Origin: Commensalibacter nepenthis
GTDB taxonomy: Bacteria; Pseudomonadota; Alphaproteobacteria; Acetobacterales; Acetobacteraceae
Length of the DNA: 64,000 nt
Direction of reading: 5' to 3'
Assembly: GCF_029953305.1 (NCBI RefSeq)
Contig: NZ_JASBAN010000001.1
Location: 1,325,501-1,389,500, forward strand
Shown here: positions 1 to 64,000 of the stretch, piece after piece
Position numbering within the stretch: position 1 is the stretch's first letter
Layout of the letters: each line of letters starts with the position of its first letter
Notes under the pieces: model-generated
Seen by the model: the letters and a program-made list of their open reading frames with translations, nothing else
Told to the model about the DNA's origin: nothing
Database searches by the model: none
Program-made: the position numbers and the translations under genes

Positions 1-161
1 GGGCTGAGTAACTGAAATCCTCCACCAATTGTTGCAGTTTGTTGCGGTGGGGTTTGGATTGTTTTTTTGGTATAAAAGATCCCGAAGGCTCCACCACCTA
101 AAGCGATTAAAAATGCAATGGCGATGATCGCCCAAAAGGGTATTTTCTTTTTCTGTGTCAT
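1..161 (-). CDS. SCO1/SenC-type copper chaperone, N-terminal part (runs off left edge)
   Basis: Read from an ATG at 161 on the minus strand, the frame stays open to base 1. It begins MTQKKKIPFWAII, followed by one hydrophobic segment (about residues 8-31, ending in a Gly-rich stretch), then a Thr/Pro/Gln-rich linker and the start of a domain reading IGGGFQLLS. A membrane anchor, short linker and 'IGG-F-L' is how SCO1/SenC/PrrC proteins begin; these periplasm-facing thioredoxin-like proteins deliver copper to the CuA site of cytochrome oxidase. The CxxxC metal motif would lie beyond the window, so the assignment rests on the N-terminus only. The gene was found by reading through the window edge. 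The small secreted protein at 227-580 lies just upstream on the same strand and may be co-transcribed. Confidence 0.6.
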   Translation of the reverse strand, partial: MTQKKKIPFWAIIAIAFLIALGGGAFGIFYTKKTIQTPPQQTATIGGGFQLLS

Positions 162-226
162 TGAACTTACTTGGGTTTATTGGTGTATAGAGGGTATAGT
201 GAAAGGGGTAAATTGGGTGTGGTCTA

Positions 227-580
227 TTATTGTTGGTTTATTTTACCTATATCAACTTGGGCGATGCTCGCTTTATGATTTATTTTTGCAAAACAGGTAG
301 TAACAGGACTATCAAATACGGTATCAATAACAGCATCATTTTTAAGGGACTCTAATATTATTGCATATATGTTTCCATGAAGTAAACCCGTTACTTTTAC
401 TTGGTTGTTTTGCGTGTCGATTTTGAAGAATGGCTTTCCAAGATGAGCATCGGCGAAATCTTGCATTATACTATTCATACCGCTAGAATCAAGAAAAGGA
501 ATAATTTGAAATGTTCCCGTCATATTCTTACATTCCTCAGCATAAGCAGTCATGGATAACAACGACAAAGATATCAACAA
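227..580 (-). CDS. small secreted protein of unknown function
   Basis: 117 residues with an apparent signal peptide ending in MTAYA before EECKN, and two cysteines in the mature part (early, and in TTCFAKI) that could form a disulphide. I do not recognise the family. The start is unclear: the only start-like codon giving a signal peptide is TTG at 580. Upstream in frame there is K-F-Y-I-T, which would be a natural signal-peptide start, but it is preceded directly by TAA and has no ATG. Either a TTG or ATT start is used or the original start has been lost. The gene lies 65 bases upstream of the SCO1-like gene on the same strand, so a shared transcript and periplasmic location are plausible. 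Confidence 0.55.
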   Translation of the reverse strand: MLISLSLLSMTAYAEECKNMTGTFQIIPFLDSSGMNSIMQDFADAHLGKPFFKIDTQNNQVKVTGLLHGNIYAIILESLKNDAVIDTVFDSPVTTCFAKINHKASIAQVDIGKINQQ

Positions 581-680
581 GGTAATATAAAATTTTTATT
601 TGATGCTATTCTTGACTAAGAGTGAATTATACTAGTTATTCATATATTTTGGCAGCTTGCAGGAAATCTGTAAATATATT

Positions 681-944
681 TCATAAAATATGAGTGGGAG
701 GATATTGGTTTATATTTTTATAATATTCCTCTACACTTTCGATCCATGTTCGCATTGCTTTGAGAAAAGAAGATAAATCTTTATTTTCCCATTCCTCTGG
801 ATGGTTATGTAAGTTTTGACGAAAATTTTCTTTTAGTGGTAATAGGCTTTGTCATTGTTGTATTGATGAATGAAAATAAGTATGACTAGTTATACTATAA
901 AATTTGTTAAAAAGTCGATCTGTACCCAAAGCAATCAAAGTCAT
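681..944 (-). pseudogene. remnant of a small acidic protein gene (DUF7660-like), interrupted by TGA
   Basis: On the minus strand an ATG at 944 opens a frame that meets TGA at 854-852 and then continues open to TGA at 683-681. The second part (about 56 codons) is clearly protein-like: it reads NHPEEWENKDL, FLKAMRTWIE, VEEYYKN. That pattern of 'N-P-E-E-W-E-N-x-x-L-x-x-F-L-x-A-M-x-x-W' followed by 'YYKN' resembles a family I recall as DUF7660, whose members continue past this point with a conserved C-terminal segment. Here the frame ends at THIL instead. The internal TGA and missing C-terminus indicate a decayed gene. The part before the TGA is less convincing as the same protein. The family name is from memory. 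Confidence 0.5.
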
Positions 945-968
945 ATTATATGATTTTTATAATATAAT

Positions 969-1937
969 TTATTGATTATCGACCAAAATAACAATTTCAT
1001 TTGTAATTGTTGGTTGTAATGCATAGGCTGCTCTTGCTGCCCTGACACCAGTTTTGCACACACAAACAATACGTTGTGACAAAGGCGGTTGCCATGCAAC
1101 AATTTCATTGGGTAAAAGGCGGATCACATTCACTCTTACACTTTGTGGAGCTTCTCGACTATCTCTTAATTCGATAATGCAATCATCAGGTAGAAGATCA
1201 TTACGATCGATAAAGGTAATATTATTTTCTTGGGGTTCTTGAGCTTGGTCAAAACGGAAGTCGGTGAAATGCCATGTGCGACAATCGACATTAATTAATT
1301 GTCCTAATGGGGTAGGGGTAAAATCAAGTAAGACACTTAACGCCATTTGGGCTTGTATTGCTCCTAAAATAGATACGATCGGTCCCATTACCCCTACCGT
1401 ATTACAATTTCCATCTGCTAATAGCATTTTAGGAAATAAAGCTCTGTAACTGGGTGCGCTACCACAAAAGCCACCAACATATCCTTGTCTCTCAATTACA
1501 GAGGCGCTAATCAATGGTAGTGACAATTTCAGACATGCATCTGATAAGATATAGGTAACCATAAAGCTGTCTGAGGCATCAATAACCAAATCTATATTTT
1601 GCAAAGCTTGGTTGACATTGCTAGGCGTTAATCTTTCTTGATGCACATCTATGGCGCAATGAGGATTAGATTGATTTAATATTGTCTTTGCAGATATTGC
1701 TTTACTTTTACCGATATCCTCCATCCGATACAAAATTTGTCGATGTAAATTATGTTCTTCAACTATATCATGATCGTAAAGGCGAATATATCCAACACCA
1801 GCACCGCATAAAAGTGGTAAAACCGTGCAACCTAATCCACCACAACCCACAACTAGGACACGAGCAGCTTGTAACTTATGCTGCCCATTTTCACCAATTT
1901 CTGGCAATCGCATTTGTCTTTCATAGCGTTGCATCAT
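969..1937 (-). CDS. thiF: ThiF/MoeB-family sulfur-carrier adenylyltransferase with C-terminal rhodanese-like tail
   Basis: Adenylates the C-terminal Gly-Gly of ThiS so sulfur can be added for thiazole synthesis. The start chosen is ATG at 1937, which overlaps the thiE stop as ATGA and has GGAAAAG upstream; a longer frame to 1967 would overlap thiE more. The protein opens RYERQMRLPEIG (typical of ThiF/MoeB/HesA), has the nucleotide-binding loop GCGGLGC at about residues 31-37, D-x-D and N-L-x-R-Q motifs after it, and a VIDASD segment. The last 80 residues look like a shortened rhodanese domain with CVCKTGVRAA near residue 294, so sulfur transfer may be built in. It is the last gene of thiO-thiS-thiG-thiE-thiF. 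MoeB function for molybdopterin cannot be excluded by sequence alone; context favours ThiF. Confidence 0.88.
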   Translation of the reverse strand: MMQRYERQMRLPEIGENGQHKLQAARVLVVGCGGLGCTVLPLLCGAGVGYIRLYDHDIVEEHNLHRQILYRMEDIGKSKAISAKTILNQSNPHCAIDVHQERLTPSNVNQALQNIDLVIDASDSFMVTYILSDACLKLSLPLISASVIERQGYVGGFCGSAPSYRALFPKMLLADGNCNTVGVMGPIVSILGAIQAQMALSVLLDFTPTPLGQLINVDCRTWHFTDFRFDQAQEPQENNITFIDRNDLLPDDCIIELRDSREAPQSVRVNVIRLLPNEIVAWQPPLSQRIVCVCKTGVRAARAAYALQPTITNEIVILVDNQ

Positions 1938-2536
1938 GAACAGCTTTTCCGAATTTGAGCAAGCCATTCATTACAACGATGGATAGGATCAACAGCGCAT
2001 TGAATATCCGTTACCACAGCTACACTATCAGCGCCTGCGTGTAATATATTTTCTATTCGTTCAGGAGTGATCCCACCTATCGCAACAAGAGGAATATCTC
2101 TAATTTTTTGCTTCCATAATGTGATGCGATCCAACCCTTGAGGAGGGCATTTCATCTTTTTCAATTTCGTTGGATAGATAGGTCCCAATGCAATATAATG
2201 CGGGTTAAAGGATAAGGCTAACTCTAATTCCGCTTTATCATGCGTTGATAAGCCAAAATGTATATCAGCACGACGTAAGGCATTAAAATCAGCATCACAT
2301 AAATCCTCTTGACCCAAATGAACAAAATTAATTCCCAGTTCCAAAGCCAATTGCCAATAATCATTTAAAATCAATTGTGCATTATATTTCTCACAATAGA
2401 GTTTGGTTTCATAAACATGCTGCCTTAATTGATCGAGGGGCATATTTTTAATACGCAATTGGACGAGTTTTACCCCAATAGGCAGAAGCTGTTTGATAAG
2501 ATCAACCGAGTCAGTAATAAGATAAAAACGTTCCAT
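1934..2536 (-). CDS. thiE: thiamine phosphate synthase
   Basis: Joins hydroxymethylpyrimidine pyrophosphate and thiazole phosphate to give thiamine phosphate. The 200-residue TIM barrel has the family signatures in order: VQLRIKN (about 25-31), LILNDYW (55-61), VHLGQEDL (72-79), GLSTHD (95-100), ALGPIYPT (116-123) and VAIGGIT (151-157). Length matches the family. Its ATG follows the thiG stop with no gap and its stop overlaps the thiF start by four bases, so translation is coupled through the operon. The substrate-side enzyme thiC and the kinase thiD are not in this window. Confidence 0.95.
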   Translation of the reverse strand: MERFYLITDSVDLIKQLLPIGVKLVQLRIKNMPLDQLRQHVYETKLYCEKYNAQLILNDYWQLALELGINFVHLGQEDLCDADFNALRRADIHFGLSTHDKAELELALSFNPHYIALGPIYPTKLKKMKCPPQGLDRITLWKQKIRDIPLVAIGGITPERIENILHAGADSVAVVTDIQCAVDPIHRCNEWLAQIRKSCS

Positions 2537-3298
2537 TTAATTAAAATCCGCCAAACCATAAATAGGAGTGGAAGCATATGCCATATCGCGCTTTTCCATT
2601 AATCCTGCATGATAAGCCTTATGTCCTGCGATAATCGCATCACGAAATGCTGCTGCCATCATGATAGGATCTTTTGCTTTGGCAACTGCAGTATTTAATA
2701 AAACTCCATCAAATCCTATTTCCATAGCATGTGCAGCTTGGCTTGGTGATCCTATTCCCGCATCAACAATTAAGGGAATATTTTTGAAATAAGAACGCAT
2801 TGTGCGTAAGGCTTCTATGTTTCTTAATCCTTGCCCAGAACCGATGGGAGCTCCCCATGGCATTAATACTTCACAACCTGCCTCTAGTAGTTTCTCTCCT
2901 ACGATTAAGTCTTCTGTTGTATATGGAAAAACTTTAAAACCATCTTGGCATAAAATACGTGCTGCCTCGACCAAAGCAAAAGGGTCAGGTTGTAATGTAT
3001 CTGCATTCCCAATTACTTCTAATTTAATCCAGTCAGTATTAAAAAGTTCTCTGGCCATTTGGGCAGTTGTTACTGCTTCTTTAACGGTATGACAGCCTGC
3101 GGTATTGGGTAAAAATTTCTTATTGACTTGGTTTAAAAGCGTACGAAAAGAAGCACCTGCTTTTCCTTCTCGTCTTAGACTAACAGTGATGATTTCCGTT
3201 TGTGATTCTGTAATCGCATCCGCAAGAATTTCTGGTGAGGGATAGCCTGCTGTTCCCAACAAAAGTCTAGAGTTGATTTTATGATCGTAAAACATCAT
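2537..3298 (-). CDS. thiG: thiazole synthase
   Basis: Forms the thiazole ring from deoxyxylulose 5-phosphate, dehydroglycine and the thiocarboxylate on ThiS. The 253-residue barrel shows [12 protein letters not shown] near the start, LPNTAGCHT (about 63-71), the Schiff-base lysine in WIKLEVIG (Lys92), [19 protein letters not shown] and [11 protein letters not shown]. The start ATG shares its A with the thiS stop codon (TAATG); a second Met follows immediately. It lies inside thiO-thiS-thiG-thiE-thiF. Nothing in the catalytic motifs is missing. Confidence 0.96.
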
Positions 3299-3495
3299 TA
3301 TCCTCCTTGCATAGGGGATAGAATTTCAATTTTAGAACCTTCTGTGACTGCTGTTGTCTCATAAACATGTCGAGGAACAAAATCACCGTTAATCGCAGTT
3401 GCGACAACAGTGCAATCTATATTTTGCTCTTTTAATAAATCAGAGAGTGTTTGTGCAGACGTTGTTAATAAATTTCCATTTAAATAAATATTCAT
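3298..3495 (-). CDS. thiS: sulfur carrier protein ThiS
   Basis: A 65-residue ubiquitin-like sulfur carrier. It ends in SPMQGG, the C-terminal Gly-Gly that ThiF adenylates and that is converted to a thiocarboxylate. It begins [10 protein letters not shown], as usual for ThiS, and has the family's short length. It lies between thiO (14-base gap) and thiG (stop and start overlap by one base), so the three genes are almost certainly one transcript. Confidence 0.95.
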
Positions 3496-3509
3496 TGAAA
3501 TTTTTCCAC

Positions 3510-4424
3510 CTAGAGTTTTTCGACGAATTGTTGTGCCATATAGGGTGCTAGTAAAAAGCCATGACGATACATGCCATTGATAAAGAAACGACTATCTTGA
3601 TAGATAATCTCGGGGACATTATTGGGGAAAGAAGGTCTTAGTCCTGTTCCTGTTTCAACAAGTCTTGCTTCGGCAAATGCTGGATGAATGGCATATGCAG
3701 ACCCAAGCATTTCTATTAACGCTTTGGCGCTGATTGAGCTGTCATCATGACTTTCTATCATTGTTGCGCCCAACATAAATTGTCCATTATGACGTGGTAC
3801 TAAATAACACGGAAAACGTGGATGTAATAAACGAATAGAGCGTGAAAAAGAAACATCGTGAGATTCAAAAATCAACATCTCACCTCTGACAGCTCTGAGG
3901 TTAGGGAGTGATTTTGCTGCGTTAATTCCAGTACAATCAATAATTTTTCCTGATGGAGTGTTGGTATGAAAAACGACGCCTTTTTCGATTAATGTTGATC
4001 GTAATTCTTTTAAAGATAATCTTGGGTCTAAATGAGCTTCTTCTGGAAAAAAGAGCCCTTGTGAAAATCGATTGGATAAATCACTTTCCAAGGATTCAGG
4101 TGCAACCCATGTGTGAGAGTGTGTTTTATTGGCAAAGTTTTTAAGCTCAATGGTATCACGTGCTGGTGCAACGACCAATGTCCCTGTTTTTTTTACACTG
4201 CTGACATGATTTGACCACCATTCGATGGCTGTCATTCCATATTCAACGACGATATCAGGCGCACTTTCCCCTTCGCAAAAAGGGGCTAACATTCCACCAG
4301 CCAATAAGGATGCAGTTTTTACATCAGGGGATTCAATAACTTCGACTTTTTCATTATATTCAGATAGCACTGTCGCGACACATAATCCTGTGACGCCACT
4401 ACCGATAACAGACCAACCACTCAT
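3510..4424 (-). CDS. thiO: glycine oxidase ThiO (FAD-dependent oxidoreductase)
   Basis: Oxidises glycine to the dehydroglycine imine needed by ThiG in aerobic thiazole synthesis (the alternative to ThiH). The 304-residue protein starts with the FAD-binding beta-alpha-beta fold, WSVIGSGVTG at about residues 4-13, followed by an acidic VIES. It has a LLAGGMLAPF segment typical of DAO-family oxidases, and near the C-terminus TGTGLRPSFPN and MYRHGFLLAPYMA, which match the glycine oxidase/D-amino-acid oxidase C-terminal signature. It is first in the thi operon. Choosing an O2-dependent ThiO fits an aerobic organism. Confidence 0.9.
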   Translation of the reverse strand: MSGWSVIGSGVTGLCVATVLSEYNEKVEVIESPDVKTASLLAGGMLAPFCEGESAPDIVVEYGMTAIEWWSNHVSSVKKTGTLVVAPARDTIELKNFANKTHSHTWVAPESLESDLSNRFSQGLFFPEEAHLDPRLSLKELRSTLIEKGVVFHTNTPSGKIIDCTGINAAKSLPNLRAVRGEMLIFESHDVSFSRSIRLLHPRFPCYLVPRHNGQFMLGATMIESHDDSSISAKALIEMLGSAYAIHPAFAEARLVETGTGLRPSFPNNVPEIIYQDSRFFINGMYRHGFLLAPYMAQQFVEKL

Positions 4425-4454
4425 AATATCATTTTCACTTTGTAAGAGAACATA

Positions 4455-4482
4455 ATAATAAACATACTCTTTTCTTGTTCAA
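4455..4482 (-). promoter_or_regulatory. candidate sigma-70 promoter for the thi operon
   Basis: On the minus strand TTGAAC (4482-4477) and TATTAT (4460-4455) are separated by 16 bases, ending about 30 bases before the thiO ATG at 4424. The boxes resemble the sigma-70 consensus, but the region is very AT-rich, so this is a modest call. I looked for a TPP riboswitch between this site and thiO and found no room or conserved elements for one. Confidence 0.3.
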
Positions 4483-4860
4483 TATTAATTTGACAAAAGA
4501 TAACCTTCACAAAGAATTATAAATTGTTTTGACTATATTGTTTACATGAATTGGATTTTGTTTAAAAAACTACTAATCCTTATGTACTATTCTGTTTACT
4601 CTTTTTCGACACGAATATCTAATTATGGCTTATATTATATTAAGTCTGAAAAAAAGAAGTCAATAAAATATTTTTATATTTGTTACATAACAATAATAAA
4701 AAAATCTAAAGTTTTTGTTATTATCTTAACAGGCAAGTGATTTATCTGGGATTATATATGAATATTTGTTTTGAATAAAATATAATTCCGCCCTAAGGTT
4801 CAGATGGCAAGATTTATAAAATATGAAAAAATCTTATCCATCTGATGTAATTTATATATT
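4483..4860. other. AT-rich intergenic region without a convincing gene
   Basis: About 380 bases between the thi promoter area and the lipoprotein gene. A plus-strand open frame of 64 codons at 4546-4740 exists, but its translation is dominated by Tyr, Ile, Lys and Phe as expected from random AT-rich DNA, and it has no ribosome binding site. The one structured element is the hairpin at 4800-4845. Confidence 0.5.
4800..4845 (-). terminator. hairpin downstream of the glycine-zipper lipoprotein gene
   Basis: Arms TCAGATGG and CCATCTGA, and inside them AAGATTT and AAATCTT, form a long imperfect stem starting 16 bases after the stop of the minus-strand gene at 4861. There is no clean T-run after it on that strand, so it may be a weak terminator or a 3'-end stabilising stem. 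Confidence 0.4.
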
Positions 4861-5331
4861 TTATTGTGCGTAAACTGAGTTATCACCATTGGGTTGAACA
4901 ACGACCGCATCAGGTTTCATTTTATTACCACGAGAAACCATGCAAGCCGTATAGGTTTGGTCATATTGTGTTTGAATATTGCCTTGCTTACCGTTGGAGT
5001 AACTGGTTGCGTTCAAGCCACCCCCCAATGCACCTCCAGCAGCGCCAATCGCAGCACCAGAGCCACCACCTAAAGCAGCGCCCAGTCCAGCTCCAGCGCC
5101 TGTGGCAAGTAATCCACCAATAATGGCTTTTTTATTCTGATGGGATGCTTGTCCTTGGACATCATTAGCAGCATATTTTTGACAATCTTGCTTTTCAGCT
5201 AAGAACTGTTCAAATGTTTTACCAGGAGGAGGAGTCATTTGTACTTGTGGTCCTAGTGGTGTTTCAGCACAGGAAGTCAGTGATAGAATTGCCCCCATAA
5301 AAGCAACAGTGCGGAGTTTATAAATTTTCAT
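4861..5331 (-). CDS. glycine-zipper outer-membrane lipoprotein
   Basis: Start ATG at 5331 gives a clean lipoprotein signal peptide ending LSLTSC (lipid-attachment Cys at residue 21) and has AGGTTAAG upstream; an earlier in-frame Met at 5355 would put extra residues before the signal. The mature part has a polar region with two Cys-containing segments (KQDCQKYA and TYTACMVSRG) around a strongly Gly/Ala-rich stretch (GLLATGAGAGLGAALGGG onward, about residues 71-105) typical of glycine-zipper domains that sit in or span membranes. The function of such proteins is not well defined; a structural or stress role at the outer membrane is the usual suggestion. It is a single-gene unit. Confidence 0.75.
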   Translation of the reverse strand: MKIYKLRTVAFMGAILSLTSCAETPLGPQVQMTPPPGKTFEQFLAEKQDCQKYAANDVQGQASHQNKKAIIGGLLATGAGAGLGAALGGGSGAAIGAAGGALGGGLNATSYSNGKQGNIQTQYDQTYTACMVSRGNKMKPDAVVVQPNGDNSVYAQ

Positions 5332-5686
5332 TATACTTAACCTTTTCATGTACAAATAAAGAAATCAAATTAGGAATCCTGTAGTATATGAATGTGCTAA
5401 GAGTATGGTCTTTGACCAGTAACAAGATACACATAATACTATTTTGATCATTGTTTTACAGTGAGAAAAAATAAAATTACAAGGGTTTATTCTATTCTGT
5501 AAAATATTATTTATTTAATGTTGTAAAATTTTTGATCTTTTTAAATGCTTTATACAAATGAATAGTTTTAATTAAAAGATCGATCTTTATATCTTTCTTA
5601 GGCATTAAGGCTATTGAAAATAAAGCAAGGTTGAAATACAGCAGCAATAAAGATTATTTTTATAAACAGTCTGTATTTCATAAGGG
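5332..5686. other. intergenic region, no gene seen
   Basis: 355 AT-rich bases between the lipoprotein gene and the end of polA. The only feature is an inverted repeat, GAAATACAG at 5633-5641 and CTGTATTTC at 5671-5679, just past the polA stop; with a 29-base loop and no T-run it is only a possible 3'-end structure of the polA message. No RNA gene or short coding frame was convincing. Confidence 0.5.
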
Positions 5687-8473
5687 CTAATGTGCCTCTG
5701 ACCAATTTTTTCCAATACCCGTTTCAACAACTAAAGGAATAGAGAGTTGAACCGTTTTTTCCATCGCTTCCTTGGCTAATTGAATCAGTTTCTCAGCATC
5801 TTCTTCTTTGACTTCGAATAAAAGCTCATCATGAACTTGTAATAGCATCTTTGCTTGTAATTGATGTTCTTTGATGGCTTTATCCATATCTAACATGGCA
5901 TTTTTAATAATATCCGCAGCCCCACCTTGTAAAGGTGCATTGATAGCTTGGCGTTCTGCATAAGCACGCATTGGTCCTTTGGCAGTTTGAATCCCTGCAA
6001 TCCAACATTTTCGACCAAAAGGCGTTAACACATAACCATTTTCTTTGGCTTCTTCTTGTGTTGTTTGCATATAGGTTTTTATTTCAGGGTAACGGTCGAA
6101 ATAAGTATCGATATATTGCTTTGCAACTCCAGCTGAAACGCCTAGTTGTTTGGCTAATCCAAAAGCACTGATTCCATAAATAATACCAAAATTAATCGCT
6201 TTAGCTTGCCGACGAACTAAGGGATCCATCCCTTCAATGGGAGTGTTAAACACTTCAGAAGCTGTTCTGGCGTGAATATCCTCGTGATTAATAAAGGATT
6301 CTTTAAGCTGAGGAATATTTGCGACATGAGCCAATAAGCGCAATTCAATTTGGGAGTAATCCGCAGAAACCAAGACATGACCAGGGGCAGAAATAAATGC
6401 AGCTCTGATTTTCCCACCTTCCTCACTACGGATAGGAATGTTCTGCAAATTGGGATCCGTAGATGATAAACGCCCCGTTACGGTGCCTACTATATTAAAA
6501 CTGGTATGAACGCGCCCTGTTTGTGGGTTAATTTGTTCGATTAAAGCATCTGTATAGGTTGATTTTAACTTAGCCAACTGTCGCCACGTCAGGATTCGAT
6601 CGGCAATGGTGTGGCCTTTATCGCTGAGTTCTTGTAGGACTTTGGAATCCGTTCCCCAAGCTCCCGTTTTCATTCTTTTACTGCCAGGTAAATCCATCTC
6701 ATCAAACAAGATTTCTCCAAGTTGTTTAGGGGAAGCAACATTGAATTTTTTCCCTGCCAGTTGATGAATTTCTTTTTCTTGTATTGCTATTTTCTGGCTG
6801 AATTCTTCTGACAAAGACCGTAACAAATCAGGATTAATTAAAATCCCATCTTGCTCCATTTGTGTCAGAACATTGATTAAAGGGCGCTCCATTTCTTCAT
6901 ACAAGCTCAGTACATGTAAAGAGCGCATTTCAGGACGTAATAACAGCCATAATCTCAATGTAACATCAGCATCCTCGGCAGCATAATCGGTTGCTTTGTT
7001 AATGGCAACTTGTTCAAATGAGATTCGTTTCCGTCCCGTGCCAGTAAGCTCATCATAAGAAATATTTTTATGGTCAAGATGAAGCTCTGCCAATTCATCC
7101 ATATTATGACGATGTTTTCCTGTTGCTTGGACATATGAAATCATCATTGTATCATCATATGGAAAAGGAATAGGAAAGCCATTATGTTTGAAAACAAGGA
7201 AATCATATTTGGCATTGTGAAAGATTTTTAAAACAGAGGGATCAGTAAATAGCGGGCTGAAAGTTGTGATTAACTCAGCAACAGGAATTTGCTGCGCGCT
7301 TTGTTCTTCGAATAAATTGTCCTGTTGATGCGCAATAGGAATATAACAGGCTTTGCCTGGTGCAACTGCCATGGATATGCCAACAATATTGGCTTGCAAT
7401 GCGTTTAAGCTATCGGTTTCTGTATCAAGCGCACAATAATGAGTTTCTTGAGCCAACTTTATCCAGTTCTGTAGCTGCTCAATGGAAGTAATCGTTTCAT
7501 AATTCTCATAAGCAGGGGAAAGAATATGAGAGTGATCTTTATTTTCTTCTTTTACAGGTGCTGATAAAGTGCTGGATGAAGATGATGGTTGGGAAGGAGA
7601 GGATTGCCCTTTTGTATATCTTGCCAAGATAGAACGGAACCCTCTTTTTTGTAACCATTCAATTAAGGGTCCTTCTTGAGTTTGACAACATCCCAATTCA
7701 TCTATGGGTGTTGGTAGATCAAGATCGTCTTTTAATTGAACAAGTTGATAAGAAATACGTGCATTTTCCTGATGTTCTTCTAAATTATCACGGCGTTTAG
7801 ATGCTTTCATCGTTGGAATAGCAGCTAAGACATCTTCTAAACATCCATATTCATTAATCAGAGCCGCAGCTGTTTTAGGACCAATGCCAGGCACACCAGG
7901 TACATTATCTATGGAATCCCCCATTAATGCTTGCAAAGAAATCATTTGTGAGGGTTGAACACCAAATTTGGCGATCACTTCGGGTTCTCGAATAATTTTT
8001 TCTTTGATCGGATCTTGCATGCAAACATGGTCATTGACCAATTGCATCAGGTCTTTGTCTGATGAAATAATCGTGCATTGCCCTCCAGCTTTTACCATTG
8101 CTTTGGCGTAACTGGCAATAAGATCATCAGCTTCCCATCCTATCATTTCGATGGTTGGCAGTCCTAATAAACGAGAGGCTTCTTTTACCAACGCAAATTG
8201 AGGGATTAACTCTTCTGGCGGCGGTGGTCTTTGTGCTTTATAATCAGGATAAATATCATTCCTAAATGTTTTTCGTCCTGCATCAAAGATAACTGCCATG
8301 TGGCTTGCAGTGCGTTCACGGATGATTTTCATCATCATATTGGTAAATCCGTAAACCGCATTGACTGGGGTTCCAAAGGGATCCAACATAAGAGGAATTC
8401 CGTGAAAAGCACGAAAGATAAAACCTGATCCATCGACCAAGATAAGATGTTTTTCTGCAGAAGAAGAGGGCAT
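5687..8473 (-). CDS. polA: DNA polymerase I
   Basis: Repair and Okazaki-fragment polymerase, 928 residues, full length, with all three domains. The 5' nuclease domain starts LILVDGSGFIFRAFHG and has the helix-hairpin-helix region GDSIDNVPGVPGIGPKT (about 185-201). The proofreading exonuclease looks intact, with the metal ligands in ALDTETDS (about residue 350) and later AAEDADVT. The polymerase domain has motif A SADYSQIELR (about 700), motif B RRQAKAINFG and motif C VHDELLFEV (about 880). A Ser/Pro-rich linker of some 25 residues separates the nuclease and exonuclease domains. It appears to be a single-gene unit; the zinc-finger gene lies 37 bases upstream on the same strand and may share its transcript. 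Confidence 0.97.
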   Translation of the reverse strand: MPSSSAEKHLILVDGSGFIFRAFHGIPLMLDPFGTPVNAVYGFTNMMMKIIRERTASHMAVIFDAGRKTFRNDIYPDYKAQRPPPPEELIPQFALVKEASRLLGLPTIEMIGWEADDLIASYAKAMVKAGGQCTIISSDKDLMQLVNDHVCMQDPIKEKIIREPEVIAKFGVQPSQMISLQALMGDSIDNVPGVPGIGPKTAAALINEYGCLEDVLAAIPTMKASKRRDNLEEHQENARISYQLVQLKDDLDLPTPIDELGCCQTQEGPLIEWLQKRGFRSILARYTKGQSSPSQPSSSSSTLSAPVKEENKDHSHILSPAYENYETITSIEQLQNWIKLAQETHYCALDTETDSLNALQANIVGISMAVAPGKACYIPIAHQQDNLFEEQSAQQIPVAELITTFSPLFTDPSVLKIFHNAKYDFLVFKHNGFPIPFPYDDTMMISYVQATGKHRHNMDELAELHLDHKNISYDELTGTGRKRISFEQVAINKATDYAAEDADVTLRLWLLLRPEMRSLHVLSLYEEMERPLINVLTQMEQDGILINPDLLRSLSEEFSQKIAIQEKEIHQLAGKKFNVASPKQLGEILFDEMDLPGSKRMKTGAWGTDSKVLQELSDKGHTIADRILTWRQLAKLKSTYTDALIEQINPQTGRVHTSFNIVGTVTGRLSSTDPNLQNIPIRSEEGGKIRAAFISAPGHVLVSADYSQIELRLLAHVANIPQLKESFINHEDIHARTASEVFNTPIEGMDPLVRRQAKAINFGIIYGISAFGLAKQLGVSAGVAKQYIDTYFDRYPEIKTYMQTTQEEAKENGYVLTPFGRKCWIAGIQTAKGPMRAYAERQAINAPLQGGAADIIKNAMLDMDKAIKEHQLQAKMLLQVHDELLFEVKEEDAEKLIQLAKEAMEKTVQLSIPLVVETGIGKNWSEAH

Positions 8474-8510
8474 GAAGGTAAAATCTATATTATGAATGGG
8501 TTTTATGCGA

Positions 8511-8699
8511 TTATTCTTGGAAAAGAAATGTTTTAGAGCAATAAGGGCAAACCGCTTTATTGTCTTTTAATTTTAAAAAGACACGAGGGTGCCCTAATGC
8601 TGGGTTATTTCCTTCGCAAGAAACAGTTTTTTTATCAACATAGACGGTTTCGAATTGTCCGCGTTGTGGGTTTTGATAAAGTTCTTGTTCGGTTTTCAT
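8511..8699 (-). CDS. small zinc-finger (CHCC) protein
   Basis: 62 residues from an ATG at 8699 (AAGGAT upstream; a longer frame to 8735 lacks a site). The C-terminal half carries Cys-x9-His-x14-Cys-x2-Cys (VSCEGN, GHPRVFLK, VCPYCSKTF), the zinc-finger pattern shared with the NDUFS6 accessory subunit of mitochondrial complex I. Alphaproteobacterial homologues are annotated as zinc-finger domain-containing proteins, some associated with complex I. A complex I role here is inference, since no nuo genes are in the window. Confidence 0.8.
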   Translation of the reverse strand: MKTEQELYQNPQRGQFETVYVDKKTVSCEGNNPALGHPRVFLKLKDNKAVCPYCSKTFLFQE

Positions 8700-8774
8700 T
8701 AAAATATCCTTGTTTATTATTAAAAGAAACGTCAATACTAAAAAACTATATAGATATTATGTATTGAGTGTCCC

Positions 8775-9896
8775 ATGAGAATTTTAAATCGATCCTTTCT
8801 AACACATTTCTGTCGTATGTGCTTCTCTTTTATAATGGGGTGCAGTTTTTTAGGTGGGAATAGCCATAATGCGCAGGCAAAAAATAGCCAAAAAACTGTT
8901 GAAATGGTTCAACAACAAAACTCAAATGATCCTTATGCGCGATATAAAAACTTGATTCCAGCCAGTGAATGGTTGATTTTGTCGGATGGTGCCAAGATTC
9001 CGTTGCGTATATGGCAGGCTCCTGCACAACGTGTGATTATTCTTGCATTGCACGGGTTTAATGATAGCCGTGATGCATGGGAAGATTCAGCAGAATATTT
9101 TGTTGATAAAGGTATTAGTATTTATTCCCCAGATCAAAGAGGATTTGGTCAAGCGCCTTGGCGTGGAAAATGGTCAAGCACCAATCAAATGGTGCAAGAT
9201 GTTGTTGAGGAAGTGGCTATTATAAAAAAACGTTTTCCCAATACTCCAATTTATTTAATGGGGGAAAGCATGGGCGGGGCGGTATTAATGTGTCTGGCTG
9301 CTCGTGATGATGCCCCTCGAGTCAATGGATATATTCTGCTAGCCCCTGCGGTTTGGGGGTCAAAACAAATTGGCGTTGTGGGGGATATTTCTTTACGGTT
9401 TTTGAACCTTGTCGCACCCAATTGGCGACTAAACCCAAGCAAAACACCTGTTAAAAGAGTAACGGCCAGTGATAATAATGATTCTTTGATTCGATTATAT
9501 TTTAATCCATTAACGCTTCATAACAGTAGAGTTAAGGCACTATATGGATTGGTAAAGTTGATGGATGATGCGATTAAGGCAGCTCCTAGAATTAAATATC
9601 ATAGTTTGGTTTTATATGGTGATAACGATCAGCTAGTCCCCGCATCATCTATGTACTCTGTGTGGAAACAATTCCCCAAATGGGTTCGAAAAGATTACGT
9701 GCCAGGTGGCTATCATTTATTATTAAGAGATAAAAACCGTAAAATCGTAGTAAAAGATATTATTTCTTGGATTAATGATTCTGACCAATGGTTGCCATCA
9801 GGTGGAGATGCTGCAACGGCGGCATGGATGTCTGTTCATGGCAACGGTAAAGTTCCATTTTTTATGCCTAGCCAGATGGATAATATTGTTCAGTAA
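8775..9896 (+). CDS. secreted alpha/beta hydrolase (lysophospholipase-like, Hydrolase_4)
   Basis: 373 residues with an N-terminal export signal of about 35 residues; the segment FIMGCS could be a weak lipobox, otherwise cleavage near AQA. The hydrolase part shows LHGFNDSRDAW (oxyanion region), the nucleophile elbow GESMGG (about 163-168, Ser165), the acid in YGDNDQLVP (about 282) and the catalytic His in GGYHLLLRD (about 310), so the triad is complete. This arrangement belongs to the serine aminopeptidase S33/monoacylglycerol-lipase group. The natural substrate cannot be read from sequence; lipid or ester hydrolysis in the periplasm is likely. It is divergent from the zinc-finger gene and stands alone. 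Confidence 0.85.
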   Translation: MRILNRSFLTHFCRMCFSFIMGCSFLGGNSHNAQAKNSQKTVEMVQQQNSNDPYARYKNLIPASEWLILSDGAKIPLRIWQAPAQRVIILALHGFNDSRDAWEDSAEYFVDKGISIYSPDQRGFGQAPWRGKWSSTNQMVQDVVEEVAIIKKRFPNTPIYLMGESMGGAVLMCLAARDDAPRVNGYILLAPAVWGSKQIGVVGDISLRFLNLVAPNWRLNPSKTPVKRVTASDNNDSLIRLYFNPLTLHNSRVKALYGLVKLMDDAIKAAPRIKYHSLVLYGDNDQLVPASSMYSVWKQFPKWVRKDYVPGGYHLLLRDKNRKIVVKDIISWINDSDQWLPSGGDAATAAWMSVHGNGKVPFFMPSQMDNIVQ

Positions 9897-9897
9897 G

Positions 9898-10271
9898 TTA
9901 TGTATTATGTTATGTATTATGGGTTTAATTCAGAATTAATCCCTAACAGAGGATGATTTAAAATAGGTCTTGTTATATTTTTACGATAAAATAATAATAT
10001 TTTTAGATAGAATAAAGTTGTGATTATAAAAATTCACTATTTTTTATAATATCGCTCTTCAAATAAGCGGTTACTTTAAGGTAAAAGTGGTGCTGGTTTA
10101 AAGGGTGATTTATATTGAGACTTTGATTAAGACAACGATCCACTAGTAGTTTTTTTATTTGTATAGACAGTCAAAAAAACTGAGTGACGGCAATGAATAT
10201 GATATTTTATTGATAGAGTAGACCTTTATACATTCTTGAAATTATGACATTATTCTTCTTTTATTATAAGG
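9898..10271. other. intergenic region with a short tandem duplication
   Basis: About 375 bases without a recognisable gene. It opens with a perfect tandem pair of the 12-mer TTATGTATTATG (9898-9909 and 9910-9921) directly after the hydrolase stop codon. I see no convincing intrinsic terminator and no RNA gene. The remainder is AT-rich and presumably contains the promoter of the META-domain gene. Confidence 0.5.
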
Positions 10272-10280
10272 TTGATTGGA

Positions 10281-10730
10281 ATGTTGAAGAATATTTTTTC
10301 GTGGGTTCTAGGGGTGCAAATCATGTTAGGGAGCGGTGTTGCTTATGCTCAAACGGTCACACAAGCTATTGCTCCGTTTGATGAATCTGTTTGGCGTATT
10401 GAAACTTTATATAATCAATCCAAAACTATTCAAACCTATCAAGGGGAAAGGAATTATGCTTCTATCTCTTTTAATCCCTATACGCATAGAGTAACAGGTC
10501 GTGGTTTATGTAATAAATTTATGGGAAAATTTGACCAGCATGATGATAAAGTGACGATTCATGATGTGGTGACAACCCATGAAAAATGTTTGTCTGACGA
10601 TGTGAATACACAAGACGATCGTTTGTTTAACTATTTAAAAGAAGTTCATTCTTATTCTATTCATGGAAAAATTTTAAGGTTGAAAGACGCACAAAATCAT
10701 TCTTTGATTATCGCACGTTGGGCTAAATAA
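10281..10730 (+). CDS. secreted META/HslJ-domain protein
   Basis: 149 residues from ATG at 10281, with AAGG nine bases upstream; the frame could also start at a TTG at 10272. A signal peptide ends near VAYAQ. The mature part has the META/HslJ pattern: an early Trp (SVWRIE), SISFNPYTHRVTGRGLCNKFMG (the 'G-x-x-x-C-N-x-F' core), TTHEKCLSDD with the partner cysteine, and a C-terminal YSIHGKILRLKD strand. Two cysteines probably form the family's disulphide. HslJ in E. coli is linked to heat and novobiocin resistance; the molecular role is unknown. It is followed after 33 bases by the dienelactone hydrolase and may share its transcript. Confidence 0.78.
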   Translation: MLKNIFSWVLGVQIMLGSGVAYAQTVTQAIAPFDESVWRIETLYNQSKTIQTYQGERNYASISFNPYTHRVTGRGLCNKFMGKFDQHDDKVTIHDVVTTHEKCLSDDVNTQDDRLFNYLKEVHSYSIHGKILRLKDAQNHSLIIARWAK

Positions 10731-10763
10731 TAGATTATAAAATTAAAAAAAATAGGTGGCTAA

Positions 10764-11501
10764 ATGATTATTCAAACCAATGAAATTGTTGATTTAAAAA
10801 CGCCAACAGGTCTGATGCGCTGTCATATTTTTCGCCCCGTTGCAGATGGTCAATATTCAAGTGTAATTTTCTATTCCGAGATTTATCAAGTCACTCAACC
10901 TATTCGCCGTCTGGCTGAGTATATTGCAGGGCAAGGATATATTGTGATTGTGCCAGAGGTGTATCATGAGTATGAGCCATTAGGCACAGTGCTGGAATAT
11001 GATAAAGAAGGCACTGACCGTGGAAATTGTTTAAAGTTTGAAAAGCCGATTTCTGCGTATGACTCAGATGCGGATACTGTGATTGAGTGGGCAAAACACT
11101 ACGAACATGGCAATGGCAAAGTTGGGACAATGGGCGTTTGTTTAGGTGGACATTTGGCGTTAAGAGCAGCATTGAATTCTAATGTGCTGGCGGCAGCTTG
11201 TTTTTATCCAACCAATGTCCATGATTCAACCTTGGGGCAAGGGCAGAATGATGATACAATTCATCGTTTGGCAGAGCTTAAAGGGGAAACGATGTTTGTC
11301 TTTGGAAGACAGGATCCTCATGTGCCTTTTGAAGGTCGTCTTCAAATCCAACAAGCATTACAAAAAGCAGGTGCTGTGTATGAGTGGCATGAATTCAATG
11401 CTCAACACGCCTTCTTACGCGATGAAGGTCCGCGTTATGATGCAGAATTGTTCCAATTATGTATGGGATTAGTGATTCGTTTATTTGCGCGGAACTTATA
11501 G
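10764..11501 (+). CDS. dienelactone hydrolase family protein
   Basis: Cytoplasmic alpha/beta hydrolase of 245 residues. The Cys nucleophile is in GVCLGGH (about residue 126), the acid in FGRQDPHVP (about 182) and the His in NAQHAFLRDEG (about 213), the Cys-Asp-His triad of the DLH family rather than the Ser triad of the hydrolase at 8775. GGTGG precedes the ATG. Most such proteins are not true chlorocatechol enzymes, and no aromatic-degradation genes lie nearby, so the substrate is open. A strong bidirectional terminator follows. Confidence 0.88.
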   Translation: MIIQTNEIVDLKTPTGLMRCHIFRPVADGQYSSVIFYSEIYQVTQPIRRLAEYIAGQGYIVIVPEVYHEYEPLGTVLEYDKEGTDRGNCLKFEKPISAYDSDADTVIEWAKHYEHGNGKVGTMGVCLGGHLALRAALNSNVLAAACFYPTNVHDSTLGQGQNDDTIHRLAELKGETMFVFGRQDPHVPFEGRLQIQQALQKAGAVYEWHEFNAQHAFLRDEGPRYDAELFQLCMGLVIRLFARNL

Positions 11502-11507
11502 TGAAAG

Positions 11508-11543
11508 AAAAAGCATTATATGAGAGTAATATAATGCTTTTTT
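11508..11543. terminator. bidirectional intrinsic terminator
   Basis: A 14-bp perfect stem, AAAAAGCATTATAT and ATATAATGCTTTTT, with a 7-base loop. It gives a T-run on both strands and sits between the converging dienelactone hydrolase (+) and DUF3297 (-) genes, so it can end both transcripts. Confidence 0.88.
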
Positions 11544-11548
11544 ACTAT

Positions 11549-11803
11549 TTATTTTTCTTCGTCAGTTTTTTCTTTGACATAAGCCTCAACAGGACCATTG
11601 AGTTTCATTGTCATGGGTGTTCCATCACGTTTTACAGTATTACCAACGGTTACTTTCACCCATTGTTCACTGATGCAATATTCCAAGATGTTGTCTTTTT
11701 CCACACCTTTGAAACGAATACCAACCCCACGGTTCAGTAATTCTTCGTTGTAATAAGGACTGCTGGGGTCAGCAGATAAACGATCGGGAAGAGTATCGGT
11801 CAT
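11549..11803 (-). CDS. DUF3297 family protein
   Basis: 84 residues from ATG at 11803; a longer frame exists to 11872, but the family begins 'M-(S/T)-D-T-x-P-D-R-L-S', which matches MTDTLPDRLSADP here. The core reads NRGVGIRFKGVE, EYCISEQWVKV and GPVEAYVKE. This small conserved proteobacterial family has no established function. It converges on the dienelactone hydrolase gene and shares its terminator. Confidence 0.85.
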   Translation of the reverse strand: MTDTLPDRLSADPSSPYYNEELLNRGVGIRFKGVEKDNILEYCISEQWVKVTVGNTVKRDGTPMTMKLNGPVEAYVKEKTDEEK

Positions 11804-11886
11804 GACAGAGATTCCTTGTTTGTAATCTTTAATTAGAGTGCTTTTATCTATTACAAAAAAAAACTGAAACATGACAAGGGAAATCG

Positions 11887-12018
11887 TTGGATAATTAGTT
11901 GTTTATTGATTTTATAGAGAAAGAAATTTTACTATATGTGAATTTTATATTAGATCGGTCGTTTGAATCTGTCACTTTTATTTCTCAAGAGTAGGTGTTT
12001 CATTCGCCTACTTTTTTT
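11887..12018 (+). ncRNA. candidate small RNA ending at an orphan terminator
   Basis: On the plus strand a strong intrinsic terminator (AGTAGGTG at 11990-11997, CGCCTACT at 12005-12012, T-run to 12018) has no plus-strand gene in front of it: both flanking genes are on the minus strand. About 95 bases upstream of the terminator end is a promoter-like pair, TTGGAT (11887-11892) and TTTATA (11911-11916) with an 18-base spacer. A transcript of roughly 95 bases with a U-rich 3' end would result. No open frame with a ribosome site is visible in it. The RNA itself is inference. Confidence 0.35.
11990..12018 (+). terminator. intrinsic terminator with no upstream plus-strand gene
   Basis: Eight-base-pair stem with one G-T pair, 7-base loop and a run of seven T on the plus strand. 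The minus-strand reading has no T-run, so it does not serve the translocator gene at 12224. Confidence 0.7.
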
Positions 12019-12223
12019 ATTAACTTATTTAAACGAATAGATTTTTAAGAATGAAGTTTGATTAGTACCTTTCGGATGGTGGTTCTGTCAGGTATTACAA
12101 GTTACATGAAGATTACGAATATTTGTCGTATTCTATGAGTCAACGGGAATATACTTCTTTAACAGTTTAAAGAAACAGTCAGTAAAAATCATATTGTGAT
12201 ATACCCTCATTTTTATTGTTCTA
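12019..12223. other. intergenic region with a short coding-like fragment
   Basis: Downstream of the translocator gene. A plus-strand frame from ATG 12051 has TAG at 12063-12065 and then 34 open codons to TAA at 12168-12170 with protein-like composition (YLSDGGSVRYYKL, EDYEYLSYSM). It could be a gene remnant or chance; no family was recognised. Nothing else is seen here. Confidence 0.3.
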
Positions 12224-13957
12224 TCAAAAGTTTACACCTGCTTGAAAGGATGCGATCCACCCTTCTGGACGCAGCCCACTGGTTGTAATGGCATGGGTTG
12301 CGGATGCGTCCCATATAAACCGTTTTCCGGTGCGTCTTATGCCTATTCCTGAGCCTGCAATATTCCCGCTTTTTCTTATGTTTGATTGGGTTGAATGGTC
12401 GAATACAGCACGGATCATCCCTGTATCAAGGAGGGTATATATTTCTGTTCCTTTAATAAATGTATCGCAAAAACCTTGATAAGAACCACATTTCATGTGC
12501 TCTGTAGGTAATGTCCAAAACAGATCATTGCGCATAAAAATTCCTGCATTACCTATTAAACTTTGTTTAAGAAATCCTCGAACGGTATAGGGACCGCCAA
12601 TTTGTATTTTACTGTTATTATATTGGTTTTTATTGCTATATTCACCATGAATAGAGGTGTGCCAGACAAGTGATTTAGTAATGGGGCTGTATCCATCAAT
12701 ATCAATAAAAGGCTTTACGTATTTCACATGAGGATTATATTCCCCAGTATTGACTACATATGTTTTCGTAGCCATTTCATTTAATCCAATTTTGCTACCC
12801 AAGCTTAAAAACCACGTACGTCCCCATATTTTTAAGAATTCGTTTGCACTGATATTGAGAGAGGACAAAGTAGCACTTTGTGAACGTAATTTTTGATGGT
12901 TAGTATAATTTTCAAAAGTTTCTGTTTGGTATTCTATACGAATAGAAGTAACGTCAATACGGGTTCTATTGATGACTCTGGAAAAACCTGCATGAAAATT
13001 TTTCTGTGTTGAGTCTGCACGTTGAGGATAATTTTTGATATATGTAGGATTATACATATCATCAGAGCGCCACCATCCTCCAAAAAATATCCATGGACCC
13101 ATTGGGATAGAACCTTGTACAGTAAAGAATGAATTATGTCCGATACTTTGTCGTGCATTTAAGGAATGATCGTACTCAAAAGACCATACGTCTAATAGAT
13201 GTAATAAATTACCTGTGGTTACTATAGAACGTCCCATTGTGCGACCTGAATTACTTTGACTGTAATTGTCAGAGAAAACTTTACCATGGATGATCCCCGC
13301 ATTTGGTAATTCAATGTTGACAACGGATGCGTTGGGATCTTGACCAGGCACGATTTTCATAGAAATTTCCCAATTGGGTATCCGATTTAATTGGTCGATC
13401 CCTTGAGCAATATCTTCAAAATCCAAAACATCATTTCGTTGCCAAGGAAAAGCTAAGAACTCGTAAGTTCCTTTTTCTTCGCCATTAAATATAAAGGACT
13501 CTAGTTTCCCTTCCATTGCAGAAATACGTAAATGTCTAGAAGATAAATCTTGTTTAGGAAAATACATACGGGATGTAATATATTTTTGGTCAATATATTG
13601 TTGATTTAATGTATTTAATAACTGATGTAGGTCATCAACGGTTAGGCATCGGTTTTCCCATTTTTTGGTGATATGATGCACTGTTGATGGTGATAATTTG
13701 TAGGCGTTTTCAACGGTAATTAAGTTGATTTCCACACAGTTGTGAAGTTTAAAGGGAAAATCCTCACTTTTCATTTTAATACTGGGTGGCAGGGCATCTG
13801 ATGTATCCATTCTTTGTTGGCGTTGTTGATATTGTAAATATTGAAGTGAACGGAGATATTGGTTGTTGTTGTAATAAGCAAATGCCTGATTTGCAGCGGG
13901 AGAAAGGAGGATAAAGTATAGACATGATATTTTAAAGATAATCTTGAGTTTTTCCAT
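12224..13957 (-). CDS. two-partner secretion outer-membrane translocator (ShlB/FhaC/HecB family)
   Basis: Start ATG at 13957 gives a signal peptide ending NQAFA and has AAGG upstream; six extra residues are possible to 13975. After a short Gln/Tyr-rich segment, residues about 60-140 look like a POTRA domain (TVHHITKKWENRC, LHQLLNTLNQQYIDQKY, SAMEGKLESF). The rest is a 16-strand barrel of TpsB type ending in an aromatic residue (QAGVNF), with the family motif IQIGGPYTVRGF (the VRGF/Y tetrad of the L6 loop). TpsB pores export a large TpsA adhesin or toxin from the periplasm. No TpsA-like gene lies within the window, so the partner is either elsewhere or lost. Promoter region holds a possible Fur-like site. 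Confidence 0.88.
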   Translation of the reverse strand: MEKLKIIFKISCLYFILLSPAANQAFAYYNNNQYLRSLQYLQYQQRQQRMDTSDALPPSIKMKSEDFPFKLHNCVEINLITVENAYKLSPSTVHHITKKWENRCLTVDDLHQLLNTLNQQYIDQKYITSRMYFPKQDLSSRHLRISAMEGKLESFIFNGEEKGTYEFLAFPWQRNDVLDFEDIAQGIDQLNRIPNWEISMKIVPGQDPNASVVNIELPNAGIIHGKVFSDNYSQSNSGRTMGRSIVTTGNLLHLLDVWSFEYDHSLNARQSIGHNSFFTVQGSIPMGPWIFFGGWWRSDDMYNPTYIKNYPQRADSTQKNFHAGFSRVINRTRIDVTSIRIEYQTETFENYTNHQKLRSQSATLSSLNISANEFLKIWGRTWFLSLGSKIGLNEMATKTYVVNTGEYNPHVKYVKPFIDIDGYSPITKSLVWHTSIHGEYSNKNQYNNSKIQIGGPYTVRGFLKQSLIGNAGIFMRNDLFWTLPTEHMKCGSYQGFCDTFIKGTEIYTLLDTGMIRAVFDHSTQSNIRKSGNIAGSGIGIRRTGKRFIWDASATHAITTSGLRPEGWIASFQAGVNF

Positions 13958-14004
13958 GCTTACTACCTTAAACAAGATATTATCAAGTCATTGATTTGTT
14001 ATAT

Positions 14005-14023
14005 TTATATGATTATCATTTTT
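14005..14023. promoter_or_regulatory. possible Fur-like operator between the translocator and the tricorn-like protease
   Basis: The core ATGATTATCATT matches the Fur consensus centre; 12 of 19 positions agree with GATAATGATAATCATTATC by my count. It lies about 50 bases upstream of the translocator start and 160 upstream of the protease. The match is weaker than the one at 17700 and the DNA is AT-rich. Confidence 0.3.
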
Positions 14024-14183
14024 ATTAGTATATTTTCACGTTTTTCTATCAAAAGATAAATCTATGTCAAAGTATATTGACAGATATCTATTCAATATAT
14101 CAATGTTGATAGTATATATATCACACTTAGCATATCTCTAATAATGATGATTCCAAAACAAGAATAGAAGGAAAATACCTATT

Positions 14184-17100
14184 ATGATTTTGTTTAACCA
14201 GCGTAAAAGATTATGGCTCAGTACGATGTTGGTTCAGGTTGGACTATTAAGCGGTGGTGTATTTTCCTTTTCTGCATTTGCGGTGGAACAGCAGGATTCA
14301 AAAGAACAAGCATTAATGCGTTATCCGACTTTACATGGGGGTAAGATCGCTTTTGTTGCTCGTGGTGATGTGTGGGAAGTGGAAAAACAAGGGGGAACAG
14401 CTCGTCGTTTAACCGCTGATACGGGCGAGGATTTAATGCCCAGATATTCGCCCGATGGAAAATGGTTGGCTTTTACTGCCAGTTATCAAGGAAACCGTGA
14501 TGTTTATGTGATGCCGGCTGCTGGTGGAGCGGTTAGGCGGTTAACCTATCACTCTGATGTGGTTGCTTCTGCTCCAGAGCGGTGGGGGCCTGATAATATG
14601 GTGGTGACTTGGACGCCTGATTCAAAAGAGATCGTTTTTTTATCCCGTAGAAATGCGTGGAACAGCTGGATGAGCCTTCCATTTACAGTTTCTATTGATG
14701 GCGGTTTGCCTAAACAATTGCCGCTCGATCGTTCTGGTTTTATGAGTTACGATACTTCGGGTAAAGAAATTGCTTATACGCGTATTTATCGCGATTTTCG
14801 TACATGGAAACGCTATGACGGTGGTTTGGCGCAGGATGTTTATACGTATAATTTTGATACGAAGAAGTTAAATCAAATTACGCATTGGAAAGGCACTGAC
14901 ACTATTCCAATGTGGTATCAGAATAAGATTTATTTCTTGTCAGATCGTGATGCCAATCGCCGTTTGAATTTGTGGGTGTATGACAAGAACACAGGCGAAA
15001 CAACACAAGTTACCCATTTCACAGATTATGATATTGATTTTCCATCATTGGGTGATAATGGTATTGTTTTCCAACAAGGCGGTAAATTATATGTTTTGGA
15101 TTTGCCGTCAGAGCAGCTTCATACTGTATCTGTTAAAGTTCCCGATGACGGCACACGTACCATGCCTCGTTTTGTAGAGGTTAATGATTCTATTCGTAAA
15201 ATTGATGCTGCACAACAACCAGATTATTCAATTTCTCCTAATGGTAAACGTGCTGCTTTTGCCGCCAGAGGGAATATTTTTACGGTTCCTGTGGAACATG
15301 GTGCCATTCGGAATTTGATTTATGCTAGTGATGTTGATGCCGATCATCCTGTATGGTCGCCTGACGGGCAGTGGATTGCCTATACAACAGACAAAAACGG
15401 TGAACAAAATATTGCTATTCGTCCATCAGTTGGTGGAGAAGAAAAAATCCTAACGGATTTTAAATCAGGATATTATTATGCACCACGTTTTTCACCAGAT
15501 GGCAAAAAACTAGCCTTTTCTGATGGAAATCATAATTTATGGTTGATTGATGTTTCTGGTAAAAATTTAAAGAAAATTGCTGTTGATCGTAACGCAGAAA
15601 TTCATGATTTTAATTTTTCTCCTGACAGCAAATGGATTGTGTATAGTTTAACACAGGCTAATCAACAGCGTAATTTATGGGTGTATAATATTAATCAAAA
15701 TATGCCTTCTCGCTTAACTACAGGTCAAAATAGTGATTATTTACCTGTATTTTCTCCTGATGGGAAATATTTATATTTTGTTTCTAATCGTTATGAAAAT
15801 ACGGTGTTTGCCGATAATGAAATGAACGCCTTAACGGTTAAAAGTGCGGGGATTTATATTGCGACTTTAGCCAATGATACTCCGTCACCTTTTGCTGTGC
15901 GTTCTGATGAGGGGCAAACCGAAACTAAGGAAAGCAAGGAAGATAAAGAGGCAAAAAAACCATCTGTTCCTGATGTAAAAATTGATACCCAAGGATTTGG
16001 TGAACGAATTGTTCCGGTGCCAATGACAGGGGGTGAGATTACCGATATGCAAGCTGCTGGGGACAAGATTTATTATCTATTATCTCCACCGCAAACGATT
16101 TCAGGAGAATTTTCTGGTGAAAAGCCTGAATTGCATGTTTATGATTTAAAAGAACGCAAAGACACATTAATAGAAAAAGGGATTGATAATTACAGCCTTT
16201 CTTATGATGGAAAGAAGGTTCTTTATAATCAAAAAGACTCTTGGATAATCGCGGATGCTAAAGAAAAACATGCCGATGATAAAACACTAGATGTTTCTTC
16301 GATGCGTGTTCGGATAGAACCACCCAAAGAATGGCAAGAAATGTTCGAGAATGCTTGGCGTTTACAAAGGGATTTATTCGTAAATCCGAAAATGAATGGT
16401 CAAGATTGGCAAGCTGTTCATGATAAATATGCGGCTCTTGTTCCTTTGGCTGGCTCTCGTTCCGATGTAAATTACATTATTGGGCAAATGGTGGGTGAGA
16501 TAGGGAACTCTCATACCTATGTTGGAGGTGGTGACCAACAAGATCCTGTCAAAGCTGTTTCAACGGCGCTGTTAGGGGTGGATTTTGCCTATGATGCACA
16601 AAAAGAGCGTTATTCATTGGCTAAGATTTATCAAGGGGATAATAGTCGTAAACAATATCGCAGTCCTTTGACCGAGTCTGGATTGAATATTCATGAAGGG
16701 GATTATTTATTGTCTGTTAACGGGCAAGAGATCAAAGGAAATGTGAATCCTTATCAATTCTTTGTTGGGGTTTCTAATCCTGTGCGATTGTCTTTTGAAG
16801 ATAAAGATACAGGTAAAGTCAAAAATGTTGAAGTTAATACCGTTAAAAATGAACTTTCTTTAAAAGAAAGAGAGTGGGTAGAACATAATCGCCAGATAGT
16901 CGATCGTTTATCCAATGGTCGAATTGCCTATATTTATCTATCTGATATGGAAGAATTGGGAATGCAGCAATTTATTCGCCAATTTTATTCTCAGCTTGAT
17001 AAACAAGCTGTGATTATTGATGACCGTTGGAATGGGGGTGGTTTTATCGATCAAATTTTATTGGAAAGATTAAGACGTATCTTGGTTGGTATGACGACTA

Positions 17101-17576
17101 ATCGTGAAAAGATGCAAGCAACCTTGCCTCAACAATTGATTAATGGACCTAAAGTAACCTTGGTGAATCAATATTCTGCCTCTGATGGCGATATTTTCCC
17201 CTATTATTTCCGTAAATACGGATTGGGTAAAGTCATTGGTAAACGCACATGGGGTGGTGTCCGTGGTATTCGCGGATATTGGCCTTTACGTGATGGTGGA
17301 TATATTACCATTCCAGAGGAAAGCCTGTATGGATTGAATTCTGAATGGATTATCGAAAATCATGGGGTTGAACCTGATATCGAAGTTGAAAATACACCTG
17401 GTGAGTTACAAGAGGGTCATGACAAACAACTGGAAACGGCAGTTAATTATTTATTAAAAGAATTAAAAGATCATCCTTCTGTTTTACCAGCCCCCCCAAG
17501 TTGGGATACGGCTTATCCTCCTCAAGGGGAGCCTTTTGCGAAGAATGCTTCAGAAGCAAAGCATAATTCGAAATAA
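14184..17576 (+). CDS. periplasmic tricorn-like S41 peptidase with beta-propeller
   Basis: 1130 residues with a signal peptide (cleavage near FSAFA). The N-terminal ~600 residues carry TolB/WD40-like propeller repeats, e.g. PRYSPDGKWLAFTA, PVWSPDGQWIAYT, PRFSPDGKKLAFS, then a charged linker. A PDZ domain lies at about 830-885 (HEGDYLLSVNGQEI). The peptidase part carries all tricorn active-site elements: GNSHTYV (Ser-His near 775), YSASDGD (nucleophile Ser near 998) and PEESLYG (Glu near 1045). Tricorn in archaea is a cytosolic protease that trims peptides; bacterial homologues with signal peptides probably degrade peptides in the periplasm. It is transcribed alone, divergent from the TpsB gene. 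Confidence 0.9.
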   Translation: MILFNQRKRLWLSTMLVQVGLLSGGVFSFSAFAVEQQDSKEQALMRYPTLHGGKIAFVARGDVWEVEKQGGTARRLTADTGEDLMPRYSPDGKWLAFTASYQGNRDVYVMPAAGGAVRRLTYHSDVVASAPERWGPDNMVVTWTPDSKEIVFLSRRNAWNSWMSLPFTVSIDGGLPKQLPLDRSGFMSYDTSGKEIAYTRIYRDFRTWKRYDGGLAQDVYTYNFDTKKLNQITHWKGTDTIPMWYQNKIYFLSDRDANRRLNLWVYDKNTGETTQVTHFTDYDIDFPSLGDNGIVFQQGGKLYVLDLPSEQLHTVSVKVPDDGTRTMPRFVEVNDSIRKIDAAQQPDYSISPNGKRAAFAARGNIFTVPVEHGAIRNLIYASDVDADHPVWSPDGQWIAYTTDKNGEQNIAIRPSVGGEEKILTDFKSGYYYAPRFSPDGKKLAFSDGNHNLWLIDVSGKNLKKIAVDRNAEIHDFNFSPDSKWIVYSLTQANQQRNLWVYNINQNMPSRLTTGQNSDYLPVFSPDGKYLYFVSNRYENTVFADNEMNALTVKSAGIYIATLANDTPSPFAVRSDEGQTETKESKEDKEAKKPSVPDVKIDTQGFGERIVPVPMTGGEITDMQAAGDKIYYLLSPPQTISGEFSGEKPELHVYDLKERKDTLIEKGIDNYSLSYDGKKVLYNQKDSWIIADAKEKHADDKTLDVSSMRVRIEPPKEWQEMFENAWRLQRDLFVNPKMNGQDWQAVHDKYAALVPLAGSRSDVNYIIGQMVGEIGNSHTYVGGGDQQDPVKAVSTALLGVDFAYDAQKERYSLAKIYQGDNSRKQYRSPLTESGLNIHEGDYLLSVNGQEIKGNVNPYQFFVGVSNPVRLSFEDKDTGKVKNVEVNTVKNELSLKEREWVEHNRQIVDRLSNGRIAYIYLSDMEELGMQQFIRQFYSQLDKQAVIIDDRWNGGGFIDQILLERLRRILVGMTTNREKMQATLPQQLINGPKVTLVNQYSASDGDIFPYYFRKYGLGKVIGKRTWGGVRGIRGYWPLRDGGYITIPEESLYGLNSEWIIENHGVEPDIEVENTPGELQEGHDKQLETAVNYLLKELKDHPSVLPAPPSWDTAYPPQGEPFAKNASEAKHNSK

Positions 17577-17588
17577 CGGATATATTTA

Positions 17589-17616
17589 AAAGTATGTTTT
17601 TGATAAAACATGCTTT
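17589..17616 (+). terminator. hairpin after the tricorn-like gene
   Basis: AAAGTATGTTTT and AAAACATGCTTT pair with one G-T over a 4-base loop, 13 bases after the stop codon. A modest T-containing tail follows. Probably the transcript end, alone or with the larger palindrome at 17643. Confidence 0.5.
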
Positions 17617-17642
17617 GCTTCTTATAATTTGTGATTTTAATG

Positions 17643-17686
17643 CAATGATATTTTACTTATTAATGATTGAAAGTAAAATATCATTG
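17643..17686. repeat. perfect 16-bp inverted repeat
   Basis: CAATGATATTTTACTT (17643-17658) is repeated exactly in inverted orientation at 17671-17686 with a 12-base loop. It sits between the tricorn-like gene and the Fur-like site. A close copy of one arm (18 of 19 bases with flank) occurs at 53147-53165. It may be a second terminator-like stem or a dispersed palindromic element. Confidence 0.7.
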
Positions 17687-17699
17687 TATCGTAACCTGA

Positions 17700-17718
17700 A
17701 ATAATGATTATCATTTTG
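17700..17718. promoter_or_regulatory. Fur-box-like operator upstream of the DUF805 gene
   Basis: ATAATGATTATCATT agrees with the Fur consensus at 15 of 19 positions and is itself palindromic. It ends about 28 bases before the start of the DUF805 gene, where binding would block transcription. Suggests iron-responsive control of that gene. Confidence 0.5.
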
Positions 17719-17745
17719 TAATTTTTATGAATGAAAGAATATTTT

Positions 17746-18291
17746 ATGTTACGTAATTTCTTTTTCTGGGCGATTCAGTGTATTCAAAGAGGATTTGATT
17801 TTAAAGGTAGAGCCTGTAGGCGAGAGGTCTGGAGCTATGCTGTTTTTATAGGTATTATCAATCTCTTATTATCCTTGATCATAGGAGAAACCCTTGCTGG
17901 AATTTTAATGTTCATTTTATTTATTATTCCGGGAATATCATCATGTGTAAAAAGATTACATGATATTAATCTGAGTGGTAAATGGGTGTTTGTGTTTTAT
18001 GGGATGATTTTTGCTGTTTATGGATATGTTATATATATATTTATAGCTTTGGGAATGATGTCAGATCAATATCCCGGTATTGAAAATCTCTCTGACGAAG
18101 AAATTTGGCAATTTATGACGCAATATATGTCAGATGAAGTTGTAAATTTATTAGTTCTGTTTGGTATACATTTGGTTACCAGTATTGTCCTGTTAGTATT
18201 AATGTTAAAGCGCGGTACAGCAGGAGAAAACAAATATGGTCAGCCTCATGATTATATTGATCGAGACCGTTCTATTCTTGATAAACATTAA
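17746..18291 (+). CDS. DUF805 inner-membrane protein
   Basis: 181 residues from ATG at 17746; an in-frame ATG at 17731 would add five residues and neither has a strong ribosome site. The family signature is clear: FDFKGRACRREVW at about 16-28 (the 'D-F-x-G-R-x-x-R-x-E-x-W' motif), then four hydrophobic segments, and CVKRLHDINLSGKW between the second and third. The C-terminus is polar, ending in a charged tail (GENKYGQPHDY, DRDRSILDKH). DUF805 proteins are common small membrane proteins with no known activity. The Fur-like site directly upstream is an unusual hint of iron regulation. Confidence 0.85.
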   Translation: MLRNFFFWAIQCIQRGFDFKGRACRREVWSYAVFIGIINLLLSLIIGETLAGILMFILFIIPGISSCVKRLHDINLSGKWVFVFYGMIFAVYGYVIYIFIALGMMSDQYPGIENLSDEEIWQFMTQYMSDEVVNLLVLFGIHLVTSIVLLVLMLKRGTAGENKYGQPHDYIDRDRSILDKH

Positions 18292-18354
18292 TATCTGTTT
18301 AAATAAATAGTAAATTACATGGATTGTTCATGTGCTTTACTAAATTTACTTTAC

Positions 18355-18711
18355 TCACAATAACGGTAAATGCGGTAAAAATATGGTGTAATACCCAGTA
18401 GCAAGCGTGCAGCTGTCGATTTTTTTGCCATTTTGTATGGGGCATTGATACCAATGATGGTTTTCAAGGAACATTGCAAAACCATCTTCTTCTTTACACT
18501 CTTTTTTCAATTGTCCGTTTGCAACAGTGCATTTTTTATAAAGCTCTTTTTCTTTGACAAAATAATAGCCATCTGCTGGATTGCAGTTAATCGTTGCAAC
18601 GCCGTCTTTAATCCAACATCTTTTATAATTAGCATGTGCAGAGTAAGAACCCAGCACGCTTGAAAAACATATTCCTAAGAGAGTAAGGAATGCTATATGG
18701 TTACTAGGCAT
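18355..18711 (-). CDS. small secreted protein with three Cys-x10-Cys repeats
   Basis: Start ATG at 18711 gives a signal peptide ending near SAHA; the longer frame to 18774 would bury it. The 118-residue product then consists of three repeats with an exact 29-residue period: Cys32/Cys43, Cys61/Cys72 and Cys90/Cys101, each Cys-x3-(Asp/Asn)-Gly-x5-Cys-x4-Gly-(Tyr/Phe), preceded by an aromatic residue (NYKRCW, LYKKCT, WYQCP). Each pair probably forms a disulphide in the periplasm or outside the cell. I do not recognise the family. Single gene, convergent with the DUF805 gene. Possible roles such as surface binding are speculation. Confidence 0.7.
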   Translation of the reverse strand: MPSNHIAFLTLLGICFSSVLGSYSAHANYKRCWIKDGVATINCNPADGYYFVKEKELYKKCTVANGQLKKECKEEDGFAMFLENHHWYQCPIQNGKKIDSCTLATGYYTIFLPHLPLL

Positions 18712-18828
18712 AATATTTATAGTTCCTATATTGAGATGCAGAATACAAAGAATGATATTGTTTTTGGGGGTCAAGATAGCTTAGGATGCATAAGGAATAA
18801 ATTCTTTTTTATACATAAAGGATAAAAA

Positions 18829-19293
18829 GTGCAAAAATATTATCAAATTAGTTTTGCAGCTCTTTCCATATTCATCGGACTTAGTGTTGCTGGAACGTCT
18901 GTATATGCGATTGAGGTCAAAAGCTCTCTTCCAAAAGAAAATCAAACATTACAGGCAGGCATTCAAGAAATTATGTTGAAATACGATCATGAGTTTAATC
19001 CTTTTCGCAGTAGGTTATTGTTGGTTGGTGAAAAGGGAGAACCGAAACTTATTCCTGCAACGGTTTCATTGGATCATACACAGGTGAAAACAACTTATCC
19101 GTTAATTGCTGGAAAATATAAATTACAATGGCAGATTTGGACTTGGAAAGGCGAAGAAAGCTCTGGTGAAATTCCTTTCACTGTTGTTGGAAATGCACAT
19201 GATACCAATCACTCCACAGCTAATTTTAGTCCAGCTCCAGCAACGAATGGACAAAGCGGTAATGCCAGCGCAAAGCAAGCACCAAGTAATTGA
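18829..19293 (+). CDS. CopC-domain secreted protein
   Basis: 154 residues from GTG at 18829, with AAAGGA upstream. The signal peptide ends near SVYA. The mature domain of about 95 residues has the CopC beta-sandwich pattern: SSLPKENQTL, IMLKYDHEFNPFRSRLLLV, and AGKYKLQWQIWTWKGEESSGEIPFTV, where the last part matches the 'G-x-Y-x-V-x-W-x-x-x-S-x-D-G-H-x-x-x-G-x-x-x-F' signature in degenerate form. The mature N-terminal His and the DGH motif of copper-binding CopC are absent, so copper binding is doubtful. The last about 30 residues are low-complexity (Asn, Ser, Pro, Ala) and are encoded antisense to the end of ccmB. Confidence 0.7.
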   Translation: MQKYYQISFAALSIFIGLSVAGTSVYAIEVKSSLPKENQTLQAGIQEIMLKYDHEFNPFRSRLLLVGEKGEPKLIPATVSLDHTQVKTTYPLIAGKYKLQWQIWTWKGEESSGEIPFTVVGNAHDTNHSTANFSPAPATNGQSGNASAKQAPSN

Positions 19294-19874
19294 AGGTGAG
19301 GCATATAATTCATTGTATGCAGTTGAGCATCGGTAATCATTGCACCGAAAATGATAATGGGGGTCAGCAAGGGAAATGTCAGTAAAGGAAGCAAAAATGG
19401 GCTTCTTCTGGCACCTAAGGCAATACAAGTTGCCATTCCTCCTAGTAAAGACAAACATCCAGTGCCAATCATCAGGCTAAGGATAAATAAAGGGAGTGCA
19501 TGATAAGGAAAGTTAAACATTAACGCCAAAGGAATGCTGGCAATTAGTAAGGGCAGGCCTGTGGTTAACCAATGCCCCAGCATTTTTGCGAATGCTACGC
19601 CATAAGGAGGTAATCCAAGTAACATAAGCTGTTCCAAAGACCCATCTTCATATTCATGGTTAAATAGGCGTTCTATGGGTAATAGGGCGGCTAATAAAAC
19701 ACATACCCATAAAATTCCAGGGGCAATTTGACGTAGTAATTGTGGTTCTGGTCCTAGTGCCAGTGGAAATAAAGAAGCGATTAAAATAAAAAACAAGATT
19801 GTGCCCAAACTGTCCGTGCTGTATTTCAGGGATAGTTGTATTTCACGGCGAATAAAGAATAAAAAAATACGCAT
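19209..19874 (-). CDS. ccmB: heme exporter permease CcmB
   Basis: Integral membrane subunit of the CcmABC(D) system for cytochrome c maturation, 221 residues with six hydrophobic segments. Recognisable family segments are FFIRREIQLSLK at the start, NHEYEDGSLEQLMLLGLP after TM2 and LLTFPLLTPIIIFG near the end. It follows ccmA with a one-base gap, so they are co-transcribed. Its last 85 bases overlap, on the opposite strand, the 3' end of the CopC-like gene. ccmC, ccmD, ccmE and later genes are not here, as is common where ccm genes are split. Confidence 0.92.
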   Translation of the reverse strand: MRIFLFFIRREIQLSLKYSTDSLGTILFFILIASLFPLALGPEPQLLRQIAPGILWVCVLLAALLPIERLFNHEYEDGSLEQLMLLGLPPYGVAFAKMLGHWLTTGLPLLIASIPLALMFNFPYHALPLFILSLMIGTGCLSLLGGMATCIALGARRSPFLLPLLTFPLLTPIIIFGAMITDAQLHTMNYMPHLQLLGACFALALPLCPFVAGAGLKLAVE

Positions 19875-19875
19875 C

Positions 19876-20526
19876 TTATAAAGAGGATACCATAGAGGAA
19901 GATGGAGTGAGATGAAGTGTTTTACTGTTTTCCAAAGGTAAAGGAATATGGGTTGTAGTGATAATCATTCCCCCTTGTTTGGTAAAATCCTTAAAGATAA
20001 ACCCCAACTGTTCGATTGTTTCCTGATCCAGACCAACAGTGGGTTCATCCAATAACCATAATTGTGCAGGTTTTAGTAAAATACGTGCCAGCGCTGTGCG
20101 TCGCTTTTGTCCCGCAGATAACATACGAACAGCGATATCCGCCATGTGGTTCAGGTTCACAATTGTCAAGGCATGTTGAATATTGGTGTTATAAATTTGG
20201 CTGGTAAGTTGTAAGTTTTCTTTGACCGTCAAGGCAGGTTTCAAAGAATCCTGATGGCTAAGCCAAGCAATATTTTGTGTATGTTCTATAAATTGTTTGG
20301 AAATATCTTGGTCATTCCAAGTAATTATTCCCGCATCAACAGATTTCAAGCCTGCCAAAATACGCAGTAACGTACTTTTTCCAGCACCATTTTGTCCTGT
20401 GATAATTAGAGACTCACCAGAAGAGAGAGAAAAGCTAATATTTTTTAAAATTAGCTTTTCCCCATGAAAAGCACGGATATGATTAATTTTAAAAATATTA
20501 GCAGATATGATGGGCAGTGTTTGCAT
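19876..20526 (-). CDS. ccmA: heme exporter ATP-binding protein CcmA
   Basis: ATPase partner of CcmB that releases heme-loaded CcmE. Shows Walker A GQNGAGKST, the signature LSAGQKRRTALAR, Walker B LWLLDEPTVGLD and the H-loop TTTHIPL. About 216 residues, the family's short length. The start is uncertain: ATG at 20526 fits family N-termini but has AAGG directly against it; an upstream GTG at 20547 adds seven residues and has no ribosome site. Divergent from acnA, an arrangement I recall from acetic acid bacteria. Confidence 0.92.
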   Translation of the reverse strand: MQTLPIISANIFKINHIRAFHGEKLILKNISFSLSSGESLIITGQNGAGKSTLLRILAGLKSVDAGIITWNDQDISKQFIEHTQNIAWLSHQDSLKPALTVKENLQLTSQIYNTNIQHALTIVNLNHMADIAVRMLSAGQKRRTALARILLKPAQLWLLDEPTVGLDQETIEQLGFIFKDFTKQGGMIITTTHIPLPLENSKTLHLTPSSSMVSSL

Positions 20527-20687
20527 CCTTTTCGTTTCTGTACACACGTAAGTGAAAAAACAAAGTGACTCTGATAATTGCTTTTATTCGATTCGAGATA
20601 TAAAAACTATATGTGATCGATAATTTTGGTAAAATAGTTTACTATATAGATTGTTCAGAAACGAAATATACGAATAAGGAAGCCATT

Positions 20688-23375
20688 ATGAAGCTCATTG
20701 GCCAAGATAGTTTAAAAACATGTCGCACATTAGATGTTGATGGAAAAAGCTATCATTATTTTTCTTTACCCGAAGCAGAAAAAAAAATAGGCTCTGTGAA
20801 ATATTTGCCTAATACATTAAAAGTATTGCTAGAAAATATTCTACGTTTCGAAAATGGAAAAGCCTTTACAGTTGAAAATGCAAAATCTGTCGTAGAATGG
20901 TTAAAAAATCATCGTAGTGATTCCGAGGTCCCATTTCGCCCAGCACGTATTTTGATGCAAGATTTTACAGGCGTGCCAGCCGTTGTGGATTTGGCTGCTA
21001 TGCGTGAAGGAATGATAAATTTAAAAGGAGACCCTCAAAAGGTTAACCCATTAATTCCAGTAAATTTGGTCATCGATCACTCTGTGATGGTTGATTACTC
21101 AGCGTCTTCTACCGCATTAACACAAAATATTACCTTGGAATTCCAACGTAATGCTGAACGTTATGCATTTCTACGTTGGGGGCAGGAAGCATTTAAAGAT
21201 TTCTCAGTGGTTCCACCGGATACAGGAATTTGTCACCAGGTCAACTTGGAACATATTGCTAAAGTGGTCTGGCATAATGAAGAAGATGGTAAAACCTACG
21301 CTTATCCAGATACTTTGTATGGAACAGATTCTCATACAACCATGATTAATGGTCTTGGTGTTCTCGGTTGGGGTGTTGGTGGTATCGAAGCCGAAGCTGC
21401 GATGTTGGGTCAACCGATCACCATGTTAATTCCTGATGTGATTGGGTTTAAATTAACAGGCAAATTGGCCGCTGGCGTGACTGCAACGGACTTAGTCTTA
21501 AAAGTTACCGAAATGCTTCGGAAAAAAGGTGTTGTTGGTAAGTTTGTTGAATTTTTTGGTCCAGCTTTGGATCATTTACCCCTTTATACCCGTGCAACGA
21601 TTGCGAATATGGCACCTGAATATGGGGCAACTTGTGGGTTCTTCCCTGTTGACCAACAAGCACTTGATTATTTGCGTTTAACAGGTCGTGATGAGCATCA
21701 AATTAAATTAGTGGAAGCCTATCTTAAAGCCCAAGGCATGTTTCGTGATGCGAACGCTGTTGATCCAGAATTTACAGATACGTTGGAGCTTGATATCGGA
21801 ACGGTTGTTCCTTCAATCTCTGGTCCAAGCCGCCCACAAGATCGTATTGATCTGTCCAGTGCAACAAAGGTTTTTGAAAAAGCATTAACGGACACCTTTA
21901 ATGTTCCTGTGGCTCAAGATAAATCCTATCCCGTTGCAAATGCTGATTATAATCTGGAGCATGGTTCTGTTGTCATTGCCGCGATTACATCTTGTACGAA
22001 TACTTCTAATGCCGAAGTGATGATGGCAGCTGGTTTATTAGCAAAAAAAGCACATGCATTGGGATTAAAGCGTAAACCTTGGGTCAAAACATCGTTAGCG
22101 CCTGGGTCAAAAGTTGCAACTAACTATCTGCAAAAAGCAGGGTTGATTGAACCATTAAATGCATTGGGTTTTAATATCGTTGGATATGGTTGCACCACCT
22201 GTATTGGGAATTCTGGTCCATTAGAAGATGATATTGTTGATGCGATTGAAAATAATAAACTAGTTGCTTCTGCTGTATTATCTGGTAACCGTAACTTTGA
22301 AGGTCGTATTTCCCCGAATGTGCGTGCGAATTATCTTGCCAGCCCGCCATTAGTGATTGCCTATGCAATCTTGGGAACGTTGCGTAAAGATATTACCAAA
22401 GATCCAATTGGTGTTTCAAAAGATGGTAAAGAAATCTATTTAAAAGATATCTGGCCATCAGCTAAAGAGATTTCTGATGCAATGGCTTCTTCTATTACCC
22501 AAACAGAATTCCTTAAAGGATATGATGGTGTAGAAAAAGGTCCCAAAGAATGGCAAGCCTTGTCGGTTGCGACTGGATCTCAAACCTATGGCTGGGATGA
22601 AAAATCAACTTATGTTCGTAATCCACCTTACTTTGATGGCATGGGTCAAGAAGCACCAGCAAAACGCCCTGATATCAAAGGGGCAAGAGTATTGGCAATC
22701 TTGGCTGATAACGTGACAACTGATCATATTTCTCCAGCTGGTTCTATTCGTAAAGATTCACCAGCAGGCAGATACCTGACTGAAAATGGGGTGAGTGTTG
22801 AAGATTTTAACTCTTATGGGTCGCGTCGTGGTAACCATGAAGTCATGATGCGTGGAACATTTGCCAATATTCGTATTCGTAACGAGATGGTTCCTGGTGT
22901 TGAAGGTGGATATAGTAAGCATTATCCTGATGGCAAAGAAGGTGCGATCTATGACGTTGCAATGCAATATATGCAAGAAAACACACCGTTGGTTGTCTTT
23001 GGTGGTAAAGAATACGGTATGGGTTCTTCTCGTGACTGGGCAGCCAAAGGTACCAATCTTTTGGGTGTAAAAGCAGTTGTTGCAGAGAGCTTTGAACGTA
23101 TTCACCGTTCTAACCTTGTAGGAATGGGCGTGTTACCTTTGTTATTTGTAGAAGGCACCACACGGAAAACATTGAACCTTAAAGGTGACGAGCAAATTGA
23201 TATTCTTGGTGTGGAAACCTTGCAACCACGTCAAAAAATGACAATGATTGTTCATCGTGCTGATGGTTCTACTCAAGAAGTTCCATTAATTTGTCGTGTG
23301 GATACCCAAGAAGAAGTTGAATATTACCGTCATGGTGGTATCTTACCTTATGTTCTCCGCTTAATGGCTGAGTAA
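20688..23375 (+). CDS. acnA: aconitate hydratase A
   Basis: Interconverts citrate and isocitrate in the TCA cycle. Start ATG at 20688 follows AAGGAAG and gives 895 residues, the usual AcnA length; the frame extends upstream to 20613 without a site. The [4Fe-4S] ligands are in SCTNTSN (about Cys436) and GCTTCIGNSGP (about Cys502 and Cys505). Other landmarks are DSHTTMINGLGVLGWGVGGIEAEA, active-site GSSRDWAAKG and NLVGMGVLPL. Transcribed alone with a strong terminator behind it. Confidence 0.97.
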   Translation: MKLIGQDSLKTCRTLDVDGKSYHYFSLPEAEKKIGSVKYLPNTLKVLLENILRFENGKAFTVENAKSVVEWLKNHRSDSEVPFRPARILMQDFTGVPAVVDLAAMREGMINLKGDPQKVNPLIPVNLVIDHSVMVDYSASSTALTQNITLEFQRNAERYAFLRWGQEAFKDFSVVPPDTGICHQVNLEHIAKVVWHNEEDGKTYAYPDTLYGTDSHTTMINGLGVLGWGVGGIEAEAAMLGQPITMLIPDVIGFKLTGKLAAGVTATDLVLKVTEMLRKKGVVGKFVEFFGPALDHLPLYTRATIANMAPEYGATCGFFPVDQQALDYLRLTGRDEHQIKLVEAYLKAQGMFRDANAVDPEFTDTLELDIGTVVPSISGPSRPQDRIDLSSATKVFEKALTDTFNVPVAQDKSYPVANADYNLEHGSVVIAAITSCTNTSNAEVMMAAGLLAKKAHALGLKRKPWVKTSLAPGSKVATNYLQKAGLIEPLNALGFNIVGYGCTTCIGNSGPLEDDIVDAIENNKLVASAVLSGNRNFEGRISPNVRANYLASPPLVIAYAILGTLRKDITKDPIGVSKDGKEIYLKDIWPSAKEISDAMASSITQTEFLKGYDGVEKGPKEWQALSVATGSQTYGWDEKSTYVRNPPYFDGMGQEAPAKRPDIKGARVLAILADNVTTDHISPAGSIRKDSPAGRYLTENGVSVEDFNSYGSRRGNHEVMMRGTFANIRIRNEMVPGVEGGYSKHYPDGKEGAIYDVAMQYMQENTPLVVFGGKEYGMGSSRDWAAKGTNLLGVKAVVAESFERIHRSNLVGMGVLPLLFVEGTTRKTLNLKGDEQIDILGVETLQPRQKMTMIVHRADGSTQEVPLICRVDTQEEVEYYRHGGILPYVLRLMAE

Positions 23376-23402
23376 GAATAATTTTATACTATTAAATGAA
23401 AA

Positions 23403-23428
23403 GAGAGCTATTTAGCTCTCTTTTTTTT
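23403..23428 (+). terminator. intrinsic terminator of acnA
   Basis: GAGAGCTA and TAGCTCTC form an 8-bp perfect stem followed by eight T, 27 bases after the acnA stop. Confidence 0.93.
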
Positions 23429-23530
23429 ATGCAGTTGCTTATTCTGATTTCAATTATAATTGAGTTGATTTTTATTATATATTTATTAGCCTTTTAATAA
23501 GATTGTGATTAATTATAAAGGTGTATTGGG

Positions 23531-24685
23531 ATGAATCATTCAATTTCTTTGCCACGCTATGTCGAATATGGTAAAAATGCTATTCAAAAATTACCTGAAT
23601 TATTAAAAAAAATTGGAATTTCAGCACCTTTTATTATCAGCGATCAAGTGATGTTAGCATTAGGTTTTGTAGATCAACTTTCAGATGTTTTACAAGAACA
23701 GGATTTTGGAATTTTTACCAATACGGTGCCTGAGCCTACTGCACAATCTATTGTGAATGGTGTGGTAGCGTTTGAGTTGGGACAATATGATGGTATTGTT
23801 GCCTTAGGTGGAGGCAGTGTTATTGATAGTGCCAAAGCAATTGCAATTTTAGGACGATTTGGTGGTAAAATTCAGAATTATAAATTCCCATATAGAATTG
23901 ATAAACCAGGATTGCCTATTATTGCTATTCCTACAACTGCTGGAACGGGGTCAGAATGTACAGCGGTTACTATTATTACTGATGAAATTACACAAGAAAA
24001 GATGTTGTGTATGGGAGACGGTTTACTACCAACAGCAACGATTATCGATTATAGGTTTACAGTAACTGTTCCCAAAAGAATTACCGCAGATACAGGGATT
24101 GATGCTTTAACGCATGCGATTGAGGCATATGTAAGCAAAAAAGCAAATTTATTTAGTGATCAACAGGCTTTGTCAGCAATGCGTTTGATTGGTAAAAATA
24201 TTTTAACAGTATATCACGATGGAAAAAATGAAACAGCCAGAGAGGCAATGTTATTAGCTGCAATGCTTGCAGGTGTAGCTTTTTCTAACTCTTCTGTTGC
24301 GTTGGTACATGGAATGAGTCGCCCTATAGGTGCGTTTTTTCATGTTCCTCATGGATTATCAAATGCGATCTTATTGCCATTGGTAACAGAATATTCCATT
24401 GGCGCTGCGTCAGAACGATATGCACAATGTGCCAAAGCAATAGGAATGGCAGAAGAAAAAGACGATATTCTTGTAGCTAATCAAAAATTAATAAAAGGTT
24501 TATATCAGTTAAATAAAGAACTTGAAGTGCCGAAAATTCGGTCTTTGGGAATTGAATATGACAAATTTAATCAAGTAATTCATATCATGGCAGAACAATC
24601 ATTAAATTCAGGATCGCCTTTTAATAATCCTAAAGTCCCTTCGGCAAGTGAGATTATTGAGATATATCAAAATTTATGGGTATAA
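23531..24685 (+). CDS. iron-containing alcohol dehydrogenase
   Basis: 384 residues of the group III (Fe-dependent) ADH family. NAD-binding GGGSVIDSAKAI lies at about 96-107, TTAGTGSE near 139-146, and the metal ligands are in DALTHAIEAYVS (Asp and His), VHGMSRPIGA and PHGLSNAILLP. Length and motifs match FucO/DhaT/YiaY-type enzymes that reduce short aldehydes or oxidise alcohols with NAD. GTGTATTGGG precedes the ATG. It converges on pflA; beside PFL and GldA it probably helps reoxidise NADH by reducing an aldehyde, but the substrate cannot be read from sequence. Confidence 0.9.
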   Translation: MNHSISLPRYVEYGKNAIQKLPELLKKIGISAPFIISDQVMLALGFVDQLSDVLQEQDFGIFTNTVPEPTAQSIVNGVVAFELGQYDGIVALGGGSVIDSAKAIAILGRFGGKIQNYKFPYRIDKPGLPIIAIPTTAGTGSECTAVTIITDEITQEKMLCMGDGLLPTATIIDYRFTVTVPKRITADTGIDALTHAIEAYVSKKANLFSDQQALSAMRLIGKNILTVYHDGKNETAREAMLLAAMLAGVAFSNSSVALVHGMSRPIGAFFHVPHGLSNAILLPLVTEYSIGAASERYAQCAKAIGMAEEKDDILVANQKLIKGLYQLNKELEVPKIRSLGIEYDKFNQVIHIMAEQSLNSGSPFNNPKVPSASEIIEIYQNLWV

Positions 24686-24712
24686 ATTACAGTATTTGTA
24701 AAAACTGTTGTA

Positions 24713-25462
24713 TCAATAAATGACTTTATGTCCGTAACTTGTCAAAATAGAGTGTAATCGTTTTAACGTCTCAACTGATGGAGGCTCAATGCCTTTTAAT
24801 TTATAATCTTTGCCCAAAGTTTTCCATTTACTTGCACCCATTTGATGGAAAGGTAATAGTTCGATGCGTTCAATATTATCCATATCTTTGGTAAATTGCC
24901 CCAATAAATGTGCAGATTCATTATCATCTGTCCATCTTGGAACAATCACATATCGTATCCAAGTACGTTTATGTTGTTGATATAAATATTCTGCAAATCG
25001 TTTAGCATATTGATTAGAAATACCTGTCAATTTTCTATGGATATCATCATTGATTTGTTTTAGATCAAGCATGACGAGATCAGATTCATTGACCAAATTA
25101 ATAATATCTTGGTTATAGTCACCGACATAACCATTGGTATCAAGACAAGTTGTAAGATTTTCTTGATGCACTGCTTTAAAAAGTTCTGTTATAAATTTTG
25201 CTTGTAAAACAGCTTCTCCACCAGAAGCCGTAACCCCACCGCCATTAGGTTGTAGGAAAGATTTATAGGTTACGATTTCTTTCATCAACTCTGGAACGGT
25301 GACAGTTTGCCCGCCTTTAATATCCAAAGCATCGGGATTATGACAGTATAAACATTGCATTAAACAGCCTTGAACAAAGACAATAAATCGAATTCCATCC
25401 CCATCAACGGTACCAAAAGATTCAACGGAATGAATACGTCCTGTAATAAGTTCTGCTGACAT
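24713..25462 (-). CDS. pflA: pyruvate formate-lyase activating enzyme
   Basis: Radical-SAM enzyme that installs the glycyl radical on PflB. The cluster motif is GCLMQCLYCHNPDA (Cys-x3-Cys-x2-Cys, about residues 32-39), preceded by VDGDGIRFIVFVQG. Further on are GGGVTASGGEAVLQ, DTNGYVG and DLVMLDLKQ, all typical of E. coli-type PflA. 249 residues, full length. It follows pflB by about 90 bases that contain a strong hairpin. Needs low oxygen to work. Confidence 0.95.
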   Translation of the reverse strand: MSAELITGRIHSVESFGTVDGDGIRFIVFVQGCLMQCLYCHNPDALDIKGGQTVTVPELMKEIVTYKSFLQPNGGGVTASGGEAVLQAKFITELFKAVHQENLTTCLDTNGYVGDYNQDIINLVNESDLVMLDLKQINDDIHRKLTGISNQYAKRFAEYLYQQHKRTWIRYVIVPRWTDDNESAHLLGQFTKDMDNIERIELLPFHQMGASKWKTLGKDYKLKGIEPPSVETLKRLHSILTSYGHKVIY

Positions 25463-25487
25463 GTTGATGCTTTCATTGATAGTTGTA

Positions 25488-25513
25488 AGAAAGACCCTAT
25501 AAAGGGTCTTTCT
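25488..25513 (-). terminator. hairpin between pflB and pflA
   Basis: AGAAAGACCCT and AGGGTCTTTCT form an 11-bp perfect stem with a 4-base loop, between the pflB stop and the pflA start. The minus-strand sequence after it (TTACAACT) lacks a T-run, so it is more likely a partial terminator or an mRNA-protecting stem that lowers pflA relative to pflB. Confidence 0.65.
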
Positions 25514-25553
25514 GTTCGTATTGGTTAGTTATAGAGTAAAGGATTACTTAATC

Positions 25554-27836
25554 TTACATAGAAGCTGTAAATGTACGATTAATGACATCATTTTGCTGTT
25601 CAGTAGTAAGCGAGTTAAATCTCACTGCATATCCAGAAACACGGATGGTTAGGCTTGGATATTTCTCTGGATGTTGTTGCGCATCAACCAAAGTTTCTTT
25701 GTTAAAGACGTTCACATTCAGATGCTGCCCCCCTTCGCGATTATCATTATGGTGGAAATATCCATCCATCATACCCGCAAGGTTTGCTTTACGCACAGAA
25801 TCGTCTTTTCCTAAAGCATTTGGAATAATAGAGAATGTATACGAAATCCCATCTTTTGCATAAGCATAAGGAAGTTTAGCAACGGAAGTTAATGAAGCAA
25901 CAGCACCCTTTTTATCACGCCCATGCATTGGATTTGCACCAGGTCCAAACGGAGCCCCTGCACGACGACCATCGGGGGTATTGCCTGTTTTTTTACCATA
26001 AACGACATTTGACGTAATAGTTAATACAGATTGTGTTGGTATGGCGCCACGATACATAGGAAGTTTGCCGATTTTCTTCATGAAGCGTTCGACAAGATCA
26101 CATGCGATATCATCTACACGATTATCATTATTTCCGAATTGAGGATATTCCCCTTCAATTTCAAAATCAACGGCAACACCATTTTCATCACGAATTGGAC
26201 GCACTTTGGCATATTTAATGGCTGATAATGAATCTGCAGCAACGGAAAGTCCTGCAATACCACAAGCCATTGTGCGAATAATATCGCGGTCGTGTAAAGC
26301 CATTAAGGCTGCTTCATAGCTATATTTATCGTGCATATAATGGATGCAGTTCAGTGCGGTGACATATTGTTTTGCCAACCAACCCATAAAATTATCCATA
26401 CCTGCCATAACTTTATCAAAGTCAAGTAATTCATCCATCATTGGGGCTGTTTTAGGGCCAACTTGAAGTTTGGATTTTTCATCAATACCACCATTGATAA
26501 CGTAAAGTAATGTTTTGGCAAGGTTTGCACGTGCGCCAAAGAATTGCATTTGTTTGCCAACCACCATTGGGCTAACACAACATGCGATGGCATAATCGTC
26601 ACTGTTAAAATCAGGACGCATTAAATCATCATTTTCATATTGCAATGATGAAGTGTCAATAGACACTTTACTGCTGAATTCTTTGAACCCTCGAGGAAGT
26701 TTTTCAGACCATAGAATAGTCATGTTCGGCTCTGGAGAAGGTCCCATTGTATAAAGTGTATTTAGGAAACGAAAAGAATTTTTGGTGACTAACGTACGAC
26801 CATCCAGCCCCATGCCACCAACAGATTCTGTTGCCCAGATTGGATCACCAGAGAAAAGCTCGTCATATTCTGGTGTACGAAGGAAACGAACCATTCGTAA
26901 CTTCATGACAAAATGATCGATAAATTCTTGTGCTTGTTCTTCGGTAATTACACCATTATCAAGATCACGTTGAATATAAATGTCTAAGAATGTAGAGGTG
27001 CGTCCCAAAGACATTGCTGCACCATTCTGAGATTTTACAGCTGCTAGATAGGCAAAATATGTCCATTGGATGGCTTCTTGAGCATTGGTTGCTGGCTCAG
27101 AGATATCATATCCATAGGATGCTGCCATGGTTTTCATATCATTTAAGGCACGATATTGTTCCGTAATTTCTTCACGTAAACGAATAGTTTCTTCTAGATT
27201 CTTACCAGTTTCTAAGTCTTGTTGTAGTGAATCAAACTGTTTGCGTTTATCCGCCATTAAAAAGTCAATACCATACAGGGCTACACGGCGATAATCCCCA
27301 ATAATACGACCGCGACCATACGCATCAGGAAGACCTGTGATGACACCTGACTTACGACAAGCCATGATTTCTGGTGTATAAACATCGAAAACGCCTTGGT
27401 TATGGGTTTTGCGATATTTTGTAAAGATTTCTAATACTTCAGGATCCAAAGCTTTATCATAAGCTTTACAAGAGCTTTCAATCATACGAATACCACCATT
27501 GGGCATGATCGCACGTTTTAATGGCTTGTCTGTTTGCAAACCAACGATTTTTTCCAAGGATTTATCAATATATCCAGCTTCATGAGATGTAATGGATGAG
27601 ATAATTTTCGTATCAAAATCGAGTGGTGCCTTGGTGGCATTTTCGATTTTAATCCCTTCCATGACTTCAGCCCATAATGTATCCGTTGCTTGAGTGGCAG
27701 AGGCTAAAAAGGTTTCATCCCCCTCATAAGGGGTATAGTTATCTTGGATAAAGTCACGAACTTCAACTTTGCTTTTCCAAGAAAAACCTTTAAATCCTTT
27801 CCAAGCGATGGCTTGTTTTTCAGTAAGGTTAGACAT
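25554..27836 (-). CDS. pflB: formate C-acetyltransferase (pyruvate formate-lyase)
   Basis: Splits pyruvate and CoA to acetyl-CoA and formate without oxygen. Start ATG at 27836 has GGAG at a good distance; a second ATG at 27848 overlaps that site. 760 residues, the full E. coli PflB length. The catalytic cysteine pair is in IACCVSPM and the glycyl radical site in [13 protein letters not shown] near the C-terminus. Long stretches ([45 protein letters not shown]) read almost as in enterobacteria. No focA formate channel is adjacent. The enzyme is destroyed by oxygen, so its presence in an aerobic lineage is notable. Confidence 0.97.
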
Positions 27837-28298
27837 ATTGATCTCCATAAATCATTTAATAAGAGAAAGTCGTTTTCATTTTATGATGAAATGATAGGCA
27901 AATCCTTTTTTAATACGTTACCGAAAACAATAATGAAGAATATTCGTATTCAATTTAATAATAAGAATAATAAGATTTAATGTTCGAATAATATGAGATG
28001 CATAAAATTGAATAAAACAGCGTAAATTGGCGAGACCTCTGAATAAAAAGCAAGAGGCGTTAAAGAAAATTTTATATTTCGCCAGTCTCTTCATAGATTC
28101 TAACTTTATAGAATATTCACTATATTGTCATAATGATATTAAATCACGTTATTGTGATTTTTATTCTAGGGTTAAATCTGAATCTTTTCAAGGGTTAACT
28201 GATATTTTTTGTAAATAAAGTTAATCATTTATTAATAATTATAAAATCTGTTAGAGTGGGTGTTGATATGTAATTTTATAGTAAACAAGGAAATAATT
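27837..28298. other. regulatory/intergenic region between divergent pflB and gldA
   Basis: About 460 AT-rich bases holding the promoters of the two divergent genes. It contains a palindrome AAATCAC (28141-28147) and GTGATTT (28154-28160) with a 6-base loop, which could be an operator or a hairpin, and the open frame described at 28027-28218. I found no match to the FNR consensus TTGAT-N4-ATCAA. Confidence 0.45.
28027..28218 (+). other. possible short coding region or gene remnant
   Basis: A 63-codon frame beginning at TTG reads MARPLNKKQEALKKILYFA and ends DIFCK. The composition is protein-like and the basic N-terminus resembles the start of small DNA-binding proteins, but no family is recognised. 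There is no ribosome binding site; the frame is open a few codons further upstream (IKQRK) without an ATG. It could be the remnant of a regulator transferred with the fermentation genes. Weak call. Confidence 0.25.
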
Positions 28299-29399
28299 AT
28301 GTCACATCTTCCTCGTACAGTTACGTCTCCTAAGAAATTTATTATTGGTAGCGGGATTTTAAAAGAGCTGCATGAATATATCAAAGATTTCGGCACGAAT
28401 GCGTTGTTACTCTGTGATGAATTTATTATAGAACGCGTTCATCAAGACACGTTGCCTTACTTACATATGGCTGGATTAAATGGTAAGGTTGAAAAATTTA
28501 ATTATGAATGCACAGATGCTGAAATTAAGCGGATTATCAACGTTATAGATGCATCCTCTGCGAATATTATCGTTGGAATTGGTGGCGGGAAAACGTTGGA
28601 TACGGCGAAAGCAGTTGCTTTTTATAAAAAAATTCCCGTTATTATTTTTCCAACGATTGCTTCAACGGATGCGCCTTGTACTGCACTGACAGTTATTTAC
28701 AAAGAGGATGGGGCATTTGATCGTTACTTATATTTGCCACAAAATCCAGATGTTGTGATTGCTGATACCTCAATTATTGCACGGGCTCCAGCACGATTTT
28801 TTGCAGCTGGTGTAGGGGATGCGTTGGCAACTTATTTTGAGGCAAGAGCGTGTTACGCTGTGGATGGGGTCAATTTAGTGCTTAAAAGACCTTCTCGCAC
28901 GGGTTTAGGGCTCGCACATTTATGCTATCAAGTATTACAAGAAAATGTTGAATGCGCCATGGATGCGGTGCGTGATAAGATCGTAACCCCTGCATTGGAA
29001 CAAATAATTGAAGCCACGATTTATTTGAGTGGTGTTGGTGCAGAATCTGGTGGACTAGCAGCAGCACATGCGGTCAATAATGGCATGTCGATGGTTCCAG
29101 ATTTACATAAAGCACAACATGGTGAAAAAGTGGCTTTTGGGTTATTGACACAGCTGGTTTTGGAAAATGCACCGAAACATGAATTTGAAGAAGTCATTCG
29201 GATTATGAAAGTGGTGGGGTTACCGTTGACGTTACAAGATATGGGATTGACCCAATTTATTGAGCAAGAATGGCGTAAAGTTGCCGAAATTGCATGTGAT
29301 AAACATGATACGATGATGAATATGCCTAAAAAGATAACACCAGAAATACTTTATGACGCTATGATTGCTGCTAATAACTTGGCTGAACGATATAAATAA
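28299..29399 (+). CDS. gldA: glycerol dehydrogenase
   Basis: NAD-dependent oxidation of glycerol to dihydroxyacetone, or the reverse. Start ATG at 28299 with AAGGAAAT upstream gives 366 residues as in E. coli GldA. Motifs: GIGGGKTLDTAKA (NAD loop, about 93-105), TIASTDAPCTAL, metal ligands in GVGDALATYFEARA (Asp), ESGGLAAAHAVNNGM (His) and KAQHGEKVAFG (His). Divergent from pflB; together with PFL and the Fe-ADH it forms a fermentation/redox block. Confidence 0.95.
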   Translation: MSHLPRTVTSPKKFIIGSGILKELHEYIKDFGTNALLLCDEFIIERVHQDTLPYLHMAGLNGKVEKFNYECTDAEIKRIINVIDASSANIIVGIGGGKTLDTAKAVAFYKKIPVIIFPTIASTDAPCTALTVIYKEDGAFDRYLYLPQNPDVVIADTSIIARAPARFFAAGVGDALATYFEARACYAVDGVNLVLKRPSRTGLGLAHLCYQVLQENVECAMDAVRDKIVTPALEQIIEATIYLSGVGAESGGLAAAHAVNNGMSMVPDLHKAQHGEKVAFGLLTQLVLENAPKHEFEEVIRIMKVVGLPLTLQDMGLTQFIEQEWRKVAEIACDKHDTMMNMPKKITPEILYDAMIAANNLAERYK

Positions 29400-29511
29400 T
29401 TGTTTTATCTACTATAATCTTGCCACCAAGATATTTTTTGAAAAAGTTAATGCTTGTAAATCAGAGTATTTTCTTGTAGAATGATAAAAAATTATCTTCC
29501 TTATTGTGGGG

Positions 29512-29537
29512 GGTGGCCTTAGTCGGTCACCTTTTTT
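29512..29537 (+). promoter_or_regulatory. terminator-like leader hairpin directly before rimP
   Basis: GGTGGCC and GGTCACC pair over a 6-base loop (one G-T) and are followed by six T; the TTG start of rimP comes three bases later. It looks like an intrinsic terminator abutting the start codon. I recall a conserved 'rimP leader' RNA of this kind, but cannot verify that this is a member. It could end gldA transcription, attenuate the rimP-nusA-infB operon, or both. Confidence 0.6.
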
Positions 29538-29540
29538 GTT

Positions 29541-30158
29541 TTGGATTCATTAGAATTTTCAGATAACCGTCTTGAACGTCGTATTGCGGCATTGATCGAA
29601 CCAACATTGGTCGATATGGGCTACGAAGTTGTTAGAATTATGATTTTAGGCAAAGTTGCATTGACCTTGCAAATTATGGTCGATCGTGCCGATGGATCAT
29701 TGATTAACGTCGAAGATTGCGAACAGATCAGCCATGCTGTCAGCGCAATTTTAGATGTCAGTGATCCCATTGAGGGTGCATGGACACTAGAAGTTTCTTC
29801 TGCTGGGATTGATCGTCCTTTGGTTCGCCCAAAAGATTGGAATCGTTTTGCTGGTCACTTGGCAAAAGCCGAAACCATGATCCCTGTCGAAGGCAGAAGA
29901 CGCTTTTCTGGTATCGCTTTGGGTGCAGATGATGAATATGCTCGGATGCGTTTAGATGATGGCTTAGAAGTGGCACTGCCATTCTCTGAGATTCGTAAAG
30001 CGAAACTGGTCTTAACGGATGCATTAATCGATGCGTGTCAGCATATGTTGGGTTCTGGTGGTGCTGTATCTGATGAATCGTCAGAAGTTGTTGAAGAAGA
30101 TACAAAAAAAGACCAGTCAAAACGATCTGGTAAACATAATCGTTATAAAACACATTGA
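29541..30158 (+). CDS. rimP: ribosome maturation factor RimP
   Basis: Needed for 30S subunit assembly. 205 residues with [23 protein letters not shown] at the N-terminus, the [21 protein letters not shown] segment and [12 protein letters not shown], all standard RimP landmarks, and a Lys/Ser-rich tail. The start is TTG at 29541; an in-frame TAG at 29520-29522 rules out a longer ATG form, and there is no ribosome binding site, only the U-run of the leader hairpin. First gene of rimP-nusA-ylxR-infB-rbfA. Confidence 0.93.
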
Positions 30159-30167
30159 GAGGTTTCA

Positions 30168-31700
30168 ATGGATACGTCTGTTTCTCGTCCTGAGTTATTA
30201 TTAGTTGCGGATGCGGTTGCTCGTGAAAAAGCGATTAGTCGAGATGAAGTGCTTGAGGCCATGGAACAGGCCATTCAAAAGGCTGGTCGCGCTAAATATG
30301 GTCATGAAAAAGATATTCGTGCAGTGATTGATCGCAAAACTGGAGAGGTTCGCCTTTCTCGTTGGACAGAAGTTGTAGAAGAGGTCGAGCACGAAGATTC
30401 TCAGATCCCTTATGCAATTGCGATTAAAATTCAGCCTAATATTAAAATTGGTGAACATATTATTGATCCATTACCTCCGATTGACTTTGGACGAATCGCA
30501 GCACAAACAGCAAAGCAAGTTATTGTGCAACGCGTTCGTGAGTTTGAGCGTAATCGTCAATATGAAGATTTCAAAGACCGCGTAGGTGAAATTGTTAATG
30601 GCACCATTAAACGTACAGAATATGGAAATTTATTGGTTGAAATCGGTAGTTCAGAAGCATTATTGCGTCGTGACGAATTGATTCCTCGTGAAAATTTCCG
30701 TAACTCTGAACGGGTTCGCGCCTATATTTATGACGTTCGCAAAGAACCTCGTGGTCCACAGATTTTCTTATCTCGCTCTCATCCAGCATTTTTGGCAAAA
30801 TTATTTGCTCAAGAAGTGCCCGAGATTTATGATGGTATTATTGAAATTAAAGCGGTTGCAAGAGATCCTGGTTCTCGTGCGAAGATGGCTGTGACCTCAA
30901 AAGATACGACGATTGATCCTATAGGTGCTTGTGTAGGTGTCAGAGGCTCGCGTGTTCAAGCGGTTGTGCAAGAGCTGCAAGGCGAAAAGATTGATATCGT
31001 GCCTTGGAGTGGTCAAGCTGCAACCTTTGTTGTGAATGCATTGGCACCAGCTGAAGTTACCAAAGTGGTGATGGATGAAGAAGCAGGTCGTGTCGAAGTG
31101 GTTGTTCCTGACGATCAACTCAGTCTAGCGATTGGTCGACGTGGTCAAAATGTTCGTTTGGCAAGTCAATTAACCCGTTGGGACATCGATATTTTGACCG
31201 AGACAGAAGAATCCGAACGCAGACAAGAAGAGTTCAAAACCAGAACCGCAACTCTGGTGAATGATTTGGATGTGGATGATGTTATTGCGGGTCTATTGGT
31301 TACAGAAGGGTTCCACAATATTGATGAACTGGCATTTGCAGCACCAGAAGAAATTGCTGAAATTGATGGTTTTGATGAAAATGTTGCCGCAGAGCTTGTG
31401 CAACGTGCTGAAGAATTTTTGGTTAAACAACAAGATTCTTTGGATCAAAAACGTCAAGAGCTTGGTGTAACAGATGATATTGTTGAGCTTGATTGCTTTA
31501 CACCGCAAATGTTGATATTGTTGGGCGAAAAGGGTGTTAAAACGCTTGATGATTTGGCAGACCTTGCCAGTGATGAGTTGATTGATATTTTGGGAACAGA
31601 TTCTTTGGACGAAGAAACTGCCAATGCTATCATTATGCGTGCGAGAGAACATTGGTTTGATGATGAAGAAGGTCAAGAGCCTCAGGAAAATGAAGGATAA
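30168..31700 (+). CDS. nusA: transcription termination/antitermination factor NusA
   Basis: Binds RNA polymerase and nascent RNA. 510 residues: N-terminal polymerase-binding domain, an S1 domain at about 135-200 (VGEIVNGTIKRTEYGNLLVEIG), two KH domains (VGVRGSRVQAVVQELQGEK and AIGRRGQNVRLASQLT), then two acidic helix-hairpin repeats (EGFHNIDELAFA and EKGVKTLDDLADLA). GAGAGGTTTCA precedes the ATG, nine bases after rimP. Domain set is complete for an alphaproteobacterial NusA. Confidence 0.96.
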   Translation: MDTSVSRPELLLVADAVAREKAISRDEVLEAMEQAIQKAGRAKYGHEKDIRAVIDRKTGEVRLSRWTEVVEEVEHEDSQIPYAIAIKIQPNIKIGEHIIDPLPPIDFGRIAAQTAKQVIVQRVREFERNRQYEDFKDRVGEIVNGTIKRTEYGNLLVEIGSSEALLRRDELIPRENFRNSERVRAYIYDVRKEPRGPQIFLSRSHPAFLAKLFAQEVPEIYDGIIEIKAVARDPGSRAKMAVTSKDTTIDPIGACVGVRGSRVQAVVQELQGEKIDIVPWSGQAATFVVNALAPAEVTKVVMDEEAGRVEVVVPDDQLSLAIGRRGQNVRLASQLTRWDIDILTETEESERRQEEFKTRTATLVNDLDVDDVIAGLLVTEGFHNIDELAFAAPEEIAEIDGFDENVAAELVQRAEEFLVKQQDSLDQKRQELGVTDDIVELDCFTPQMLILLGEKGVKTLDDLADLASDELIDILGTDSLDEETANAIIMRAREHWFDDEEGQEPQENEG

Positions 31701-31770
31701 TTAAGCCAATTTGTGTAATATTTGTAGCTGTTTTGATGAAACCTCTTTTAATTCTTGGTAAACTGCGGTA

Positions 31771-32352
31771 ATGATGAAGAAATCTGAAGCACCAAAGGAA
31801 CAACGTTGTTGTTTGGTCACAAGAGAGAAAGGTCGTCCAGAAGATTTGATTCGTTTTGTTGTATCCCCTGATGAAATGGTGGTTCCTGATTTAACAGAGC
31901 GTCTTCCTGGACGAGGAATGTGGTTGCAAGCCAATCAAAGCGTGCTGCATACAGCAATACAACGCCGTATGTTTTCCAAAGCAGCGCAATGCCAAGTAAA
32001 AGTCCCAGATAATTTATTATCGATCATTATTGATGGTTTAAAATTTAGGATAAAAGATGGTTTGGGTCTTGCAAGGCGTGCTGGACAGATTACATATGGT
32101 TTTGTAAAAGTAAGGGAAAAGATTTCTCAAAATAATGTTGGGTTAATCATACAAGCCACAGATGGTAGTGAAGACGAAAAAAAACGTTTACTCTCTGGGG
32201 CAAAAAATTTGCCAGTAGTCGCAATTTTTACGGGTGAGGAGTTGGGAAAATTCTTTGGTCGTGATTATGTGGTTCATGCGGCAATTCACACAGGTTCGTT
32301 TGCGGGTCGTATTTTGAATGACAGTAAACGTTTGGCAGGGTTTATCAATTAA
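31771..32352 (+). CDS. YlxR (DUF448) - L7Ae-like fusion RNA-binding protein
   Basis: 193 residues. The first about 85 are a YlxR/DUF448 domain with RCCLVTREKGRPEDLIRFV and the GRGMWL motif; the rest is an L7Ae/L30e-like fold (LGLARRAGQITYGFVKVRE, AKNLPVVAIFTGEELGKFFGRD). The fusion is typical of alphaproteobacteria and always sits between nusA and infB. It binds RNA or RNase P in some bacteria; the precise role of the fusion is not established. Possibly two Met start codons in tandem. Confidence 0.9.
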   Translation: MMKKSEAPKEQRCCLVTREKGRPEDLIRFVVSPDEMVVPDLTERLPGRGMWLQANQSVLHTAIQRRMFSKAAQCQVKVPDNLLSIIIDGLKFRIKDGLGLARRAGQITYGFVKVREKISQNNVGLIIQATDGSEDEKKRLLSGAKNLPVVAIFTGEELGKFFGRDYVVHAAIHTGSFAGRILNDSKRLAGFIN

Positions 32353-32406
32353 GGTATTGGGTTCGACGGGTTAGATCCGGCGAATGGATAAAGAATAGGC
32401 AGGTAT

Positions 32407-35271
32407 ATGAGCGAAGGCAACGATCAAGAACAAGGGCAAGGCAAAAAACGTCTATCTTTACGTTCGCCAGTAAGACAAGATGCAGGACGTACAGTCGATG
32501 CTGGGTCTATAAGACAAAGCTTTAGCCATGGGCGTACAAAAGTTGTGCAAGTAGAAGTGCGCAAGAAACGTGGTGCTTCTGGAAACAGTGAAAAAGCAAC
32601 GGGGGCTTCAACTGGGGTTGCTCGTAAACCAGCAGCCAAGAAAACAGCGGGTGGATCAACTGGCAAACGTGCTTTGACAGCTTCAGAATTGGCGACACGT
32701 CAACGTGTGTTAGAAGAACAACGTCTTGATTTACAGCGCAAGGAAGCTGAGCGCAGAGAGCAAGAAAAAATTGCTATTCTCTCAGCTGCCGAAGAAGCAA
32801 AACGTCGCGAAGAAGAAAAAATTCAGCAAGAGGCTGCAGCTGCACAAGCTGCCAAAGAAGCCGAGCAAGCAGCACGCTTAGAAGCTGAAGCTATTGCAGA
32901 ACAAGCAAAAGTTGAAAAGAATATTGTTGAAAAAGAGACTGTTAAAAAACAACCTTCTGCACCTAAATCCGTTGGCGGTGCTAAAAAGAATGGTGATCAA
33001 TCTTTTTCGATGCGGAAAACGAAGGTTTCACATACACCAATCCCTGGTGAAATTACATTGGCTCCAACGCCAAAGCCCGTAGAACCTTTGGCAAAACGTG
33101 CAGTGATGCCAAGCAAGCCTGCATCAAAAGCAAATTCTATGCCTGCTGGTCTGGAAAATGAGAAAAATGCAGGTTTTGCTGGACGTAAAGCCGATAAAGA
33201 CGACAAAACGATTAAGAAAAGTGGCGATTTTATTCGTACACGTTCTGCTTCTCATGATGATTCTGATGGTGAAGAGGGAGACGGCCGTAAAGGTGGTTCT
33301 CGTCGTAGTGCTGGCGCGGGTGCTGGTGCAGGCCGCAAAGTCAGTGGTGGTCGTGGCAAAAGTGGTGATAACCGTCGCTCTGGAAAAATTGATATTCAGG
33401 CAGCGATTGAAGGTGAAGATGACAAAGTTCGTTCATTAGCCTCTGTTCGTCGCCAAAGAGAACGCGAACGCCGTCAAGCTGAATTGGAAAGATTACGTGC
33501 AGATCAAGTTAAAGTTGTGCGTGATGTTACATTGCCCGAAACCATTACTGTGCAAGAATTAGCTAACCGTATGGCAGCACGTCAAGGGGATGTGATTAAA
33601 GCCTTGATGAAAATGGGTGTAATGGCTACGGTCAATCAGTCACTGGATGCAGATACTGCGGAATTGGTTATTGAAGAATTTGGTCATCGTGTTCATCGTG
33701 TTGCCGACAGTGACGTTGAGTTGGGTATTGAAGGTATCGAAGATACAACTGAAAATCTACTTGCTCGTCCGCCTGTTGTGACGGTCATGGGACATGTCGA
33801 TCATGGTAAAACCTCTTTGCTAGATGCGTTACGGACGACGGATACAGCCAGGGGCGAAGCAGGTGGAATTACCCAGCATATTGGTGCTTATCAAGTAAAA
33901 CTTCTTTCTGGTGCTAGAATTACATTCTTAGATACTCCAGGTCATGAAGCCTTTACAGCAATGCGTTCTCGTGGTGCATCTGTAACCGATATTGTGGTGT
34001 TGGTTGTTGCTGCTGATGATGGGGTTATGCCTCAAACCATCGAAGCAATTAAACATGCTAAGGCTGCTGGCGTTCCTATCATTGTTGCAATTAATAAATG
34101 CGACTTGCCTGGTGCTAATCCAGACCGTGTTCGACAAGAATTACTGCAATATGAAATTGTTGTTGAACAAATGGGTGGTGATACTCAGGATGTAGAAGTT
34201 TCAGCTAAAAAGCGTATTGGGTTAGATAAACTTGAAGAAGCCATTATTCTGTTGGCTGAAGTTCAAGAGTTAAAAGCAAATCCAAATCGTATTGCCGAAG
34301 GTGCAGTGATTGAAAGCCGTCTGGATAAAGGTCGTGGACCTGTTGCAACTTTATTAGTACAAAAAGGAACCTTGAACAAAGGGGACGTGATTGTTGCTGG
34401 TGCTGAATGGGGACGTGTTCGTGCGATGCTTGATGATAAAAGCGTGAATATGAAGCATGCGGGTCCTTCTGCTCCTGTAGAGTTATTAGGGTTGACGGGT
34501 GTGCCTCGTGCGGGTGAGCCTTTTATTGTGGTTGATAGCGAAAGCAAAGCCAGAGAAATTTCTGAGTTCAGACAACGTAAAGTGCGTGAAAAACAAGCTG
34601 CAGTTCGTCTGGCTGCTCGTGGTACTTTGGATCAAATGCTAGAACGTATTCAAGCTGGTGAACAAAAAGAAGTTGCTGTTTTGATTAAAGCAGATGTTCA
34701 AGGTTCTGCTGAAGCAATTCAAACCACAGTGTTAAAACTTGAGCATGAAGAAATTAAAGTCAATGTAATCTCTGCAACTGTTGGTCAGATTACAGAAAGT
34801 GATGTTCAGCTTGCGAAAGCATCGAATGCCATTATTGTTGCCTTTAATGTTCGTGCAACTGTGCAAGCAAGAGAGTTAGCACAACAAGAAGATGTGGATA
34901 TTCATTATTATTCAATTATTTATCAAGTCATTGATGATATTGAGAAGTTGATTAAAGGGCGGATTGCTCCGAAACAACGTGAAAAATTCTTGGGTTATGC
35001 AGAAATCCGCAAAGTCTTCTCTATTGGTAAGACAATAAAGGTTGCGGGTTGTTATGTCACACAGGGCGTTGTCCGTCGTGGATGTGGTGTGCGCTTGCTA
35101 CGTGATAACGTGGTTATTCACGCTGGTAACTTAAGCCAATTGAAACGCTTTAAAGACGATGTCAAAGAAGTTGCTCATGAATATGAATGCGGACTTTCTT
35201 TCGCAGGATTTAATGATCTACGTGAAGGTGATGTGGTTGAGTGTTACGAAATGGAAACTATTGAATCGTAA
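32407..35271 (+). CDS. infB: translation initiation factor IF-2
   Basis: GTPase that brings initiator tRNA to the 30S subunit; 954 residues. A long N-terminal half is low-complexity: Glu/Ala/Lys/Arg-rich coiled coil (about 95-180) and a Gly/Arg/Ser-rich stretch near 300-330. The conserved part begins at about 375 with [12 protein letters not shown], then the G domain with [19 protein letters not shown] and NKCDLPG. Domains II, III and the fMet-tRNA-binding C-terminal domain ([25 protein letters not shown]) follow. Its stop overlaps the rbfA start by one base. Confidence 0.97.
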
Positions 35272-35693
35272 TGAATAAGCCTCTATTTACCGGAAAAGGT
35301 TCCTTGGGCAATATGCCCAAGGGACCATCCCAAAGACAATTGCGCGTGGCAGAAGAAGTAAGGCATGTTCTTGCAGATGTATTTGCCCGTACGGAATTTC
35401 GTGATCCTGAGTTGCGTGATAAACGGTTAACAGTGACCGAAGTCAGAATGACTCCTGATTTGCGGAATGCTATTATTTATGTTGTTCGTTTAGGACAAGA
35501 TAATGTAGAGGAGCTATTGCCTGCGTTGAAAAGAGCAGCGCCCTATCTTCGTTCTCAGTTAAGTCAAAAATTACGTTTAAAATTCTTGCCTGAATTACGG
35601 TTTCATGCCGATACAGGTTTGGACTATGCTGCTAAAATTGATGTATTGCTGCATAGCCCAGAAGTGTTGCGAGATTTAGATAAAGAAGACTAG
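35271..35693 (+). CDS. rbfA: ribosome-binding factor A
   Basis: 30S maturation factor with a KH-like fold, 140 residues. Shows [37 protein letters not shown] and [16 protein letters not shown], all family landmarks. The ATG shares its A with the infB stop (TAATG). Last gene of the rimP operon here; in many relatives truB follows directly, whereas here a minus-strand Mla operon intervenes. Confidence 0.95.
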
Positions 35694-35697
35694 TGTA

Positions 35698-36297
35698 TTA
35701 ACGTAGCTGTTGAATAGTTGTATTTATATTATTCGTAAGCTGCGTTAGTGCATTTTGTTCTAATTTTACAATATCATTATCTGTTTGTATTGACCCTTGA
35801 ACAACAAAGTTCGTTCTTTGTTTTTGTACAGGGGCTTTGTCGTTTTGAGGAATGATAGACCATGAAGCTTCAAGGGTTAAATTTCCTATTTTATTAGCCT
35901 CTGCTTGTAAATCAAAGCGTCTGATATTAACCCTGACCTGATACGCGGGTGGGCTTGCGGGAGCTTCATCCGTAATCCATAAATGAGGATTTTTATCAGT
36001 CAAAAGATTCGTAATTAATCCCGTTGCACCAACGGATAAAATGCTGCTCATTCGACCATTAACACTGTGGTTTAACTCAGTGCCAGTGCGTGTCGTAATG
36101 TCTGTTGTATTTAAATAGTCTGGCACAGTAACTCGGGCAATATAGATGACAGACGCATTATTTGCCGCATTGAAAGCTTGTGCTGGCTTTGGTGCAATGT
36201 TGCCTTCTGTTAATGTATAATATTGTAAAGAAGGGGCAGCGCACCCCATTAATAAAGCAAAAATGCTGAGGGAGCAGTAAGTGGTTATCTTATTCAT
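35698..36297 (-). CDS. ABC-type transport auxiliary lipoprotein of the Mla/MCE operon
   Basis: 199 residues with a lipoprotein signal ending LLMGCAAP (Cys19). The mature part matches the ABC_trans_aux/PqiC-like group: LQYYTLTEG at the start, VIYIARVTVPDYLNTTDI, and later YQVRVNIRRFDLQAEANK. These lipoproteins sit at the outer membrane and complete MCE-type lipid transport systems. It overlaps the MCE gene by four bases (ATGA), so translation is coupled. Last gene of the operon; converges on rbfA with a 4-base gap. Confidence 0.82.
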   Translation of the reverse strand: MNKITTYCSLSIFALLMGCAAPSLQYYTLTEGNIAPKPAQAFNAANNASVIYIARVTVPDYLNTTDITTRTGTELNHSVNGRMSSILSVGATGLITNLLTDKNPHLWITDEAPASPPAYQVRVNIRRFDLQAEANKIGNLTLEASWSIIPQNDKAPVQKQRTNFVVQGSIQTDNDIVKLEQNALTQLTNNINTTIQQLR

Positions 36298-37244
36298 TGG
36301 CGACGACCTGTCAGTAAGATTTTAGGATTGCGTTCGATTTGGGTAGAGAAACCACGCAAAGAAGTTGCAGCATCTGCTAAATTTTGAAGAATAATCTCAA
36401 GGTTATTGCGTGTGGTTGATCGAACAGAAGTCATGGATTTCAGGTTTTGTAAAACTTCAGATGCATTGGTTAAGGTTTTATTGGTTGATGTTAATACCTT
36501 ATGGATTTCAGCTCCTTTGCTTTTGATTTCTTGATCTCCATCGATCAATAATTTGTTTAAATTGCTAAACAAATTATCAAGTTTTTGATCAATATTCGCA
36601 ATGAGTTTGTTGCTACTTTCTGAAGTTTTATTAACATTTTTTAATAAAAGGGGAACCTGTTCATTTAAAGTGTCTGCAAGTTTTCCCATTTTCAAAACAG
36701 TTTCATTGATATCTTTGGATAATTTTTCAAGTTGCAGATTCATTAATTCCGATTTGATTTGTTGAATTGTGGATGGGTGGGATGGGATTTCAATCAATCC
36801 ATTAATTAACTGTGGATGAAAAATAGGTTTGTCATTCGGATAAAAATCTAAGAATATATTTGAAGATCCTGTAACAAAACTTTCTGTGCTTATTTCTGCA
36901 CGCAGACCATTGGAAATCATGGTATCCATAAAGTCTTTATAATTTCTGTAGTGCGTATCAAGGCGTATTTTCCTGGGGTCAATACTGACGACAACAGGAA
37001 TATAGGCTTGATGATCTTTTGGATCAAATTGCAGTGTGATAGAGCTGACCGTTCCGACTTGCACACCTCTGAAATTAACGGGTGCGCCAATCGATAAACC
37101 AGTGACCGAGCCTGGAAATACAATAATTGCCTGTTTTTTAGAGGAGAAAATATTAAAATTTCCAAAAAGGATAATAGCCGCCAACGCAAGAATGATCCCT
37201 CCTAGAACAAATGCTCCAATAGATGTTTGTTTAGTGATTGTCAT
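36294..37244 (-). CDS. mlaD: MlaD/MCE-domain protein
   Basis: 316 residues: one N-terminal membrane anchor (about 8-30), then an MCE domain with VFPGSVTGLSIGAPVNFRGVQVG at about 42-64, and a long helical C-terminal part rich in Leu, Asn and Lys (about 160-300) that can form the extended coil seen in longer MCE proteins. MCE proteins carry phospholipids across the periplasm as part of an ABC system. Longer than E. coli MlaD (about 180 residues), closer to the PqiB/YebT-style or actinobacterial-length single MCE proteins. Confidence 0.88.
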   Translation of the reverse strand: MTITKQTSIGAFVLGGIILALAAIILFGNFNIFSSKKQAIIVFPGSVTGLSIGAPVNFRGVQVGTVSSITLQFDPKDHQAYIPVVVSIDPRKIRLDTHYRNYKDFMDTMISNGLRAEISTESFVTGSSNIFLDFYPNDKPIFHPQLINGLIEIPSHPSTIQQIKSELMNLQLEKLSKDINETVLKMGKLADTLNEQVPLLLKNVNKTSESSNKLIANIDQKLDNLFSNLNKLLIDGDQEIKSKGAEIHKVLTSTNKTLTNASEVLQNLKSMTSVRSTTRNNLEIILQNLADAATSLRGFSTQIERNPKILLTGRRQ

Positions 37245-37258
37245 AATGGATAGTCTTT

Positions 37259-38035
37259 CTATTTCGGATTTTGGACGGTTTGGCGATGCATAAAATCATT
37301 AACGATTGCGCAGGGTGGATTATCTCTTAATGCACGAGGGGAACCATGAGCAATAGGTGTCCTCGTTTCAGCATCGAGAAATATTCCGTCATCCGCAATG
37401 GTGAACAGACTGGGTAGTTCATGACTAACAATAATAATTGTTGTTCCCAACCCATCACGCAGATTTAAAATAAGGTCATCCAAACGTTTTGAGGTAATAG
37501 GGTCTAGTCCAGCAGAAGGTTCATCAAAGAATAATATTTCTGGATCTAACGCCAGGGCTCTGGCTAAACCACAGCGCTTTTTCATCCCTCCACTGAGCTC
37601 GGAAGGGTATAGATTAACCGCATGGCTCATTCCAACAAGTCCCAGTTTCATTTCAACCAATCTTTGTATCATGGATGCAGAGAGTTTTGTGAATAGTTGC
37701 AACGGTAGAGCAATATTCTCACCAACGGTCATAGAACTCCACAACGCAGCACTTTGGAATAATACGCCAAAATTACGCGCAATTTCAGTGCGATGCTTTT
37801 TGTTGGCTTGCCAGTAATTTTCACCCTTGACCAAAAAATTACCTGTTTTGGGAGGTAATAGACCAATTATGGATTTTAGCAATGTACTTTTACCACACCC
37901 ACTGCCACCCATTAAAGCAAATATGCTGCCTTTTTTAACGGTGAAATTAATGTCTTGTTGAATGATACGTTCACCATAGCCAACGGTTAATTGCTCAATA
38001 GATAATAAAATATTGTTAGAAGATGATACATTCAT
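37259..38035 (-). CDS. mlaF: ABC transporter ATP-binding protein (MlaF type)
   Basis: 258 residues with Walker A GGSGCGKSTL, Q-loop LFQSAALWSSMTV, signature LSGGMKKRCGLARA, Walker B EILFFDEPSAGLDP and H-loop IIVSHELPSLF. The LSGGM form of the signature and FQSAALW are typical of MlaF/Ttg2A lipid-transport ATPases. It lies between the permease and MCE genes with small gaps. Powers the MlaE permease. Confidence 0.92.
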   Translation of the reverse strand: MNVSSSNNILLSIEQLTVGYGERIIQQDINFTVKKGSIFALMGGSGCGKSTLLKSIIGLLPPKTGNFLVKGENYWQANKKHRTEIARNFGVLFQSAALWSSMTVGENIALPLQLFTKLSASMIQRLVEMKLGLVGMSHAVNLYPSELSGGMKKRCGLARALALDPEILFFDEPSAGLDPITSKRLDDLILNLRDGLGTTIIIVSHELPSLFTIADDGIFLDAETRTPIAHGSPRALRDNPPCAIVNDFMHRQTVQNPK

Positions 38036-38037
38036 GA

Positions 38038-39189
38038 TTATATACCAATAATGTCGGCTAATACTGCGAAAACAGCATCCAAAGCGATCACTCCAACAAT
38101 GCCCGCCACAACGGCTTTGGTTGCAGCAACACCTACATCAGCCGCGCTGCGTCCAGATTTCATGCCGATATAACAGCTGCTGACCCCGATGAACATTGCA
38201 AAGGCGATGGTTTTCGTTCCCCCAAAAATAAATTGATTAAAGGGAACAGCTCCGAAAGTTTGGTATAAAAAGCCAATGACGGAGACTTTTAACATTAAGA
38301 GCGAGACAATTAATCCGCCGAAAATACTCATCAAGCATGCATATAAATACATAATCGGCATTGTAATGATAAGGGATAACATAGAAGGCAAAATGATATA
38401 TTCTGTTACGGGAATACCAAATACTTTTAACGCATCGATTTCTTCATTTCCTTGCATGGTTGCGATACGCGCAGCATAGGCGCCACCCGTTCGACCTGAG
38501 ATGACAATAGCCGTCATTACAGCAGCAAGCTCTCTGACTGTTGCAATCCCGACGAGATTAGCCACGTAAGCATCGGCTGAGAATTTTCGTAATTGCACGG
38601 CACCTACAAAGGCTAGAATAGAACCCATTAAGAAATTAACAACACTGATGATCACTAAAGCCGAAGGACCCGCAGCTCTGATATCTCTAAGCAAATCATT
38701 AAGGCGCATATAAGAGCGCCCCATTAAGAATTTAAATACGCCCTTCAAAGCGAAAATAAAGAGCTGTAACGTTACTCCTAGACTATTTAAAGAATGAATC
38801 GTCCATTCTCCAAGATCATACAAAGGGCGGAATTGATATTTAGGCTTTGTGGTTGGTTCAGGCTTTCTGTCATTCAGAAGACCAACCAATTGTTGTGCAG
38901 CAACAGGTAAATTGTCTTTGTCAATGGAAATACCTTTGATGCTTGCAAGGTTTTTTACATCCCACAAAAAGATCACCAATCCACTATCCCAAGATCCCAG
39001 CTGGTCTGTGTTTATTTGAACAGATATGTTTGCAGAACAGTTTTTAAAAATATCGTCTGGTAACTGTGGTATATTATTGTTTTTTGCTAGCCAATCCCCA
39101 TTTAACATAAGTATGGGTTTGTTATTATCGAACTTTAACGTCCATTGGGGGGATTGAGGTGGCAAACTTGATTTATTATCAGTCGTCAA
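38038..39189 (-). CDS. mlaE: MlaE-type permease with N-terminal STAS-like extension
   Basis: 383 residues. The first about 120 form a soluble domain (WTLKFDNNKPILMLNGDWL) of the STAS-like type present in the long MlaE forms. The rest is the conserved permease with LRDIRAAGPSALVIISVVNFLMG, SGRTGGAYAARIATMQGNEEIDAL and GVAATKAVVAG, five or six membrane segments. First gene of the operon, which runs mlaE-mlaF-mlaD-lipoprotein. Retrograde phospholipid transport to keep outer-membrane asymmetry is the known role of Mla systems; direction here is inference. Confidence 0.92.
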   Translation of the reverse strand: MTTDNKSSLPPQSPQWTLKFDNNKPILMLNGDWLAKNNNIPQLPDDIFKNCSANISVQINTDQLGSWDSGLVIFLWDVKNLASIKGISIDKDNLPVAAQQLVGLLNDRKPEPTTKPKYQFRPLYDLGEWTIHSLNSLGVTLQLFIFALKGVFKFLMGRSYMRLNDLLRDIRAAGPSALVIISVVNFLMGSILAFVGAVQLRKFSADAYVANLVGIATVRELAAVMTAIVISGRTGGAYAARIATMQGNEEIDALKVFGIPVTEYIILPSMLSLIITMPIMYLYACLMSIFGGLIVSLLMLKVSVIGFLYQTFGAVPFNQFIFGGTKTIAFAMFIGVSSCYIGMKSGRSAADVGVAATKAVVAGIVGVIALDAVFAVLADIIGI

Positions 39190-39411
39190 GTGAAAACCTT
39201 ATTAATGTATAATCTTAGTATTAAATCTATGTTTATCATAGAATAAACACAATTTTTGATTACGTTTGTTCTGATTGGTCAATACCATATTATAAAATTC
39301 TTGCTTTGTATAGAATATATCGTTTTATTTTAGTCCTTAGCGTGGTAATAAACGTAAAAGTAAAAATGTTCTTGATAATTAAATCAAGAGATTAGGAGAG
39401 TTATTGTATCT

Positions 39412-40332
39412 ATGCGCAATAGGCGTGGACAAGTTGTTGATGGATGGTTGTTAATTGATAAGCCTTTGGAAAAAACATCAGCCTTTATCGTTAACAAAGT
39501 AAAATATGCTTTTGATGCACGTAAAGTTGGACATAGTGGCACTCTTGATCCTTTAGCAACTGGGTTATTACCAATTGCTTTTGGTAAAGCGACAAAAACG
39601 ATTCCTTACATTTTGGATAAGAAAAAACTTTATCACTTCACGCTGACTTTTGGAGAATCTCGAACGACTGATGATGCCGAAGGTGAGGTAATGGAACGGT
39701 CTGATGTCAGACCAAGTGATGAGGAAATCAATAAAGCTCTTGAAGCATTTCAAGGCGAAATTTTACAGGTTCCTCCCATTTTCTCTGCGATTAAAGTTGA
39801 TGGGAAACGTTCGTACGATTTGGCACGTCAAGGGGAAGTGCCAGAGCTTAAAAAGCGTCCTGCTAGGATTGATTCTTTTCGATTAATCCAGCGTTTGGAT
39901 AAAGATCGTGCGAAATTTGAAGTTATTTCTGGTAAAGGCGTTTACATGCGTTCCTTAGCTAGGGATTTGGCGGTTGCGTGCCGATCTGTGGGATATATTT
40001 CCGAGCTGCGCCGTTTAAAAGTTGGTCCTTTTGATGTAACAGATGCATTTTTACTGGACAAAATTGTCGGAAACGACAACAAAGGAGAAGCTTCTTTGGA
40101 TTTGATTCTGCCTGTTGAGACTGCGCTGGACGACATCCCGGCTCTAGCCTTGACATCAGATGAAGCTACAGAACTCAGCTTTGGTCGCGTTCTTGAACGA
40201 AATCAAGTTGCAGATCGTGTTTCACATTATGCGGACATTCCTGATGGAGTTGTTCGTGCTGTGGATGGGAAGCGTTTTGTTGGGCTATGCCGTTTAGGCT
40301 CTGAATGGTTACGTCCAATTCGTATATTTTAA
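39412..40332 (+). CDS. truB: tRNA pseudouridine-55 synthase
   Basis: Makes the universal pseudouridine 55 in the T-loop of tRNAs. 306 residues, with [13 protein letters not shown], the catalytic Asp46 in [48 protein letters not shown] and [22 protein letters not shown] precedes the ATG. It is followed by rpsO and pnp in the usual order. Confidence 0.96.
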
Positions 40333-40357
40333 TATTTTTAGAAAAAAGGATAACACG

Positions 40358-40627
40358 ATGTCGATTACAGCAGAACGTCGTACAGCGTTAATGAAGGAAT
40401 ATCAAACAAAAGAGAACGATACTGGTTCTCCTGAAGTTCAAGTTGCTTTGTTAACAGAAAGAATTGTTAACTTAACCGAGCACATGAAAGATCATGCTAA
40501 GGACTTTCATTCACGTCGTGGTTTGTTAAAATTGGTGGGGCAACGTCGTCGTTTATTAAGCTATTTGCGTAATAAAGATCAAGGTCGTTATGAAAACCTC
40601 ATCAAACGTCTAGGCTTACGTCGTTAG
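40358..40627 (+). CDS. rpsO: 30S ribosomal protein S15
   Basis: 89 residues, the exact family length: [49 protein letters not shown] and [22 protein letters not shown] precedes the ATG. A hairpin terminator follows 9 bases after the stop, before pnp. Confidence 0.98.
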
Positions 40628-40635
40628 TAATAATT

Positions 40636-40670
40636 AGAGGTTGGTTTGACTGGTTGAACCGACCTCTATT
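40636..40670 (+). terminator. terminator/attenuator between rpsO and pnp
   Basis: AGAGGTTGGTT and AACCGACCTCT form an 11-bp stem with one G-T pair, followed by ATTTT. E. coli has a terminator in the same position, which lets part of the transcripts read on into pnp. Confidence 0.75.
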
Positions 40671-40727
40671 TTAAAAATTGTACAAATTAAAGATTGATAA
40701 CTAAGGAAGAATTTTAAGATCCCGTTT

Positions 40728-40799
40728 ACAGCGTTTCAGGCCACATGGTGCGATTAATGATAACAGTAAAACAAAGTTCCATGCCGTCCGAGACGCTGT
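40728..40799 (+). promoter_or_regulatory. long hairpin in the pnp leader
   Basis: ACAGCGTTTC (40728-40737) pairs with GAGACGCTGT (40790-40799) with one G-T pair, and inside it CATGG pairs with CCATG, giving a long stem 75 bases upstream of the pnp start. In E. coli the pnp leader forms a stem cut by RNase III, after which PNPase represses its own translation; this structure suggests similar control. Confidence 0.5.
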
Positions 40800-40872
40800 C
40801 ATTTGCAGTTTTATGGTGTAAGAGTGATTTGAATTTTTTCCTGTGGCTTATCTTAAAAATAGGACATAATTA

Positions 40873-43041
40873 ATGTTTAAATATTATCGTAAAGAAATTG
40901 AATGGGGCGGTCGTCCTCTTGTTCTTGAAACAGGAAAAATTGCTCGCCAAGCTGATGGTGCAGTTGTGGTGACTTATGGTGGAACGGTTGTTTTATGTAC
41001 CGCTGTTGGGGATAAAAAAGTAAAACCAGGTCAAGATTTCTTTCCATTGACCGTACATTATCAAGAAAAAGCATTTGCTGTTGGTAAAATCCCAGGTGGT
41101 TTTTTTAAACGTGAAGGTCGTGCATCCGAAGCGGAAACCTTAAATTCACGTTTAATTGATCGCCCAATTCGTCCATTATTCCCAGAAAACTTTACCAATG
41201 AAGTGCAAGTGATTGCAACAGTACTAAGCCATGATCTTGAAAATGATCCGGCGATTGTTGCTTTGATTGGATGCTCTGCGGCATTAACATTATCCGGTAT
41301 CCCTTTCTTAGGTCCAATTGCGGGATGTCGCGTGGGTTATAAAAATGGGGAATATATTTTAAATCCAACCTTATCTGAAGTAGAAGATGGTGAGCTTGAC
41401 CTTGTGGTTGCTGGTACTTCCGAAGGTGTGTTGATGGTTGAATCCGAAGCCAAAGAACTTACAGAAGAAGTGATGTTGGGTGCTGTTAATTTCGGTCACC
41501 AAGCAGGACAAGAGGTCATTGATGCGATTATTGCTTTGGCTGAACATGCAGCACGTCAACCTTGGGATTTGGTGGAACCTAGTGCAGAAGAGAAAAAAAT
41601 AAAAACACGTATTGATAAAGTTGGTCGTAAGATTTTAGCAGAAGCCTATAAAGAAAAAGAAAAGCAAAAACGCTATACCGCTCTTGGTGAGGCGCGTGCT
41701 AAGATTATTGAAAAAATTACCGAAGAAGAATTAGATGTTGAAAAAGCACCTGCTTTGATTGATTCCCTTGAAGCAGACATCGTTCGTACGTCTGTGTTAA
41801 AAACAGGGATTCGTATTGATGGTCGTGACCTTACCACGGTTCGTCCAATTATCAGTGAAGTTGGTATTTTACCAAGGGCTCATGGATCTGCATTATTTAC
41901 ACGTGGTGAAACACAAGCCCTTGTTGTTGCGACATTGGGAACAGCGCAAGATGAACAAATTATTGATGCGCTAGAGGGTGAATATCGTTCTAACTTTATG
42001 TTGCATTATAATTTCCCCCCATATTCTGTTGGGGAATGTGGTCGTTTAGGTGCGCCTGGTCGTCGTGAAATTGGTCATGGTAAATTGGCATGGCGTGCAA
42101 TTCATCCTTTGTTGCCAAGCAAAGAACAATTCCCATATACAATGCGTGTTGTTTCTGAAATTACGGAAAGTAACGGCTCATCCTCTATGGCAACTGTTTG
42201 TGGCACCTCACTATCTTTGATGGATGCTGGTGTGCCAATGGCACGCCCAGTTGCAGGGATTGCAATGGGTTTGATTAAAGAAGATAAAGGTGTTGCTGTA
42301 TTAACCGATATTCTTGGTGACGAAGATCATCTTGGCGATATGGATTTCAAAGTTGCTGGAACCGAAGTCGGTGTCACTGCATTACAAATGGATATTAAAA
42401 TTACTTCTATCACGCCTGAAATTATGAAACAGGCTTTGGCTCAAGCCAAAGATGGTCGTATGCATATTCTTGGTGAAATGGCGAAGGCATTAACTGAAAG
42501 TCGTTCTGAAATTTCAGAAAATGCACCTCATGTTATTATTATGAATATTCCAAAAGAAAAAATCAGAGATTTGATTGGTACTGGAGGAAAAACTATTCGT
42601 GAGATTGTTGAATATGCTGGGTGTAAAATCGATATTGAAGATGATGGTACGGTAAAAATCGCTGTAACGTCTAGCGAGCAAGAGCAAAAAGCCAGAGAAC
42701 GTATTGAGGCAATTGTTGTCGAACCAGAAGTAGGTCGTATTTATTCTGGTAAGGTGGTTAAAGTGGCTGATTTTGGTGCATTTGTTAACTTTATGGGTGC
42801 TCGTGATGGGTTGGTTCATATTTCTGAACTTGCAGAAGGTCGCGTTGCCCGTACTGGTGATGTTGTAAAAGTTGATGACGTGGTTAAAGTCAAAGTCGTT
42901 GGTTTTGATGATCGTGGTAAAATCAAACTTTCTATGCGTGAAGTTGATCAAGAAACAGGTGCTGATATCAGCGAAAGCCTGCCTCCACGTGCGCCATCCC
43001 CTAGTCGTAACAGAGGTGATCGTCCTCAAAGAAGATCATAA
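40873..43041 (+). CDS. pnp: polyribonucleotide nucleotidyltransferase (PNPase)
   Basis: 3'-to-5' phosphorolytic RNA degradation; 722 residues. Two RNase PH domains (first with [25 protein letters not shown] split as FKREGR and [12 protein letters not shown]; second with [14 protein letters not shown], the active [10 protein letters not shown]-like segment [11 protein letters not shown] and [16 protein letters not shown]). Then a KH domain ([17 protein letters not shown]) and an S1 domain ([19 protein letters not shown]). All domains are intact. GGACATAATTA precedes the ATG. Confidence 0.97.
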
Positions 43042-43169
43042 AATCTGGTCGTTTTGGTGGAGGAAGAGTAAAAGAATTTTCTTTTTCCACTGGAAAAAAG
43101 AGTTTATATGAGTAAAAGATTTTATTTAAGTGTTTGTTCTAGATAATTGTATGTTGAGCTGGAGTAGGA

Positions 43170-44588
43170 ATGAAGGCAGTTAATCCAATCCTTATGGGCG
43201 GTAAAGAAATTTTGCCACTGATTGAAGGGGGCAAAGGGGTTGCAGTATCTACAGGGGTCTCTGCTGGATATTGGTCTGCTGCTGGTGGTGTTGGTACTAT
43301 TTCAGTTGTAAACGCAGATAGTTATGATGATAAGGGAAATATCATTCCTCAAATTTATCATGCTAAAACGCGTCGTGAACGCCACGAAGAACTCATTAAA
43401 TACGCAATTTCTGGCGGAATTAGTCAAGCAAGAATTGCGCGAGAAATTGCAGGATCCAATGCGCCTATTCATGCAAATGTTATGTGGGAAATGGGCGGAT
43501 GTGAAACGGTTATTTCTGCAGTTTTAGAGCAAACCAAAGGGACAATAACCGGCGTGACTTGTGGTGCAGGAATGCCGTTTAGATTGTCAGAGCTTGCTTC
43601 TAAAAATGGTGTATATTATTATCCAATTATCTCTTCTGGACGTGCTTTTAATGCGTTGTGGCGTCGTGCTTATAAAAAACATCCTGAATGGTTAGGTGGC
43701 GTCGTTTATGAAGATCCTTGGCGTGCGGGTGGTCATAATGGGTTGTCCAATAGTGAAAATCCATTGGAACCACAAGATCCGTTCCCTCGGGTGTTAGAGC
43801 TTCGCAAGGTCATGCGCCAATATGGGTTGGATAACACGCCGATTATTATGGCAGGCAGTGTTTGGTGGTTATCAGAGTGGGAAGACTGGCTTGATAATCC
43901 TGATTTAGGACCTATTGCCTTTCAATTTGGAACACGTCCTTTATTGACCAAAGAAAGCCCTATTCCACAAGCATGGAAAGATCGTTTAAGAACACTCAAA
44001 AAAGGGGATATCTACCTTAATCAGTTCTCACCCACTGGTTTCTATTCGTCTGCGGTTAAAAATAGCTTTTTGTTAGATTTAAAAGCACGTTCAGAGCGTC
44101 AGGTTTCTTTTGCAAAAGAACCTGAGGGGGAGCTGATTTTGCCTTACGAATATGGTGCAAGAGGTCGCGTTATTTACGTAACCGCTCAGGATCGTGAACA
44201 TATTGCTGGGTGGGAACAACAAGGGTTCACACAAATGTTGTTAACCCCTGATAATACTTATGTATTTGTTACGCCTGAACAAGCAAAGTTAATTCAAAAA
44301 GAGCAAGCGGATTGTATGGGTTGTTTGTCCATGTGTCGTTTTTCCAACTGGTCACAACATGGTCCAGAATTTACCACTGGAAATCGCCCAGATCCTCGAT
44401 CCTTTTGTATTCAAAGAACATTGCAAGAGATTGCACATGCTTCTGGTGAACATGCAGAAGAGGTTGTAGATCATAATTTGATGTTTAGTGGCACTCAAGG
44501 GTGGCGTTTCAGTAATGATCCATTCTATGCTAATGGGTTTACCCCAACCGTCAAAGAGTTGGTGGATCGTATTTTAACGGGATATTAA
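43170..44588 (+). CDS. NAD(P)H-dependent flavin oxidoreductase / nitronate monooxygenase family
   Basis: 472 residues of an FMN-binding TIM-barrel enzyme. It starts NPILMGGKEILPLIEGGKGV and has GVTCGAGMPFRL, a phosphate-binding IIMAGSVWWLSEWEDW and IAFQFGTRPLLT. The C-terminal 100 residues have a cysteine cluster, ADCMGCLSMCRFSNW, plus another Cys further on (RSFCIQRT), which might bind a metal or cluster. It is longer than classical 2-nitropropane dioxygenase (about 350) and belongs to the long group seen in alphaproteobacteria. True substrate unknown. Transcribed alone after pnp with its own terminator. Confidence 0.82.
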   Translation: MKAVNPILMGGKEILPLIEGGKGVAVSTGVSAGYWSAAGGVGTISVVNADSYDDKGNIIPQIYHAKTRRERHEELIKYAISGGISQARIAREIAGSNAPIHANVMWEMGGCETVISAVLEQTKGTITGVTCGAGMPFRLSELASKNGVYYYPIISSGRAFNALWRRAYKKHPEWLGGVVYEDPWRAGGHNGLSNSENPLEPQDPFPRVLELRKVMRQYGLDNTPIIMAGSVWWLSEWEDWLDNPDLGPIAFQFGTRPLLTKESPIPQAWKDRLRTLKKGDIYLNQFSPTGFYSSAVKNSFLLDLKARSERQVSFAKEPEGELILPYEYGARGRVIYVTAQDREHIAGWEQQGFTQMLLTPDNTYVFVTPEQAKLIQKEQADCMGCLSMCRFSNWSQHGPEFTTGNRPDPRSFCIQRTLQEIAHASGEHAEEVVDHNLMFSGTQGWRFSNDPFYANGFTPTVKELVDRILTGY

Positions 44589-44598
44589 TTTATAAGAG

Positions 44599-44625
44599 CC
44601 CTCTGATTTTTCAGAGGGTTTTTTT
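44599..44625 (+). terminator. intrinsic terminator after the nitronate-monooxygenase-like gene
   Basis: CCCTCTGA and TCAGAGGG form a perfect 8-bp stem over TTTT, followed by seven T. Confidence 0.93.
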
Positions 44626-44753
44626 ATATTTAATTGTAGGAATTGACCACTTTTGCAATTTATTAAGTAAAATTAAGAAGTTATTGTACATTACAACTAT
44701 AAATAATTACACATTTATAATTAATTTATTTTTTTAAATAATTTTAAAAGAAA

Positions 44754-44787
44754 TTGTCCATAAACCATTTTGTTAGTTTATAGACAA
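44754..44787 (-). terminator. hairpin downstream of purD
   Basis: TTGTCCATAAAC and GTTTATAGACAA form a 12-bp stem with one mismatch, starting 12 bases after the purD stop. The minus-strand tail is T-rich but interrupted. Confidence 0.5.
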
Positions 44788-44798
44788 AATAAAAAAGA

Positions 44799-46073
44799 CT
44801 ATTTTCTTAATGCACGATTACCAATATCATTGCGCCAAATGCCGTCTTTCCATTTGATTTTATGGACAGCTTGATAGGCGATTTTTTGTGCTTGGGTGAG
44901 GTCATCGTGTAATACAGATACGCAAAGCACACGTCCTCCTGCAGCACAGATTTCGTTGTTACTATTGAGGGATGTGCCTGCATGGAATACTTTAACATTT
45001 GGTAAAGATTCAGCATCTTCGATCTTTGAAATCACACCACCTGTTGTGGGAGTTCCAGGATAGCCTTTGGCAGCCATGATGATGCAAATCCCAGCTTGGT
45101 CTGAGAATTTGATTTCGGATTGAGAGAGTTTTCCTTGGCTGAGATTAAATAAGATTTCCAATAAATCAGATTCTAAACGCGGTAAAAGCACTTCGGCTTC
45201 TGGATCTCCAAAACGCGTATTATACTCAATCAAAGCAGGACCTTTAGAGGTTAACATCAATCCAGCAAAGATCACGCCACGGAATGGTGTTCCTCTTTTG
45301 TTCATTTCTTTGAGCATTGGGCGAACGGCTAAATCTAAAGCATGTTCTTGAGCCACTTTGTCAAAGAAAGGAGGAGGTGACACTGCACCCATTCCGCCTG
45401 TATTAGGACCCGTGTCCCCATCGCCAATACGTTTATGATCTTGCGCGGCGCCGATAAGCACAGCATTTTCACCATCACAGAAAGCAAATAAAGAAACTTC
45501 TTCACCCGTGAGGAATTCTTCAATCACGACTTTATGTCCAGCCTGTCCAAACGCCGAGCCTGCTAACATATCTTGAATGGTTTGTTTTGCTTCTGTGAAA
45601 TTAGCAGCAATAATCACACCTTTACCCGCAGCCAACCCATCAGCTTTAATCACAATAGGAAAAGATTGCGTTTGAAGATACTCAATTGCAGGGGCAAGTT
45701 CTGTAAATTCTTGCCATTGAGCGGTTGGAATTTTGGCAGCATCACAGACGATTTTGGTAAAGCTTTTGCTTCCTTCAAGTTGTGCAGCTTCTTGTGTTGG
45801 ACCAGCACAAGGGATTCCAACGGCATTACATGCATTGGTAAGCCCTTTGACCAAAGGCAGTTCAGGACCAGGGATCACAAGATCAATATGATTTTCTTGT
45901 GCAAATTTTACAAGATCGGTGATATTATCAACGTTGATATCAATATTTTTACCATATTGAGCAGTGCCTGGGTTTCCTGGTGCGATAAATAGCTCGGTAA
46001 GTTTAGGGGAACGGGCGATAGCCATAGCAATGGCGTGTTCTCTACCTCCTGAACCGACCAGTAAAACTCGCAT
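44799..46073 (-). CDS. purD: phosphoribosylamine-glycine ligase
   Basis: Second step of purine synthesis: joins glycine to phosphoribosylamine with ATP. 424 residues with MRVLLVGSGGREHAIAMAI, IPGPELPLVKGL, the ATP-grasp segment PIVIKADGLAAGKGVIIA, FLTGEEVSLFAFCDG, TGGMGAVSPPP and EYNTRFGDPEAEVLLPRL. Full length. Divergent from xseA with a 52-base gap. Confidence 0.97.
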   Translation of the reverse strand: MRVLLVGSGGREHAIAMAIARSPKLTELFIAPGNPGTAQYGKNIDINVDNITDLVKFAQENHIDLVIPGPELPLVKGLTNACNAVGIPCAGPTQEAAQLEGSKSFTKIVCDAAKIPTAQWQEFTELAPAIEYLQTQSFPIVIKADGLAAGKGVIIAANFTEAKQTIQDMLAGSAFGQAGHKVVIEEFLTGEEVSLFAFCDGENAVLIGAAQDHKRIGDGDTGPNTGGMGAVSPPPFFDKVAQEHALDLAVRPMLKEMNKRGTPFRGVIFAGLMLTSKGPALIEYNTRFGDPEAEVLLPRLESDLLEILFNLSQGKLSQSEIKFSDQAGICIIMAAKGYPGTPTTGGVISKIEDAESLPNVKVFHAGTSLNSNNEICAAGGRVLCVSVLHDDLTQAQKIAYQAVHKIKWKDGIWRNDIGNRALRK

Positions 46074-46125
46074 TGTGATTTCCTTCCTTTTTTATTTTTT
46101 ACTTGAGTAAGGTGTATCATATTTT

Positions 46126-47577
46126 ATGTCTATGAATGACCAACTTTCTGATTTGATGACCGATAATATACCAGAATTTAGTGTTGGGGATATCTCTACA
46201 GCGATTAAACGGATTTTAGAAGGGAATTTTTCACGGGTAAAAGTGCGTGGAGAGATAACCGAGTTAAAGAAATATCCATCAGGTCATATTTATTTTTCTT
46301 TAAAAGATGAAGCAGGTAAGTTAACAGCGATTATTTGGCGCTTTATGGCGGCTAAATTAAAAATGCAGTTGGAAAATGGGATTGAAATCGTTGCGACAGG
46401 CAAGATTTCTTCTTATGGAGAGCGTTCGTCCTATCAGTTGATTGTCGATCATGTTGATTATGCAGGCGAAGGGGCAATGCTTGCTCGAATCGAGATGCTG
46501 CGTAAGAGGTTGGAAGAAGAAGGGCTTTTTGCTCAGGAAAGGAAAAAGTTAATTCCTTTGTTGCCTCAAACGATTGGGGTCATTACTTCACCCAAAGGGG
46601 CGGTGCTGCATGATATTAAGACAACCATTGCGCGTCGTTTTCCACGGGACATCATCATTTGGCCTGTGGCAGTGCAAGGGGATGGCGCTGTAGAACAAAT
46701 AGCTCAAGCGATTGAAGGGTTTAATCAATTATCGTCTGAGACAAAAGTACCGCGTCCTGATATTCTGATTGTGGCAAGAGGTGGTGGGTCACTAGAAGAC
46801 CTCATGGCTTTTAATGATGAGCGTGTGGTAAGAGCTGCTGCCAATTCTCAAATCCCATTAATTTCTGCGGTGGGACATGAAACAGACACGACTTTGATTG
46901 ATTTTGCTTCGGATCGTAGAGCCCCAACGCCAACGGCTGCGGCTGAGATGGCAGTCCCGTCCAAGGTGGAAATGATTGCAGGGTTAATGCAATATACTAC
47001 ACGGCTTAGCAAAGCATTCATTCATACCAATCAAGCCTATCGATTACGACTAGATAGAGCTATTTCTAAATTACCTGATATTCCGACTTTATTGGCACAA
47101 AGCCGTATGCGGCTCGATGATCGCTCTTATCGATTGGATTTAGCGTTGCCATCCTTGGTGATGAAAAGACGACATCAGCTTGCTGGGATTAAGCCTGTCG
47201 ATCAATATGTATATAGTTTGTTAAATCGATTGAAATCCACAGTGCAAATGCATCAAGTGCAAATGGCTTCTTTATGGCGACATTATGGACAGCAGCAAAA
47301 AGCTGCGTTACCGATCTTGCCATTATCGTTGTTAAAATCAACCTATAGAGAAAAGAAAATACAGCTGGACTCGCTTAGTTCTCGTTTGGAATCGTTATCA
47401 CCCCAAGCAATTTTATCACGTGGATATGTATTTGTTAAAGATAAACAGGGTCACACGATTACTCAAGCCAAAGGATTACGTGCTGGTGCAGAGTTAAGCC
47501 TGACCTTTTATGATGGTGAACGGACTGTTCGAGTGGTAAAAGAACAAGATAAACGGCAAGAAACTTTGGATTTATAA
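46126..47577 (+). CDS. xseA: exodeoxyribonuclease VII large subunit
   Basis: Degrades single-stranded DNA together with XseB. 483 residues: N-terminal OB fold (VKVRGEITELKKYPSGHIYFSLKD, here about 38-61), then IGVITSPKGAVLHDI, the catalytic region VARGGGSLEDLMAFNDE, AVGHETDTTLIDFASDRRAPTPTAAAE, a long helical region, and the C-terminal SRGYVFVKDKQGHTIT. xseB is not adjacent. Nine bases after it comes the YcgN-like gene, probably in the same transcript. Confidence 0.95.
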   Translation: MSMNDQLSDLMTDNIPEFSVGDISTAIKRILEGNFSRVKVRGEITELKKYPSGHIYFSLKDEAGKLTAIIWRFMAAKLKMQLENGIEIVATGKISSYGERSSYQLIVDHVDYAGEGAMLARIEMLRKRLEEEGLFAQERKKLIPLLPQTIGVITSPKGAVLHDIKTTIARRFPRDIIIWPVAVQGDGAVEQIAQAIEGFNQLSSETKVPRPDILIVARGGGSLEDLMAFNDERVVRAAANSQIPLISAVGHETDTTLIDFASDRRAPTPTAAAEMAVPSKVEMIAGLMQYTTRLSKAFIHTNQAYRLRLDRAISKLPDIPTLLAQSRMRLDDRSYRLDLALPSLVMKRRHQLAGIKPVDQYVYSLLNRLKSTVQMHQVQMASLWRHYGQQQKAALPILPLSLLKSTYREKKIQLDSLSSRLESLSPQAILSRGYVFVKDKQGHTITQAKGLRAGAELSLTFYDGERTVRVVKEQDKRQETLDL

Positions 47578-47585
47578 AGAGTATA

Positions 47586-48047
47586 ATGGTTAAAGATAAA
47601 CAACATATCGAAAAATATTGGGAAATATTGACTCTCGATCAGATGGATGAAACACAGTGGGAAGCATTATGTGATCGTTGTGGTCGGTGTTGTCTGCATA
47701 AATTACGAGATGAAGATACGAATGAAATTGCTTATACCAATGTTGCTTGTCGATTATTAGATGCTCAGACAGGGCAATGTTCGGATTATTGTCGCAGGAA
47801 AATGCGAATTCCTGATTGTATCCACTTAACCCAAGAAATGATTGTTGAAATTGATTGGTTGCCGCCTACTTGTGCGTATCGTTTGATATCAGAAGGAAAA
47901 AACTTGCCAGAATGGCATTACTTACAGTCTGGCAGTTTTGATACCGTTCATCAAGCTGGGATTTCCGTTAAAGGGCGAGTTATCAATGAACGTGATGCAG
48001 GGGATTTAGAGGATTATATTGTGGAGTGGCCTCCACAAGAATCGTAG
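47586..48047 (+). CDS. YcgN-family cysteine cluster protein (UPF0260)
   Basis: 153 residues. The N-terminal half has WEALCDRCGRCCLHKL (Cys-x2-Cys-x2-Cys-Cys), then NVACRLLDAQTGQCSDY and further Cys residues (PDCIHL, PPTCAYRL), the eight-Cys pattern of the YkgJ/YcgN zinc/iron-chelating group. Function is not established. AAAGAGTATA precedes the ATG and the gene follows xseA closely. Confidence 0.88.
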   Translation: MVKDKQHIEKYWEILTLDQMDETQWEALCDRCGRCCLHKLRDEDTNEIAYTNVACRLLDAQTGQCSDYCRRKMRIPDCIHLTQEMIVEIDWLPPTCAYRLISEGKNLPEWHYLQSGSFDTVHQAGISVKGRVINERDAGDLEDYIVEWPPQES

Positions 48048-48193
48048 CTTTAAAATGATTATCAGTTTAAATAATGGTTTAATAATTGAAAAATTTAAAG
48101 TTTTTTCTGCTGATAAAAAAAAATTAGAATTTTGTCATTATTTATTTGACGTTTTCAATCTTCATGCTATTAATATCTCACAAACATCAAGAG

Positions 48194-48279
48194 GCGAGCT
48201 TGGCGGAATGGTAGACGCTCAAGACTTAAAATCTTGTGTCCAATTGGACGTGTGGGTTCAAGTCCCACAGTTCGCACCA
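48194..48279 (+). tRNA. tRNA-Leu (UAA)
   Basis: The 86-base gene folds as a class II tRNA. Acceptor arms GCGAGCT and AGTTCGC pair (one G-T), the anticodon stem CAAGA/TCTTG holds the loop CTTAAAA with anticodon TAA, there is a long variable arm (TGTCC...GGACG), and the T-arm has GTGGGTTCAAGTCCCAC. The CCA end is encoded. The long variable arm and TAA anticodon identify leucine. Confidence 0.97.
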
Positions 48280-48440
48280 TTGATGTTTGTTTTAAATTAT
48301 TTCCCCTTTAAAAACTGAAAATATAGCAAACGATTTAATCGTTTTGATTTGCTGTTTATTCCTACATATCAAGTTATATTTAATTCAGATAACGTAATAT
48401 ATCAAAGATTATCAATATAATGAATCACGATACAGAATTT

Positions 48441-48470
48441 AAAAAAGCCTTATATAAAATATAAGGCTTT
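48441..48470 (-). terminator. intrinsic terminator of the ter operon
   Basis: AAAGCCTTATAT and ATATAAGGCTTT make a 12-bp perfect stem over three bases; on the minus strand it ends in a run of six T. It lies 26 bases after the stop of the last ter gene. The plus-strand reading (TTTCTTT) could also stop tRNA-Leu read-through. Confidence 0.88.
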
Positions 48471-48495
48471 CTTTATCAATAATCGCAGAAATATA

Positions 48496-49071
48496 TTAAA
48501 TATTTACACCAAAATTAGTGGCAACAGCACCCAGACCACCGCTATAGCCTTGACCGATGGCTTTGAATGACCATCCGCCATCTTTGCGATAGACTTCGGC
48601 AAAGATCATGGCGGTTTCCGTAGACGCATCTTCTGACAAATCAAAACGAACAATCTCAGTTTTAGATTCTGCATTCACAAGCCGAACAAAGGCATTGGAA
48701 ACCATACCAAAATTTTGCTTACGGGCTTCAAAATCATAAATGGTTACGACAATCGCAATTTTTTCAATTTCAGCAGGCACTTTGGAAAGGGTAATTCTGA
48801 TTTGTTCATCATCCCCATCACCTTCGCCTGTTAAATTATCGCCTTGATGTTCGACGGCACCATTAGCAACTTTGAGTTGACCATAAAAGCAAAAATCTGA
48901 ATCATTACGAACACGACCGTTTTTGTCTAATAAAAATGCAGAAGCATCCAAATCAAATGCTTTGCCATCAGTCGTTCTGGTATCCCACCCTAAACCAACC
49001 AATGCAAACTCAAGAGAAGCATCAGTTTTTGTTAAGCTGATATTTCCACCTTTTTGTAATGAAATAGCCAT
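48496..49071 (-). CDS. TerD-family protein (TerE position)
   Basis: 191 residues, a single TerD domain. Signatures are [37 protein letters not shown], the acidic [15 protein letters not shown] (the calcium-binding loop of the family), [16 protein letters not shown] and the C-terminal [15 protein letters not shown]. TerD proteins bind calcium and act in tellurite and other envelope or phage-related stress resistance by an unclear mechanism. It is very similar in length and sequence to the gene upstream (49149-49724), evidently a tandem duplicate. Last gene of the ter operon. Confidence 0.93.
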
Positions 49072-49148
49072 GTATCTGTCCTTTCGTAAAATATAATAGA
49101 TTATAGTTTAGCAATTATGTTTTATTTATGGTTTTATTTCACTAAATA

Positions 49149-49724
49149 CTAAACATTAACACCATAGTTACGTGCCAAAGGCCCTAAACCACCATTATAT
49201 CCTTGACCAACTGCTCTGAATGACCATCCGCCATCTTTGCGATAGATTTCAGCAAAGATCATCGCTGTTTCCGTAGAGGCATCTTCTGACAAATCAAAAC
49301 GAACGATCTCAGCCCCTGATTTATCATTCACAAGACGAACATAAGCATTGGAAATCATACCAAAATTTTGTTTACGTTCTTGAAATTCATGAATGGTGAC
49401 AACGATTGCAACTTTTTCAATATCAGCAGGTAATTTGGAAAGCATGATCTTGATTTGTTCATCATCCCCATCGCCTTCACCTGTTAAATTATCACCTTGA
49501 TGTTCGACGGCACCATTAGCAATGTTCTTTTGATTGTAAAAACAAAAATCATCATCGCTACGAACGCGACCATTGGCTGTTAATAAAAAGGCAGAAGCAT
49601 CCAAATCAAAGGCTGTGCCGTCTGAAACGCGTGCATCCCAACCAAGTCCAATTAGAGCAAGGTCAAGTGTAGCATCTGTTTTTGTAAGGCTTAAGTTAGC
49701 ACCTTTTTGTAATGTAATAGCCAT
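49149..49724 (-). CDS. TerD-family protein (TerD position)
   Basis: 191 residues, near-copy of the following gene: [53 protein letters not shown] with the same run of calcium-ligand acids, and [14 protein letters not shown]. Differences cluster in exposed positions, so both copies look maintained. AAGGAGAT precedes the ATG. Fifth gene of the operon, 33 bases after the DUF475 gene. Confidence 0.94.
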
Positions 49725-49757
49725 AACATAAATCTCCTTGAATAATATAAAGTCAAT

Positions 49758-50795
49758 TTAATCTTGTGATGTTTGCTCTGGATTTTTTTTATTCCACCGT
49801 ATTGAGGAATACAAAGCCAATAGGATAAAGGCTGCACCAATTAATCCAGTCACGACTTCTGGGACTTCTTTACATACACTAACGAACATTAGTCCTGAGA
49901 GTGCAAGAATTGCCCAAAACGCACCATGTTCAAGAAAACGATAACTGGAAAGCGTATCTAATTCAACCAACATCACGGTGAGGGAACGGACAAACATCGC
50001 GCCAATTCCTAAACCTAGAGCAATAACGAATAAATTGGTTGATAATGCAAATGCACCGATAACCCCGTCAAAGCTGAATGAAGCATCCAATACTTCAAGA
50101 TATAGAAAAGCGCCTAATCCAGCTTTTGCAACGGTTGTTGAGGCATCTTCTGCATCCAGTAATGTTCCAATTGCTTCAACGGCAATAAAGGTAATAATTC
50201 CAAAAATACCTGCAATGATAAAGGTCAAGGCTTCTGCCGTTGGTAAGAATTTTGAAATACCAAAGAGAGCCAACAAGACAATAACAATTTCGATTGCTTC
50301 TAGCTTAGAGAATTTGGTCAGTTGTGTTTCTATGAGAGAAATCCAATGCACGTCCTTTTCTGTATCGAAGAAGAATTTCAATCCAACCAAAGCTAGGAAT
50401 GAACCACCAAATCCCATAATACCAACATGAGCACCAGACAGAATTTGTGCATATTGGTCTGGATGTTTAATGGCAAGATCTAATGCTGAAATAGGACCTA
50501 GATGGGCGGCAATACCAACAATTAATAAAGGGAAAATCAGCCGCATGCCAAAAACGGCAATTAAAATCCCCCATGTTAGAAAACGACGTTGCCATACTGG
50601 ATCCATATCTTTCAGAACCGTGGCATTGACCACTGCATTATCAAAAGACAAAGAAACTTCTAAGATGCCTAAGATAGCACAAATAAAGACAGTTGATAAA
50701 GCCCCTGTGATTGTGCCCGTTGCATTGTAGCCAAGTACAGCACCCAAGCCAAGGCAAATAATTGTAAAGACAATAGAGCCTTTAAAATATTTCAT
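49758..50795 (-). CDS. DUF475/TerC-superfamily membrane protein
   Basis: 345 residues with about nine hydrophobic segments. The conserved polar residues of the TerC superfamily are within membrane segments: EVSLSFDNAVVNATVL near 47-62 and LEVLDASFSFDGVIGAFA near 234-251, which place Asp/Glu residues in the membrane for metal binding. It occupies the terC position between terA-like and terD genes, although by sequence it is the DUF475 branch. TerC-family proteins have been linked to manganese export in other bacteria; a metal-handling role here is inference. Confidence 0.88.
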   Translation of the reverse strand: MKYFKGSIVFTIICLGLGAVLGYNATGTITGALSTVFICAILGILEVSLSFDNAVVNATVLKDMDPVWQRRFLTWGILIAVFGMRLIFPLLIVGIAAHLGPISALDLAIKHPDQYAQILSGAHVGIMGFGGSFLALVGLKFFFDTEKDVHWISLIETQLTKFSKLEAIEIVIVLLALFGISKFLPTAEALTFIIAGIFGIITFIAVEAIGTLLDAEDASTTVAKAGLGAFLYLEVLDASFSFDGVIGAFALSTNLFVIALGLGIGAMFVRSLTVMLVELDTLSSYRFLEHGAFWAILALSGLMFVSVCKEVPEVVTGLIGAAFILLALYSSIRWNKKNPEQTSQD

Positions 50796-50831
50796 AAATA
50801 ATAATCCATTACTAGATATTGATTGAATATA

Positions 50832-51995
50832 TTAATTTTTGCGAGCAGAAACCCATCTCAGAAAAATATTAACGCTTTTGGCAAATTCTTCGTGGTCTCT
50901 AAAATATTCAACTAATCGACTTACCTTCATTTGACCGTTATGGTTATCAATAACAGCAATGCCACACATGGTTTTATTGTTATTTCCTTGAGTCATCCTG
51001 ACTTCCAGAGGCGGTTGCTCGGGAACGGTCAAGGTAACAACGCCATTTGTTTCATTCCAGTTTGGAACGCCATCGTAAATATAAGCAAAGATTGCTATTT
51101 TTTCGATTTCGTCAAAGAATTTTCCATTAATAAGGATCGTTTCCCCTGTGTTTACATCCCCTGTTCTGTCGTCCCCTAAAAGTTTGATATAGGGTTTACG
51201 GTCAAAGTGACCAAAACTTTTCCCCAGCGCTTGTACCACACTTTTTTCGCCATTTTTCAAGACATACAAACAACCCAGATCCAAGTCAACGGCTTTATTA
51301 GAGCTGATCTTACCAAAGAAACCGCGTCTGGCCGAAGAGCCTCTTGACCAGTTCAGGTTGATTTTAATCTCTCCAAATGTAGGGGCTGTTTTGGTTAGAC
51401 TGATGGATTGTTTGGCTTCCAGAGTAATTTTATTCAGATTTAATCTCGGTGGTACAGGATTGGAAGTAGGAGAGGGCGAAGATGATGGCGGAGGCGGAGC
51501 AGCAATTTCACCACCAAAATGGGTAATTAAAGCTGCAAGCCCACCATTAAATCCTTGCCCAATCGTTCCTATACGCCAAGCATTTTGATGTCGATATAAC
51601 GCGATCATCATTACTGCTTTTTCAGTGGTTAAATCTTCTTTGGCATTATAAGTGCCTGCTTGTTGACCAACAGTAACTTCTAGTTTTCTTGCTTTGCCGA
51701 TGGCATGAATATCGTGCGTCGCTGTGAAAATAATGCGGTCAATTGTTGTGGGTAAACGATCAATATCAATTGTAAAAATTGCTTTGCCCTCGTGAAGAGT
51801 CAAAGCAATGGAATTATCTGGGCTTTGTCGATTGCTGAATAGGATTGTATAACGATCATCCTTAATTTTATGGTCTTTATCTAAACTAAATGCAGCAATA
51901 TCTATATCGGTTGGATAATAGTCAATGGTAATAGACACAGAGCCATTAGGAATAAGATCTCTGATCGATAGTTTTTGACCACGAGAAAGGTGCAT
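50832..51995 (-). CDS. TerA-like protein with two TerD-type domains
   Basis: 387 residues. The N-terminal about 170 residues form a TerD-like domain (ITIDYYPTDIDIAAFSLDKDHK, FNGGLAALITHFGGE) without the full acidic loop. A proline/serine-rich linker (PPPPSSSPSPTSNPVPP, about 172-188) leads to a second domain of about 190 residues (ISLTKTAPTFGEIKINLNWSR, VDLDLGCLYVLKNG, GDDRTGDVNTGETILINGKF) that matches TerA. This double arrangement is typical of TerA-like members of ter operons. It lies between the terB-like and DUF475 genes. Confidence 0.88.
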   Translation of the reverse strand: MHLSRGQKLSIRDLIPNGSVSITIDYYPTDIDIAAFSLDKDHKIKDDRYTILFSNRQSPDNSIALTLHEGKAIFTIDIDRLPTTIDRIIFTATHDIHAIGKARKLEVTVGQQAGTYNAKEDLTTEKAVMMIALYRHQNAWRIGTIGQGFNGGLAALITHFGGEIAAPPPPSSSPSPTSNPVPPRLNLNKITLEAKQSISLTKTAPTFGEIKINLNWSRGSSARRGFFGKISSNKAVDLDLGCLYVLKNGEKSVVQALGKSFGHFDRKPYIKLLGDDRTGDVNTGETILINGKFFDEIEKIAIFAYIYDGVPNWNETNGVVTLTVPEQPPLEVRMTQGNNNKTMCGIAVIDNHNGQMKVSRLVEYFRDHEEFAKSVNIFLRWVSARKN

Positions 51996-52010
51996 GATCG
52001 TTTTTTCCTT

Positions 52011-52454
52011 TCAAAGGTCAAAGTCAGCAGGGTTCTCGCCAAGTTCATTGATAATAGTTCTGACAGCTATTTTTTCATTTTCATCAAAATTACCATCAGA
52101 ATTACCAATCATGATTGCTGCACGAATAATTAAACGCGCAATTTCGCTATTTCCATGATATTTGCTGATGATACGAAGAGCTTCTGCTTTTCCAATTTCA
52201 AAGTCAAAGTCAAAACGGTCTGCATGTTCAGTAAAAACTTTGATGGCATTATCTGCGCCATAAACGCTGATGAGTGGACTATTTTTAACCAACCCAACCA
52301 TTTTACGTTTCTCTTCGGGATCGATGTGACCGTCTGCTGCAGCAATATAAGCACATGCAGCCATGACTGAATTTAAAATATCTTTATTTTTAAATTTTTT
52401 GAATTCTTCTGTTAAACCTGAAAGGCGGTTTTTTAAGTCGTCAAAAAATCCCAT
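52011..52454 (-). CDS. terB: TerB-family tellurite resistance protein
   Basis: 147 residues, all-helical. Matches E. coli TerB throughout: FKNKDILNSVMAACAYIAAADGHID with the conserved acidic D-G-x-I-D, EEKRKMVGLVKN, FDFDFEIGKAEALRII and IGNSDGNFDENEKIAVRTI with a second D-G-x-F-D. TerB binds the inner membrane and metal ions and links TerC to TerD-type proteins in published models. AAGGAGAATAAT precedes the ATG. Confidence 0.93.
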   Translation of the reverse strand: MGFFDDLKNRLSGLTEEFKKFKNKDILNSVMAACAYIAAADGHIDPEEKRKMVGLVKNSPLISVYGADNAIKVFTEHADRFDFDFEIGKAEALRIISKYHGNSEIARLIIRAAIMIGNSDGNFDENEKIAVRTIINELGENPADFDL

Positions 52455-52544
52455 TATTATTCTCCTTAAACTAATTTTACTTTATAATAGTAAATAATAT
52501 TCACTTTTAAAATGCAAATATATTATAATTTTCATATATTGCGT

Positions 52545-53054
52545 TTATTGCCGATGAGGTGCTAGATGAACGGGAATATCATATTGTTGGTATATATCCT
52601 CTAACCCATTTAAATAGGCTTCACCAATGGCACGAAACCGCCAAGTCATGTTGCGACGATACATGGAAAAAGCAATTATAGCTCTGCCATCAGAATATTC
52701 TTTTAAATCAAATAATTCATTATTGACTCGAACAAAAATATTCCCCACATTTTTAATGTTTACCCTCATCATTCCTGCTTTTTCAGCGTGAATAATCGTC
52801 AGCAACGTATGAACAGAGGACGGAATAGCAGTTGTATCGACAATGATTCTGAAACGATTCATTGCAAGTTTTGTAATCATTGTTCCTGTGACTGTATCGG
52901 TTGGCATCCAGTTTTTCAGGACATCACCAGTCGATTCAAGAGGGATAACCATAAGTTGAAGTGTATTTTCAGGGATGTTTTCAGGTTTTTCAATTTCTAA
53001 ATCGATAATTTGTCGGCGGTTTAATAAATCAAATCGTTGTCCTCTGATTATCAA
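52545..53054 (-). CDS. divergent TerD-domain protein, first gene of the ter operon
   Basis: 169 residues. The C-terminal half reads like the end of a TerD domain (IFVRVNNELFDLKEYSDGRAIIAFSMYRRNMTWRFRAIGEAYLNGLEDI), with the Met-Tyr-Arg and Ala-x-Gly-x-Ala-Tyr-x-x-Gly elements. The N-terminal half is reduced and lacks the L-G-W-D and acidic calcium-loop motifs, so calcium binding is doubtful. Position suggests the terZ/terX role. GGGGGAATAAA precedes the ATG, with GGGG directly in the ribosome-site window. Confidence 0.7.
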   Translation of the reverse strand: MIIRGQRFDLLNRRQIIDLEIEKPENIPENTLQLMVIPLESTGDVLKNWMPTDTVTGTMITKLAMNRFRIIVDTTAIPSSVHTLLTIIHAEKAGMMRVNIKNVGNIFVRVNNELFDLKEYSDGRAIIAFSMYRRNMTWRFRAIGEAYLNGLEDIYQQYDIPVHLAPHRQ

Positions 53055-53216
53055 TTTATTCCCCCTTTCTGGAAGTAATAGGTTTTGATAGTCGATAGTG
53101 CCAATAGATTAAAAGATCATTTATGGTCGAGTAAGACGACGTAATACAATGATATTTTATTTATTTTTTTTTTCATACTTTGGTTATAGTAATAATATAA
53201 ATTGAAAGAGATTAAA

Positions 53217-53432
53217 ATGGAAGATTACTTTTTGTTAAGAAACCTAACCCATGCGGTCATTACATGGGTAGTTGGGATTATTCTAACTTTTACTAATGTT
53301 GTTTACATAGCGATGCATATTTATGTTGCAGGCTATTCTTTGGTAATTCCTACAACCCTGATGATTATAGGAATTATCTTGCTTGCTTGGTCAAGCTATC
53401 GTATTGCAGTGATGGGTCGTGAAAATGATTGA
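53217..53432 (+). CDS. small two-helix membrane protein
   Basis: 71 residues from ATG at 53217 (GAGAT upstream; a TTG start at 53202 would add five). Two hydrophobic segments, about 16-38 (VITWVVGIILTFTNVVYIA) and 44-63 (VIPTTLMIIGIILLAW), with short charged ends. Family not recognised. It is divergent from the ter operon and shares its upstream region, which contains a copy of an arm of the 17643 palindrome. Could be regulated together with ter; role unknown. Confidence 0.55.
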   Translation: MEDYFLLRNLTHAVITWVVGIILTFTNVVYIAMHIYVAGYSLVIPTTLMIIGIILLAWSSYRIAVMGREND

Positions 53433-53446
53433 TCGTTTGTAACAAT

Positions 53447-54955
53447 TTATTGTTTTGTTGCCTTTGCCCAGATATTTTGCTGTTCCAAGGTCACAGGAAG
53501 TTCGGTTTTGGTAATATCGACCCCTTGCCATCCTGCACCCAAAGCGGTGAACAGATTAACTGCGTCTTGGAAGCGATCTAAAATTGCAACAGCCTCTGCA
53601 TTTGTGGCTGTGGTTGCCGTTCTTTGTGCAGTCAGCACATCTAAATATCCAGTTAAGCCTGCTTTATAGAGTTTTTGTGCCCGTTCTAATGCTAGTTGGC
53701 TGCTGAGCTTTGATTTATGTAACAGCTCAACATGCTCGGCATCATCCCCCCAAGCGGCAATAATATCTTCTATTTCTTTTAAAGCATTTAAAATAGTTTG
53801 GCGATATTGTAAGCGGGCTGCTTCTGCATCTGCTTCTGCACCTTTGACTTGTGCGCTTAAACGACCGCCATGTAATCCAGGAATAGACATATTGATAAAG
53901 CTGCTGGAAATCAAGCTGGCAATATTTGCCATTTGGCTTGTGAAGGATGTGGTCGGCATTGCACTGAGATCAATGGTGAATTGAGGATATAGTTCAGCAA
54001 CGGCAACACCAATATTTGCAGTAGCCATCGCGTATTGACGTTCTGCCATTCGGATGTCAGGACGATTTGCCAATGCAATAGAAGGAATAGAAGGAGGATA
54101 GGCTGGTAAATCAGGTTGTGGCTTTTCTTCTTTTAGTAATGCTTCAGTTGTACCTGGAATTTGACCAATAAGCACATCAATTGTATGGGTGATTTGCGTA
54201 ATATTTGTTTTGATGGGTTCTCTGGCGGCACGTTGAGATTCTAATTCTGCTTGTGCTTGTGCGGTGCTGAGGGTTGTGCCGGTGCCTTCTAGATATTGTT
54301 TTTGCGTTAAATTAAAAATATATTGGGCAATAGCAACGTTTTCATCAGCAATCCTGAGTCGTAATTGCATATTACGCAAAGTCACATAGTTATTTGCTAA
54401 TTGAGATAACATGGTAAGCAATACAAAGCGTCGTTCTTCAATAGAATATTTTACGGCTTCTTCCTGAGATTGAACCAAGCGTCTAATTTGACCAAAAGCA
54501 TCAATTTGCCAGCTTAACGTGGCTCCATATCGTCTGATGGCAGCGTTATTCGCACTTCCATTTTGTGCAATGGTTTGCGATGTTGTATAAGACGTTGTTT
54601 GGTATCCATATCCTGCTGAACCATCCAGTTGAGGGTACCAATTCGATGCATTCTTATCTCTTAATGCTTGTGCGGACAGGATACGTTGTCCCGCGACTTT
54701 GAGGTCATAATTATTTTTAATGGCTTCATCAACCAAGTGATTTAACAGCGGATCATGAAATTGTTCCCACCAGCGTTTCATGTCGTTTGTAGCCTGTGCA
54801 ATTTGTTCGGCTGTAGCAGGCTTTTTCCAAACTTTTTCTGTCCATTGATCGGGGATCTTCATATGATCTTTGTGGAAATCAGGCCCTACTGTACAGGCGG
54901 ATAATCCGCATACTAGAACAATTGTTGTTGTATAACGAAGAAAATGTTTATACAT
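53447..54955 (-). CDS. RND/NodT-family outer-membrane efflux lipoprotein
   Basis: Outer-membrane channel (TolC-like) for the efflux operon, 502 residues from ATG at 54955, chosen because GGAACA precedes it and a lipoprotein signal follows (VCGLSACTVGPDF, Cys21). The mature part starts with the NodT pattern GPDFHKDHMKIPDQW and has two OEP repeats (DLKVAGQRILSAQALRDKNASNWYPQ; ANRPDIRMAERQYAMATANIGVAVAELYPQ). Follows the HlyD gene by 11 bases. Confidence 0.92.
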   Translation of the reverse strand: MYKHFLRYTTTIVLVCGLSACTVGPDFHKDHMKIPDQWTEKVWKKPATAEQIAQATNDMKRWWEQFHDPLLNHLVDEAIKNNYDLKVAGQRILSAQALRDKNASNWYPQLDGSAGYGYQTTSYTTSQTIAQNGSANNAAIRRYGATLSWQIDAFGQIRRLVQSQEEAVKYSIEERRFVLLTMLSQLANNYVTLRNMQLRLRIADENVAIAQYIFNLTQKQYLEGTGTTLSTAQAQAELESQRAAREPIKTNITQITHTIDVLIGQIPGTTEALLKEEKPQPDLPAYPPSIPSIALANRPDIRMAERQYAMATANIGVAVAELYPQFTIDLSAMPTTSFTSQMANIASLISSSFINMSIPGLHGGRLSAQVKGAEADAEAARLQYRQTILNALKEIEDIIAAWGDDAEHVELLHKSKLSSQLALERAQKLYKAGLTGYLDVLTAQRTATTATNAEAVAILDRFQDAVNLFTALGAGWQGVDITKTELPVTLEQQNIWAKATKQ

Positions 54956-54966
54956 AAAATTGTTCC

Positions 54967-55878
54967 TTATAGATGATTTTGAAGCCATGAAGCCAATAAA
55001 CCTCTGCGTCCTTTGGTTTCTGGACCAATACTGACAGTTGCTGTCATACCAGCAGATAAATGAATGGTATCAGGAACATGGTCAATATGGATTCGTACCG
55101 GGATACGTTGGGCTAGTCTGACCCATGTAAAGATAGGATTAACATTTTGTAAGCCAAATGCATCCGCGTCCGCGTTAGCATCATTAATACCACGTGCGAT
55201 ACTGACCACATGTCCTGGTAATATTTGTTTATAACCCATCAATTTGATTCGTGCGACATCGCCTATATGAATACCCCACATTTTTGTTTCTTCGAAATAT
55301 CCATAAACCCAAAAAGAATCGGCATCGATAACGGATAAATAAGATTGCCCAGTGGTGACATAATCCCCCACACGCAAGTTGAGGTTCGTTACATAACCAT
55401 TAACGGGCGAGTATAAAATAGAGCGTTGCATATTCAATTTGGCTTCGTCCAACGTAGCTTTGGCACTGTCAACGCTAGCTTGAGCGGTTGCAACTTTGGT
55501 ATTGAAATCTTCTTTTTCTTCCGTAGATACAATGCCTTCCAAGCCTTTTCGACGCATTGCATTACGGCGTTGTAGTGTCAAATTGGCTTCGGCATTTTCT
55601 AAACTCGCTTGGGCTTGTTGGATCGCAATTCTGAACCGTGCGGGGTCAATGATGAATAAAGGTTCACCTTTGCGAACATATTGGTTATCTTTGACGGGGA
55701 TTTGCACCACAGTCCCAGAAACTTCGGGGGCAATTTTAACGACGTAAACACGAACTCTACCGTCGCGCGTCCAAGGCGCGATCATATAGGTATCCCATAA
55801 TGTTACCCCCAGAATAATGGCAATGATAACAACAATGAGTGTTAAACTGATACGAATAATATTGCTAAGAGAAAACAT
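54967..55878 (-). CDS. HlyD/EmrA-type periplasmic adaptor (AaeA-like)
   Basis: 303 residues: one N-terminal membrane anchor (about 8-30), TRDGRVRVYVVKIAPEVSGTVV lipoyl-half motif, a helical hairpin (about 80-150), the second lipoyl half (SPVNGYVTNLNLRVGDYVTTGQ) and beta-barrel domain. These are the marks of the AaeA subgroup that works with a FUSC permease and DUF1656 protein. It joins the inner-membrane pump to the outer-membrane channel encoded next. Confidence 0.92.
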   Translation of the reverse strand: MFSLSNIIRISLTLIVVIIAIILGVTLWDTYMIAPWTRDGRVRVYVVKIAPEVSGTVVQIPVKDNQYVRKGEPLFIIDPARFRIAIQQAQASLENAEANLTLQRRNAMRRKGLEGIVSTEEKEDFNTKVATAQASVDSAKATLDEAKLNMQRSILYSPVNGYVTNLNLRVGDYVTTGQSYLSVIDADSFWVYGYFEETKMWGIHIGDVARIKLMGYKQILPGHVVSIARGINDANADADAFGLQNVNPIFTWVRLAQRIPVRIHIDHVPDTIHLSAGMTATVSIGPETKGRRGLLASWLQNHL

Positions 55879-55913
55879 GGTGCAGGATCAAAACTTATAT
55901 GGAAATAAAGGGG

Positions 55914-56108
55914 TTATAGGTAAAGGATAAGTAAACATAAAACACAAAAATATAAGGCTACTTCAAACAAAGCAAGGTGCCAAAACATTTTTATTAGTCC
56001 TGTTCGCCATAAAATAGAACGTATAATCGTGGTAACGATCAAGGCAAGCAATGTATATACAACAAAGGGGGCAATAAAGATGCCAAAAAAATTAAATTCC
56101 GCGATCAT
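55914..56108 (-). CDS. DUF1656 (AaeX-like) small membrane protein
   Basis: 64 residues with two hydrophobic segments; starts MIAEFNFFGIFIAPFVVY, matching the DUF1656 pattern 'E-x-x-x-x-G-x-x-x-x-P'. In relatives it sits between the FUSC permease and the HlyD gene. Here the HlyD gene follows after 35 bases, but no FUSC gene is found upstream. Confidence 0.85.
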   Translation of the reverse strand: MIAEFNFFGIFIAPFVVYTLLALIVTTIIRSILWRTGLIKMFWHLALFEVALYFCVLCLLILYL

Positions 56109-56460
56109 TTCATTGTAACTAACAGGGTATTGTTATCAGTTTTAAGAGTGTAAATAGACAGGGGAAATAGAACAAATCTATTTATGCTAAATACGATAAA
56201 AAAGTAAAACAAGTGTATATTAAAAGAAAATATATACAATAATTTATATATTATTTTCATCTTTTTCAGTAAAGACAAAAACAAGCATCGTTTTATTGTG
56301 TGTAAAAGACCAAAAAGAAGCATCATAGAATCATTTTAATATATCTATTTTTATGATTTCCGGTAACAGATATATATTCCGTTTTTAAAATATAGTTAAT
56401 GCGAATAAGTCTTTGTGAGATTACAGTCAAGAAGTTTTCAGTATTTTATCGATATTTTGT
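56109..56460. other. AT-rich region upstream of the efflux operon, permease expected but absent
   Basis: About 350 bases. The only open frame (56105-56326, minus) overlaps the DUF1656 start by ATGA, but its translation is rich in Leu, Phe, Ile and Lys without FUSC features, and it has no ribosome site. I could not identify any remnant of a FUSC permease. The region otherwise must carry the efflux promoter. Confidence 0.45.
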
Positions 56461-57399
56461 TTATTGTTTTGTCAAATGCAGCCATTCATCAAAAATATCA
56501 TCCAAAGAAACAGTGGGTTGTTGAAAAGAGTTCGTTTCTTCTTTGACGATTGTTTCTTGCATTATTCGTTTCGGATCGGCTGATGGAAAAGAAAGAAAAG
56601 ACGGATGTTGTAGCAAAGAGTTAATTAATTTGATTCGTTGTGTTGGAATGGTCGCAGGGATACTATACACAATTGGATTTTCAATTGTGTTTTTAAATTG
56701 ATATTGAAAGTGTGATGATGGGTATTGCTTTTGAAATGCGTTGATACTGAGAACAGAGCCACTGGTCATTAATACCTGATTTTTATGTAATAAAAAATTG
56801 GCTTCATTGGGCGTTGTCCACCAAACGATATAAGGTCGGAGCTGATTGAGTTTTTTAAAAGCGCGTAAAATACCCGAAGGAGTTGATAAAACGTCTGTAA
56901 CTTCATCAAAAGGAACATCGTCAGCGAGTAACGCAATCGAAAATGCGCTGAAAGCATCTTTTTGTAATCCTCTTTTCCCTGGGTATTGCGTAATATTCCA
57001 GAAATCTTTCCAAGTAGGGTTAAAGTGTATTTTATCAGTATCCCACGCCAATGTAATATGATCTGTAATGGTTTGAAAATTACATTGTTTGTCATTTGAT
57101 GACAGTAAATCATCAGGAAGCGCAATCAACAATCCAAGATCACATGCTTGTTCAGCTGTTTTTTCGTTTAATAATAAAATATCAACGGGGTTTTTGTTGA
57201 GCGATAATGCTTTTTGCAATGTGGCAAGATGACCATCCCACGTCATTACGTGATATTTTTGTGTATATTTTTCCAAATAAAATTGATAACCGTTAAGTAT
57301 ACCAAGATTTATTTTGTTTGCTTTAGTATGAGCAAAACATAAAGAAGGTAATAAAATGATTGAAAGAAAAAATAAGAGTTTAAATTTAGGAAAATACAT
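56461..57399 (-). CDS. ABC-type extracellular solute-binding protein (PotD-like)
   Basis: 312 residues from ATG at 57399 (seven more possible to 57420), signal peptide ending LCFAH. Residues after it, INLGILNGYQFYLE, and NPVDILLLNEKTAEQA, then HFNPTWKDFWNITQYPGKRGLQ, follow the pattern of the spermidine/putrescine-type binding proteins (SBP_bac_8/PotD), where the 'W-x-D-x-W-x-P-x-x-G-x-R' segment lines the site. No permease or ATPase genes flank it, so it acts with another locus or has a different role. Two Cys (EQACDLG, DKQCNF) might form a disulphide. Confidence 0.72.
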   Translation of the reverse strand: MYFPKFKLLFFLSIILLPSLCFAHTKANKINLGILNGYQFYLEKYTQKYHVMTWDGHLATLQKALSLNKNPVDILLLNEKTAEQACDLGLLIALPDDLLSSNDKQCNFQTITDHITLAWDTDKIHFNPTWKDFWNITQYPGKRGLQKDAFSAFSIALLADDVPFDEVTDVLSTPSGILRAFKKLNQLRPYIVWWTTPNEANFLLHKNQVLMTSGSVLSINAFQKQYPSSHFQYQFKNTIENPIVYSIPATIPTQRIKLINSLLQHPSFLSFPSADPKRIMQETIVKEETNSFQQPTVSLDDIFDEWLHLTKQ

Positions 57400-57658
57400 A
57401 TAAATTATTAAACATTGCATTAAAGTAACTTATTTTACTATAAATTGTTTAGTTTAAGATGTAAAATAGTTTGTATGACTAAAAACAACATAATTATTCT
57501 CTAAGTAAAATAATAGTTATTAAAAATTAAAAAAACATTTATTTTTTATGTATAAATTATTGTGTTTTAAATATATGATGTTTTATGTTGGAGAGTTGAT
57601 ATGTTGTAAAATGAGTAATTAACTATATCTGGAAACAATTTTATTAAGGAGAGCCAAA

Positions 57659-57940
57659 ATGTTTTTTAGCAAAAAAGACAAGAAAAAAGCAGCAGAGCTT
57701 CAAAAAAGTGCCCAAGAAGAAATCGTATCTTTAAAAAAACAAGTCGAAGATTTGTTAAATGATCGTGTAACGCCTGCAATTGTGCAAGCAGCAGATAAAG
57801 CAGATAAGGTTGTTCATAATACAAAGGAAATAACCGATCATCAAATGAAACAGGTTTCTGATAAAGTACAATCTAAACCTTTAATTGCTATTGTTCTATC
57901 CATCGTCATTGGGTATTTATTAGGTAGAGTTATTCGTTAA
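57659..57940 (+). CDS. DUF883/YqjD-like membrane-anchored protein
   Basis: 93 residues. A long Lys/Glu-rich amphipathic helix (ELQKSAQEEIVSLKKQVEDLL) leads to a C-terminal hydrophobic anchor with the typical ending PLIAIVLSIVIGYLLGRVIR, of which the GY(L)LGR is the family hallmark. E. coli YqjD and ElaB of this family anchor to the inner membrane and bind ribosomes in stationary phase. AAGGAGAG precedes the ATG. Probably in one transcript with the next gene. Confidence 0.85.
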   Translation: MFFSKKDKKKAAELQKSAQEEIVSLKKQVEDLLNDRVTPAIVQAADKADKVVHNTKEITDHQMKQVSDKVQSKPLIAIVLSIVIGYLLGRVIR

Positions 57941-57974
57941 TTTTATCGTAATATAGAAAGTGATTTAAAAACTC

Positions 57975-58406
57975 ATGAAGATTGCTGAGTATGGTAAGGC
58001 CGCAGTTGATGCTGAGGTTCTGCTTCTTAAGAAAAAGTCAATTAGAATTAGCAAACAAGTTGTTTTATGCTTGATTGGTGCTCTTTTTGGCTTGTTTACT
58101 TTGATTTCAATTCATGCTGTTTTGGCCGCGTTATGTTGGAATATCTTCCATACAGGCGTTTTAGGAACCGCGTTGATTATTTTGGTGTTTGATATTGTTT
58201 GCATGCTGTTGCTATTTTTGTGTGCATTTAAACAAAGAGTCAGCGAAGAAGAGATCGAAGCAAAAATCGTTCGTAATTATAACCTAAAAGAATTACGAAA
58301 TTCATTAGCTGTTACTGCATTAATAGGTACGCTTAGTGGACCCTTGGGCGGCTATTTACGTGGTTTTTTTTGGCAGTTTATTAAAAAAATATTTAAAAGA
58401 AATTAA
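57975..58406 (+). CDS. YqjE-like (holin superfamily III) membrane protein
   Basis: 143 residues with two central hydrophobic segments (about 30-60 and 67-93), an N-terminal KIAEYGKAAVDAEVLLLKKK helix and a basic C-terminus (FIKKIFKRN). The layout and its place after a DUF883 gene match E. coli yqjDE. 'Phage holin' in the family name does not mean a lysis role. Follows the YqjD-like gene by 34 bases. Confidence 0.7.
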   Translation: MKIAEYGKAAVDAEVLLLKKKSIRISKQVVLCLIGALFGLFTLISIHAVLAALCWNIFHTGVLGTALIILVFDIVCMLLLFLCAFKQRVSEEEIEAKIVRNYNLKELRNSLAVTALIGTLSGPLGGYLRGFFWQFIKKIFKRN

Positions 58407-58550
58407 TTGCTACAGACAACATTGGTGGTTGATTATGGTTTTGAAGTTAACCATCAATAATATTTTATTGCTATTCATATAATGTTATATTTTTTTTTGT
58501 TTTCAACTTATGATAGTTATATAATTTAGGAACTATCTGGAGTAGATATT

Positions 58551-59261
58551 ATGCATGTTCTTCTTATGGGTGAAACGTTTTTTTCTGAACATGAGTTTTA
58601 TCAGGAGTTGAAAGCGACAGGATTCTCAATCGATCGTGTTGGCTATGATCCGCAAATATTATCAGCATCTCAGTTTTACGACTACGATATGATTATCGTT
58701 GAATTAGATCAGCTAGATAAACAATTTTTCGCTACGATCAAATTATTAAGATCAATTAACGAGCAATTGCCCATTATTATCGTTTCTAAAAAAGACGACG
58801 TAGACATGAAAATACAAGCCTTTCAAGCAGGTATTGATGATTACGTTATGATCCCTTTTGCGATGCCTGAATTATTAGCTCGGTGTAAGGCTGTTTTGAG
58901 GCGATCCAATAAAGTAATTGCAGACCGTGTCATTCAAGTTGGGCAGTTGAAAATCAATTTGGAAACACGTGAGGTGTTTGTAAGTGGTAAACCAGTTAAT
59001 CTTACGGGCAAAGAATATGCTATCTTAGAGATGTTGGTATTAAGACGAGACGTGTTAATTAGTAAAGTTACAATTTTAAATGCTCTATATGCCGGCAGTA
59101 GTGATGAGCCTGACATGAAAATTATTGATGTCTTTGTTTGTAAGCTAAGAAAAAAATTGCAAAAAGCTGGTGCTGGCGATCTAATTTCAACAATGTGGGG
59201 GCAAGGTTATATATTCCGTCAACCAAGCCCCGTTTCGACAGAGCACGAGCATGCAATGTAA
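58551..59261 (+). CDS. CtrA-like response regulator with Glu at the phospho-acceptor position
   Basis: 236 residues, receiver plus winged-helix DNA-binding domain. The effector is strongly CtrA-like: VNLTGKEYAILEMLVLRR, then DEPDMKIIDVFVCKLRKKL, and MWGQGYIF near the end. The receiver aligns to Caulobacter CtrA without gaps over the first 50 residues (YDYD at 43-46), but residue 51, the phosphorylated Asp in CtrA, is Glu (IIVELDQ). The acidic pocket is also altered (GET instead of EDD at 7-9) and the switch lysine of 'TKPF' is Ile (VMIPF). It therefore is probably not phosphorylated and may be permanently active. GGAGTAGAT precedes the ATG. The ortholog or paralog question needs the genome. 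Converges on nadK with a 6-base gap. Confidence 0.85.
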   Translation: MHVLLMGETFFSEHEFYQELKATGFSIDRVGYDPQILSASQFYDYDMIIVELDQLDKQFFATIKLLRSINEQLPIIIVSKKDDVDMKIQAFQAGIDDYVMIPFAMPELLARCKAVLRRSNKVIADRVIQVGQLKINLETREVFVSGKPVNLTGKEYAILEMLVLRRDVLISKVTILNALYAGSSDEPDMKIIDVFVCKLRKKLQKAGAGDLISTMWGQGYIFRQPSPVSTEHEHAM

Positions 59262-59267
59262 TCACAG

Positions 59268-60056
59268 CTAGGCTGTAAATTGCTCTGTTACGATTCTTTC
59301 TGACAATTCATGCCCTGGATTAAATAGAATTTCAGATTTGATCTTTTTATTTTCCTTTACAAAAACTTTGGTTACATCCCTAATCTCAGTAAAATCTGCT
59401 ACTGCCGCGATTGGTCGTTTCTGTTCTTCGATGGTTAAGAATTGAATAGAGGTGCTAGAAGGCAAGAGAGCACCTTTCCACCTACGAGGACGAAACGGAC
59501 AAATAGGCGTTAGTGGTAACAGCTCAGAGTTAAGCGGAACGATAGGACCGTGGGCGGATAAATTATAAGCTGTCGACCCTGCTGGGGTTGAAACAATAAT
59601 ACCATCACAGATAAGCTCTGATAACCTAATTTCATCATTTGTAATAATTTGAATTTTGGCGGCTTGTCTTGTTTGTCGATAAAGAAAAATATCATTAAAT
59701 GCCAAAGCAGTGTGGGTTTTACCATCAGCCGTGTATGCAGTCATCGATAATGGATGGAGGTATGTCGGTTGTGCTTGGTGTAAAATAGCAGGTAGATCTC
59801 TTTCCAATGGTATTTTTGGATTTGTTAGGAAACCAACAGAGCCAAAATTAATACTGTAAATCGGAATATGATAGTTTAAATAATTGTGTAATGTCTCCAA
59901 CATAAACCCGTCGCCGCCGATACAGATAATGACTTCGGCTTCATTGATGTCAGAATTTCCGTATTTATCAATAAGGCTCTTTTTATATTGGGTAGCTTTC
60001 GAGCTGGGTATAGAAACAAAATGTAATTTTTGTGGAGGATTCGTTGGTGGCCACAT
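59268..60056 (-). CDS. nadK: NAD kinase
   Basis: Phosphorylates NAD to NADP. 262 residues with the catalytic GGDGFMLETLH (about 47-57; Asp49 the base), the NFGSVGFLTN segment (about 73-82), DGIIVSTPAGSTAYNLSAHGPI and TPICPFRPRRW. These are the conserved landmarks of bacterial NadK. Single gene. Confidence 0.95.
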   Translation of the reverse strand: MWPPTNPPQKLHFVSIPSSKATQYKKSLIDKYGNSDINEAEVIICIGGDGFMLETLHNYLNYHIPIYSINFGSVGFLTNPKIPLERDLPAILHQAQPTYLHPLSMTAYTADGKTHTALAFNDIFLYRQTRQAAKIQIITNDEIRLSELICDGIIVSTPAGSTAYNLSAHGPIVPLNSELLPLTPICPFRPRRWKGALLPSSTSIQFLTIEEQKRPIAAVADFTEIRDVTKVFVKENKKIKSEILFNPGHELSERIVTEQFTA

Positions 60057-60506
60057 AATATTCCCAATAATTTAGAGTACACTTTAACATTTATATAAAA
60101 GCAGATTCACAAAACGATTCTGCGAGATATATTTATATAGAAGTTTTATATTACTTGATTTTAAAAATAATCATAGATGACTTAGACTAAATTAGTCCTT
60201 TTTTTGAAAAAACATCAAACAGATGGTATGATTTTTATTAAGTATTTTTTTTATTTAATGATTATTTTATTATTGAGTTCTATTATATAATTGTCATTAT
60301 GTAATAAGTATATATGTGTATCATTTTAAATAAAAATACAATTTATATCGATTTTAATTTTTACTTTTTTTCGAGTCATTACATTAAATAATAGTATCTA
60401 TACTTGAATTTTTTTTTTTATGCTGCTAGTTATTATTGCAATTGATATTTAGTTTTAATAAAAAATATTTTTTAGTAAATATTTTCATTTACAGAGTAAT
60501 TATTTC
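60057..60506. other. very AT-rich intergenic region
   Basis: 450 bases, the most AT-rich stretch of the window, between divergent nadK and the XRE regulator. I see long T- and A-runs but no open frame, RNA gene or clean palindrome. It presumably carries both promoters. Confidence 0.5.
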
Positions 60507-61034
60507 ATGACTACCAATCAAAAGTTTTTAAATTTAGATTCAAAAGATCAAAGTTCAGAAGCAGCTGGTATAGATCAAAGGGTAGGCAGCCGCATTCGTT
60601 TAAGAAGAAGGTTACTGGGATATTCTCAAGAAAAGCTTGCGTTGGCATTGGGGCTTTCTTTTCAACAAGTGCAAAAATATGAAAAAGGAAGTAACCGTGT
60701 CGGTGCATCTAGGCTGTTTGATATAGCAGAAATCTTACAAGTGCCTATTAATTTCTTTTTTGACGAACACTTAAATCCTTTTTACATAGAGGAAAATGCA
60801 TCTTCGTCAAAGTCAAAATCCTCCTCTGCTGTGCAAGCTTGTGATGTTCATGTGGCGTTGGATGAAGATCATGTCGTAGGTAACTCTTTACCAACTGGAA
60901 ATGATGACGCTTTTGATTTAATGACCAGCAAAGAAACAATGAATTTGTTAAAAGCTTATTATGCGATTCAAGAGCCAGAAGTCCGTCAAAGACTGTTACA
61001 TTTAATTTGTGCGATGAGCGACAATAGCAAGTAA
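60507..61034 (+). CDS. XRE-family transcriptional regulator
   Basis: 175 residues. The helix-turn-helix lies at about 26-85: IRLRRRLLGYSQEKLALALGLSFQQVQKYEKGSNRVGASRLFDIAEIL. The SQ(E/T)KLA-LGLSFQQVQKYEKG form is the alphaproteobacterial group found beside many conserved loci. A Ser-rich linker and a C-terminal helix (MNLLKAYYAIQEPEVRQRLLHLICAM) shared by that group follow. Target genes unknown. It converges on the phosphatase gene. Confidence 0.9.
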   Translation: MTTNQKFLNLDSKDQSSEAAGIDQRVGSRIRLRRRLLGYSQEKLALALGLSFQQVQKYEKGSNRVGASRLFDIAEILQVPINFFFDEHLNPFYIEENASSSKSKSSSAVQACDVHVALDEDHVVGNSLPTGNDDAFDLMTSKETMNLLKAYYAIQEPEVRQRLLHLICAMSDNSK

Positions 61035-61049
61035 AGGCTAAGAGTTTTC

Positions 61050-61727
61050 TTATTCTCGATGTAAGATTTTGTCGGTGATGAAAGAGGATAGTTTTTTGTG
61101 TTGGAATTTTTTTCTTAGAATATCTTCATGATATTCATCTTGAACCCATTTTAAGAAATCACTTTGACCTTTTGTTTGTTGATAGTAGTCAATAAAAAAT
61201 TGGTCAAGTATTCCTGTTTTGGCTTGTTTGAAATGTCCAAATTTCCAAGATAATTGCTCTATAGCCTTCTCTATTGTTTGATTTTCGAATAAAGCAATCA
61301 AAGTCGATACAAGTCCTGCACGATCAGCACCAGATTTGCAATGAATTAAAATAGGGAATGCGAGTGTTGGATAAAGTCGAGCAAGGTTTAAAATACGATC
61401 TTTATGAGGCGCACCACGACTTTCAAATGGTAAATCGAGTAAAGTAACCTCTAACTCTTTGGCTGTATGGCGAGAAAGGGCGTCAGAACCACAATCTCGT
61501 TTTCCACGTAAATTGATAATTGTTTTAATGTGATATTGTTGAACAATTTTTTGCAAGCGTCCAGGTGTAGGATGATTGCAACGATATACTTTGTTGGGAA
61601 TAACAGTATGAAAATTTGTCCATACTAATCTAAATATGGAATGGTCTATAAACAAACTATCTATCCATGCCTTGTAACGGTCGGATGGACGAGAGAGTGA
61701 TGGATCAAAAGATATTTTCTTGCTCAT
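61050..61727 (-). CDS. dual-specificity/tyrosine phosphatase family protein
   Basis: 225 residues with the P-loop IHCKSGADRAGL (His-Cys-x5-Arg, Cys at about 136) and an upstream IINLRGKRDCGSD segment; the general-acid region PFESRGAPHKDR precedes the loop. This is the cysteine-phosphatase family called DSP/PTPase, often found as an unnamed alphaproteobacterial protein. Substrate could be phosphotyrosine, a phosphoinositide or a nucleotide. An 18-base gap separates it from sdhB downstream on the same strand, so sdhB read-through into it is likely. Confidence 0.82.
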   Translation of the reverse strand: MSKKISFDPSLSRPSDRYKAWIDSLFIDHSIFRLVWTNFHTVIPNKVYRCNHPTPGRLQKIVQQYHIKTIINLRGKRDCGSDALSRHTAKELEVTLLDLPFESRGAPHKDRILNLARLYPTLAFPILIHCKSGADRAGLVSTLIALFENQTIEKAIEQLSWKFGHFKQAKTGILDQFFIDYYQQTKGQSDFLKWVQDEYHEDILRKKFQHKKLSSFITDKILHRE

Positions 61728-61745
61728 GATCCATCACTACATGAT

Positions 61746-62528
61746 TTACATTTTACGTTCAACCTGTAAATGTTTTAGCTCAGCAATTGCTTTGGCAGGG
61801 TTTAACCCTTTTGGACAAGTTTGTGTACAGTTCATAATTGTCCGACATGCATATAAACGCATAGAATCTTCAAGCTCATCCAATCGCTCACCAGCAAATT
61901 CATCGCGGCTATCAGAAACCCAGCGCATTGCAGCTAACAGAACCGCAGGACCTAAATACTTGTCTCCATTCCACCAATATGATGGGCAAGAAGTGGAACA
62001 GCAAAAACAAAGAATACATTCATAAAGACCATCCATTTTTTTGCGCTCTTCGATACTTTGAAGGCGTTCTTTATCAGGTGGCGGTGGAGTATCAGATTTT
62101 AACCAAGGTTCTACCTCACGTAATTGCGCATAGGGTCCGCTGAGGTCAGGAATTAAATCTTTGACGACAGGCATATGAGGTAATGGATAAATGGGTACAT
62201 CGGAATCAATATCTTTGATATATTTCAAACATGCGAGGGTATTATGTCCATCAATATTCATCGCACATGAACCACATACCCCTTCACGGCAAGAACGACG
62301 GAAAGAAAGGGTGGGGTCAATTTCATTTTTGATGTAGATTAACGCATCCAATACCATTGGGCCAATTTTATCTAGATCGATTTCATACGTGTCAGTAACA
62401 GGATTACGATCATCATCGGGACTCCAGCGATAGATTTTAAACCGTTTGACATTTTTTGCATCAGGAGCCGCATGAAATGTTTTTCCAACACCGATACGAC
62501 TATTTTGGGGTAATCTAAATTCAACCAT
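61746..62528 (-). CDS. sdhB: succinate dehydrogenase iron-sulfur subunit
   Basis: 260 residues with the three cluster motifs: [2Fe-2S] [16 protein letters not shown] with a further Cys in TLACLKY, [4Fe-4S] [16 protein letters not shown], and [3Fe-4S] [18 protein letters not shown]. It carries electrons from SdhA to quinone via SdhCD. Follows sdhA by 21 bases in the order sdhA-sdhB. Slightly shorter N-terminus features ([15 protein letters not shown]) fit alphaproteobacteria. Confidence 0.97.
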
Positions 62529-62549
62529 AATTTTTTACCTTTCTTTCTC

Positions 62550-64000
62550 TTAATATACCCGTTTTTTCGGTGGGAATGTTTGAATCTCATCTGTCAAAGT
62601 ATTCATATGTACTGGACGATAATCCAAGGACACTTCACCTTTGTCATTAAGGAAAGAAACTGTGTGTTTTAACCAATCTTTATCATCGCGATCTGGATAA
62701 TCATCATGTGCATGCGCACCACGGCTTTCTTTGCGTGCTTCAGCACTGACCATTGAAACGGTTGCATTGGCGAGAAGATTTTCGAATTCCAATGCTTCCA
62801 TAAGATCTGTATTCCAGATCAAAGATTCATCCGCAACTGAAATATCAGCTAGTTCAGGCCATAGTTTTTCGATTTTTGTCACACCGTCTTTAAGGTTTTG
62901 ATTATTACGGAAAACAGCGGCATGACGTTGCATGGTGCGTTGTAAGGAATCACGCATTTGTGCAACTCTGGTATTTCCTTTGGCGTATCTTAATTTGTCT
63001 AAACGAGCGATCGCATCTTCGCCAGCACCTGCGGGTAATGGGGCAATTGCGTCATGAGGTTTCAAGATTTCTTTGGCGCGTAATGCAGCAGCACGACCAA
63101 AAACGATCAAATCGAGTAAAGAGTTAGTTCCAAGACGGTTTGCACCATGAACAGAGACACAGGCTGCTTCACCCACAGCCATGAGGCCAGGAACCGTTGC
63201 ATCAGGATTTTCTTTGGTTGGGCGAATGACTTCGGCATGAATATTAGTAGGAATACCACCCATATTATAATGCACGGTTGGTAAAACAGGAACGGGGTTT
63301 TTGGTTACATCAATACCAGCAAAGACCCTGGATGTTTCAACGATACTTGGTAAACGTTCATGCAAGATGTCTGCACCAAGATGTTCAAGGTGCAACATAA
63401 TATGGTCTTTGTTTGGACCACAGCCACGTCCTTCGTTAATTTCAACAATCATCGCACGAGAGACAACATCACGAGAAGCAAGGTCTTTGGCATGAGGAGC
63501 ATAACGTTCCATGAAACGTTCGCCTTCAGAGTTGGTTAGATATCCACCTTCACCACGGCACCCTTCGGTCAACAAACAGCCTGCTGGGAAAATACCTGTT
63601 GGATGGAATTGAATAAATTCCATGTCTTGGGTTGGAATACCAGCACGCATTGCCATTGCATTTCCGTCGCCAGTACAAGTATGGGCTGAAGTACAAGATT
63701 GAAAAGTTCGTCCATATCCACCTGTTGCTAATACAACGAGATTAGCACGGAAACGGTGCATTGTGCCATCGTCAAGGCACCAAGCCATCACCCCTTTACA
63801 CGCGCCTTTGTCATCCATAATCAGATCAAGGGCAAAATATTCAATAAAGAATTCTACGTCATGCTTGAGGCTTTGTTGGTATAAAGTATGTAAAATGGCA
63901 TGTCCTGTTCTGTCAGCAGCAGCACAAGCACGTTGAACGGGTTCTTTACCAAAATCGCTCATATGTCCACCAAAGGGACGTTGATAGATTTTTCCATCTT
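62550..64000 (-). CDS. sdhA: succinate dehydrogenase flavoprotein subunit, C-terminal part
   Basis: Open from the right edge of the window; an internal Met at 63962 is not the start, since the frame continues upstream reading [15 protein letters not shown]. About 483 of roughly 600 residues are present. Visible: [27 protein letters not shown] (substrate His and Arg), [37 protein letters not shown], and the C-terminal [16 protein letters not shown]. The FAD-attachment His and the dinucleotide fold lie beyond the window. sdhC and sdhD would be upstream, outside. Confidence 0.96.

Follow-up and report, generated by a model that had tools for sequence, protein, structure and literature searches.

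Temperate phages carry small envelope-directed genes, the morons or lysogenic-conversion genes, in accessory slots of the prophage that lie opposite or beside the late operons. Well-known examples are sieA of phage P22 and the genes for the Ltp lipoproteins. The gene described here, from Commensalibacter nepenthis, has relatives in slots of the same kind. There is no sequence match to SieA or the Ltp lipoproteins and, unlike these, the family is made up of neither membrane proteins nor lipoproteins.

The closest described sequence set is phrog_13161 of PHROGs v4, a phage cluster with no name and no assigned function, for which the matching phage records at hand are phage-plasmids of Zymomonas. 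Its members have a signal peptide and three paired-cysteine units, and two-unit variants exist. More distant points of comparison are the beta/gamma-crystallins (PF00030) and their bacterial relatives, with the signature [FY]xG....L..G.Y, and the short antiparallel hairpins of fibronectin type I modules and MORN repeats.

The window, a stretch of 64,000 nucleotides from contig NZ_JASBAN010000001.1 (positions 1,325,501 to 1,389,500), encodes a protein that matches phrog_13161 over its repeat region (E 4.5e-8, residues 24-107). Like the members of the cluster, it has three paired-cysteine units behind a signal peptide. Unlike the phage members, it is encoded at a chromosomal slot, its cysteine pairs are Cys-x10-Cys and its units have diverged from one another. 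The initial annotation had suggested that the pattern might be undescribed. This holds for Pfam and NCBIfam, neither of which has a family for the protein, and the literature searched held no description of one, but phrog_13161 already clusters its relatives. What is new, then, is an exported cysteine-repeat family without a name; the unnamed cluster was already known, as were the broad kinds to which the family belongs, exported cysteine-repeat proteins and phage cargo.

Gene, repeat units and chromosomal setting

The gene occupies 18355-18711 on the reverse strand and encodes 118 amino acids. Its ATG, at 18711, agrees with the starts of the orthologues, and AGGAA at 18723-18727 (reverse strand), 11 nt 5' of the ATG, is a candidate ribosome-binding site. 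By inspection, residues 1-27 (18631-18711, reverse strand) form a predicted signal peptide that ends in SAHA before NYK and has no lipobox; Ala27 is unchanged across 8 aligned orthologues. One cysteine, at residue 15, lies within the signal peptide. The other six are arranged in pairs, Cys32/Cys43 in unit 1 (residues 29-57, 18541-18627), Cys61/Cys72 in unit 2 (residues 58-86, 18454-18540) and Cys90/Cys101 in unit 3 (residues 87-115, 18367-18453), all on the reverse strand. Each pair probably forms one disulphide within its unit.

The open reading frame, its translation and the six cysteine positions are as first described, and that observation is confirmed as a whole. If six cysteines were scattered randomly over the 91 residues of the mature part, some doubly periodic arrangement of this kind would arise with p about 3e-5. 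In addition, 23 residues are identical at the repeat lag, whereas shuffled sequences (n=5000) average 11 and never exceed 20, so the regularity exceeds chance. The repeats had been called exact, which is true of the cysteine spacing alone, since the units are only 21-31% identical in pairwise comparison and have 6-9 of 29 residues in common. Nor is a period of 29 constant across the family. A single residue is inserted in one Commensalibacter orthologue, so that 29 is not fixed even within the genus. In members outside Commensalibacter the cysteines of a pair are spaced Cys-x9-Cys and the period is 29-31, the range found in the enterobacterial relatives.

When 398 genomes of the bacterial family were searched in six frames, the gene was found in 9/9 Commensalibacter genomes, in single copy, and in none of the 389 others. 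Conservation in close relatives, on which the initial annotation had staked its reading, is therefore present, and this is a real, conserved gene of the genus. All six paired cysteines are invariant (8 sequences aligned), and dN/dS among the nearer orthologues is about 0.12-0.20, indicating purifying selection. In the closest orthologue pair the repeats have changed less than the signal peptide. Across Commensalibacter the three units are distinct from each other and each is fixed.

A short intergenic region (18712-18828) is common to this gene and a divergent CopC-domain gene (Pfam CopC) at 18829-19293 (forward strand). By synteny, the head-to-head layout is kept in 8/8 genomes compared, the window included. 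In the window the 3' end of the CopC-domain gene overlaps ccmB on the opposite strand. The slot is bounded by a tricorn-type protease on one side and copC-ccmB-ccmA-acnA on the other wherever these neighbours are found, the protease flank being found in 7 of 8 genomes with the window counted. The protease of the window (14184-17576, forward strand) is large and has a signal peptide, a PD40 propeller, and PDZ and S41 domains. The conserved slot has no phage genes, and no prophage adjoins it today.

Relatives in phage-plasmids, prophages and chromosomes

With tblastn, relatives turned up on plasmids of Zymomonas mobilis some 36 kb in size (E 2e-6 to 6e-6), as well as in Z. mobilis subsp. pomaceae. 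These plasmids encode P2-type capsid, tail and terminase genes; of the 47 predicted genes of pZM36, 27 have been called phage-related (PMC5930841). The relatives are present as 7-9 paralogues in tandem, flanked by a RelB/YafQ pair and the P2-type tail genes D/U. Arrays of these paralogous secreted genes lie at L016:6556-9622, L012:2382-5697 and L015:16688-19467, and their gene content varies by strain. Each paralogue has a signal peptide followed by two or three near-identical units of 29 amino acids, of the form YKxCx[IF]xxGxKxxCxxP[FY]xGxxVILDxG; the two-unit variants occur on two of the plasmids. Variation in repeat number, which had been expected among acetic acid bacteria, thus exists in Zymomonas and not in that group.

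In DNA the Zymomonas units are 85% identical within one gene and 56% identical across the genes of one plasmid. Within a gene, pS is 0.25-0.33 and pN 0.04-0.06. The units of one gene have diverged at silent sites and hardly at all in protein, which argues that their equality is maintained by selection.

Plasmids of Rahnella also carry relatives (tblastn), and six Rahnella records were found. In 4/4 records examined it belongs to a prophage and lies between the gene for antiterminator Q and a cassette of holin, endolysin (lysozyme) and Rz genes, on the strand opposite to the lysis operon. Seven IMG/VR contigs carry it as well. A joint profile of the Commensalibacter and Zymomonas proteins then detected members scattered over chromosomes of Enterobacteriaceae. 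Two chromosomal enterobacterial members, at L061:7415-7732 and L062:7520-7942 (both reverse strand), have no phage genes in view; the latter has a long extra C-terminal tail. No relative came up when E. coli genomes were searched at the DNA level with one of the enterobacterial members. A further match, in genome G860, was set aside as a family member for its internal stops.

Could these similarities reflect cysteine spacing alone? The window protein scores 34.2 bits on a profile of the Zymomonas and enterobacterial relatives. When its Cys, Gly and aromatic residues were held in place and the others shuffled (n=1000), the scores had a mean of 9.2 and a maximum of 26.6 bits, so the homology goes beyond cysteine spacing. 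Every relative tested matches phrog_13161. Scans of viral contigs by cysteine spacing gave true members only in Zymomonas elements, the remaining matches being of low complexity or not open frames with the pattern, and a viral scan with the alignment of the window's own family found none. Pfam also gave isolated weak matches (V4R, Thionin, DUF333 and Carb_bind), which fall below cut-off and were put down to cysteine or repeat bias. No member found has an annotated function. The relatives are mostly temperate-phage cargo, and the family is much wider than the acetic acid bacteria. The original interpretation, an exported repeat protein of the disulphide type, survives as far as it went; it had missed the wider family and the link with phages.

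Predicted fold

From a shallow alignment of 9 sequences, AlphaFold gives a confident all-beta model, with block-mean pLDDT of about 87-94 over residues 31-110 (about 90 in unit 1) and low confidence, as expected, over the signal peptide. The predicted fold is a beta-meander, with strands that recur in each unit. The structure prediction that had been proposed as a check thus came out in favour of a repeat fold. Together with the signal peptide seen by inspection and the DsbB and DsbA-like genes for periplasmic disulphide machinery in the genome, it supports the view of an exported repeat protein of the disulphide type. A model of a Zymomonas member made without an alignment was too poor for use (pLDDT 52).

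Foldseek against the PDB and viral models returned nothing at E below 0.3. Fibronectin type I modules and MORN repeats appear in the structural list as weak entries (E above 0.5, TM below 0.35) and differ from the window protein in their cysteine pattern. The matches to pesticin and a sybody in the PDB search (E above 0.4) were taken as chance. Those to Pizza-propellers in a profile search were rejected, being sums of repeats of below 7 bits each and with no cysteines.

Possible roles

We tentatively favour a reading in which this is an exported, disulphide-stapled family of beta repeats, carried by temperate phages as a moron and fixed in Commensalibacter, that binds the envelope and leads to a changed envelope or to superinfection exclusion. 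The gene product would be exported to the periplasm or the surface. Each 29-residue unit would consist of a beta hairpin and a third strand pinned by the disulphide within the unit, and three units would stack into one compact beta domain. The family would have travelled as the accessory cargo of temperate phages unrelated to one another, the P2-like Zymomonas phage-plasmid and lambdoid-type Rahnella prophages among them, and one copy would have become a fixed, domesticated chromosomal gene in the ancestor of Commensalibacter. Exposed hairpins may bind a component of the cell envelope or part of an incoming phage, from which lysogens would gain a changed envelope or superinfection exclusion, and the Commensalibacter copy may have been retained for a related envelope role. 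That members recur in accessory slots of temperate phages with no relation to each other is in keeping with lysogenic conversion or superinfection exclusion. Against this reading, PADLOC gave no match to known defence proteins, and the Zymomonas paralogues show no diversifying selection (pN/pS about 0.5), such as an arms race might leave. There is also the absence of a prophage beside the Commensalibacter copy and of phage genes around the two enterobacterial chromosomal copies.

Other explanations were weighed against this one. The protein might be a stable secreted factor that acts on an insect or plant host, or on the gut environment, and has been spread by phages among bacteria of sugar niches. 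Commensalibacter live as symbionts in the guts of insects (PMC10149009), the single copy is fixed in the whole genus, and the harsh gut suits disulphide-rich exported proteins. However, the largest arrays are those of Zymomonas, for which the recorded sources are cider and fermenting sap and no host is shown, one Rahnella came from cold-smoked salmon, and no eukaryote-like domain was found; we regard a host-directed role as unlikely. A role in the periplasm as a modulator of phage lysis, or as an inhibitor of a protease or peptidoglycan hydrolase, would suit the Rahnella copies, which adjoin the lysis genes. Their orientation opposite to the lysis operon speaks against it, as do the Zymomonas arrays, which adjoin tail genes, and the lack of nearby lysis genes for the Commensalibacter and two enterobacterial copies, and it seems to us a decidedly improbable explanation. 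Still less probable is a partner of the divergent CopC-domain protein in the handling of copper or another metal. The conserved head-to-head layout and the six conserved cysteines would agree with this, but in the CopC-like neighbour both the N-terminal histidine and the usual copper ligands are missing, no copC is found near the relatives outside Commensalibacter, and the cysteine pairs look structural.

Might this instead be a Greek-key protein, in a degenerate or miniature form of the beta/gamma-crystallin type? The Zymomonas units read [YF]xGxxVILDxGxY, which is the b-strand signature of crystallins at equal spacing. Pfam Crystall matches 6/10 relatives, though at best with E 3e-5, below its curated cut-off, and a Zymomonas-based profile compared with bacterial crystallins beats 100/100 column shuffles. 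Yet HHalign gives a probability of 2% across 26 columns, and the window's own family scores within the shuffles, with no signal. The window protein itself neither matches PF00030 nor has the signature, its period is 29 residues against about 40, it has three units where crystallins have paired motifs, and no crystallin is among the 50 fold matches listed. We consider a crystallin-type protein as doubtful as a lysis-related one, and the resemblance a weak lead.

To return to an envelope-directed phage cargo, a bolder form of the idea, which we regard as a long shot, is a phage binding protein with pseudo-threefold symmetry. With its three identical disulphide-stapled units, kept so by selection, it would have as many equivalent faces with which to cap a trimeric target, for example an outer-membrane porin or the tail fibre of a competing phage. 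The arrays of 7-9 paralogues would then be a repertoire of specificities, and the Commensalibacter copy a domesticated one with specialised faces. The Zymomonas arrays, with units near-identical in each gene and divergent across genes, offer a ready-made series in which to examine what the repeats bind. If exclusion is the function, it would represent a new, small and soluble type of envelope defence. A chromosomal gene fixed across a genus of insect symbionts is linked with the cargo of unrelated phages through a family that has neither name nor function.

Two other features of the window were recorded. An FhaC/ShlB-type outer-membrane transporter of a two-partner secretion system is encoded at 12224-13975 (reverse strand). 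Genes for an iron-type alcohol dehydrogenase, a radical-SAM activase and a pyruvate formate-lyase-like glycyl-radical enzyme lie adjacent to one another at 23531-27848, a cluster that is unexpected because acetic acid bacteria are usually regarded as strictly aerobic.

What the first reader, a model, noticed from the sequence alone, without database searches (positions are those of the whole stretch)
58551..59261. CtrA homologue that naturally carries Glu at the phospho-acceptor position (D51E-like)
The protein aligns to Caulobacter CtrA without gaps to residue 51, where Glu replaces the phosphorylated Asp. The acidic pocket (residues 7-9) and the switch Lys before Pro-Phe are changed too, while the DNA-binding domain stays CtrA-like. 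D51E is known as a laboratory mimic that makes Caulobacter CtrA constitutively active. Here it seems fixed by evolution, suggesting CtrA control uncoupled from CckA-ChpT, or a second CtrA-like regulator that competes for CtrA sites. The Caulobacter comparison is from memory of the family.
Basis: partly seen in the sequence, partly recalled or inferred. Interest (0 to 1): 0.75.

Follow-up and report, generated by a model that had tools for sequence, protein, structure and literature searches.

The report
CtrA regulator that lost its phospho-switch
A bee- and fly-gut bacterium keeps its only copy of the cell-cycle regulator CtrA although the site where CtrA is normally switched on has been lost, together with the protein that supplies the phosphate; the same loss runs through the acetic acid bacteria, so CtrA there most likely works without its classic switch.

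Summary
Observation confirmed. Window 58551-59261 (+) encodes a 236-aa OmpR/PhoB-type protein, the only CtrA of a Commensalibacter genome (Acetobacteraceae). Glu (GAA, 58701-58703) sits at the phospho-acceptor position 51. The acidic pocket is G7-E8-T9 and the switch Lys is Ile101, while the DNA-binding domain stays CtrA-like.

It is not an isolated D51E. All nine Commensalibacter genomes share the eroded pocket (eight E51, one N51). None has ChpT or a CckA-grade kinase, and all lack flagella. Across Acetobacteraceae, genomes with ChpT have D51 (83 of 84). Genomes without detected ChpT have E, D, R, A, H, N, S or G there. On an rpoB tree the five pocket residues change once on ChpT-bearing branches and 68 times on ChpT-less ones. 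The tested dimer-face residues hardly change anywhere.

Best reading: an orthologous CtrA that became a phosphorylation-independent pseudo-receiver after the relay was lost, acting as an orphan dimeric DNA-binding regulator. "Uncoupled from CckA-ChpT" is supported. "Second CtrA" is refuted. "Constitutive phosphomimic" is doubtful for this protein (Lys101 gone, N51 in a sister species) but open for other acetic acid bacteria. Chemistry and targets are untested.

The parts
58551..59261 (+). ctrA orthologue, 236 aa, pseudo-receiver plus winged-helix DNA-binding domain
58551..58901 (+). receiver (pseudo-receiver) domain, residues 1-117; folded (beta-alpha)5 in the AlphaFold2 model
   Evidence: dN/dS 0.005-0.13 in the receiver
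58569..58577 (+). former acidic pocket E7-D8-D9, here G7-E8-T9
58701..58703 (+). codon 51, GAA = Glu at the phospho-acceptor position
58785..58787 (+). Ser79 (conserved S/T of the receiver), kept
58851..58853 (+). codon 101, ATC = Ile in place of the conserved switch Lys
58884..58886 (+). Cys112 on alpha5 (dimer face), fixed in all 9 Commensalibacter, 2 of 171 elsewhere
58923..59225 (+). OmpR/PhoB DNA-binding domain, residues 125-225; recognition region 183-201 77% identical on average to ChpT-bearing relatives
57659..58406 (+). two small membrane-protein genes (YqjD/YqjE-like, my label) upstream; in basal relatives fliJ-fliI stands between the second of these and ctrA
59268..60056 (-). nadK, the conserved neighbour of ctrA in Commensalibacter and basal acetic acid bacteria
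58447..58454 (+). TTAACCAT, a CtrA half-site-like word about 107 bp upstream of ctrA; present only in this species and the closest one, and about as frequent in the window as AT-rich DNA would give by chance

Best explanation
This is the single, vertically inherited CtrA orthologue of Commensalibacter, turned into a pseudo-receiver regulator. SHOWN from sequence: ChpT and a CckA-grade kinase are absent; the residues needed for phosphoryl transfer (D8, D51, K101) are gone; the receiver is under purifying selection; the charged alpha4-beta5-alpha5 residues and the recognition region are kept; the gene sits in the old ctrA locus from which fliI-fliJ have gone. INFERRED: the protein dimerises without phosphorylation through the kept face, binds CtrA-type sites constitutively, and is controlled by its amount or by another input rather than by an Asp-phosphate switch. 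E51 is probably inherited from an acetic-acid-bacterium ancestor in which D was replaced after the relay was lost. With Lys101 gone it is unlikely to act as a true phosphomimic here. Its targets are unknown; they cannot be flagellar genes in this genus.
For: No ChpT in 9 of 9 Commensalibacter. The 13 HATPase_c proteins of the genome are kinases paired with regulators, generic HDFN kinases or GHKL enzymes; the genus scores about 165-225 bits against the CckA model, against 464-566 in most other alphaproteobacterial orders sampled. No receiver resembling DivK or CpdR was seen on inspection. Residue 51 against ChpT in Acetobacteraceae: with ChpT 83 D, 1 E; without detected ChpT 54 E, 39 D, 11 R, 3 A, 3 H, 1 N, 1 S, 1 G, 3 unreadable. 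Branch counts on an rpoB tree: pocket sites 7, 8, 51, 79, 101 change once on ChpT-bearing and 68 times on ChpT-less branches, P = 7e-7 against the whole receiver's ratio; dimer-face sites stay at about 1 change per site against a receiver mean of 13.9. K/R87, D96, D97, E107, R/K111, R117, R118 near-invariant in every group. dN/dS well below 1 in both domains. Synteny yqjE-ctrA-nadK equals the basal yqjE-fliJ-fliI-ctrA-nadK minus fliJ-fliI. No flagellar rod genes in 9 of 9 Commensalibacter. D51E as phosphomimetic allele: PMC12186491. Unphosphorylated CtrA is active in Rhodobacter capsulatus: PMC6363796.
Against: No biochemistry: absence of phosphorylation, dimerisation and DNA binding are inferred. 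Only part of the dimer face was tested, and its role comes from established knowledge of OmpR/PhoB regulators. No conserved CtrA box was found upstream of ctrA in the genus. Some ChpT-less relatives (G021, G054) keep D8, D51 and K101, so ChpT loss does not always erode the site at once. A test on phylogenetically independent pairs is underpowered (6 pairs, median p 0.25). One ChpT-bearing MAG, G155, has E51.
Confidence: 0.7

Rival explanations
1. Natural phosphomimic: E51 locks CtrA in the phosphorylated-like state, as the laboratory D51E allele does in Caulobacter, so the regulator is constitutively active because of the Glu itself.
For: E is the commonest replacement. In the 46 non-Commensalibacter E51 proteins S/T79 and K/R101 are kept in 46 of 46 while the Mg-binding D8 is lost in 43, as expected if only the mimic contacts are still needed. 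Outside Commensalibacter, proteins whose residue 51 is neither D nor E have lost K/R101 in 17 of 19 readable cases. Both GAA and GAG codons keep Glu. PMC12186491 treats D51E as phosphomimetic.
Against: In Commensalibacter K101 is I/A and E7 is G in all nine, and the earliest-branching species has N51. Over ChpT-less branches site 51 changes 15 times, no slower than the receiver mean of 13.9. PMC12632262 notes that the mimic hypothesis was disproved for some pseudo-receivers.
Confidence: 0.15
2. A relic on the way to loss: without relay and flagella CtrA is decaying, and E51 is drift with no function.
For: CtrA has been lost outright in several relatives (G053, G139, G100, G123, G140, G231). 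Position 51 drifts in ChpT-less lineages.
Against: Intact ORF in 9 of 9 species, receiver dN/dS 0.005-0.13, conserved recognition region and dimer face.
Confidence: 0.1
3. A different input replaced phosphorylation, for example a redox switch through Cys112, which is fixed on alpha5 of the dimer face in the whole genus, or a ligand or partner protein binding the receiver.
For: C112 in 9 of 9 Commensalibacter and 2 of 171 other CtrA. Redox control through a Cys is known for atypical regulators such as RitR and HP1021 (PMC12632262). Several residues near the pocket are fixed only in this genus: M6, F10, F11, E13, D33.
Against: A single Cys; no partner found; nothing tested.
Confidence: 0.05

Closest known systems
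[quoted passage not shown]
   Same: Domain order, DNA-binding domain and recognition region, charged alpha4-beta5-alpha5 residues, locus shared with relatives
   Different: No D51, no D8, no K101, no C-terminal Ala-Ala, no ChpT or CckA-grade kinase in the genome
Pseudo-receiver (aspartate-less) OmpR/PhoB regulators such as ChxR of Chlamydia
   Same: Receiver kept, phosphotransfer residues lost; ChxR forms dimers without phosphorylation (PMC12632262)
   Different: Not derived from CtrA and not tied to a traced loss of a phosphotransferase
Rem of Agrobacterium and Sinorhizobium
   Same: Alphaproteobacterial atypical regulator that works without phosphorylation (PMC12632262)
   Different: A separate motility activator, controlled by MirA binding; here the genus has no flagella
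Laboratory allele ctrA D51E, with or without the stabilising C-terminal change, in Caulobacter (PMC12186491)
   Same: Same residue; in many acetic acid bacteria the Ala-Ala end is missing too
   Different: The natural Commensalibacter protein has also lost the rest of the pocket, including Lys101

Membership tests
CtrA (orthologue) | Receiver plus Trans_reg_C architecture | tested here: met
CtrA (orthologue) | Best model is CtrA and passes its cut-off | tested here: inconclusive
   NF045991 is the best model at 212 bits but below 350; scores fall stepwise 421 > 376 > 352 > 317 > 274 > 212 from outgroup orders to this species
CtrA (orthologue) | Conserved position in the ctrA locus | tested here: met
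   yqjE-ctrA-nadK, as in basal relatives minus fliJ-fliI
CtrA (orthologue) | CtrA recognition region | tested here: met
   77% identity on average to ChpT-bearing relatives over residues 183-201
CtrA (orthologue) | Binds TTAA-N7-TTAA type sites | not testable with these tools
   window scan near chance level; upstream word not conserved in the genus
CckA-ChpT-CtrA phosphorelay output | Phospho-acceptor Asp51 | tested here: not met
   E51 or N51
CckA-ChpT-CtrA phosphorelay output | ChpT present in the genome | tested here: not met
   custom profile finds none near ctrA or in the window
CckA-ChpT-CtrA phosphorelay output | CckA present in the genome | tested here: not met
ClpXP-degraded CtrA | C-terminal Ala-Ala | tested here: not met
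   ends -HAM; none of nine Commensalibacter ends in AA
Pseudo-receiver (aspartate-less) | Receiver fold without the phosphotransfer residues | tested here: met
Pseudo-receiver (aspartate-less) | Activity independent of phosphorylation | not testable with these tools
   inferred only
Natural D51E phosphomimic | Glu with S/T79 and K101 to contact | tested here: not met
   S79 kept, K101 replaced by I

The most novel reading that the evidence does not exclude
Acetic acid bacteria lost ChpT and then fixed the equivalent of a laboratory allele: CtrA with Glu51 as a built-in phosphomimic (S/T79 and K/R101 kept, Mg-binding D8 discarded) and without the C-terminal Ala-Ala. That is a master cell-cycle regulator made permanently 'on' and stable by evolution, with Commensalibacter as a later stage in which even the mimic pocket dissolved.
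Probability: 0.25. Interest if true: 0.8.

Novelty: new variant of a known kind. Interest (0 to 1): 0.6.

Why it matters
Earlier comparative work noted that chpT and cckA are often missing in Rhodospirillales that keep ctrA, and suggested that the search may have missed a diverged ChpT or that another phosphotransferase replaces it (PMC2877005, PMC8116508). The decay of CtrA's own phosphosite in the ChpT-less lineages indicates that the relay is really gone in many of them. It offers a set of natural D, E, N, A, H and R51 variants with which to test what phosphorylation of CtrA is needed for, and how a receiver domain keeps working once its switch is lost. I found no report of this in the papers I could search; most subscription journals were not covered.

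Tried and rejected
Second CtrA copy: none in the genome. Missed or diverged ChpT: PF10090 gave no hit in the genus and a custom ChpT profile found none within about 10 kb of ctrA in the acetic acid bacteria tested. CtrA-box argument: TTAACCAT upstream is not conserved, and counts in the window look like chance. C-terminal Ala-Ala loss as an independent correlate: strong in raw counts (40 of 55 against 5 of 54) but not on independent pairs. A first rpoB tree used wrong-frame ORFs for high-GC genomes (branch length 6.97) and was discarded and rebuilt. Viral contigs: no relative.

Full report
WHAT IS THERE. The ORF 58551-59261 (+) is intact and encodes a receiver plus OmpR/PhoB DNA-binding domain. 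The CtrA model is by far its best NCBIfam match, but at 212 bits it is below the curated cut-off of 350. The genome is Commensalibacter: the protein is 97% identical to the one in C. communis LMG 31819, 81% to C. papalotli and 74% to C. intestini.

In an alignment that is gap-free up to residue 51, that residue is Glu where CtrA has Asp. The pocket E7-D8-D9 reads G-E-T, K101 is Ile and S79 is kept. The frame is tied to the solved CtrA receiver 4qpj_C through L036, and the AlphaFold2 model (mean pLDDT 83.5) puts residues 51, 79 and 101 at the ends of beta3, beta4 and beta5. All nine Commensalibacter have the eroded pocket; eight have E51 and G001, the earliest-branching of the five on the tree, has N51.

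ONLY CtrA, NO RELAY. Other response regulators of the genome are 25-32% identical. ChpT (PF10090) is absent from all nine Commensalibacter, while among the control genomes it rings only in Caulobacter. The 13 HATPase_c proteins are kinases beside regulator genes, two generic HDFN kinases, NtrB/NtrY-like kinases and gyrase/MutL/HSP90-type enzymes (names by eye). The two HDFN kinases score at most 233 bits against CckA models with cut-offs of 1000. Against NF046026 the genus scores about 165-225 bits, most other orders 464-566, and the rest of Acetobacteraceae at most about 360. The single-domain receivers found do not look like DivK or CpdR (judged by eye).

FAMILY-WIDE PATTERN. I read residue 51 in CtrA genes of about 200 genomes. 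Outgroup orders: 8 of 8 D. Acetobacteraceae with ChpT: 83 D and 1 E (MAG G155). Without detected ChpT: 54 E, 39 D, 11 R, 3 A, 3 H, 1 N, 1 S, 1 G, 3 not readable. Some of the 39 ChpT-less D51 genomes are draft MAGs in which ChpT may simply be missing from the assembly; 23 of them keep D8 and K101. That error works against the association, not for it.

TREE-BASED TEST. On an rpoB tree of 75 genomes (quick ML) all 40 acetic-acid-bacterium rows lack ChpT. A basal group (G094 and genus g72) keeps D51 but has lost D8. In the 33-genome core 24 have E51, 5 D, 2 A, 1 H, 1 N. Further D-to-E changes occur in G170 and G104 (no ChpT) and G155 (ChpT present). Whether E arose once in the core with reversals, or several times, is not resolved. 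Counting changes by parsimony with ChpT treated as loss-only, the five pocket sites change 1 time on ChpT-bearing branches (length 3.97) and 68 times on ChpT-less ones (5.25), against 459 and 1626 for the whole receiver (P = 7e-7). On ChpT-less branches the pocket evolves at the receiver's mean rate (13.6 against 13.9 changes per site), but the tested alpha4-beta5-alpha5 sites at 1.0. Independent pairs give too few contrasts (6 pairs, median p 0.25).

TWO GRADES OF EROSION. In 46 E51 proteins outside Commensalibacter, S/T79 and K/R101 are kept in 46 of 46, E/D7 in 46 of 46, but D8 in only 3. Where residue 51 is neither D nor E, K/R101 is lost in 17 of 19 readable proteins outside Commensalibacter. 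That suggests a link between E51 and K101 in those lineages. Commensalibacter belongs to the deeper grade: E7 to G, K101 to I or A, G59 to a bulky residue, G80 to K, R or Q.

STILL A WORKING PROTEIN. dN/dS is 0.005-0.13 in the receiver in all pairs that could be computed and mostly similar in the DNA-binding domain (one near-identical pair, G008/G005, gives 0.26 there from very few changes). Average identity to ChpT-bearing relatives is 31% in the receiver, 57% in the DNA-binding domain and 77% in the recognition region. K/R87, D96, D97, E107, R/K111, R117 and R118 are kept in essentially all groups; from established knowledge of OmpR/PhoB regulators these belong to the dimer face.

LOCUS HISTORY. 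In ChpT-bearing relatives ctrA is divergent from fliI, and chpT lies about 6 kb away beyond a chemotaxis cluster with cheA, cheW and cheR. G017, with E51, keeps chemotaxis genes there but no chpT. In the basal relative G009 the order is yqjE-fliJ-fliI-ctrA-nadK; Commensalibacter has yqjE-ctrA-nadK, and none of its nine genomes has flagellar rod genes. So the protein is orthologous by position and no longer serves flagella.

MECHANISM. Most likely an orphan, phosphorylation-independent dimeric DNA-binding regulator. Shown: loss of relay and pocket, conservation of dimer face and DNA-binding domain. Inferred: dimerisation, DNA binding, control by amount or another input. Active unphosphorylated CtrA has a precedent in Rhodobacter capsulatus (PMC6363796), and dimers formed without phosphorylation are known among pseudo-receivers (PMC12632262). 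The laboratory D51E allele is described as phosphomimetic (PMC12186491), but without Lys101 this is doubtful for the window's protein.

NOVELTY. Missing chpT and cckA in Rhodospirillales were already reported (PMC2877005; PMC8116508). I found no report of the matching decay of CtrA's phosphosite; the library lacks most subscription journals.

Noticed in passing
L365-L369: In ChpT-bearing Acetobacteraceae chpT stands at the end of a chemotaxis gene cluster next to the divergent ctrA-fliI pair.
   Followed up: yes
window 58884-58886; L016, L098, L152: Cys112 on alpha5 is fixed in all nine Commensalibacter and seen elsewhere only in G084 and G158 (both genus g77); a possible redox handle.
   Followed up: partly
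genomes G053, G139, G100, G123, G140, G231: Several Acetobacteraceae have no CtrA-grade match at all, so CtrA appears dispensable there.
   Followed up: no
G085:C1:2264457-2264948: The best CtrA match of a genome that has ChpT is partial and carries two in-frame TAA codons.
   Followed up: no
L042:2687-3334: A MAG labelled Candidatus Kaiserbacteria carries a CtrA-like gene with Ala at position 51; probably an alphaproteobacterial contig binned wrongly.
   Followed up: no
G021 (L028) and G054 (L153): ChpT-less acetic acid bacteria that nevertheless have D8, D51 and K101 (G021 with a one-residue gap just after residue 51): reversals, or retained sites fed by another donor.
   Followed up: partly
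window 60507-61034: XRE-family regulator gene near ctrA-nadK, conserved in the locus of other Commensalibacter and of G021 (cluster c32); an XRE regulator represses ctrA and chpT in Cereibacter (PMC11999139, title and abstract only).
   Followed up: no
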